Shown here one piece after another: positions 1 to 32,655 of a stretch of DNA of 32,655 bases. Positions within the stretch are counted from its first letter, which is position 1. Every line of letters begins with the position of its first letter. The translations under genes were made by a program, and so were the position numbers. Location of the stretch: positions 1-32,655 of the forward strand of contig CAIPFY010000026.1 in assembly GCA_903864435.1 (NCBI GenBank). The letters run 5' to 3'. This DNA is from an uncultured Chloroflexota bacterium. GTDB lineage: Bacteria; Chloroflexota; Anaerolineae; Aggregatilineales; Phototrophicaceae. The notes under the pieces were generated by a model, which did no database searches, was not told the origin of the DNA, and was given only the letters and a program-made list of their open reading frames with translations.

Positions 1-454
1 ATTGGCCGACATTCTGGAAGTGCGCTTCCATGTGGAGTACGGCCTTATCCCTCGCGCAGTCGAGGGGGTAACGCCCGAACAACTTGCCCGCCTGCGGGAA
101 ATCGTGGATGAGATGCGCCACGCCGCCGAAGCGGGTACGTACTCGGCGGAGCATGATCGCCTGTTTCATCAAACGCTGTGGATTAACGTGGATAACGCGG
201 TGGTGGGCAAGATACTGGACGTGTTCTGGGGCGTGTTTTATCAGGCGCGGCGGTTGCGTTCGCTGCCCGGCCCCAGCGACCTGATGCGCACCTACCAGCG
301 GCACGTCCGCATTTTGGAGGCGTTGGAAGCCCACGATATTCAGGCCATGCAGGAAAGCATGGTATTTCACTATGAGGGGATCAAAGATCGCCTGAGGGGT
401 CTACAATCTATGGCTGGGTCGTTCAACACAAGCAAAGGGAGCATTGACGGATGA
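1..454 (+). CDS. GntR-family transcriptional regulator, FCD domain, 3' part only
   Basis: The reading frame is open to the left edge, so the N-terminal winged-helix DNA-binding domain lies outside the window; the TTG at position 2 is an ordinary internal Leu codon. What remains is an all-helical FCD ligand-binding domain. The usual metal and ligand residues are visible, counted from the first whole codon: the D-x3-H pair (D52, H56), H101 in a helix that reads H-x-x-I-L-E-A-L, and H123 near the end. Such regulators repress catabolic operons and release DNA when they bind an organic acid or sugar acid. The stop codon overlaps the start of the next gene (ATGA at 451-454), so the two are translationally coupled. 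Local control of the SDR/IolD genes is therefore likely (inference). Confidence 0.85.
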   Translation, partial: LADILEVRFHVEYGLIPRAVEGVTPEQLARLREIVDEMRHAAEAGTYSAEHDRLFHQTLWINVDNAVVGKILDVFWGVFYQARRLRSLPGPSDLMRTYQRHVRILEALEAHDIQAMQESMVFHYEGIKDRLRGLQSMAGSFNTSKGSIDG

Positions 455-1236
455 GCAGCAAAGCATTGCAGGGAAAAATTGTCATTATCACGGGCAGCAC
501 GCAGGGGTTGGGCGAAGGGCTGGCCCATCATGCGGCGGAAGCGGGCGCAGCCGGCATCGTCATCACCGGACGCGGCAAGGCCAACGGGGAGCGCGTGGCG
601 GCGGAAGTGGCCGCACTGGGGAGCGAAACCCTGTTCGTCCCGGCTGATCTGGAAGTGGAAACCGATTGCCGCCACATCATTCAGGCTTGTGACCAGCGTT
701 TCGGGCGCGTGGACGGGCTGGTGAACGCGGCGGGCGTGACCACACGCGGCACGCTGGATGATACCTCCGTCGAACTGTGGGATCAGATTTTTCGCGTGAA
801 TAGCCGCGCACCGTTCATCCTGATGCAGGAAGCGGCGCGGGTGATGCGGCGCGAGAAGATCAGCGGCAGCATCGTCAACATCCTCAGCATGTCGGCACAT
901 GGCGGGCAACCGTTCATCACCGCTTACTGCGCGTCCAAAGGGGCGCTGGCCATCCTGACTAAGAACGCCGCGCACAGCCTGCGCCATGACCACATCCGCG
1001 TGAACGGTCTGAACATCGGTTGGACGTACACCACCAACGAACATGCGGTGCAGTTGGCGATGGGCAAGCCGGAGAGCTGGCTGGAACAGGCCGAGCCGAA
1101 TCTGCCGTTCAAGCGGCTGCTGCGCCCGCATGATGTGGCGGGAATCACCACTTACCTGTTGAGCGACGCGGCAGAGATGATGACGGGTTCGCTGATTGAC
1201 TTCGATCAAAATGTCGTTGGAAATATGGATTCTTAG
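451..1236 (+). CDS. SDR-family NAD(P)-dependent oxidoreductase
   Basis: This is a classical short-chain dehydrogenase of 261 residues, the usual length. It has the Rossmann motif TGSTQGLG at 14-21, NAAG at 92-95, a catalytic serine around 146-148 in the stretch NILSMS, and the catalytic Y159-x3-K163 pair (YCASK). The C-terminal half ends with the usual D-V-A-x-x-x-x-Y-L-L-S pattern. The start is set by the ATGA overlap with the regulator and by AAGGGA at 435-440. It probably oxidises a hydroxyl group of a cyclitol, sugar or sugar acid, because it sits 5 bases from an IolD-type gene. The substrate cannot be read from the sequence. The active-site region after the YxxxK motif (NIGWTYTTNEH) differs from the common PGxxxT form, so the substrate may be unusual. 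Confidence 0.9.
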   Translation: MSSKALQGKIVIITGSTQGLGEGLAHHAAEAGAAGIVITGRGKANGERVAAEVAALGSETLFVPADLEVETDCRHIIQACDQRFGRVDGLVNAAGVTTRGTLDDTSVELWDQIFRVNSRAPFILMQEAARVMRREKISGSIVNILSMSAHGGQPFITAYCASKGALAILTKNAAHSLRHDHIRVNGLNIGWTYTTNEHAVQLAMGKPESWLEQAEPNLPFKRLLRPHDVAGITTYLLSDAAEMMTGSLIDFDQNVVGNMDS

Positions 1237-1241
1237 GGGGA

Positions 1242-3137
1242 ATGATGGCAGGCCAAAAGAATAATGTGATCCGGCTGACGATGGCGCAGGCTATCGTCAA
1301 GTTTTTGCAGGTGCAGTACAGCGAACGTGACGGGCAGCGGCGGCGGCTGATCCCCGCCATGTTCGGCATCTTCGGGCATGGCAACGTGGCCGGCCTCAGC
1401 CAAGCGTTGATCGAATACGGTCACGACCTGCCGTTCATGCAGCCCCAAAATGAGCAGTCTATGGTGCATACCGCCAGCGGTTTCGCCAAAGCCAATCTAC
1501 GGCTGGCGACGCTGGCCTGCGCCGCCTCCATCGGCCCCGGCTCGACCAACATGATTACCGGCGCGGCGACGGCGACTGTCAACCGACTGCCGGTGATGCT
1601 GTTTCCGGCGGATTACTACGCCACCCGTCGGCAAGGGCCGGTGTTGCAGCAGTTGGAGCATCCGGTTTCGATGGATGTGAGCGTCAACGATGCCTTCCGT
1701 CCGGTCAGCCGCTTCTTTGACCGCATGACCCGCCCCGAACACATCCTGTCCGCGCTGCCGGAAGCCATGCGTATCCTGACCGACCCCGCCGACACGGGCG
1801 CGGCGGTGATCGCGCTCCCGCAGGATATTCAGTCGCACGCTTTCGACTATCCGGCCTACTTCTTCGAGGAACGGGTATGGGAAATTGAACGGCGACTGCC
1901 GAATCCGGCGCGAATCGGTGCGGCGATTGAGATGCTCAAACGCGCCAAGCGTCCGTTCATCATCGCGGGTGGCGGCGTGATCTATTCGGAAGCGCGTGCC
2001 GAACTGCAAGCCTTCGCCAACAAATACGGGATTCCGGTGGGCGAAACCTTTGCGGGCAAGGGCGCGATGCCGGATGACACGGGCATGTCGCTGGGTGGCG
2101 TGGGCGTGACGGGCGCGGGTTCGGGCGGCAAGCTGGTCAGTCAGGCCGACCTGATTATTTGCATCGGCACGCGCCTGACCGACTTCACCACCGGCTCGCA
2201 GTCGGCCTTCAACAACCCCGATGTGCAGTTCATCAGCATCAACGTCAACGGTCACGACGGCTACAAGCAGGGCGCACTGCCCATCATCGCGGATGCGCGT
2301 GAGGCGCTGCGGGCGCTGACCGTCGCCGCTGACCAAGCAGGACTGCGCCCCGACCCCGGCTACTACGAGGAAATCGGTGTGGCGAAGGAAGAATGGCAGG
2401 AACTGCTCCAGAAAGAAGTGTTCGTGGCGCATCCGGGCGAGAAGTTCAGCCAACTCCACGCGATCAACGTCGTCAACGCGCAGGCGCAACCCGGCGATAC
2501 GATTGTGGCGGCGGCGGGCGGCCCCCCCGGTGATCTGCATCAACTGTGGGAGACCAGCAACCAGCGCAACTGCCATCTGGAATTCGGTTTCTCGTGCATG
2601 GGCTACGAAATTCCGGCGGGGCTGGGCGTTCGCATGGCGCAACCGGAAGGTGAAGTGTATGTGATGATCGGGGACGGCACGTATCTGATGCAGCCTTCGG
2701 AACTGGTTACATCGGCTAAAGAAGGGCTGAAGATCACCATTGTGCTGTTCCAGAACAACGGTTTCCAGATCATCCGGCGCTTGCAGATGGGGCGCGTGGG
2801 CGTGAGCTTCGGCAACGAGTTCCGCCGCCGCAGCGACGAGACGAACCGGCTGGAAGGTGAATACGTGAAGATTGACTTCGCGCAGAACGCGGCGAGCATG
2901 GGCGCGAAGTCGTGGACGGTGCGTACCCCCGAAGAACTTCAGCAGGCGTTGGCGGCGGCGCGGCAGGAAACCGATAGCTGCGTGATCGTGGTCGAAACCG
3001 AACCGCACCGCTACGGCCCCGGCTCGAACGTGTGGTGGGATGTGTCCCCGGCGGAAGTGACGGGCATCCCCGAAACGCAGAAGGCCAACGAGGAATACGT
3101 GCAAACCCGCAACAGCAAGCAGCGGTTCCACTACTAA
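1242..3137 (+). CDS. iolD: 3D-(3,5/4)-trihydroxycyclohexane-1,2-dione acylhydrolase (IolD-type ThDP enzyme)
   Basis: This is a thiamine-diphosphate enzyme of 631 residues, close to Bacillus IolD. IolD hydrolyses the ring diketone made from inositol to 5-deoxyglucuronate. Features that match IolD rather than acetolactate synthase are FGHGNVAGL near residues 44-52, the catalytic Glu in NEQ (E71), GPGSTN, and the C-terminal ThDP motif GDG (477-479) with NN at 505-506. The stretch GFSCMGYE just before it also fits. AGGGGG lies at 1235-1240, so the ATG at 1245 (spacing 4) is as likely a start as 1242 (spacing 1). The gene follows the SDR by 5 bases and is surely in its operon. No iolB, iolC, iolE or classical iolG is seen nearby, so the exact substrate in this organism is uncertain. 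Confidence 0.88.
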   Translation: MMAGQKNNVIRLTMAQAIVKFLQVQYSERDGQRRRLIPAMFGIFGHGNVAGLSQALIEYGHDLPFMQPQNEQSMVHTASGFAKANLRLATLACAASIGPGSTNMITGAATATVNRLPVMLFPADYYATRRQGPVLQQLEHPVSMDVSVNDAFRPVSRFFDRMTRPEHILSALPEAMRILTDPADTGAAVIALPQDIQSHAFDYPAYFFEERVWEIERRLPNPARIGAAIEMLKRAKRPFIIAGGGVIYSEARAELQAFANKYGIPVGETFAGKGAMPDDTGMSLGGVGVTGAGSGGKLVSQADLIICIGTRLTDFTTGSQSAFNNPDVQFISINVNGHDGYKQGALPIIADAREALRALTVAADQAGLRPDPGYYEEIGVAKEEWQELLQKEVFVAHPGEKFSQLHAINVVNAQAQPGDTIVAAAGGPPGDLHQLWETSNQRNCHLEFGFSCMGYEIPAGLGVRMAQPEGEVYVMIGDGTYLMQPSELVTSAKEGLKITIVLFQNNGFQIIRRLQMGRVGVSFGNEFRRRSDETNRLEGEYVKIDFAQNAASMGAKSWTVRTPEELQQALAAARQETDSCVIVVETEPHRYGPGSNVWWDVSPAEVTGIPETQKANEEYVQTRNSKQRFHY

Positions 3138-3184
3138 GCCGTAGCGCAAAATCGCTTTCGCCAATTTGTAGCGGAATGAAGCAA

Positions 3185-3218
3185 CCAAAGGGGTAGACTG
3201 CAAAGCCTACCCCTTTGG
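3185..3218. terminator. Hairpin between convergent genes
   Basis: A perfect 12-bp stem (3185-3196 pairs with 3207-3218, CCAAAGGGGTAG and its complement) encloses a 10-base loop. It lies between the ends of the convergent iolD-like and cytochrome genes. There is no clean T-run on either side, so it may be a weak bidirectional terminator or only an RNA 3'-end stabiliser. Confidence 0.6.
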
Positions 3219-3236
3219 GTTGAGATGCGGTGCGGT

Positions 3237-5528
3237 TTACGGATTCACTGGTTCCGTCGAAGCATCAATCGAGATGAGGAACTTGACCAGCTTACGGATG
3301 TCGTCCGAACTGGTCAGGCCGTCAATGCCGCCTGTCCCTGCTGACCGGTGCTGTATGAACGGTTCGCCAAACACGGCCTCCAGCGAAGGCGCAGAACCGT
3401 TGTGGAAGTACGGCGACGACATGAATACCGCCAGTAGCGACGGGGGTACAAACCCATCTTCGCCTAGCGGCGCTTTGCCATTCGCCCGCACTTCGTTCTT
3501 GTCGTCCGGGTTGAAGGTGCCGACATTCACCAGTTGGGCGATGATTTGCCCTTTCGAGATTTGCGCCAGATCGGTCACGGGGCCGGTGATGACGCTGCTC
3601 GTCCACTTGGGGCCGCCATGACAAACTTGGCAGTTGTTGTTGATGAAAATCTGCCGTCCTTCGGCAATTTCGGGGTCGGTGCTGCCGTTCAGCGGTGAGA
3701 TCGGTGTGCGAATGGTCTGTTCATAGGCGACAATCGCATCCCACGCATTCACCAGCCCACCGGATGGAGTGCGTACCTGAAGTTGGGGACGGGTAGAGTT
3801 GGCATCTGCCAAGCGTACCGGGTCGCCGATGGTAATGCCGGAGATCTGCTTGATGTCTTCTAAGGCGCTTCCGTCCGCTGTGAGCAGTAGCCCCGCCCCG
3901 CCCGACACGCCGCGAATGTTCAGCTCGAAGTCCTGTTGTTCATCGAAGATCGCTGACCAGTTGAGCGCACGCATCGAACCACCCGCAAAATCGGTGTGCT
4001 GCGAAATGGTACGGCGCGGCCCTGCGCCGAAAATCCACACCACATTATCCGAAAGCCCCCACGGATGACAAGCCGAGCAGGACTGCCAGCCTTCGGCGGA
4101 CATATTGCCCGCGCTGTTGGTAAATTCGCCAACGGAGGTGTTATACAGTTCCTTGCCCGCCTGAACGAGTTCTTCCTGTGTTCCGGCAGCCGGAAGCGGG
4201 CTGGAACGCATGGTGGCAATTACCTGTTCCGGGAAGCGGGTCACGTCAATTACGGTCACGTCCCGCGAGATGTAGTTCATCACGTAAGCGCGGGTATCGG
4301 TATTATTCAACACGATGCCGCGTGGGTTGCGGCCTGCGTTGATCGTTTGCACTGCTTTGGTCTGCGGATTGGTCTGCACGGTCATTGCGCCAGTGGTGGG
4401 GTCTACAGCCACCTTGACTACTGCGTTGCTGGCGGCGCTGATCACATAGCCCACATCTTCATTGTCTTTGAAGTCAATCGCCCACGGGACAGCGAGGAAC
4501 AACTTGATCGTGCCGTCCGGTTGGTCAGCCACCGCCCGGTGTAGGTTGATGACCAGTTTGGTGTCCTGATTGGTCTTGGTGTCAATGATGTGAACCAGTG
4601 CTTGCGTGTTCACATTGAAGCGGGTCGGGCCATTGGGGGATGCGCCCACATTCGGCAGATAGGCAAAACCGTTCTTGATGCCCACCGCTTGCATCTGGTT
4701 GGGGTACGCTCCGGTCACGAAGCGCGGGTCTTTGCCCGGTTCGATGTGATTAATGGCATCCCCCAGCGCCTTGAAGCCGGTATCCGCCATGTTCGTCAGC
4801 ACGATTTGCCCCGCCACCGAATCGTTCTGGGTACTGATGCGTGTCAGCAGGCCGGTTTTGCTATCGTCTTCCCCATCCAGCTTGCCTTGATTGGCGAAAG
4901 CATAGAAATGGGTGATGTAGACCGTTTCATCGGTATCATCGGCATTGCCGTTGTTGGTGATGGCAATCCCACGCGGTTCCGCGCCAACAGCCGGCCCGAT
5001 GTTGGTGATGGTCTTGGCGACGGTGTTGGTAGCGGTGTCAATCACGCTGACCGAGTTGGAGCGCGAATTGGTGACGTAGATTTTCGTGCCGTTCGGTGTG
5101 ATGGCGATCCCATACGGTTCAGTACCCACCGTGAGCGTGGCAACCACCGCCGCGACAGGTTGCTTGCTGGCATCCACCTGCAAGACCGATACCGTTCCAT
5201 CCACCGTATTCGCCACATAAGCGAACTTCCCGTCCGGCGACAAAACCACGCCGTTCGGCTCTTTGCCCACCGCGACTTCCCCTAACAAAACGTTACGATC
5301 TTGTCCTACATCAAAAAAGCTAACTGTATTCACATCAGGATTTACCACTGCCAGCAGGCTATCGTTCGCGTTCAGCGCGATCGGGCTGGAATGAGTCGCA
5401 CCTACGAAACTGGTCGCATCCTGTGCTTCGGTGGTGCGGGTGTCCGAAACGAGCATCAGCAGCGCAGCTAGAATCAACACTACGCCAGAAAAAGCTAACC
5501 AGCTGGATAAGTGAACACGAATTCTCAT
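3237..5528 (-). CDS. Exported YVTN beta-propeller / di-haem cytochrome c protein
   Basis: The 763-residue protein starts with a signal peptide or membrane anchor (hydrophobic 10-27). Residues from about 40 to 440 form a YVTN-type beta-propeller, with repeated blades of the form P-x-G-I-A-I-T-x-N-G-x-x-x-Y-V-T-N. A C-terminal cytochrome part follows with two haem-c sites, CSACH (484-488) and CQVCH (633-637). The string S-P-Y-F-H-N-G-S-A-P-S-L near residue 715 is typical of di-haem cytochrome c peroxidase/MauG-like families. It probably acts in electron transfer or peroxide or quinone chemistry outside the membrane; the substrate is unknown. AAGGAGGAG stands just before the ATG, which fixes the start. 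The gene stands alone on the minus strand between two hairpins. It has no visible tie to the sugar-type enzymes beside it. Confidence 0.88.
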   Translation of the reverse strand: MRIRVHLSSWLAFSGVVLILAALLMLVSDTRTTEAQDATSFVGATHSSPIALNANDSLLAVVNPDVNTVSFFDVGQDRNVLLGEVAVGKEPNGVVLSPDGKFAYVANTVDGTVSVLQVDASKQPVAAVVATLTVGTEPYGIAITPNGTKIYVTNSRSNSVSVIDTATNTVAKTITNIGPAVGAEPRGIAITNNGNADDTDETVYITHFYAFANQGKLDGEDDSKTGLLTRISTQNDSVAGQIVLTNMADTGFKALGDAINHIEPGKDPRFVTGAYPNQMQAVGIKNGFAYLPNVGASPNGPTRFNVNTQALVHIIDTKTNQDTKLVINLHRAVADQPDGTIKLFLAVPWAIDFKDNEDVGYVISAASNAVVKVAVDPTTGAMTVQTNPQTKAVQTINAGRNPRGIVLNNTDTRAYVMNYISRDVTVIDVTRFPEQVIATMRSSPLPAAGTQEELVQAGKELYNTSVGEFTNSAGNMSAEGWQSCSACHPWGLSDNVVWIFGAGPRRTISQHTDFAGGSMRALNWSAIFDEQQDFELNIRGVSGGAGLLLTADGSALEDIKQISGITIGDPVRLADANSTRPQLQVRTPSGGLVNAWDAIVAYEQTIRTPISPLNGSTDPEIAEGRQIFINNNCQVCHGGPKWTSSVITGPVTDLAQISKGQIIAQLVNVGTFNPDDKNEVRANGKAPLGEDGFVPPSLLAVFMSSPYFHNGSAPSLEAVFGEPFIQHRSAGTGGIDGLTSSDDIRKLVKFLISIDASTEPVNP

Positions 5529-5640
5529 CTGCTCCTCCTTGTCATTACGCTAATCCAAATTAAATTTCTATGCAGAAATTCTTTCGCAACTATAACACGA
5601 TCTTTTCTGAATGATCTGTTTTTCCGTGTAAAAAGTTGTT

Positions 5641-5676
5641 AAAAAAATCCCACTAATCGGATGGCATTAGCGGGAT
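5641..5676 (-). terminator. Intrinsic terminator after the amidohydrolase gene
   Basis: Read on the minus strand, an 11-bp stem (5676-5666 with 5657-5647, one G-U pair) closes an 8-base loop. It is followed at once by seven T residues (5647-5641). It lies about 30 bases after the stop of the amidohydrolase gene and ends the two-gene minus-strand operon before the cytochrome gene begins. Confidence 0.85.
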
Positions 5677-5705
5677 GGTCATGAGTGGCGTAGATGCAGC
5701 GGCGC

Positions 5706-6530
5706 TCACCCCCAGTACAACCGCAGCGCGTTCCTGCCCATGATGGCCTCTAAGTCGGCGGCGGGCAGGTCGCTATACACACGCTCCTGCATGTGCAGGC
5801 TGCGGGCGTACCCCGTCTTGAGCAGCACATGGGGAAAATCGCTGCCCCAGATCAGCCGCGCCGCGCCGAAATGGTTATACACAGCGCGGAACAGCGGCCA
5901 GCAGTCCGCGTAGGGGTAGCGTTCCTGCGAGTAGTAGTAGTACCCCGTCGGTTTGATGAACACGTTGGGGAACTGCGCCAGCGCCAGCACCGCCTGAAAA
6001 TCCGCCGAGTCCACGCCAGCGCGGGGGTCGGGGTGGGCGATGTGATCCACGATGATCGGCACGGTGGGGAACTGTGCGGCGCGTTCGTGCAGCGTGGCGA
6101 GGTGCTGCGGGCGGGCGACAATGTTGATGACCACACCTAGCGCGGCGGCGTGCTCCCACAGTTTCAGGCTGTGCGGCGCGGCGAAAGCTGCTGCTTCGGA
6201 AGCCATCATCGGGCGCAGGCGCAGCCCTTTGCAGCCGCGTTCGCGCACCCAGTAGGTCAGGCGTTCCGGCGCGTCCGCGCTCAACGGGTCAACCACGCAC
6301 ACCGCCGCGTACTGGTCGGGACGGACGGCGGCGCAGTCGGCGACATAGCTGTTATCCTGCCCCGGAAAAAGGGGCTGCACCAGCACCGCCCGTTCGATTC
6401 CGTGTTCGGCGCGATAGTCGTCTAGCAGTTCTACCGGCACATCCGAGTACGAGCTGATGATCGTCGCGTTCGGAACGGGATAGTCGCTGACGGCGCGCCA
6501 GATGTGAACGTGCGCGTCTACGATTCTCAT
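5706..6530 (-). CDS. Amidohydrolase-2 family metal-dependent hydrolase (lactonase-like)
   Basis: This is a TIM-barrel hydrolase of 274 residues. Metal or active-site motifs are D5-A-H7-V-H9-I-W at the first strand, VDHIAHP (161-167, with H163 and H166) and WGSDFPH (228-234, with D231). This pattern fits the COG3618-type branch that includes sugar-acid lactonases and related 2-pyrone or muconolactone hydrolases. The family is well supported; lactone hydrolysis is inference from the neighbours. Its ATG overlaps the stop of the upstream 2-hydroxyacid dehydrogenase gene by 4 bases (ATGA at 6530-6527), so the two are coupled. Transcription should end at the terminator at 5641-5676. Confidence 0.85.
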   Translation of the reverse strand: MRIVDAHVHIWRAVSDYPVPNATIISSYSDVPVELLDDYRAEHGIERAVLVQPLFPGQDNSYVADCAAVRPDQYAAVCVVDPLSADAPERLTYWVRERGCKGLRLRPMMASEAAAFAAPHSLKLWEHAAALGVVINIVARPQHLATLHERAAQFPTVPIIVDHIAHPDPRAGVDSADFQAVLALAQFPNVFIKPTGYYYYSQERYPYADCWPLFRAVYNHFGAARLIWGSDFPHVLLKTGYARSLHMQERVYSDLPAADLEAIMGRNALRLYWG

Positions 6531-7489
6531 GCCATGACTTCCGGGTTGACCAGATGCGGCGGACGTTCGCCCTTTAACACCTGAATCGCCTGTTGGAGCG
6601 ATACCTCCCAGAAGCGGTTGCGGCTGCTCTGCGTCACGCCGCCCACATGCGGGGTGGCGATTACATCCGGGCGGTGCAGCAGCGGGTTATCGGCCTGCGG
6701 CGGTTCGGGGTCGAACACATCCAGCCCCGCGCCCGCCAGATGGCCGCTTTCCAGCGCCGCCAGCAGCGCGGCCTCGTCCACAAGGCTGCCGCGTGCGGTG
6801 TTGATGAAGTACGCGCCGGCTTTCATCTGCGCGAAGCGTTCGGCGTTCATCAGGCGGATATTCTCCGGCGTGGCGGGGATGTGCAGCGTGACCGCATCGG
6901 CCTGTGCCAGCAGTGCCTCCAGCGTGGGCGCGGGTTCGATGCCCATGCCAGCCACCTGTTCTGCCGTCAGGAACGGGTCATAACCCACCACCACCATGCC
7001 GAGGCCGCGCCCGTACTGCGCCACCTTGCGCCCGATGCGCCCCAACCCCACGATTCCCAGCCGCAGCCCTTCAAATTCAACTGCCCGGTGCTGGCTGTAA
7101 AAGTCGCGCCGTTCACCGCGTTCCAGCGCCCGATCAACGCCGTGCAGGAACTTCGTCACCGCCAGCAGCAGCGTGATGGCATGTTCGGCGGTGGGGCGGG
7201 TCGGCACATCGGGTGCGTTGCACACGGCGATGCGGCGGGCGCTGGCGGCCTTCACATCCACATTGTCCACGCCGATTCCGGTACGGGCGATCACCTTTAG
7301 CGCGGGGGTTTTTTGCATCAGTGCATCATCGAAGCGGCTGATTGCACCGGCGATGATAACTTCCACTTCGGCGGCATGGGCGGCGAACTCAGCGGAAGTC
7401 ACGCTGCCTGCGCCGAGCAGCACGCCCACACCTTCCAGCAACGGGACGAATTGAGGGGGCAAAGGGCGTTCACACCAGAATTTATACAT
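6527..7489 (-). CDS. D-isomer-specific 2-hydroxyacid dehydrogenase
   Basis: This NAD-dependent dehydrogenase of the phosphoglycerate/glyoxylate reductase superfamily has 320 residues. The dinucleotide motif GLGRIG is at 148-153. The catalytic triad is visible as R233 in NTARG, E262 in DPEPP and H281 in TPHVGG. A V-D-N-V-D element at 74-78 also fits. There is no extra ACT domain, so it is unlikely to be the regulated serine-pathway SerA. With the lactonase-like hydrolase downstream it probably reduces or oxidises a 2-keto or 2-hydroxy sugar acid (inference). It is the first gene of the minus-strand pair and diverges from the Gfo/Idh gene. Confidence 0.88.
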   Translation of the reverse strand: MYKFWCERPLPPQFVPLLEGVGVLLGAGSVTSAEFAAHAAEVEVIIAGAISRFDDALMQKTPALKVIARTGIGVDNVDVKAASARRIAVCNAPDVPTRPTAEHAITLLLAVTKFLHGVDRALERGERRDFYSQHRAVEFEGLRLGIVGLGRIGRKVAQYGRGLGMVVVGYDPFLTAEQVAGMGIEPAPTLEALLAQADAVTLHIPATPENIRLMNAERFAQMKAGAYFINTARGSLVDEAALLAALESGHLAGAGLDVFDPEPPQADNPLLHRPDVIATPHVGGVTQSSRNRFWEVSLQQAIQVLKGERPPHLVNPEVMA

Positions 7490-7627
7490 TGCGATCTTAC
7501 TTTCATGGAGGTTAGCTTGTCAGCATTCAAGAAAAAGGCTATCATACTGTAGGATGGCTGTCAAAAATGCAGCACCAATTTTGTTCTCCACCTTTTTCTT
7601 GGACTTCACGAAAAAAGGAATAAACCT
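7490..7627. promoter_or_regulatory. Divergent intergenic region with a candidate minus-strand -35 box
   Basis: This 138-base gap separates two divergent catabolic pairs and must hold both promoters. A perfect TTGACA lies on the minus strand (7564-7559). A TATGAT follows it, but at a spacing of only 12, so the minus promoter is not secure. On the plus side AAGGAA stands 6-11 bases before the ATG at 7628. No clear operator was found. Confidence 0.35.
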
Positions 7628-8809
7628 ATGGCCTCACGAATTGGTATTGGTGTGATCGGGATGGGCTGGATGGGGACGGTTCACAGCCGCGCCTATGCAG
7701 GTATTCCCGCCCGTTTTGAAGATGAGGATATTCATCCCCGTCTGGTCATGTGCGCGGACGCGGTAGAATCTCGCGCCCGTAAAGCACAGGCCAAACTGGG
7801 ATTTGAGCAGTACACAACCGATTGGCGCAAAGTGGTCGAAAACCCGGACGTGCAGGCCATCAACATCGCCACGCCCAACGATCAGCACGTCGAAATCGTG
7901 GAAGCGGCTGCTGCTGCGGGTAAGCACATTTTTTGCGAGAAGCCAGTAGGCCGCAGCCCGGAAGAAACCGCCGCGATTGAATACGCCGCCCGCAAGGCCG
8001 GAGTGATGAGCTTCGTGGGCTACAACTACCGCTGGGCGCCTGTCGTGCAGTATGCGCGGCAGTTCATTCAGGATGGCAAACTGGGCGATTTGACCCACTA
8101 TCGCGGGCGCTTCTTCTGCATGTATGGCAGCAACCCGTACTCGGTGCTGTCGTGGCGCTTCCAGAAAGAATATGCCGGTCTGGGGACTCTGGGCGATTTG
8201 ATGTCGCATGCGGCGGATATGTCGTTGATGATCGTCGGCCCGATTAAGCGCGTGATCGCCAACCGCGAAACCTTCATCAAGAAGCGTCCGCTGTCCACAC
8301 CGGGCGAAGGCACGCATTTCACCACCCGCACCGATGGCCCCTTCGGGGATGTGACCAACGAGGACTATGTGGGTATGCTGGTGCAGTTCGCCAACGGCGC
8401 ACATGGCACGCTGGAAGCCTGCCGCGTCATCTTTGGCCCGAAGGTCGAGATGGCCTTCGATGTGAACGGCACGAAGGGCGCTCTCAGCTGGGATTTCGAG
8501 CGCATGAACGAGATGAAGGTCTATCTGCCGGACGGGCATGAATCGCACGACGGCTACACCCGCATCCTCTCCGACCCCGCGCACCATCCGGGGCATGGCG
8601 CGTTCAACCCCGCCCCCGGCACCGGCTTGGGCTACGATGATCTAAAGACGATTGAAGCCTACCACTTCATGCGTTCGATCATTGATGGCAAGCAGCGTTC
8701 GCCTAGTTTTGCCGATGCGCTGGCAGTCGCTGAAGTGCAGGCGGCGGCGGCGAAGTCGTGGGACAGCGGTTCGTGGGAAGATGTCGTTTCGCTGCGGCGT
8801 GAGTCATAA
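7628..8809 (+). CDS. Gfo/Idh/MocA family oxidoreductase
   Basis: This 393-residue protein has the N-terminal Rossmann motif GMGWMG (11-16) and the family signature E104-K-P (CEKPVG), whose Lys is catalytic. In the C-terminal domain D190, H194 and D197 in [10 protein letters not shown] match the substrate-binding D-x3-H-x2-D element. The family oxidises or reduces sugars, cyclitols and their derivatives with NAD(P), and inositol 2-dehydrogenase belongs here. It could supply the ketone that starts an inositol route, but this branch cannot be told from sequence alone. The next SDR gene starts 11 bases after its stop, so they form an operon. Confidence 0.9.
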
Positions 8810-8820
8810 GGGGCGGGCGT

Positions 8821-9618
8821 ATGCGGCTCAAAGATAAAGTTGCCATCGTCACGGGCAGCGGGCAGGGCATCGGGCGCGGCATCGCCGAACGCTTCGCGCA
8901 GGAAGGTGCGCGGTTGGTCATCGCCGACAAAAACGAAACCACGCTGCACAAGGCCGAGGCCGAGTTGAAGGCGCTGGGCGGCGAGGTGCTGGCGGTGCAG
9001 GTGGATGTGAGCCAGTCCGACCCGATCGCCGCCCTGTTTCAGAGCGTACTGAGTACCTTCGGAACGGTGGATGTGCTGGTGAACAACGCGGCGTGGGCCG
9101 TCCCCACCGCGCACTTCCTCGATATGACCGAGGACTTCTGGGATACCGTCCTTCGCACCAACCTCAAGAGCGTGTTCCTGTGTTCGCAGCACGCGGCGCG
9201 AATCATGGCGGATCAGAAGAAGCCGGGTTCTATCGTCAATATCAGCAGTTTCGGGGCGCTGCGGGCGCACCGCGAAATGTCGGCTTATGACGCGGCTAAA
9301 GGCGGCATCGAGTCCATGACGCGGGCGATGGCGGTTGACCTCGCTCCTTGGCGCATCCGTGCTAACGCGGTTGGCCCCGGCTTGACGGCTACTCCCGCTG
9401 TGACCGACTACCTGCCCACGCCGGAACAGCAGAAGCGTTTGCTGGATACCGTGCCGCTGGAACGGTTGGGGCAGCCTTCGGATGTGGCGGCGGCGGTGCT
9501 GTTTTTCGCCAGTGACGACGCCAGTTATGTGACCGGACAAATCCTGTACGTGGATGGCGGCGTGGTGGCGCAGTTGCGCCCGGCGGTGATGGAACGTCAC
9601 CACAAGCGCCCGCAGTAA
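8821..9618 (+). CDS. SDR-family oxidoreductase, second copy type
   Basis: This is a classical SDR of 265 residues. TGSGQGIG is at 11-18, NNAA at 88-91, catalytic Ser at 142-143 in NISS, and Y156-x3-K160. PGLTATP follows the active site, and the C-terminal S-Y-V-T-G-Q-x-L-Y-V-D-G-G is textbook. It resembles sugar or 3-oxoacyl-type dehydrogenases. It is not a close copy of the SDR at 451-1236: the active-site and tail regions differ, so the two probably act on different intermediates. A GGGGCGG stretch in the 11-base gap is the likely ribosome site. It is the last gene of the pair; no terminator was found, only repeat hairpins downstream. Confidence 0.9.
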   Translation: MRLKDKVAIVTGSGQGIGRGIAERFAQEGARLVIADKNETTLHKAEAELKALGGEVLAVQVDVSQSDPIAALFQSVLSTFGTVDVLVNNAAWAVPTAHFLDMTEDFWDTVLRTNLKSVFLCSQHAARIMADQKKPGSIVNISSFGALRAHREMSAYDAAKGGIESMTRAMAVDLAPWRIRANAVGPGLTATPAVTDYLPTPEQQKRLLDTVPLERLGQPSDVAAAVLFFASDDASYVTGQILYVDGGVVAQLRPAVMERHHKRPQ

Positions 9619-9639
9619 ATCTCACCCCGTTGCGCTTCG

Positions 9640-9718
9640 GTAGGGACACGGCTCGCGCCGTGTCCGCCTGCATCGCACTCAAAAACCAAGTGGACACGAC
9701 ATGCTGTCGTGTCCCTAC
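9640..9718. repeat. Palindromic intergenic repeat with GTAGGGACAC ends
   Basis: The unit has 10-base inverted ends (GTAGGGACAC at 9640-9649, its complement at 9709-9718). Inside are two hairpins: a 9-bp stem with a 4-base loop (9644-9652 with 9657-9665) and a 10-bp stem with a 3-base loop (9692-9701 with 9705-9714). A second copy of the GTAGGGACACGGC string is at 26383-26395, inside another repeat. It resembles a REP/MITE-like non-coding element and could end transcription of the upstream pair. Confidence 0.7.
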
Positions 9719-9734
9719 GAAAGAAACCTCGCCC

Positions 9735-9778
9735 CCCAAAAAACCGCCAATGAAAGGGGTTGAGGGGGATTTTGTTGG
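9735..9778. repeat. Fragment of the G/C-rich repeat family
   Basis: Read on the minus strand this holds A-T-C-C-C-C-C-T-C-A-A-C-C-C-C-T-T-T-C, like the C-rich blocks in the repeats at 22446-22566 and 26223-26407. It lies just before lspA. It is too short to be sure of common origin. Confidence 0.35.
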
Positions 9779-9821
9779 GCGGTGTGGTAGAATGCGGCGC
9801 AGATTTCCCTTGCATCGAAGG

Positions 9822-10334
9822 ATGGCCTCTGTGCGCCGCCGTTGGATTCAACTGTTTATCATCGTGGCGCTGGTGTTGCTGGCCGATCAGGTCAGCAAAA
9901 ACTGGATCGTGACCAACCTCACCATCGGGCAGGTTGTGCAGCCCATCCCCTCCCTGAGCGCGTTTTTCCAGATCGCCCGCAGTCAGAACGTCGGCGCGGC
10001 CTTCGGTTTTCTGCCGCAAGCTGGCGACCTGTTCCTCCTCATCGGGATCGGGGTGGTGGTGGGGCTGCTGCTGTTCTACCATCGCATCCCCGCCGATGCC
10101 CGCTGGACGCGCATCGGCATGGGGCTGGTGTGCGGCGGGGCGCTGGGTAACGCGATTGACCGCCTGACCTACGGGCATGTGGTGGACTTCATCAATTACC
10201 AGATTCCGGGCGTGATCTCGAATGTGTCTAACCTCGCCGATCATGCTATTGTGATCGGCGTGATTCTGATCTTCATCGAAAGCTGGCGCGCCGAGGACGA
10301 ACCCGCCGCGCCGGAACCCCCGCCGTCCGCCTAA
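9822..10334 (+). CDS. lspA: Lipoprotein signal peptidase (signal peptidase II)
   Basis: This integral-membrane aspartyl protease cleaves signal peptides of diacylglyceryl-prolipoproteins. With the ATG at 9822 it has 170 residues, normal for the family. Motifs are NVGAAFGF (56-63), GGALGNAIDR with catalytic D113, VVDFI (120-124) and SNLADHA with catalytic D140. Four hydrophobic stretches fit four membrane helices. The frame is open further upstream to 9630, but that part is repeat DNA. An ATG at 9792 overlaps a TAGAAT box at 9788-9793 that looks like a -10, so 9822, with GAAGG directly before it, is preferred. A likely client, a lipoprotein with a lipobox, is encoded at 23634-24419. Confidence 0.93.
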   Translation: MASVRRRWIQLFIIVALVLLADQVSKNWIVTNLTIGQVVQPIPSLSAFFQIARSQNVGAAFGFLPQAGDLFLLIGIGVVVGLLLFYHRIPADARWTRIGMGLVCGGALGNAIDRLTYGHVVDFINYQIPGVISNVSNLADHAIVIGVILIFIESWRAEDEPAAPEPPPSA

Positions 10335-10466
10335 CCGCTGCCGGAACGCCGAAACCCCGTACTGTCGTCAGGTGTGCAGATGCGCCGAGGTGAGTATACT
10401 TATGGATACTTTTCCTATCCTTTTCAATGAGTGATGGCGCTGACCGGCAGCGAAGGAATGAGGCGT

Positions 10467-11570
10467 ATGTCGAAACACAAACTGGTTTTGCTGATCTGCA
10501 CGGTAGTCGTGCTGGCCTTCGGGTCAATCTTCGCGTTGCAGGCGCAGGAATTCGGAACTAACTGGTCAGGCAGCTTCTACCCCACCACCAACCTGACCGG
10601 CAACGCCGTTCCGGTGGTGGGCATCAACGGCTTGAATTTTAACTGGGGAATCAGCCCGGCCAGCATCAACAGCGTCGCTGTGCCGATCACCAACTGTACC
10701 GCGCAGTCGCCCATTCCCACCGGCACATCGGCTAACTGCGCCGACTACTTCTCCGCCCGTTTCACCTCCACTCAGACCTTCAACGCGGGGACGTACACCT
10801 TCACCGTGTCCTCGGATGACGGCGTGCGCGTGTATGTAGACGGTCAGTTGCTGCTGGATAAGTTCATCGGGCGGCCTTTGACCACCGACACCTTCCAGAC
10901 CACGCTCACATCAGGTATTCACAACCTGACGGTGGAGTATTTTGAGGGCATTGACAACGCGATTTTGCAGGTGCAGTGGGCGTTCAGCGGCGTGGCTGGC
11001 CCCACCGCCACCTTTGGCCCGTCGCCCACCCCCGGCCCCACCGCCACCCCTGCGCCCACCGGCTTGCCCTCGATCCCGTCCGGCGCACTGTCTGCAACGG
11101 TCATTCGCGCCCCTATTTTGAATGTGCGCGGTGCGCCGTCGGTATTTGCCGATCGGGTGGGGCGTGTGGTGCGCGGTCAAACCTACCAGGTGGTCGGGCG
11201 CGATGCCAATGCCCGCTGGTTCCTGCTGCAACTCAGTGACCGTCAGGGTTGGGCGCTCGGTTACTACCTGTCGTTCAGCAGCAACGAATTTAATGCGCCT
11301 GTTGTCAGTGGCTATGTGCTGGAAGGCGATCCGGCCTCCGCCAGCGGCATTGTCGCCATGTCACAGGCTACGCTGCGGCTGCGCTCTGAACCGAATGTTG
11401 ACTCGACGCAGATTGGCCGTGTGACGTGGGGTGGCGTAATGTCGGTCATCGGCAAGACACGCGGCGGTGACTGGTATCAGGTGGTCTGGAAAGGCACAAC
11501 GGGCTGGGTCGCTTCCGGTTGGGTCGAGATCGTGGAAGGCGATGTCAGTAACGTTCCGGTGGTGCAGTAA
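10467..11570 (+). CDS. Secreted PA14 and tandem SH3 domain protein
   Basis: From the ATG at 10467 the protein has 367 residues. A signal peptide (hydrophobic 5-24, probable cut after AQA or LQAQ) is followed by a PA14-like beta domain, recognisable by F-T-V-S-S-D-D-G-V-R-V-Y-V-D-G and a later H-N-L-T-V-E-Y-F-E. Next come a Thr/Pro-rich linker and two bacterial SH3 domains. PA14 domains bind glycans; SH3b domains bind cell-wall or peptide ligands. The role is therefore probably at the cell surface. GAGG 5 bases ahead supports this start; earlier in-frame codons at 10431, 10434 and 10458 are less well placed. A TATACT at 10395-10400 is a possible -10 without a good -35. The next gene begins directly after the stop. 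Confidence 0.82.
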   Translation: MSKHKLVLLICTVVVLAFGSIFALQAQEFGTNWSGSFYPTTNLTGNAVPVVGINGLNFNWGISPASINSVAVPITNCTAQSPIPTGTSANCADYFSARFTSTQTFNAGTYTFTVSSDDGVRVYVDGQLLLDKFIGRPLTTDTFQTTLTSGIHNLTVEYFEGIDNAILQVQWAFSGVAGPTATFGPSPTPGPTATPAPTGLPSIPSGALSATVIRAPILNVRGAPSVFADRVGRVVRGQTYQVVGRDANARWFLLQLSDRQGWALGYYLSFSSNEFNAPVVSGYVLEGDPASASGIVAMSQATLRLRSEPNVDSTQIGRVTWGGVMSVIGKTRGGDWYQVVWKGTTGWVASGWVEIVEGDVSNVPVVQ

Positions 11571-12554
11571 ATGGCGAGTCTGCGCGTCCTGTCCCGTGCA
11601 GAAGTGATTCGCGCCCTGCCGATGCGCCCCGCGATTGAGGCGGTGAAAGCGGCTTACGCGGCAGTCTCCGCAGGGCAGGCCGCTATGCCGTTACGTAGCC
11701 ATTTGAGCGCGGCGCAGGATGGGCTGGTGTTGACTATGCCAGCCTACCTCGCGCCGCAGCGGGCACTGGCGATCAAAGTCGTCAGCATCTATCCCCATAA
11801 CCCCGAACGCGGGCTGCCGCGCATTCACGCGCTGGTCACGGTGCTGGATGCCGAAACCGGGCAGCCCGTTGCGGTGCTGGACGGCGGCGCACTGACCGCG
11901 ATTCGCACGGGCGCGGCTTCCGGCGCAGCCACCGATGTCCTCGCCAGACCGGAGGCGCGGACGTTGGCGGTCATCGGTTGCGGCGTGCAAGCGCGGAGAC
12001 AACTCGAAGCGGTGTGCGCGGTGCGCCCGATTGAAAGCATTTTGATCTATGACATAAACCGCGCTGCGGCGGAACAGTTTGCAGCAGAGATGGCAGAGAC
12101 CACTTCTGCCCGTATCGCGGTGAGCGATTCGGCGGACGCGGCGGTGAGTGTGGCGGATGTGGTGTGCGCCGCTACCACGTCGCAGCAGCCGGTGTTCAGC
12201 GGCGCGGTGTTAAAACCGGGGACGCACATCAACGGCGTCGGTTCGTTCACCCCCGATATGCGCGAGGTGGATACACTCACGCTTCAGCGGTCGCTGATCG
12301 TGGTGGACTCCCGCGAGGCGATCATGAATGAAGCCGGCGAACTCATTCACGCGCTGAAAAGTGGTGCGATTGCCTCCGAAGCGGTGCAGACCGAGTTGGG
12401 CGAGATCATCAACGGCGATAAGCCGGGGCGAACCCGCGCTGACCAGATCACCTTCTTCAAATCGGTTGGCCTCGCCGCGCAGGATGCCGCCGCCGCTGCG
12501 CTGGTGCTGCGTGCCGCCGAACAGCACGGGCTGGGTACGCAGGTAGATTGGTAG
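11571..12554 (+). CDS. Ornithine cyclodeaminase / mu-crystallin family protein
   Basis: This NAD(P)-binding enzyme has 327 residues. Family hallmarks are K69 in A-I-K-V-V, the stretch from R112 [15 protein letters not shown], the dinucleotide motif GCGVQA (136-141), and the C-terminal [10 protein letters not shown]. Members include ornithine cyclodeaminase, alanine dehydrogenase and ketimine/pyrroline-2-carboxylate reductase. Sequence reading alone does not pick between them. The ATG follows the stop of the PA14-SH3 gene with no gap (TAAATG), which implies translational coupling to a functionally unrelated secreted protein. The M24 peptidase 59 bases downstream could supply amino acids (inference). 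Confidence 0.87.
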
Positions 12555-12613
12555 TTACACTTCTTGGAAATTGCATAGCGATAACATCTCACACACGAGA
12601 GGATAGATGACTC

Positions 12614-13846
12614 ATGCGTTCCGATATTGACCAACTGATGCAAGCACGGGGGCTGGAAGCGATTGTTGTCACGGGCGGCGAGTACGAGAACCCGCTGCGG
12701 CGCTATCTGGCGAACGGCGTGGACACGCACGGCGGTTGGGCGCTGAAACGGCGCGGCGCTGATCCGGTGCTGCTGGTGAGCGCGATGGAGCGCGACGAGG
12801 CTGCCCGCAGCGGTTTGCACGTTTACACCTATGACGATTTCAACTGGCTGGAACTGGTCAAACAGGCCGAAGGCGAACAGGGGCAGGCGGTAGGGGCGCT
12901 GTGGGGGCGGTTGCTGGAACGCTTGGGCGTGACCTCCGGCAAAGTGGGCGTGTACGGCGTGGGCAACTTACATAACATCATCGAGCAGGTGCGCGACCTT
13001 AGCCAGCAGTATCCGCAGTACGAATTTGTGGGTGAAAGCGGGCGCACGTTGTTCGATGAGGCGTTCGTGACCAAAGACGAGGCTGAACTGCGCGTCATCC
13101 GCGAGGTGGCAGACAAGACCAACGCGGTGATGGCCGCCACATGGGATTTCATCAGCAGCCACCGCGCCGATGGGGATACGGTGGTGAACGCCAGCGGGCA
13201 ACCGCTGACGATTGGCGCGGTCAAGCGGTTTGTGCGGCGCGAACTGATGGAGCGCGATCTGGAAGATACCGCCATGATTTTCGCGCAGGGGCGCGATGCG
13301 GGCGTGCCGCACAGCCGGGGCAACGATGCCGAGGCGCTGCGCGTGGGGCAGTCCATCGTGTTCGACCTGTTCCCCCGGCAGATGGGCGGCGGCTACCATC
13401 ATGATATGACGCGGACATGGTGCATCGGTCATGCGCCCCCGGCGGTGCAGGCGCTCTATGACACGGTGATGACCGCTTTTCAGGTGGCGCTAGACACCTA
13501 TGCCGAACCCGGACAGCCGACCCACACCATGCAAGACGCGGTGCTGGATTATTTCGAGGCGCAAGACCACCCCACGCCGCGCAGCAAACCGGGCACGACC
13601 AGCGGGTATGTGCATAGTCTGGGGCATGGCGTGGGCTTGAACATTCACGAACGCCCCTGGATCAGCCATCTGGTGAAGAAAGACATTTTCGAGAAGGGCA
13701 ATTTCATCACCATCGAACCCGGCCTGTACTACCCCGAACAGGGGATGGGCGTGCGCATCGAGGATGCACTCATCATTGATGACAACGGCGCACTGGTTTC
13801 GATCACGCCTTTCCATAAGGAACTGGTGCTGCCCCTAAAAGGATGA
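12614..13846 (+). CDS. M24 family metallopeptidase (Xaa-Pro peptidase/creatinase fold)
   Basis: The protein has 410 residues: a creatinase-like N-terminal domain (about 1-150) and an M24 pita-bread catalytic domain. All five metal ligands are in place: D251 and D264 (FDLFP and HHDMTRTW), H338 in HSLGHGVG, E368 in TIEPG and E383 in RIEDA. It should therefore be an active aminopeptidase of the Pro-dipeptidase or aminopeptidase-P kind, or a close relative acting on another amide. The insertion HTPR-like loop around 318-328 is not conserved in common members. There is no signal peptide, so it is cytoplasmic. GAGAGGA precedes the start; the 59-base gap to the upstream gene shows no firm promoter. 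Confidence 0.9.
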   Translation: MRSDIDQLMQARGLEAIVVTGGEYENPLRRYLANGVDTHGGWALKRRGADPVLLVSAMERDEAARSGLHVYTYDDFNWLELVKQAEGEQGQAVGALWGRLLERLGVTSGKVGVYGVGNLHNIIEQVRDLSQQYPQYEFVGESGRTLFDEAFVTKDEAELRVIREVADKTNAVMAATWDFISSHRADGDTVVNASGQPLTIGAVKRFVRRELMERDLEDTAMIFAQGRDAGVPHSRGNDAEALRVGQSIVFDLFPRQMGGGYHHDMTRTWCIGHAPPAVQALYDTVMTAFQVALDTYAEPGQPTHTMQDAVLDYFEAQDHPTPRSKPGTTSGYVHSLGHGVGLNIHERPWISHLVKKDIFEKGNFITIEPGLYYPEQGMGVRIEDALIIDDNGALVSITPFHKELVLPLKG

Positions 13847-13940
13847 TGTCTGGCATTGTAGAGAGTGGATGTTCGTCACTCGCTTCTGCGTCTCCGCAGG
13901 CGTTTAATGAAAGTAGGGTGAATCTGCGGAGGGCCACACC

Positions 13941-15206
13941 ATGAACATCCACTTGTTGGCGTTCGGCTCACGCGGCGACGTGCAGCCGTTCATTGCGCTC
14001 GGTTTAGGTCTTCGGCGCGCCGGTTATACTGTTTCCATCGGCGCGGCAGCCTCGTTCCAGAAGTGTATTGAAAGCAGCGGCCTTCGTTTTCTCCCCGCAC
14101 AGGCCGATGTGCCAAACCTTCTGCAAGCCGATTTATTCCCTCGCGGCGTGCGCTGGGAGCAAGTGCAAACCCTGCTTGATGAAACGCTGCGCCTCGCACA
14201 AGGGGCGGACGCGCTCATCTTCAACCCCGCCGCTATTTTCAGCGCCCCTCATGTAGCGGAAAAGCTCGGCATTCCGGCGATTGCGGCGTTCTTTCAACCG
14301 TATTTGAACCCTACAGGTGATTTCCCCGCGCCGGGGATGCCGTCGCTCCCGTTCGGGCGCTTGTACAACCGCGCTTCGTACCAGATGGCCGATTCGTGGC
14401 TATGGGCGTTCCTGCGCGAACGAATCAACGCTTGGCGCTGGCGCGTGCTGGGGTTGCCTCCGGTGGATAGTGCGCCTTTTGATCTGATCCGGCAGCAGCA
14501 AACGCCGATTCTGTACGCTTTTAGCCCGTTGGTGCTGCCCCGACCGGCAGAGTGGGGCGCTGCGGTGCATGTGACGGGCTACTGGTTCCTGCCCACGCCC
14601 GCGCAGTGGAAGCCGTCGCCTGCGCTTGCGGCGTTCTTGAACGAGGGCGTGCCTCCGGTTTATGTGGGTTTCGGCAGCATGGCGAACCGCGACTCGCCGC
14701 ATACAGCCCGGATTGTGATGGAGGCGTTGGATCGCCTCGGCACACGGGCGGTACTGGTGTCCGGTTGGGGTGGTATGGCTGTGCCGACCTCTGGCGAGAC
14801 TGACATGCTGCTGCTGGAGAATGTGCCGCATGACTGGTTGTTCCCGCAGATGGCGGCGATTGTGCATCACGGCGGGGCGGGGACGCTGGGGGCGGGGCTG
14901 CGGGCGGGTAAGCCCAATGTGATTGTCCCCTTTACGGGCGATCAACCGTTTTGGGGGGCGCAGGTGCAACGCTTGGGCGTAGGGCCAGCGCCGCTACCCC
15001 ATGCCAAGCTGACGGTGACGGCGCTGGCGAATGCGCTGCATGATGCGTTGCACGACAGCGCGATGCAGGCGCGGGCGGCGGCGCTGGGCGAACAACTGTG
15101 TGCCGAGGACGGCGTGGGCACGGCGCTGAAGATCATCGAGGGCGTACTGGGCAAGCCACAGGGCGTAAACCGGGCGACTGAATCCGCCCCTGTTCCCGCT
15201 TGCTGA
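13941..15206 (+). CDS. MGT-type glycosyltransferase (GT1, GT-B fold)
   Basis: The 421-residue protein begins with the nucleotide-free half of a GT-B enzyme, marked by FGSRGDVQPF (8-17), as in sterol and macrolide glucosyltransferases. The C-terminal donor half has VYVGFGSM, HHGGAGT (309-315) and GDQPFWG with D334-Q335, which bind the UDP-sugar. It likely glycosylates a lipid, sterol or hopanoid-like acceptor, or a polyketide; the acceptor cannot be read. GGAGGG about 7 bases before the ATG fixes the start. The C-terminal tail of about 20 residues is not conserved in type. Confidence 0.9.
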   Translation: MNIHLLAFGSRGDVQPFIALGLGLRRAGYTVSIGAAASFQKCIESSGLRFLPAQADVPNLLQADLFPRGVRWEQVQTLLDETLRLAQGADALIFNPAAIFSAPHVAEKLGIPAIAAFFQPYLNPTGDFPAPGMPSLPFGRLYNRASYQMADSWLWAFLRERINAWRWRVLGLPPVDSAPFDLIRQQQTPILYAFSPLVLPRPAEWGAAVHVTGYWFLPTPAQWKPSPALAAFLNEGVPPVYVGFGSMANRDSPHTARIVMEALDRLGTRAVLVSGWGGMAVPTSGETDMLLLENVPHDWLFPQMAAIVHHGGAGTLGAGLRAGKPNVIVPFTGDQPFWGAQVQRLGVGPAPLPHAKLTVTALANALHDALHDSAMQARAAALGEQLCAEDGVGTALKIIEGVLGKPQGVNRATESAPVPAC

Positions 15207-15643
15207 CGAAGGTCTGTTCGTTGCACTCCGCAGTCGCTAATGAGAGATGTTTCCGCATTGTGCGAGAGCGTGGGGCTTCGCTGTGGGTATGTCATTCGCA
15301 GGCGCGGGACTTTGTGCATCCGACGTGCTATGCCTACACCACTACCCCCGCTGATGCCGGTATCACTGACTGGCATGATGTGACACGCGCTACACAATGG
15401 CAAACGAACCCAAACAACTATGGCTGGTGGAAAGTGCGCCCCACACCGGATTAATCTACAGCGATCCGGCGGGCTACGCGGCGCATGTGACCCCGTTCCT
15501 CGCGGCCTATTTGGGGGCGGGCGATTGACCGTCCGCGCCATTTCACGGTGGCGGTCTAAGTTCGCAATATGGTTTGCAACTTTTGGGTGGGCTGGTGCGT
15601 ATTAGAGAATGTACGCACACACCATCCAATAGAGGAGGATGCC
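15207..15643. other. Intergenic stretch, mostly degenerate
   Basis: This 437-base gap has no intact gene that I can support. Its central part (15382-15528) holds the remnant of an alpha/beta-hydrolase, listed separately. The rest shows only a frame from 15200 to 15454 whose product matches nothing recognised. AGAGGAGGAT at 15631-15640 is the ribosome site of the next gene. No convincing -35/-10 pair was found for it. Confidence 0.6.
15382..15528 (+). pseudogene. C-terminal remnant of an alpha/beta-hydrolase
   Basis: A frame from just after a stop at 15376-15378 to the TGA at 15526-15528 encodes K-Q-L-W-L-V-E-S-A-P-H-T-G-L-I-Y, then D-P-A-G-Y and F-L-A-A-Y-L. This is the form of the last strand and helix of an alpha/beta-hydrolase, with the catalytic His in PHTG. 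An ATG at 15397 would give only 43 residues. The nucleophile elbow and the rest of the fold are not found upstream in any frame, so it is a decayed end of a lost gene. The match is by eye. Confidence 0.5.
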
Positions 15644-15961
15644 ATGACTGATGAGAACAAGACCCCCGACGCACAGGAAACCGTGACGGAGCATGTGGGT
15701 GGCAAGGCCAAAGAATTTGGCGAACAACTGGAAGTGGCCGGCAATCAGCTGGTGGACAAGGTGCAGGAACTGATTAATCAGGGCAACGTGCGCAAAGTCA
15801 TCATCCGCAGTGCCGACGACAAAGAACTGGTCAACATGACCCTGACGGTGGGCGCGGTGATTGGCGGCGTGGCGGCACTGGCGGCTCCTTGGTTGGCGGC
15901 GTTGGGCGCGATTGCGGCACTGGTCGCCCGCGTGAAGATCGAAGTCGTGCGCGAGGAATAA
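15644..15961 (+). CDS. DUF4342 domain protein
   Basis: This small protein has 105 residues. An acidic, helical N-terminal half (about 1-45) leads to K-V-I-I-R-S-A-D-D-K and then T-L-T-V-G-A-V-I-G-G with a long hydrophobic stretch (67-95) ending in A-P-W-L-A-A-L-G-A-I-A-A-L, the pattern of DUF4342. The function is not known; members are thought to be membrane-associated. The ATG is set by GAGGAGG 6 bases before it. It is a single-gene unit, closed by the hairpin at 15983-16008. Confidence 0.8.
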   Translation: MTDENKTPDAQETVTEHVGGKAKEFGEQLEVAGNQLVDKVQELINQGNVRKVIIRSADDKELVNMTLTVGAVIGGVAALAAPWLAALGAIAALVARVKIEVVREE

Positions 15962-15982
15962 TCGCTAGAGCAGACATGACGG

Positions 15983-16008
15983 CAGGGGGGCGCGAGTCCC
16001 CCTGTTTT
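15983..16008 (+). terminator. Intrinsic terminator after the DUF4342 gene
   Basis: A 7-bp G/C stem (CAGGGGG at 15983-15989 with CCCCCTG at 15998-16004) has an 8-base loop and is followed by TTTT (16005-16008). It lies 22 bases after the stop codon. Confidence 0.75.
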
Positions 16009-16050
16009 GATTCCCGTTCCATTCTGTCCCCGGCGGCACAGTCGGCACTT

Positions 16051-16078
16051 TTCACTTTGGACTCGCATCGGGTATGAT
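16051..16078 (+). promoter_or_regulatory. Candidate promoter for the small membrane protein
   Basis: TTCACT (16051-16056) and TATGAT (16073-16078) are 16 bases apart, a fair sigma-70-type match. They lie between a terminator and the ATG at 16117. Confidence 0.4.
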
Positions 16079-16116
16079 GGAACCTATCATCCCGCCTGTA
16101 GTCTGTAGGGGTCTGC

Positions 16117-16383
16117 ATGAACGCTCTGCTCAACCTCCCGCCGCTGAAATGGGCATCCCGTCACCCGCGCTTTGCGGCGTGGATTGTGCTGTCGCTGGGT
16201 ATGATTGTCCTGCTCGTCATCGAAGCCCGTGATGTGGGGCTTCTTGTGACCCAGTGGATCGCGCTGATCGTGGCGACTATTCTGGTCGCCGGTTTGTGCG
16301 TGTGGATTATCAGCTGGGAAGATAAGGACGATGTGCTAGAGGAAGAAACCGCTGCCAGTTCGCCCGAAGGTCAGCCGAAATAA
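16117..16383 (+). CDS. Small two-helix membrane protein, unknown
   Basis: The product has 88 residues. Two hydrophobic helices (about 20-36 and 43-65) are separated by a short loop containing E-A-R-D. The C-terminal tail is strongly acidic (E-D-K-D-D-V-L-E-E-E). I recognise no family. TAGGGG 5-6 bases ahead of the ATG supports the start, and a candidate promoter is present, so the frame is probably real. Codon use is like that of its neighbours. Confidence 0.65.
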   Translation: MNALLNLPPLKWASRHPRFAAWIVLSLGMIVLLVIEARDVGLLVTQWIALIVATILVAGLCVWIISWEDKDDVLEEETAASSPEGQPK

Positions 16384-16408
16384 GGATTGATCCCGCAGGC
16401 ATCAAACT

Positions 16409-16470
16409 TGAAAGAGTCCCCACCCCTAACCCCGCCCCATACATAGGGCGGGAAAAAGGGACAGGGATTT
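16409..16470. repeat. G/C-rich repeat copy between convergent genes
   Basis: The copy contains a hairpin (CCCGCCC at 16431-16437 with GGGCGGG at 16446-16452). The core CCCCATACATAGGGC (16435-16449) is repeated with one change at 27174-27188. The AGAGTCCCC stretch before it is shared with that copy too. Placed between convergent stops, it may also work as a terminator. Confidence 0.65.
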
Positions 16471-16482
16471 TGATGCGATCTG

Positions 16483-17686
16483 TTAGCGAATGCCCCACAC
16501 TAGCGCGGAGCCTGCTGCGTCGCGGCTGACCAGCGCAGACCCGTCTGCGCTGAAGCTCAGGCTGGTGACGAGGGCAGTATGCCCGCTCAGGCTGCTCAAC
16601 AGCGCCCCGTTCGTGGTATCCCACAAGCGCACAATGCCATCGCCGGCGCTGCTGGCGAGCAGGCCCCCATCCGGGCTGAAGGCCAGTACGCCAATCGCGC
16701 CGACTGCGCCGGGGGCGGCCAGCCGCGCCCGCTGCGTGAACGTTCCTGTCGTATTCGCCCACAGCACCAGCACGCCATCCGCGCCGCCCGAAGCCAGCAG
16801 TTGCACACTGGCGCGGGTATCCATACCAGCGGTCAGCGCGGTGATTGCGCCGCCCTGTCCCGGCGTTTCGTACAGGCGGGTGTTCGTCCGCAGGTCAGCC
16901 ACCACCACCGTTCCGGCAGGGCTGCCGACGGCGATCTTCTGGCTACCTTCCAGCAGCGCCAGCGGTGCGCCATAACTGCCGAGGTTGCTCACCGTTCCGG
17001 CAACGGTGACGTTCAGCGGGGCGGGCGTGCCGACTGCTGCCGTCGGCGTAGGTACAAAGTTCGGCGGCTCCAGCCAGTAATCGCCATCCTTGCCTTCCGC
17101 CGTCCAACCGATGAGCGTGTTGTTGTAGTTCACCTGCCACCACACGATTTTGTCGAGCGTGCTGCACTGCGGCCCGGCCTGTACAGTGAACAACGCGCCG
17201 GGGGGGATTTCGCCCAGATAGCGCCCGCTGGTGCCGGGTTGGTCGCGCACGACATTCGGGTAGCCGCTGTTCTCCACGCGCCCCCTGTGCGCCGATAGTC
17301 AGGCGCGGTTGCAAGTAGGCCGCGTCGCCCGGTGGGGGGCAGACCGGGACGACAGGTGGCGCGAGGGTGGAACCGCAGGCGATCACGATGGTTTGATCGT
17401 TGGATACGCGGTAGTCGAAATCAGTGCCCGCATACGTGATCGTGAACTTGAACCCGCTGGTTTTGACCTGTGCGTAAATCATGCCCGGTTGCGGGCAGCC
17501 TAGCGAGGCGTCATCGAACAATGCCTGCTCGTAACTCCAGTTGTCCAGATCGTTCACGGTGATGTTTTTGCCTGCGCGGGCGCTCAGGTCGCGCAGCGCC
17601 GCGTTAATTGGGTCGGGCGCTTGTGCCAGCGTCAGCGCAGCGGGGAAGCACAATACCAGTAAAGCCCACCACCAATATTTTCTCAT
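16483..17686 (-). pseudogene. Exported SH3 / WD40 repeat protein with one-base frameshift
   Basis: Read as one gene this is a secreted protein of about 400 residues. It starts at an ATG (17686) with GGAGGAA 8 bases ahead, and has a signal peptide (K-Y-W-W-W-A-L-L-V-L-C-F-P-A-A-L-T-L-A-Q-A). A Cys-containing domain and a Cys/Pro stretch follow, then an SH3-like domain (Y-L-Q-P-R-L-T-I-G, later G-R-Y-L-G-E-I-P-P-G). WD40-type repeats close it (G-L-L-A-S-S-A-G-D-G-I-V-R-L-W-D and a second, H-T-A-L-V-T-S-L-S-F). The frame changes at a run of five C (17281-17285, five G on the coding strand). Removing one base joins the halves with no loss. It is either a real inactivation, a phase-variable tract or a sequencing error. 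Confidence 0.8.
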
Positions 17687-17816
17687 ACGACAATTCCTCC
17701 GGTATACCAAAAACGATAGGCTCATTTTCTTCGATAGTATGCTAAATTCATAGAACGCGAAGGTACTGTTTGTGTTTCTACTATTCTGTTACTGGAAATT
17801 TTAGGATTAGGTTCGT
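17687..17816. promoter_or_regulatory. Divergent A/T-richer intergenic region
   Basis: These 130 bases separate the SH3/WD40 gene (minus) from the PAS kinase (plus) and should hold both promoters. Candidates such as minus-strand CATACTAT and TATACC are seen, but no well-spaced -35/-10 pair. Confidence 0.3.
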
Positions 17817-19928
17817 TTGCTGACCAAACTCGTATCTATGGTAGACACAATGCCGCTGCGCAGGCTGCGACAACTCTGGCGATCCCTCACTGAACCCTCG
17901 CAATCGCTGACCAACCCGCGTGATCGCCGCCTCGCTTATGCGCTTGCGGCTGCGCTGCTGCTGTTTTTAACCATCGGGATGTTCCTGATCGGTCTGGGCG
18001 TTCTGTTCCCCTTGCAGATGGGGGAAATCCGTCAGGTCGCGCCAGCGGTACAACTCGTGCTGTTCGTGGGCTATTGCTTCAGCCGAACGCGCTTTTATCG
18101 CGTGGGGACGGTGCTGAGTCTGCTGGTTTCTCGCATCGCGTGTATGACGCTGGCGTTGCAGAACCCCGCGCTCATTTTGTTGGTGACGTTTATCCCGATC
18201 ACAACCATGCTGTCCGGGTTTGTGCTGGATATCCCTATCCTGATAGGGGTCACGATCACCGATGTGGTGGGCATTCTGGTACTCACTTTTGCGATTCACC
18301 TCCTGCCCGTATCCAGCGGGTTGTTAATGCTGCTGCTGATCGTGCTGTCGGTCATCCTGTCGCTGGGGGCGGCGATGGTACGTCAGCGCGAATTGAACCG
18401 GCTGCGTCAGCAAGCGCAGTACCTCCGCGAGAGTGAATCCCGTTTCCGTTTGATGGCCGATACCGCGCCGGTCATGATCTGGACAGCGAATGCCAACCGG
18501 GAATACGATTATTTCAACTTGAGCTGGCTGCAATTCACCGGACGATCTTTGAATGACGAGATTAGCAGCGAACGGGTGGACGGGATTTACCCGGAGGAGC
18601 AGCCGAAATACTGGGTGACGTTCATTTCCGCGTTCACCGAACGCGAGCCGTATCAGATGACGTATCGCCAGAAGCGGCAGGACGGGGAGTACCGCTGGTT
18701 GCTGGAGAAAGGTTCCCCCCGTTTTCTGGAGGACGGAACGTTCATCGGGTATATCGGTTCGTGTATTGATATTACCGACTGGATTCGTGCCGAGCAATCT
18801 GCTGCCGAGGGTGAACGGCGTTACCGTTCTTTGTTCGAGCAATCCGGCGATGCGATCTTGATACTCGATCTGGACACGCGCATCGTGGCGATTAACGAGC
18901 TGGGGCTTCTCCAATTTGGTTATCGCCGCGAAGAATTGATCGGACGAAGTGCCACCCAGTTCTTTTCCGAGATGGATACTATTCCCGCTGTGACAAGATG
19001 GGATGACCTGCTGGCGGGTAAGGATATTCCCACGTATACGCGCCTGCTGCGCCGTAAAGATGGCACGGACTGCTATACCGAGATTAAATTGTCATTGATT
19101 CGGGCGCTGGATGGTTCCCTGCTGTATGTGCAGAGCATTTTGCGCGATGTAACTCAGCGCCGCCGCTATGAGCAGGAACATCTGGAACTACTCAAGCAGA
19201 ATACCCGTGTGGAAGTGCTGCGCCAGTTTGTGAGCGATGTGTCTCATGATTTGCGTACCCCCCTTAGCATCATCAACACCAGCAGTTATCTGGCACGCCG
19301 CAAGCTGGAAAACGTGGATGTGCCAGAGAAGGTGATGGGGTATTTGAAGATGATTGACACCCAGACGCAGCATTTGTCGCGGATGGTGGATGATATGCTG
19401 AATATCTCGTATCTGGACAGCGAGAATGCTGCCTTTCAGATGCAACCGGCTAACTTGGCTGAAATTGCCCGTAACCTTGTGGACGAGGTGAAAGCCTCGG
19501 ACAGCATGGGCCACAAAGCCATTGAATTTTCGGCTGAACCCGAATCGGTGACGGTGCAGGGGAATGCCACGCAGCTTTCGCGGGCTATTCAGGGCGTGCT
19601 GATGAATGCGGTGCAGTATACGTCCGATGAGGGGCAGATTCAGGTGCGGGTGAGCGTTGCGGATGGCCTAGCGCGGGTGGATATTCAGGACAACGGGATT
19701 GGCATTCACGCCAAAGACCTTCCACATATTTTTGACCATTTCTACCGGAGCGACAGCGCCCGCCCGGTCAAGACGGGCGGGGCAGGCGTTGGGCTGACGA
19801 TTTCGCGCAAGATCATCGAAATGCACGGCGGGCAGATCACCGTCGAAAGTCAACCGGGCGTGGGTAGCACGTTTCATCTGCTGCTCCCGCTGCGGCAGGT
19901 TTTTGCCAACGCCATTCTGGCAGATTAG
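17817..19928 (+). CDS. Membrane sensor histidine kinase, PAS-PAS-HisKA-HATPase
   Basis: The 703-residue protein has about six membrane helices (41-187). Two PAS domains follow (about 205-325, with F-R-L-M-A-D-T-A-P-V-M-I-W, and 335-455, with Y-R-S-L-F-E-Q-S-G-D-A-I), then the dimerisation domain with phospho-accepting H477 in SHDLRTP. The ATP-binding domain has LMNAVQY as N-box, D625-N-G-I-G as G1, and G-G-A-G-V-G-L as G2. All key catalytic residues are present. The best start is TTG at 17817, with AGGATTAGG before it; ATG at 17838 lacks a ribosome site. No response regulator gene adjoins it. Its stop overlaps that of the convergent lipocalin-like gene by 4 bases. Confidence 0.92.
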   Translation: MLTKLVSMVDTMPLRRLRQLWRSLTEPSQSLTNPRDRRLAYALAAALLLFLTIGMFLIGLGVLFPLQMGEIRQVAPAVQLVLFVGYCFSRTRFYRVGTVLSLLVSRIACMTLALQNPALILLVTFIPITTMLSGFVLDIPILIGVTITDVVGILVLTFAIHLLPVSSGLLMLLLIVLSVILSLGAAMVRQRELNRLRQQAQYLRESESRFRLMADTAPVMIWTANANREYDYFNLSWLQFTGRSLNDEISSERVDGIYPEEQPKYWVTFISAFTEREPYQMTYRQKRQDGEYRWLLEKGSPRFLEDGTFIGYIGSCIDITDWIRAEQSAAEGERRYRSLFEQSGDAILILDLDTRIVAINELGLLQFGYRREELIGRSATQFFSEMDTIPAVTRWDDLLAGKDIPTYTRLLRRKDGTDCYTEIKLSLIRALDGSLLYVQSILRDVTQRRRYEQEHLELLKQNTRVEVLRQFVSDVSHDLRTPLSIINTSSYLARRKLENVDVPEKVMGYLKMIDTQTQHLSRMVDDMLNISYLDSENAAFQMQPANLAEIARNLVDEVKASDSMGHKAIEFSAEPESVTVQGNATQLSRAIQGVLMNAVQYTSDEGQIQVRVSVADGLARVDIQDNGIGIHAKDLPHIFDHFYRSDSARPVKTGGAGVGLTISRKIIEMHGGQITVESQPGVGSTFHLLLPLRQVFANAILAD

Positions 19929-21088
19929 AAGCGTCCGGTCATGGCCTGTGCATAGCCCGTGAGTTCGGCATAGCCATAGCCGGTGGCATCCCCTTCGATG
20001 CGCACCGCCCCTTCCCAGTAATCCACGCCGCCGCTGCCCTGCAACTCCTGGTCAGCCAGCAACGGACGAACGGTCAGTTGCAGCGGGGCGGCTTCGCCCA
20101 CATCCACCTGTATCGTCCAACCGGCGGGGTAGGTCGCGCCAGTGTGCGGGCTTTGCCACGTATCCAGCACATTCAGCGTGAAGGCTTTGCCCGGTAGATA
20201 GCGCGTGCTGCCGTCCGGGTTCACCAGCAAGCCGCCGAAAGCCGGTTCACGATCACCGTCTGTCAGGCGGATTTGCCCCAACATGAGTTCGCGGTGGTCG
20301 TCTAACTGCAAGCCGAACCAGTCCCACCCCTGCGCGTTCGTGCCGAGGGCGCTGGTGCTGAATTCGTGATCTCTCCATGTGGCACCAGTGACGGTATAGG
20401 TCTGGTCGCCCACGCGGATCGTGCCACTGGTGAGCAACCGACTGAGCGAGTAGTAATAACTGGCGTTGCCGGCCTCGGCACTTTTGGGGCTTAGTCCGTT
20501 CTGTCCCTGAAGGGCGGGCGCTTTGGTTTGTTCCAGCGCGAGTTCTACGGCGAAATCGCCCCCATCGGCGCGAATCGTGGTTCGGGTTGCAGACTCATCA
20601 AGGGCGAGAACATCCCAATCTTCCAACCAGATGTGATAGCGCGGCTCGGCTTCTGCGCCGGCCAGCCCCGCCCCGCCCCGGCTGAATCGCTGCTGATGGT
20701 AGTACTGTCCGCCCGCAATGTCGCTAACCGCGAAGTGCGCCATGTACAACTGGTCGGTGCGCCATTCGGATTTGCTCTGTGGCGCGTCGGGCAGCACAGC
20801 GCGGCGGAACAGCGTGAACTGGTAGCCAAAATGCCGTCCATCCGCCGTGTCCACATTCCCGGTGTAGTACCACCACTCGGTCTGAAATTCGGGATGTGCG
20901 CCGAAATCCTGCGGGAACTGCCATTCGCGGGGATCAATCGCACGGGCAAAGCCGCTGCTATCCGGCGCGCCGCCCATCAATTGCGCCTGCGCCCCCACCG
21001 TGCCGCCGCCCCCGCTGGAGTCGATCAGGCTGAATCCGAATACGATCACCACAATCGCGGCTAGTCCCAACGCAATCCATCGCCACAT
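19925..21088 (-). CDS. CrtC / lipocalin-like exported protein
   Basis: From the ATG at 21088 the protein has 387 residues; the frame opens with GTG at 21109. A signal anchor is followed by the paired lipocalin-like domains of the CrtC/AttH family: H-P-E-F-Q-T-E-W-W-Y-Y-T-G-N near the start, W-F-G-L-Q-L-D-D in the middle and Y-W-E-G-A-V with G-Y-G-Y-A-E-L-T-G-Y at the end. Members include carotenoid 1,2-hydratase and predicted secreted hydrolases. No carotenoid genes are near, so the substrate is unknown. A TATAAT box at 21129-21124 would start RNA near 21117, too close for the GTG but fit for ATG 21088 (AAAGGG about 9 bases ahead). Confidence 0.85.
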   Translation of the reverse strand: MWRWIALGLAAIVVIVFGFSLIDSSGGGGTVGAQAQLMGGAPDSSGFARAIDPREWQFPQDFGAHPEFQTEWWYYTGNVDTADGRHFGYQFTLFRRAVLPDAPQSKSEWRTDQLYMAHFAVSDIAGGQYYHQQRFSRGGAGLAGAEAEPRYHIWLEDWDVLALDESATRTTIRADGGDFAVELALEQTKAPALQGQNGLSPKSAEAGNASYYYSLSRLLTSGTIRVGDQTYTVTGATWRDHEFSTSALGTNAQGWDWFGLQLDDHRELMLGQIRLTDGDREPAFGGLLVNPDGSTRYLPGKAFTLNVLDTWQSPHTGATYPAGWTIQVDVGEAAPLQLTVRPLLADQELQGSGGVDYWEGAVRIEGDATGYGYAELTGYAQAMTGRF

Positions 21089-21123
21089 TCCCGACATCCC
21101 TTTGTTCACGCTTTCACAAGCGC

Positions 21124-21129
21124 ATTATA
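21124..21129 (-). promoter_or_regulatory. -10 box of the CrtC-like gene
   Basis: A perfect TATAAT is read on the minus strand. A 5-bp palindrome (CGGCA-AGTG-TGCCG, 21131-21144) lies directly upstream where a regulator could bind. No good -35 is visible at 16-18 bases. Confidence 0.5.
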
Positions 21130-21203
21130 GCGGCAAGTGTGCCGTAATCAGGTGAAGCGACGGTGAGAACTTCTTTTCGTTCTGAATGCTCAAAATGCGA
21201 TAA

Positions 21204-21239
21204 GGGTGCATTGACGCACCCACTGGTCAGTGCTAGAGT
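21204..21239 (+). promoter_or_regulatory. Promoter with overlapping inverted repeat, PIN-TRAM gene
   Basis: TTGACG (21211-21216) and TAGAGT (21234-21239) are separated by exactly 17 bases. An inverted repeat GGGTGC-N6-GCACCC (21204-21221) overlaps the -35. A second, CACTG-GT-CAGTG (21221-21232), fills the spacer. The arrangement looks like an operator-covered promoter. Confidence 0.55.
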
Positions 21240-21373
21240 GAACTGGTAATTATTAGTTACGTCCGCTTTGTTTTGCGTTCAGGCTTGCCATGCTGGAAAC
21301 AGGTGGCTGGTCGGCTGTTCGCACGTTCATCTGTGAATCCCCGCAAGGCTACGGACGTGGAAAGAAAAACACA

Positions 21374-22420
21374 ATGACTCCTGATTTGCTTTCCCGCCTG
21401 ATCGGTCTGATTTTGTTCGCACTGTTAGGTGCGCGGCTGGGTGCGGACGCTGCGCCGCTGCTCGGTTTGCCGGTCACGCTGGTGTCCATCGTGTTCTCGA
21501 TGGTGGGCGTGTTGCTCGGTTTGCTCATCGGCCCTTGGGTTTCAGTGCGGCCTGTGCGTGCCGCCCGTAAGATGATTACCGAACTGCCCGTCGAATCGCT
21601 GTTCACCTCCCTGTTCGGGCTTGCCATCGGCTTAGGGACTGCCCTGCTGCTGGCCTATCCCCTGTCGCTTTTGAACCCGCCCGTTGGGAGCGTACTGCCG
21701 TTTGGCGCGTCGTTCATTTTCGGGTATCTGGGGTTCACCATTTTCCGGGTACGCGCTAAAGAACTCATCAGCCTATTCGCGGCTTCGGGCGGCAAACGCG
21801 CTCGCGGCTTGATGGGCGGCACTGACCGGATGATCCTGCTGGATACCAGCGTGCTGATTGATGGGCGCGTGGTGGACATCGCCAAGACCGGCTTCATCGG
21901 CGGGACGCTGTGTGTGCCGCGCTTCGTGATTGATGAGCTGCATCAGGTGGCCGATTCTGCCGATACGCTGCGGCGCAATCGGGGACGGCACGGCCTGTCC
22001 AAACTGAACGAACTCCAGCGCGACGGCATGATGCCCTTCAAGATCATCGAGGAAGAAGTGCCGGGAATCGTGGAAGTGGATGATAAGCTGGTGGCGCTGG
22101 CGCTGCGGATGCACGCCCCGATCATCACCAATGATTACCCCCTCAACCGGATTGCCGAAACGCAGGGCGTGGTGGTGCTGAACGTCAATTCGCTTGCCAA
22201 TGCGGTGCGCTCGATCTTCCTCCCCGGCGACACGCTGCCCATCCGCATCATTCAGGAAGGGCGCGAGGCCGATCAGGGCGTGGGCTATCTGGAAGATGGC
22301 ACGATGGTGGTGGTGGAAGGCGGCAAGAATTTTATGGATCGCACGATCACGGTGTCGGTGACGAAGTTCATCAACAAGGACACCGGGCGCATGTTCTTCG
22401 CGGTTCCAGAGAAGAAATAG
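21374..22420 (+). CDS. Membrane PIN-TRAM domain protein (YacL type)
   Basis: From the ATG at 21374 the protein has 348 residues. Four membrane helices (about 8-22, 33-53, 76-100, 108-125) are followed by a PIN nuclease domain and a C-terminal TRAM RNA-binding domain (about 285-345, with D-Q-G-V-G-Y-L-E-D-G-T-M-V-V-V-E). The PIN acidic set is visible: D157 in LLDTS, E188 in IDELH, D236/D237 and D254 in ITNDYP. It should be an RNA-acting membrane nuclease; the exact target is unknown. An upstream ATG at 21290 adds 28 residues that are not like the family, and GGAAAG before 21374 supports the later start. Confidence 0.88.
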   Translation: MTPDLLSRLIGLILFALLGARLGADAAPLLGLPVTLVSIVFSMVGVLLGLLIGPWVSVRPVRAARKMITELPVESLFTSLFGLAIGLGTALLLAYPLSLLNPPVGSVLPFGASFIFGYLGFTIFRVRAKELISLFAASGGKRARGLMGGTDRMILLDTSVLIDGRVVDIAKTGFIGGTLCVPRFVIDELHQVADSADTLRRNRGRHGLSKLNELQRDGMMPFKIIEEEVPGIVEVDDKLVALALRMHAPIITNDYPLNRIAETQGVVVLNVNSLANAVRSIFLPGDTLPIRIIQEGREADQGVGYLEDGTMVVVEGGKNFMDRTITVSVTKFINKDTGRMFFAVPEKK

Positions 22421-22445
22421 CCTTCCCGAAGCCCTCAGCTATATA

Positions 22446-22566
22446 ACCTCACCCCTCATTCCCCTCTCCGTCAGCGGAGTACCGCTGGAGAGGGGAAGCA
22501 AGGCGAATCTGTTTGGCTGACTCCCTTCACCATGACGCGAATGCGGAAGGGCAGGGGATGAGGGGC
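22446..22566. repeat. G/C-rich palindromic repeat copy
   Basis: The core is a long hairpin: CCCCTCTCC (22461-22469) with GGAGAGGGG (22487-22495), and inside it CAGCGG-AGTA-CCGCTG (22472-22487). The same core occurs in opposite orientation at about 26288-26325. A second hairpin uses CCCTTC and GAAGGG (22523-22551). It lies just after the PIN-TRAM gene and may stop its transcription. Confidence 0.75.
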
Positions 22567-22673
22567 TTTCCCTCCAAATCCGAATATACCCTTTCAAGGT
22601 GCGTTTGGCGGATTAGGCCAAGTTGATGCACAATGATGCGGAGATGCAGCCTGTGTTCTGCCGGGGGACGGTT

Positions 22674-23633
22674 ATGCCCGAACTGGAAGTATTTGAGGCC
22701 GAGGTTAAAGCTAAGATCAAGCAATTGACCTCGAAAGATGCTGTGGCACGCCGCAAGGCTGCCGAATGGCTGGGGGAAGCGGGTGATCCGATGGCGGTCA
22801 CGACGCTGGCGCAAGCCTACAAGAACGACAGCGATCCCCGCGTCCGTGAAGCGGCTGGCTATGCGCTGGGGATGTTCCGCAGCCTTGAAGCCGCTTTGAA
22901 CAGCGACAAAGCCGACCAGACGATGAAAATGCTGGAGGATGTCGCGCTGCGCGAGAAGTTTGGTCATCGGTTGCGCTGGTCGGTGCGGCGCATGGTGAAA
23001 CTGATTAGCGCGTTGCTGGTTTCGGCGGCGCTGATTGCGGTGGCGGCTTTCGTGCTGCCGGGGGTGCTGAAAGCGCCGGTAGACAACGGCGGCAGTGTTC
23101 CGACGGTTGAACAACCCGCCACACCCGTCCCGCAGGAGGCCACGCTGCCCCCTGCGCCCACCAGCGAAACACAGCCTACGTCACCGCCAGCGGTTGACCA
23201 AGCGACGGTTGTGCCGACGGAATCCGTGCCGCCCGCGCAGGTGGTAGATTTGCGTCCGCATCTGGTCGCCCTGCAAATCATCATTGATGACATGACCGCC
23301 CTGCGCGGTGCAAATTCCACGCTCACTCAGTATTGGACAGAATCCACCAGCGGCAGCGGAACCCTCGGTTGTAGCGCCGCGCGTCCTGTATTGCCGGGTG
23401 ACTATGTGCTGCCCGATGAGGCTGCCCTCGCTTCGTCCGATCTGGCGCTGGCTTCCGGGCTGGTGAATACCGGCTTGGCGGCGGTTCGCCAGAGCTGGGC
23501 GCTGTTCGATACGGGCTGCGCCGCTGGCAATCCTGCTGTGAATGCCCCGCAGGGGATGACGCTGACGCAGGCGGCCGCCACCGCGTTTTCCAGCGCCGGC
23601 GAGCAGATCAGCAACCTGCGGGGCGGCGCATAG
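22674..23633 (+). CDS. HEAT-repeat single-pass membrane protein
   Basis: From the ATG at 22674 (GGGGGA about 6 bases ahead) the product has 319 residues. The cytoplasmic N-terminal part (1-85) is helical, with a HEAT-like pair (V-A-R-R-K-A-A-E-W-L-G-E-A-G-D-P and D-P-R-V-R-E-A-A-G-Y-A-L-G). One membrane helix follows (about 120-142), then a Thr/Pro/Val-rich linker and an exported domain of about 130 residues with two Cys in G-C-S-A-A and T-G-C-A-A-G. I do not recognise that last domain. The upstream TTG at 22623 is less likely. The stop TAG touches the ATG of the lipoprotein gene, so the pair is coupled. A joint envelope role is inference. Confidence 0.75.
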   Translation: MPELEVFEAEVKAKIKQLTSKDAVARRKAAEWLGEAGDPMAVTTLAQAYKNDSDPRVREAAGYALGMFRSLEAALNSDKADQTMKMLEDVALREKFGHRLRWSVRRMVKLISALLVSAALIAVAAFVLPGVLKAPVDNGGSVPTVEQPATPVPQEATLPPAPTSETQPTSPPAVDQATVVPTESVPPAQVVDLRPHLVALQIIIDDMTALRGANSTLTQYWTESTSGSGTLGCSAARPVLPGDYVLPDEAALASSDLALASGLVNTGLAAVRQSWALFDTGCAAGNPAVNAPQGMTLTQAAATAFSSAGEQISNLRGGA

Positions 23634-24419
23634 ATGACGTTGAGCAACCTGTTCCAGAACGCGCTGCTGTTGCTGGTGGCCTTGCTGCTCACGGCTTGCG
23701 GCGGTGCGCCCGCTGCCCCGACGCTTCCGCCGACGGCGACTGCCAATATTCAGGCCGCCGTTGAATCTACACTGACGGCGCTGGCTCCCACGACCACGCC
23801 CGGCCCCCGCGCCACACTGCCACCCGAACCGACCGCTACCGAAACGCCGATTGTGGTCACGCTGCCGCCTACGCTGGGCAAATCCATCCAGCCGCCGCTG
23901 ACGATTACGCTGCCCGACGGCTGGAAGGTGGCACAGAACGACGCGCTGGTGATGCCGGATGCTGACAACACCATTCGCACCGTGCCGTTCGTGGCCTACG
24001 AAGGGCCGGTGACAGGCGGCACAGGCACGATTGTGCTGCTGTGGGGCTTCCCGAACCTGTTCAACCCGCTGCCGCAGAACGGCACTCCATCTGCACCCGA
24101 TCTGTGGTCAGATGGCCTGCGCTTGTTGCGGTTGGCGATTGTGGAGGCCAATTGCAACGTGGGGACTGACCTCAAGCGTAGTTTCCGCGTGGGCAACCTG
24201 TCGGCGGTGGGGACGCAATTTGCGGCGGTGGACTGCCCGGAACTGCCGGATACGCGGGGTTGGTTCGCGGGGCTGCAAAATGACGGTCTGAACTTCATCT
24301 TTTACGTGTATGGCGACCCGATCACGGTGATGGACACCAGCAGCGGCGAACTACAGGCGATTCTGGATACGGTGCTATTCACGCTGCCGGAGGCCACGCC
24401 CGAAGCCTCGCCGCCCTAG
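23634..24419 (+). CDS. Lipoprotein with Thr/Pro-rich linker, unknown domain
   Basis: The protein has 261 residues. Its N-terminus is a lipoprotein signal peptide with a lipobox (L-L-T-A-C, Cys22), which signal peptidase II would cut. A Thr/Pro-rich stretch (about 25-80) acts as a spacer, and a globular domain of about 170 residues follows, with T-L-P-D-G-W-K-V near its start. The family of that domain is not clear to me; the pattern recalls secreted domains of stress or substrate-binding proteins. No gap separates it from the HEAT protein upstream. No terminator is seen before the next promoter. Confidence 0.78.
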   Translation: MTLSNLFQNALLLLVALLLTACGGAPAAPTLPPTATANIQAAVESTLTALAPTTTPGPRATLPPEPTATETPIVVTLPPTLGKSIQPPLTITLPDGWKVAQNDALVMPDADNTIRTVPFVAYEGPVTGGTGTIVLLWGFPNLFNPLPQNGTPSAPDLWSDGLRLLRLAIVEANCNVGTDLKRSFRVGNLSAVGTQFAAVDCPELPDTRGWFAGLQNDGLNFIFYVYGDPITVMDTSSGELQAILDTVLFTLPEATPEASPP

Positions 24420-24425
24420 CCTATC

Positions 24426-24455
24426 CTGACACTGACCGCGCTCATCGGCTATAAT
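24426..24455 (+). promoter_or_regulatory. Promoter, likely leaderless, of the glycoside-hydrolase-like gene
   Basis: CTGACA (24426-24431), an 18-base spacer and a perfect TATAAT (24450-24455) are followed by the ATG at 24462, exactly where RNA would start. No ribosome-binding site is present between them. Confidence 0.6.
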
Positions 24456-24461
24456 CGCGGC

Positions 24462-26213
24462 ATGAGTACCCTACTTCACACACACAAACGCGCCGCCCTG
24501 CTGCTGGCGGCGCTGGCGTTACTCGGCGGCTTGTTGGCGCTCGATCTCGTCAGTCATGGCGCGGCATGGCAACTGTTCTGGTCGCTGACAGGCGAGGAAG
24601 AACCCCTCAGCCAGATGCGCGGCATGGTCGAATGGGCGGGGAACGCCCTGCGCCCGCCGCCCGTCACCCGCCCGGATGTGCCGATTGCTCATGCGGACGT
24701 GCCGCCCTACGGCATCAACACCTTCTTGCAGCAAGAAGTGGAAATCGTCAAACGCGAACGCTCCCTGCAAATGATTGCGGATGCTGGCTTTACCATGATC
24801 CGGCAGCAGTTCCCGTGGGCGGACATCGAGATTCACGGGCGCGGGGATTTTGAAGATCGGCGCAACGATCTGAATGGCGACGGCACGAAAGACGCGATCA
24901 GCGCGTGGGACAAGTACGACAACATCGTAGACTTGGCGGAAAGCTACGGCATTCAGATTCAGGCGCGGCTGGATAACCCGCCGACATGGACACGCGCCAA
25001 CCCCGACAGCGGCGATTTTGCCCCGCCCGACGACGTGCAGGATTTCGTGAACTACGCCGCGACAGTGGCAGAACGCTACAAAGGGCGCATCCGCTACTAT
25101 CAAATCTGGAACGAGCCGAACATCTACCCCGAATGGGGCAACGCGCCCGTCAATCCCGAAGCCTATACCGACCTGCTGTGCCGCACCTACACCGCGCTGA
25201 AAGCGGTTGACCCGAACATCGTGGTTATCAGCGGGCCGCTGTCGCCCACTGTGTCGCTCACAGACCACAACTTGAACGATTTCATCTTCCTCCAGCGCAT
25301 GTATGACGCGGGGGCGGGGGCGTGCTTCGATGTGATGTCGGCGCAGGGCTACGGCTTCTTCAGCGGCCCAACCGATCGCCGCTTGCGCCCGATGACGCTG
25401 ACCTATGCCCGCCACCTGTACATCCGCGATGTGATGGTCGCCAACGGGGACGCGGGCAAGGCCATCTGGATAAGCGAGGCGGCGTGGAATCCGCAACCGG
25501 AAGACCCGTCTATCGTCACCTCGCAGTACGGCAACTTCGGCATCGTCAGCGAGGAGCAGGCGGCGCGGTATATGCCGCTGGCCTATCAACGGGCGCAGGA
25601 AGAATGGCCATGGCTGGGCAACATTAGCTACTGGTTCTTCAAACGCGCCGCCGATTATGAGCGCAATCAGGCATTCTACTACTTCCGCATGGTCGAGCCG
25701 GATTTCACACCGCTGCCCGTGTACGACAGTATGAAAACCTACATCACGCAGCAGCAGCCGGTGTTGTATGCCGGTGTGCATCAGGCCGAACACTGGGCGG
25801 TGAGCTATCCGCAGGGGCAAACGTTGGTCGAAGCGCCCGGTGCGGAGTTCGGGACGGCTGTCGAAACGCTTGAGGCCTCGTTCCGCGCTTACGGCACCGA
25901 AGTGATTCTGCGCTGGCGCGAGGGCGGCGACGCGCTCTCGGTGCAGGTAGACGGGCAGAATACGTTGGCGGGTGGTCATTGTACGCATGAACTGGCGGCG
26001 GACGAGTGGCATGTCACGGTGCTGTGTTCGGCACTGCTGCCCGGTGAGCATACCTTCCACATCGTCCCCGCCACCGGACGACTGATGCGGCTGGATTCGA
26101 TCACCGTCCTCAACCGCAGCTACGAGAACCTTGTGCCGTATGGGGCGTTGGCGGCGGCGCTGCTGACGCTGGTGCTGCTGGCGCTGCGCGACATCCTGCG
26201 GGGGCGGCGATGA
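24462..26213 (+). CDS. Membrane-anchored GH-A clan glycoside-hydrolase-like protein
   Basis: The 583-residue protein has an N-terminal signal anchor (11-28), a TIM-barrel of the GH-A clan and a C-terminal membrane helix (about 558-576) with a basic tail. The acid/base Glu is E218 in IWNEPN. The nucleophile is very likely E339 in WISEAAWN. D-I-E-I-H and Q-I-Q-A-R-L-D-N-P-P-T-W are barrel strands. It resembles family 39/5-type enzymes, but the exact GH family is not clear. Between barrel and helix is a beta-rich domain (about 440-545). It probably trims or builds a cell-surface glycan. The start is set by the promoter geometry and by the hydrophobic N-terminus. Confidence 0.83.
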   Translation: MSTLLHTHKRAALLLAALALLGGLLALDLVSHGAAWQLFWSLTGEEEPLSQMRGMVEWAGNALRPPPVTRPDVPIAHADVPPYGINTFLQQEVEIVKRERSLQMIADAGFTMIRQQFPWADIEIHGRGDFEDRRNDLNGDGTKDAISAWDKYDNIVDLAESYGIQIQARLDNPPTWTRANPDSGDFAPPDDVQDFVNYAATVAERYKGRIRYYQIWNEPNIYPEWGNAPVNPEAYTDLLCRTYTALKAVDPNIVVISGPLSPTVSLTDHNLNDFIFLQRMYDAGAGACFDVMSAQGYGFFSGPTDRRLRPMTLTYARHLYIRDVMVANGDAGKAIWISEAAWNPQPEDPSIVTSQYGNFGIVSEEQAARYMPLAYQRAQEEWPWLGNISYWFFKRAADYERNQAFYYFRMVEPDFTPLPVYDSMKTYITQQQPVLYAGVHQAEHWAVSYPQGQTLVEAPGAEFGTAVETLEASFRAYGTEVILRWREGGDALSVQVDGQNTLAGGHCTHELAADEWHVTVLCSALLPGEHTFHIVPATGRLMRLDSITVLNRSYENLVPYGALAAALLTLVLLALRDILRGRR

Positions 26214-26222
26214 GGGAGACAC

Positions 26223-26407
26223 ATGCCCTCACCCCCAACCCCTCTTCCTCAGGGCGAGGGGGGGATAAGACCAACAAATGCGTCTTTCACCCCTCTCCAA
26301 AGCGGTACTCCGCGTGTTGGAGAGGGGACGGGGGTGAGGTTCTTCTCCCTCAGGGCAAGGGGCGCGAAAGCGAAGGCATTCGTAGGGACACGGCGCGAGG
26401 AGTGTCC
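26223..26407. repeat. Composite G/C-rich repeat between two envelope genes
   Basis: The stretch fills almost the whole 250-base gap. It has three blocks: a C-rich/G-rich hairpin (CCCTCA...CAGGGCGAGGGG, about 26227-26265), a long palindrome with inner GCGG-TACT-CCGC (about 26288-26325, the reverse of the core at 22461-22495), and a CTCCCTCAGGGCAAGGGG block leading to GTAGGGACACGGC (26383-26395), which is shared with the repeat at 9640-9718. No gene is carried; open frames here are repeat translations. Confidence 0.78.
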
Positions 26408-26463
26408 ACCGGCTGCCTGTCGCGGTCATTCCATTCTTTGTATACCCCACCAAGAGGTCGGCT

Positions 26464-28530
26464 ATGGATAGCGTAAGCGGCGGCGCGGCGAAGTGGGTGG
26501 CGCTGTGGCTGATTGTGGCGCTGCTGTTGCTGGCGGGTGCGCTGCGGTTGCATCAGATCGGGGCGCAATCCTTCTGGAACGACGAGGGAAATTCGCTGGC
26601 GCAAGCTCGCCGCGATCCGGTGGCGATTGCCGAAAATGCCGCCCGTGATATTCATCCCCCCGGCTACTACTGGCTGCTGGCGGCGTGGCGCAATCTGGTG
26701 GGCGAGAGCGAGGTGGCGCTGCGTTCGCTGTCGGCGCTGGTCAGCCTGCTCACGGTGGCGCTGGCCTACAGTGTGGGGCGGCGGTTGTTCAATCCGGCGG
26801 CGGGATTGGCGGCGGCTTTCTTCACCGCCCTGAATACCTTTAGCCTCTATTACGCGCAGGAAGCCCGCATGTACGCGCTGCTGGGGCTGTGGGCGGCTTT
26901 GAGCGCGTGGGCGCTGGTGGGGCTGCTGCGCGGCGGCGGTTGGAAAACCGTGCTGCTGCTGGCGCTGGTGAACGCGGCGGGGCTATACACGCAGTATGCC
27001 TATCCGTTCGTGATGCTGGCACAGGGCGCGGCGCTGCTGCTAGGGGTTTTGCTGCCCTCGCCCACACCCCTAGCGCCTCCGCATTCGCGTCAGGGCGAGG
27101 AGGAGAAACCCTCACCCCTCACCCCTCTCCCTCAGGGCGAGGGGAAAAGAGTCCCCTATCCCCCAACCCCTTTCCCCATACATGGGGCAAGGGGAGCGAA
27201 CGCGAACGCATTTGCGCCTTCCCGGTTGCGGGTGCTGGTGGCGTTTGTGCTGGCGAACGGGCTGGCGCTGCTGCTGTTCGCGCCGCTGCTGCCCACCGCG
27301 TTGCGACAGGTGACTCAGTGGCCTAGCACGGGTGCGCCTGTGGCGGCGGGTGAGGCGTTGGCGACCATCAGCGGTTGGCTGACGTTCGGCCTCGCGTATG
27401 GCAGCATCGAAAACAGCGCCGGATTCATCCCGATCATCCTGCTCATTTTGAGCGCGGGGGCGCTGCTGTGGCTGCTGCGCGGGCGGGGGATGGTATGGCG
27501 GTTGGGATTGTTGCTGCTGTGGGTGGTGGTTCCGGTGGGACTATTTTTGTTGCTCGGCCTGTTTCGTCCCGCCAACCTGAAGTTTTTGCTGCCTGCACAG
27601 TTCGGGCTGGCGTTGTGGATGGGCGCGGGCTGGGGCGGTTGGTGGCAGGCGGCGCGGCGCGGCGGGCGCACGGATCGGTTGACGCTGGTGTTCGCGCTGC
27701 TGCAAGCGGCATGGTTGATCGTGTATTTCGCGGCGGGCGTTCCGGCATTGTATACCGACGCGCAGTACCAGCGTTCCGATTACCGGGCGATGGCTGCCCG
27801 TATCAGCGCCGACTCGCGCCCCGGTGATGTCATCATCCTGAACGCGCCCAACCAGCGCGAAGTGTTCGACACCTACTATCACGGCGATGCGCCCGTGTTT
27901 GGCTTGCCGGAAGGGTTGGGCGGTGACGACGTGGCGACGCTGGCGGCGGTGCGCCAGATCGTCACGGATTATGACCGCATTTTCGTGCTGTACTGGGGCG
28001 ATAGCGAACGCGACCCGAACCATGTGGTTGAATCCACGCTGGATGCCGAGGCGTTCGCGGCGGGGGATGATGTGTGGTATGGCGAGGTGCGCTTCGCCCG
28101 TTATGCTGCGCCGGCCACGATGCAGGCGGCGGTGGCGGCCAACGCGCCTTTTGGCGACTCGATCTGGCTGGAACACTATGCCCTGAGTGGTCGTTCAGTG
28201 CAGGCGGGGGACGTGCTGCAAATCGAACTGCAATGGCGCACCGACGCGCCGTTGACCACGCCGTACAAGGTGTTCGTGCAACTGCTCAATGCCGGCGGTG
28301 TGCTGGTGGCACAGCGCGACAGCGAACCGGGCGGCGGGTCGTTGCCCACGACAGTGTGGCCGACGGGCGAAACGCTCTTTGATCGGCACGGCCTTGCTAT
28401 CCCCGCCGATTTGCCCGCCGGGGATTACCTGCTCATCCTCGGCCTGTACAACCGTGACAACGCGGGCGAACGGCTGCCTACCCGCGCCGGACACGACTAT
28501 CTGGAACTGGGGTTGGTGACTGTGCGCTAA
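26464..28530 (+). CDS. GT39-like membrane glycosyltransferase with a repeat-derived insert
   Basis: The 688-residue protein has about 10-12 membrane helices and a C-terminal soluble beta-sandwich-like domain (about 555-688). The first loop holds W39-N-D40-E41, the place of the catalytic Asp in PMT/ArnT-type glycosyltransferases that use polyprenyl-phosphate sugars. H-P-P-G-Y-Y-W further on is also family-like. It should glycosylate a protein or lipid outside the membrane. Residues about 198-252 (27055-27219) are a translated repeat of low complexity (S-P-T-P, P-L-P-Q-G-E-G), set between two helices without breaking the frame. AAGAGG before the ATG supports the start. Confidence 0.85.
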   Translation: MDSVSGGAAKWVALWLIVALLLLAGALRLHQIGAQSFWNDEGNSLAQARRDPVAIAENAARDIHPPGYYWLLAAWRNLVGESEVALRSLSALVSLLTVALAYSVGRRLFNPAAGLAAAFFTALNTFSLYYAQEARMYALLGLWAALSAWALVGLLRGGGWKTVLLLALVNAAGLYTQYAYPFVMLAQGAALLLGVLLPSPTPLAPPHSRQGEEEKPSPLTPLPQGEGKRVPYPPTPFPIHGARGANANAFAPSRLRVLVAFVLANGLALLLFAPLLPTALRQVTQWPSTGAPVAAGEALATISGWLTFGLAYGSIENSAGFIPIILLILSAGALLWLLRGRGMVWRLGLLLLWVVVPVGLFLLLGLFRPANLKFLLPAQFGLALWMGAGWGGWWQAARRGGRTDRLTLVFALLQAAWLIVYFAAGVPALYTDAQYQRSDYRAMAARISADSRPGDVIILNAPNQREVFDTYYHGDAPVFGLPEGLGGDDVATLAAVRQIVTDYDRIFVLYWGDSERDPNHVVESTLDAEAFAAGDDVWYGEVRFARYAAPATMQAAVAANAPFGDSIWLEHYALSGRSVQAGDVLQIELQWRTDAPLTTPYKVFVQLLNAGGVLVAQRDSEPGGGSLPTTVWPTGETLFDRHGLAIPADLPAGDYLLILGLYNRDNAGERLPTRAGHDYLELGLVTVR
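27055..27219. repeat. In-frame copy of the G/C-rich repeat inside the GT39-like gene
   Basis: The 165-base stretch (55 codons) has the same blocks as the intergenic copies: CCCTCACCCC and CTCAGGGCGAGGGG, then AGAGTCCCC, a CCCCA-TACA-TGGGG hairpin (27174-27187) as at 16435-16449, and a GCGAA-rich end followed by GCATT as at 26364-26382. It is translated as a Pro/Gly-rich loop. Confidence 0.8.
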
Positions 28531-28579
28531 CGTTTACGCTGCTGACTGTTGAAAAGCGGGTATTATTAAGGGTGTGATT

Positions 28580-28606
28580 CTGCGCTGTGAGGGACGTTAA
28601 GCGCAG
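28580..28606. promoter_or_regulatory. Inverted repeat upstream of the first 7TM kinase
   Basis: CTGCGCT (28580-28586) and AGCGCAG (28600-28606) form an inverted repeat with 13 bases between. The spacer holds GACGTTAA (28593-28600), which also occurs as its complement upstream of the second kinase (30581-30588). A TATTAT lies at about 28561. Confidence 0.35.
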
Positions 28607-28668
28607 CGACGCGAGGGCAATCACCATCACTCCCGTTCGGTTAGCCTTGTTCAGGCCGCAGGTGCAGC

Positions 28669-30504
28669 GTGTGGCAGTTTTCGATGTTTTCAGCAATCCT
28701 GTGGGTTACTGCATTCGTCTCATGCGGGGCGGCGTATGGGGCATGGAAGCAGCGGCATACCCGCGCTGCAAGTGCGCTGGCGGGGCTGTTGGCTTCCAAC
28801 GGCTTGTGGGCATTCACCGAGGTGATGCGCATTTCCTCCACTGACCCGCTCGCTCAGATGCGCTGGTTGCAAGCGGAATGGATCCCCGTTCTTTTATCCC
28901 CGTTACTGTGGTTTGTGTTCGTCTTCACGCTCATCGGGTATGGTCGCTGGTTCAGGCAGCGTCGTGCGCTGCTGCTGCTCATTCAACCGCTGGTGGTCTA
29001 TGCGCTGGTGCTGACGAACGATTACCACCATCTCATCTGGTCGGGGACGCGCTTGGTCGAGGTGATGGGGTATCGCATCTATTATGCGGAACACGGCCCC
29101 CTTTATAACCTGATTGTCTATTACCTGTATGCTCTGCTGCTGGCGGCGCTGTTCCTGCTCGCCCGGACAATCTGGCATGTGTACGGGCTGGTGCGTCGTC
29201 AGTACGCGCTGGTGCTGTTCGGCGGATTGCTCCCGATTATTGGCAACATCATCAGTCTGGAAGACCCGCTGTTCCAGTTTCTGGATGTCACCGTGATGAT
29301 GTTCCTGATTTCCGGTCTGATGTATCTGTGGGCGATCTTTGGCATGAAGCTGTTTGAAATCGTCCCCATTGCTCGTAATACCGTGATTGATAACCTGCCG
29401 GATGGCATGATCGTGGTAGATCGGATGCAGCATTTGGCGGATGTGACCCCCGCCGCCTTTCGCTTCTTGAACGAGTCGGATCGCTCCAAACTGGTCGGGA
29501 AGCCAATTCAGGACACGTTGCCCGTGTGGTTGCAGCAAATGTGGACTCTCTACCCGGTGGCTACACCCCTGAAGCAGACTGTGAAAGCGGAGGTAGATGG
29601 CAAACCGGGTTTTGTGGCGATTCGGTTTGACCCGATTTATCGTGATGGGGAAGATGAACCGGCGGGATGGGTGCTTGGCCTGCATGATGTGACGCTGGAA
29701 CAGCAAGCGGCTGCCGAGCGCGAACAACTGCGCGAACGCGAACTGGGTATGCGGCTTGAGAAAGAGCGTGGTCGGCTGCTGCGGCATTTCATACAGGATG
29801 CCGCGCAGGAGTTTCATGCGCTGCTGGTCACGATGATGACCCGCGCTAACAATTTGGAAATGTCTGAAAATGTGGCCAGCGGGCGGCACGATGCGCAATC
29901 TATTCAGACACAGGTCACGCGCACGATTATGCTGGTGGATATGCTGCTGAAGATCGTCAACCTCGAAGGCGGGCAAAGTGGCGAACTCTCAACCGTGAGT
30001 ATAGATATGCTGCTGCACGGACTGTGCGAGAAAATCTCCAGCGAAACCGCAACCATGCCCATTTTGGACTGGGTACACCCTTTGGAACCGTTGCGGGTGA
30101 TGGGCAACGCCGACCACCTTGCCGAAGCCATCCAGCAAATCTTGAGTAATGCGTATGACTTCACACCGCCGGACGGCGTGGTTACGGTGCGGGCGCAGGC
30201 AGAAGGCAAGGCTGTCGTGGTGACTGTGCAGGATACCGGCGCGGGTATCGCGGAGCAAGACCTCCCGCATATTTTTGAAGCGTTCTGGCGGCAAAATCGG
30301 AACCCGGATTCGCTGCATTTCGGGATGGGGTTGGCGGTGGCTCACAAGATCATTGCGTATCACGGGGGACGCATCGAAGTGCAAAGCCACATCGGGCAGG
30401 GCAGCCGCTTTCGCATCGTGCTACCGCGCTACGAGTTGCTGTCCATCGCTCCCCATGTGCCACATGAAAGCAGCGCACGCCCCTCGCCGGACGGGGCGGC
30501 CTGA
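28669..30504 (+). CDS. 7TM-PAS sensor kinase homologue lacking the phospho-accepting histidine
   Basis: The 611-residue protein has a 7TM histidine-kinase N-terminal region (about 1-230) and a PAS domain (about 240-345) introduced by I-V-P-I-A-R-N-T-V. A short helix (345-372), a dimerisation domain and an ATP-binding domain follow. N494, D522-T-G-A-G-I and the G2 box F-G-M-G-L-A-V are intact. The H-box, however, reads A-A-Q380-E-F-H-A-L-L where the paralogue at 30708 reads A-A-H-E-F-R-T-P-L. The accepting His is therefore Gln, and the following T-P is lost. It can bind ATP but probably cannot be phosphorylated itself. The GTG start at 28669 is supported by alignment of W-Q-x-S-x-F-S-x-I-L-W-V-T with the paralogue. 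Confidence 0.9.
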   Translation: MWQFSMFSAILWVTAFVSCGAAYGAWKQRHTRAASALAGLLASNGLWAFTEVMRISSTDPLAQMRWLQAEWIPVLLSPLLWFVFVFTLIGYGRWFRQRRALLLLIQPLVVYALVLTNDYHHLIWSGTRLVEVMGYRIYYAEHGPLYNLIVYYLYALLLAALFLLARTIWHVYGLVRRQYALVLFGGLLPIIGNIISLEDPLFQFLDVTVMMFLISGLMYLWAIFGMKLFEIVPIARNTVIDNLPDGMIVVDRMQHLADVTPAAFRFLNESDRSKLVGKPIQDTLPVWLQQMWTLYPVATPLKQTVKAEVDGKPGFVAIRFDPIYRDGEDEPAGWVLGLHDVTLEQQAAAEREQLRERELGMRLEKERGRLLRHFIQDAAQEFHALLVTMMTRANNLEMSENVASGRHDAQSIQTQVTRTIMLVDMLLKIVNLEGGQSGELSTVSIDMLLHGLCEKISSETATMPILDWVHPLEPLRVMGNADHLAEAIQQILSNAYDFTPPDGVVTVRAQAEGKAVVVTVQDTGAGIAEQDLPHIFEAFWRQNRNPDSLHFGMGLAVAHKIIAYHGGRIEVQSHIGQGSRFRIVLPRYELLSIAPHVPHESSARPSPDGAA

Positions 30505-30563
30505 ACATGAGAGAACGGCCTTTTCCTGCGAAACAGTTTCATTCTTGAAATTTTATGGTGAAT

Positions 30564-30586
30564 ACGTTAATCATTATCATTAACGT
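30564..30586. promoter_or_regulatory. Inverted repeat upstream of the second 7TM kinase
   Basis: ACGTTAAT (30564-30571) and ATTAACGT (30579-30586) are perfect 8-base arms around a 7-base centre. TATAGA at 30591-30596 lies directly downstream and could be a -10. The region between the kinases is A/T-richer than its surroundings. It is probably an operator. Confidence 0.5.
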
Positions 30587-30614
30587 CGGTTATAGATCAG
30601 CATTTTTCTCAAGA

Positions 30615-30626
30615 ACCTCATGAGGT
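30615..30626. promoter_or_regulatory. 12-base perfect palindrome
   Basis: ACCTCATGAGGT is its own reverse complement. It lies about 80 bases before the second 7TM kinase, in its probable 5' leader. A DNA- or RNA-level site is possible. Confidence 0.35.
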
Positions 30627-30707
30627 ACGCACGAAAGAGACTCTGTAGCTCATGGCATGTGGCGTTGCATCGCACCCTGACCGCACTCACCTGATTGGAC
30701 GCACCTG

Positions 30708-32522
30708 ATGACATGGCAGATTTCCATTTTTTCGATCATTCTCTGGGTCACAAGCCTCTTGTCATGGGCGGGCGCGTTCGTGGCGTGGCGGCGCTTGCAC
30801 ACCCGCGCTTCGCTGGCACTGGTTAGCCTGATGTGTTTTGCCGGCTTGTGGTCTTTCGCGCAGGGGACGCGCATTGCCGCTGTGGATTACGATTGGCAGA
30901 TTGCGTGGTTGTACGTTCAGTGGTTGGCGATCACCTTCACGCCAACGGTATGGTGCATCTTCATCCTGATTTTCATCGGTTACGAAAGCAAGGTTTTACG
31001 CCGCCTTTGGCTATTCTTTATTCCATCGGTGATCCTATATGGTTTGGTTCTAGCCAACGATCATCTGCAATTCATTTGGAAGGGGATTGAAGCCTACAAC
31101 ATCTCTGGCTTGCTGGCTTATCGAACCGTTCGCGGGAACGGTTTTGGCCTGACCGTTCTGTATTTTTACGTCATCATTGGGCTGTGTCTCATCGCGCTCA
31201 TTCGTACCATCCTGCACTCGAACGGGGTGGCGCGCCAGCAATTGATACTGGTGTTGATCGGCTTGCTCGCGCCGCTGGTCGGCAACATCTTGCAGGTTGC
31301 CAGTGTCACATCCAAGCTGTTCGACATCACGCCGTTGTTGCTCATCGTGTCCAGCATTATTTATCTGTGGGCGATGTTGGGGCTGAGACTGCTGGAAATT
31401 ATCCCTATCGCTCGCAATACGGTGGTAGAAAATTTGCAGGATGGGGTGATCGTGGTGGATCGCACCCAGCGAGTTGTGGATATGAACCCCAGCGCCTTCC
31501 GTTTTCTCAGCCCCCAATGGTCGAAATCCACGTTGATCGGACAACCCATTCAGACGGCACTGCCTGCGTGGATGCAGGTGATGTGGACGTTGATGGATAC
31601 GCCGACCCGCTTGAAGCAGACGGTTGAAGGGGAGGTGAGTGGGAAACCGGGGTTTATCGCCTTGCAACTGTCGCCGATTTACCAGAATCGCAGCCTCGAA
31701 TTTACGGGGTGGGCGCTGATGCTGCACGATGTCACGCTGGAGCAGCAGGCGCAGGCCGAACGTGAACGATTGCGGGAACAGGCGCAGGCCGAACATGAGC
31801 GCCTGCGGGAACAAGAGATGGAGATCAAACTGGAAAAAGAGCGTATTCATTTGCTCTCGCAGTTTATTCAGAACGCCGCCCATGAGTTTCGCACGCCGCT
31901 GACCGCCATCCGTTCCAGCGCGGAGTTGATTGACCGCGTGAACGATCTGGAACGCGCCCGTAAGAAAGCGCGGATGATTCAAGAGCAAGTGCAGCGCACA
32001 ACGCGCTTGGTGGATATGCTGCTGAAAATGGCGAGTTTCGACGGGATGCAGACCGCACCTTTCATGAGGACGGATGTCGTCGAACTCGTCGAAAGTGTTT
32101 GCCAGCAGATGCGAACGCGCTACGGCGAGTCGCCGGTGCTGCACTGGACGCGCCCCGCCCACCCGCTACCTGTGATGGGGATGGCGAATCAACTGCTGGA
32201 TGCTATCGGGCAGATTGTGGACAACGCCTATCGTTTCACCCCGCCGGAGGGGGCGATCACCGTTCGCATGGTTGCCGGGGGCGGGGTGCTTCAGGTGGAG
32301 GTACAGGACAGCGGGGCAGGCATCAGCGAAGAAGACCAAGCGCATATCTTCGAGGTGTTCTGGCGGCGGGATGAAGCGCACAGCACCCCCGGTTTCGGGC
32401 TGGGGCTGCCCATCGCGCTCCGCATCGTGCAGATGCACGGGGGGCGAATCGAAGTGGAGAGTCATGTGGGGCAGGGCAGCACTTTCCGCATGGTGTTGCC
32501 GGAAAGTGGCGCATCGGCCTAG
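30708..32522 (+). CDS. 7TM-PAS sensor histidine kinase, intact
   Basis: The 604-residue paralogue of the preceding gene has the same order of parts: seven helices (about 1-230), PAS (about 240-345), a long signalling helix, dimerisation domain and ATP-binding domain. The accepting histidine is H392 in AAHEFRTPL. The N-box (V-D-N-A-Y-R-F-T), V-Q-D-S-G-A-G-I and F-G-L-G-L-P-I-A are complete, so it should be active. The helix before the dimerisation domain has an 11-residue duplication (31746-31811) that the paralogue lacks. The 203-base gap to the upstream gene carries its own likely control sites, so the two are probably not strictly one operon. No response regulator is visible up to the window edge. 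Confidence 0.93.
   Translation: MTWQISIFSIILWVTSLLSWAGAFVAWRRLHTRASLALVSLMCFAGLWSFAQGTRIAAVDYDWQIAWLYVQWLAITFTPTVWCIFILIFIGYESKVLRRLWLFFIPSVILYGLVLANDHLQFIWKGIEAYNISGLLAYRTVRGNGFGLTVLYFYVIIGLCLIALIRTILHSNGVARQQLILVLIGLLAPLVGNILQVASVTSKLFDITPLLLIVSSIIYLWAMLGLRLLEIIPIARNTVVENLQDGVIVVDRTQRVVDMNPSAFRFLSPQWSKSTLIGQPIQTALPAWMQVMWTLMDTPTRLKQTVEGEVSGKPGFIALQLSPIYQNRSLEFTGWALMLHDVTLEQQAQAERERLREQAQAEHERLREQEMEIKLEKERIHLLSQFIQNAAHEFRTPLTAIRSSAELIDRVNDLERARKKARMIQEQVQRTTRLVDMLLKMASFDGMQTAPFMRTDVVELVESVCQQMRTRYGESPVLHWTRPAHPLPVMGMANQLLDAIGQIVDNAYRFTPPEGAITVRMVAGGGVLQVEVQDSGAGISEEDQAHIFEVFWRRDEAHSTPGFGLGLPIALRIVQMHGGRIEVESHVGQGSTFRMVLPESGASA
31746..31811 (+). repeat. 33-base tandem duplication in the kinase signalling helix
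   Basis: Two adjacent 33-base copies (31746-31778 and 31779-31811) differ at only a few sites and encode Q-A-Q-A-E-R-E-R-L-R-E and Q-A-Q-A-E-H-E-R-L-R-E. The preceding paralogue has one such unit. Eleven residues make about three helical turns, so the coiled-coil phase is nearly kept. Confidence 0.85.
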
Positions 32523-32625
32523 CCGCGAAAACCTGAAGATGATCGGTGTTCGATTCTGGGAGATCACTTAACTTTTAGAGTCACTGGTGATGTAATGTGC
32601 ATTCATATAAGAACAGGCTATAGTG

Positions 32626-32655
32626 ATGAACGAATCGGCAACGGTGGGCGATAAG
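32626..32655 (+). CDS. Possible start of a further gene, cut by the window edge
   Basis: An ATG at 32626 opens ten codons (M-N-E-S-A-T-V-G-D-K) to the edge. AGAACAGG lies about 8-15 bases ahead as a weak ribosome site. Too little is present to name a product; a response regulator partner for the kinases would be the most telling outcome. Confidence 0.35.
   Translation, partial: MNESATVGDK

Follow-up and report, generated by a model that had tools for sequence, protein, structure and literature searches.

The question raised by this locus is why a membrane sensor kinase should lack the histidine on which phosphotransfer depends when the kinase encoded directly downstream of it, a paralogue of similar length, retains this residue. 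Crippled kinases have been described before, DivL and RetS among them, but as scattered single cases, from which the purpose of losing the acceptor is hard to tell. The window analysed here, i.e., the whole stretch of 32,655 nucleotides, is the contig C26 of a genome of 5.39 Mb in 464 contigs, and it reaches the end of that contig. The His-less kinase (K1) and its intact neighbour (K2) lie close to this end, and the coordinates of all of the features discussed are collected in Table 1. The observation made in an earlier note on this DNA is right and the phenomenon is larger than first noted; additionally, a role of K1 as a partner of its neighbour is supported by comparison with related sequences.

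K1 and K2 exhibit 45% identity across 597 columns, and in both of them the HisKA_7TM and HATPase_c domains were found by Pfam. The H-box of K1 had been read as AAQEFHALL, with Gln380 in the place of the phospho-acceptor, and that of K2 as AAHEFRTPL, with His392, and the codons at these positions confirm both readings. The presence of 7TM and PAS parts in K1 was likewise claimed correctly. The protein has the HisKA_7TM architecture, in which the 7TM region is followed by PAS and the transmitter (PF16927 at 1.4e-51), and PAS models match both K1 and K2; only K2 passes the curated cut-off for PAS, the PAS of K1 falling under the Pfam cut-offs but aligning with that of K2. HisKA (PF00512) was detected in K2 at 1.8e-13, whereas for K1 Pfam did not report it up to an E value of 0.1, and no receiver domain was found in K1. 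All of the domains are present in a structure model of K1 (built from seven sequences; mean pLDDT 73, pTM 0.43), with the lid region at pLDDT <50. The gap between the two genes contains no terminator-like site and one weak promoter-like match; across the region there were three promoter-like matches against a mean of 2.3 in shuffles, and the promoter and terminator scan gave nothing above the shuffled sequences.

Table 1. Positions of the features of the kinase locus in the window; the last row applies if contigs C26 and C132 are joined.
Feature	Position	Strand	Basis
K1, His-less 7TM-PAS-DHp-CA sensor kinase homologue, 611 aa	28669..30504	+	ORF, Pfam, alignment, structure model
HisKA_7TM sensor region of K1, residues 11-233	28699..29367	+	PF16927, 179.1 bits (own-genome search)
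CAG codon, Gln380 of K1 replacing the phospho-acceptor His	29806..29808	+	codon read
H383 A384 L385 L386, further H-box changes of K1 (ExxT Thr and Pro gone)	29815..29826	+	alignment
HATPase_c (CA) domain of K1	30103..30429	+	PF02518, 96.9 bits
Degenerate ATP lid of K1, residues 542-550	30292..30318	+	lid scores vs relatives
CAT codon, His550 of K1 replacing the first lid glycine	30316-30318	+	codon read
K1-K2 intergenic gap, 203 bp	30505..30707	+	sequence
K2, intact 7TM-PAS-HisKA-HATPase kinase with His392, 604 aa	30708..32522	+	ORF, Pfam
CAT codon, His392 of K2	31881..31883	+	codon read
Exact match of 141 bases to the reversed end of contig C132	32515..32655	+	sequence identity
Start of K3; end of K4 (joined C26-C132 coordinates)	32691; 36439

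The stretch shared between the ends of C26 and C132 occurs nowhere else in the genome, and its length resembles the word length of an assembler. Directly beyond it, C132 continues with two further kinases, K3 and K4, on the same strand as K1 and K2. The H-box of K3 is RNAAQEFSTPL, with Gln encoded by CAG, and that of K4 is HAAHEFRTPL, with His encoded by CAC. Because this overlap is exact and unique, the real object is probably an array of four genes in the order Q-H-Q-H, with gaps of 203, 168, and 119 bp. All four members match PF16927 and they are the best of the seven 7TM matches in their own genome. The acceptor histidine required in HisKA kinases is lacking in K1 and K3 and present in K2 and K4, and the HisKA domain of K3 is under the cut-off (25.3 vs. 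26.9 bits). No response regulator was found beside the array: C26 contains no detectable receiver domain, and the one receiver domain on C132 lies about 9 kb away from the kinases, on the opposite strand.

It had been considered that His in relatives would mark the Gln of K1 as a private mutation or an assembly error. Relatives do have His at this site, but the Gln is not private, as it is common to the diverged paralogue K3. A single-gene error, a private mutation and a strain artefact are all ruled out by the CAG codon of K3 at the same site on another contig and by the loss of the lid motif that is described below for both proteins. The number of two-versus-two site patterns that join K1 with K3 and K2 with K4 is 19, against 5 and 4 for the alternatives. 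In a tree of 16 rows, a clade consisting of K1 and K3 had a support of 99/97, and the AU test rejected the groupings K1+K2 (p 0.010), K3+K4 (p 0.005), and K1+K4 (p 0.005). In view of this clade, a single origin of the Gln before the split of K1 and K3 is the simplest account, and the residue would then have outlasted the duplication. The gene order would fit a duplication of a pair as a unit, although the grouping of K2 with K4 (71/61) is not firm.

The changes in K1 and K3 extend beyond the acceptor site. Among 110 His-bearing 7TM kinases, 23 columns of the DHp-CA region are at least 85% conserved, and at these columns five departures are seen in K1, three in K3, and none in K2 or K4. The losses of H380 and G550 and the mild change I557V are common to K1 and K3, while those of P385 and L553 (Met in K1) are limited to K1. 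The Thr of the ExxT motif is gone in K1 and kept in K3, and Glu381, next to the missing His, is kept in K1. Position 550, which is His in K1, is occupied by Gly in nearly all His-bearing relatives with an aligned residue (105/106, and 138/142 in a larger set). Both Gln kinases have lost this first glycine of the lid as well as the lid motif, and not one His-bearing relative (0/110 and 0/146) has a lower lid score than K1 or K3. The N-, G1-, and F-boxes of these two proteins look normal (ranks 20 to 137 of 146); for the whole CA domain, K1 ranks 3 and K3 ranks 9 of 146. The statement that the ATP-binding residues of K1 are retained thus stands for N494, D522, G524, G526, G552, and G554, but not for position 550 and the lid motif, and a fully intact ATP site in K1 is ruled out by these losses. 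With a complete core in which the acceptor or the ATP site is broken, K1 shows the structural trait expected of a pseudo-histidine kinase of the DivL or RetS kind.

These results bear on two of the functions that were suggested for K1. Acceptor-dead and donor-dead kinases can complement each other in trans, and the CA domain of K1 could similarly phosphorylate His392 of K2 in a mixed dimer, where K1 would be a signal-gated donor and K2 the acceptor. Although Glu381 and the six ATP-binding residues kept in K1 speak for such a function, a donor in trans is expected to keep its lid above all, and the degenerate ATP lid in K1 and K3 makes the donation of phosphate from K1 to K2 less likely. This suggestion is therefore weakened and we consider it rather unlikely for K1, although it may hold for two of the other His-less kinases described below (those with Thr and Tyr), the lids of which are well within the normal range. 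The second suggestion was that His383 serves as an alternative acceptor, so that K1 would be an ordinary kinase, and a nearby His (H151, a few residues on) has been put forward in this manner for CCNA_03265 of Caulobacter (PMC11481889). However, position 383 is Ser in K3, Arg in K2 and K4, and His in 0/110 of the His-bearing relatives, and the ATP lid of K1 is degenerate in any case. A shifted acceptor finds no support in these comparisons and is extremely improbable.

A different possibility is that K1 and K3 are duplicates heading for loss and that the array arose incidentally from tandem duplication. Such decay would account for the further lesions of K1 (A384, L385, the lid, and M553), and searches of the 16 other genomes in the genus yielded no orthologue of either K1 or K3; the best near full-length match there has 33% identity and a cut match has 35%. 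The branch lengths for K1, K3, K2, and K4, respectively, are 0.46, 0.74, 0.60, and 0.45 in the 7TM region; 0.29, 0.47, 0.31, and 0.28 in PAS; 0.84, 0.30, 0.37, and 0.12 in DHp; and 0.66, 0.56, 0.47, and 0.32 in CA. The sensor branches of K1 resemble those of the intact partners and DHp is its fastest domain, while the 7TM and PAS regions of K3 are the fastest of the four. The fast DHp of K1 and the fast sensor domains of K3 fit a slow decay, and they count against a role of these proteins as partners. Against decay, the simplest history places the Gln before the divergence of K1 and K3, and the two frames have stayed open at a mutual identity of 48%. The dN/dS ratio (NG86) is 0.34 for K1-K3, 0.34 for K1-K2, 0.32 for K1-K4, 0.35 for K3-K4, 0.41 for K2-K3, and 0.29 for K2-K4, with dS values for the six pairs of 1.2-1.5, i.e., near saturation. 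The four genes have a similar GC content at each codon position. As the loss of His upstream of an intact kinase is also seen in three lineages (see below), we regard decay as unlikely.

The extent to which the loss of His recurs beside an intact kinase was examined with a profile (A2) made from the 7TM, PAS, and DHp regions of K1-K4, which was searched against overlapping genome sets at three taxonomic levels, namely the family (98 genomes), the order (154), and the class (396). The survey consisted of 170 loci (L039-L048, L063-L082, L113-L212, and L219-L258), including stretches from the own genome, and its sampling followed similarity to K1-K4. At the order level 40 matches were fetched, and at the class level 40 of the roughly 150 matches listed; those fetched were mainly matches reaching DHp (query position roughly >=390), so that multi-PAS 7TM proteins are under-sampled. 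A protein was called 7TM when it scored >30 bits with a custom profile, and five 7TM frames without a match to the DHp-CA model, one of which was cut by the end of its region, were left out of the count; judged by eye from their motifs, two of these are presumably GGDEF-like and two HisKA_3-like. The His column was read in 151 fetched 7TM kinases, to which K1 and K2 were added by hand. Among these sampled matches, His was kept in 147/151 of the fetched kinases, or in 148/153 with K1 and K2.

Besides K1 and K3, the kinases lacking His in this set of 153 are one with Thr (genome G031), one with Tyr (G267), and one with Arg (G377). Each of the five is followed on the same strand by a His-bearing kinase within 1200 bp, whereas any kinase at all occurs within this distance downstream in 12 of the 148 His-bearing 7TM kinases; at least 700 bp of downstream sequence was available for 134 of the 147 fetched ones. 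The p value for this linkage is 9.5e-6, or 6.6e-4 when the three lineages are each counted once, both for a criterion (any kinase downstream) that was chosen after the Tyr and Arg cases had appeared. With distances taken between stop-to-stop frames, the linkage is 5/5 vs. 9/148 at 500 bp and 4/5 vs. 8/148 at 100 bp. A stricter rule, according to which a His-less kinase stands in tandem with a 7TM paralogue, is too narrow to be general once the Tyr and Arg kinases are counted (p 0.012; 0.056 with K1 and K3 as one event). Within this sample, the adjacency of the other His-less relatives to an intact kinase suggests that the silent kinases are sensing partners. The earlier proposal of a sensory or pseudokinase partner thereby gains support of a comparative kind, both from the recurrence in the Q-H-Q-H order and from the position of all five His-less kinases upstream of an intact one.

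In G031, the stop codon of the Thr kinase overlaps a candidate start of its partner (TGATG), and the best match to this kinase in the rest of its genus has 32% identity and was already part of the survey. The Tyr and Arg kinases, both from the family f46, are orthologous to each other with 60% identity. In G267 the order is an OmpR-type regulator, then the Tyr kinase, and then a HAMP kinase. The Arg kinase of G377 also follows an OmpR-type regulator, and it is separated from the HAMP kinase by a TPR protein (L228, 4784-5983, + strand) that is missing from the G267 order; the start of this HAMP kinase lies about 1 kb from the Arg kinase, as estimated from the position of HAMP. The best match in another genome (G302), a putative orthologue with 53% identity, contains His, and no kinase was found downstream of it in the 4.3 kb examined. 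Pfam HisKA passes its cut-off in both the Tyr and Arg kinases (46.3 and 27.1 bits). The loss of the lid is not shared by these proteins (ranks of 44, 43, and 12 of 146 for the Thr, Tyr, and Arg kinases), and no N-box scores lower than that of the Arg kinase (0 of 146). As the lesions differ among the Thr, Tyr, Arg, and Gln kinases, the devices need not work alike.

Based upon these observations, we lean slightly towards the view that K1 and K3 are sensory pseudo-histidine kinases that modulate the intact K2 and K4 by contact. In such a scheme, K1 and K3 would be membrane receptors that dimerise and keep the core of the nucleotide pocket, but they could not be phosphorylated and probably could not phosphorylate. 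K1 would pair with K2 and K3 with K4, and the output of the partner would be changed by contact, most likely through shared DHp helices in a mixed dimer or a higher assembly, so that two signals may be read into one phosphorylation output. Among K1-K4, the alpha-2 helices of DHp share 56-74% identity, whereas random pairs of relatives have a median identity of 19%, with the 95th percentile at 59%; the K1-K2 value of 56% is the lowest of the array and is under this percentile. Mixed DHp bundles among K1-K4 are hence plausible, although kinship alone could explain the identity. K2 alone among the four proteins contains an insertion of 11 residues in the helical segment that links PAS to DHp, and a plain K1:K2 coiled coil would therefore be out of length; the linkers of K3 and K4 match. 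More broadly, we hold in even balance the proposition that, among the 7TM kinases of this class, the acceptor His is lost where an intact kinase follows directly downstream, and that a silent receptor joined with a working kinase is a recurrent device with at least three origins (Gln, Thr, and Tyr/Arg), which became duplicated here to give Q-H-Q-H. The array possibly builds mixed assemblies of receptors, through which several signals would converge on a single output.

A further reading of K1 derives from comparison with DivL of Caulobacter, the wiring of which leads to CckA. DivL has Tyr at the acceptor site, binds ATP weakly, shows no autokinase activity and reads DivK~P (PMC4211667). By analogy, the transmitter core of K1 could bind a response regulator, perhaps in its phosphorylated form, and relay the state of this regulator to K2, in place of a complex under the control of K1's own sensor. 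K1 resembles DivL in that it has a HisKA-type core with a replaced acceptor His (Tyr550 in DivL) and PAS input; its degenerate lid is compatible with the poor ATP binding and lack of autokinase activity of DivL, and when the sequence of K1 is matched to solved structures, the DivL entry 4q20 comes third (66.3 bits). The His-less kinases of f46 also adjoin an OmpR-type regulator. However, the DivL group is marked by a Tyr (an Ala in Magnetospirillum) in the acceptor position, a trait absent from K1 and K3, which have Gln, and unlike DivL, K1 possesses a 7TM sensor and an adjoining paralogous partner, and another pair of this kind lies next to the two. The scarcity of receiver domains on C26 and C132 noted above, the fact that the DHp of K1, which bears the docking face, is its fastest domain, and the retention of complete 7TM and PAS regions in both Gln kinases all argue against the reading of a regulator by K1, and it appears quite unlikely.

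For the contact between kinases that we favor, other known systems provide partial parallels. Rv0600c and Rv0601c of Mycobacterium tuberculosis are neighbouring genes that share the donor and acceptor roles, but each of them is half a kinase, whereas K1 and K2 are both full-length. In Pseudomonas aeruginosa, RetS, which has a degenerate ATPase, is described as inhibiting the autophosphorylation of GacS and dephosphorylating it (PMC5992135). In this network, which also includes PA1611 and LadS, a crippled kinase modulates an intact one via the kinase cores, as is proposed here for K1. The emphasis is however the reverse of that in K1, since RetS is without the G-boxes but still has HExxT and the His of the H-box, while K1 has lost the His and keeps G1 and two G2 glycines; additionally, RetS has receiver domains and K1 has none. 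The engineered H497Q form of MA4377 of Methanosarcina, which has the same substitution as K1, binds ATP and does not autophosphorylate, and RdmS and MsmS of this genus similarly combine an ATP-binding core with the lack of an acceptor (PMC11784639). Unlike K1, the H-box region of RdmS and MsmS is wholly missing and RdmS is cytosolic, and the accessible part of that paper does not describe a tandem partner. For CCNA_03265, a His-less hybrid kinase of Caulobacter, a heterodimer is named as one possibility (PMC11481889).

Pseudo-histidine kinases as a kind are thus already known. Among the open-licence PMC papers listed, no recurrent tandem of His-less and intact kinases and no alternating array of four genes came to light. 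A family in which His has been lost repeatedly beside an intact kinase, with different residues in its place, would provide natural replicates, by means of which one could ask whether partner sensing or decay lies behind the loss and how signals are integrated by mixed receptor dimers.

Kinases of other architectures that depart at the His column were also noted in the own genome. One (L074, 8673-11066, - strand; contig C108) has the H-box VSAIDFRTVM, with Ile at this column, and a His-bearing kinase is present on the same strand about 3 kb downstream of it. Another (L078, 4060-5883, - strand; contig C373) reads QAASEFRAPL, with Ser, and has a weak HATPase_c match of 24.9 bits, below the cut-off; no kinase of this type was detected beside it in the 9 kb examined, and the downstream rule thus fails for this locus, which is outside the 7TM group. 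In a HATPase_c protein with a receiver domain (L168, 1-2241, + strand; contig C431), the H-box aligns as VMSERIRVPY, with Glu at the His column. C26 itself encodes another histidine kinase, a multi-PAS protein at 17817-19928 of the window with a HisKA match over the cut-off. Lastly, stretches resembling TPLPQGEG were seen by eye at 26210-26476 and about 27050-27240, both in intergenic sequence and within a glycosyltransferase-like ORF (26464-28530), and they look like a dispersed repeat invading a coding frame.
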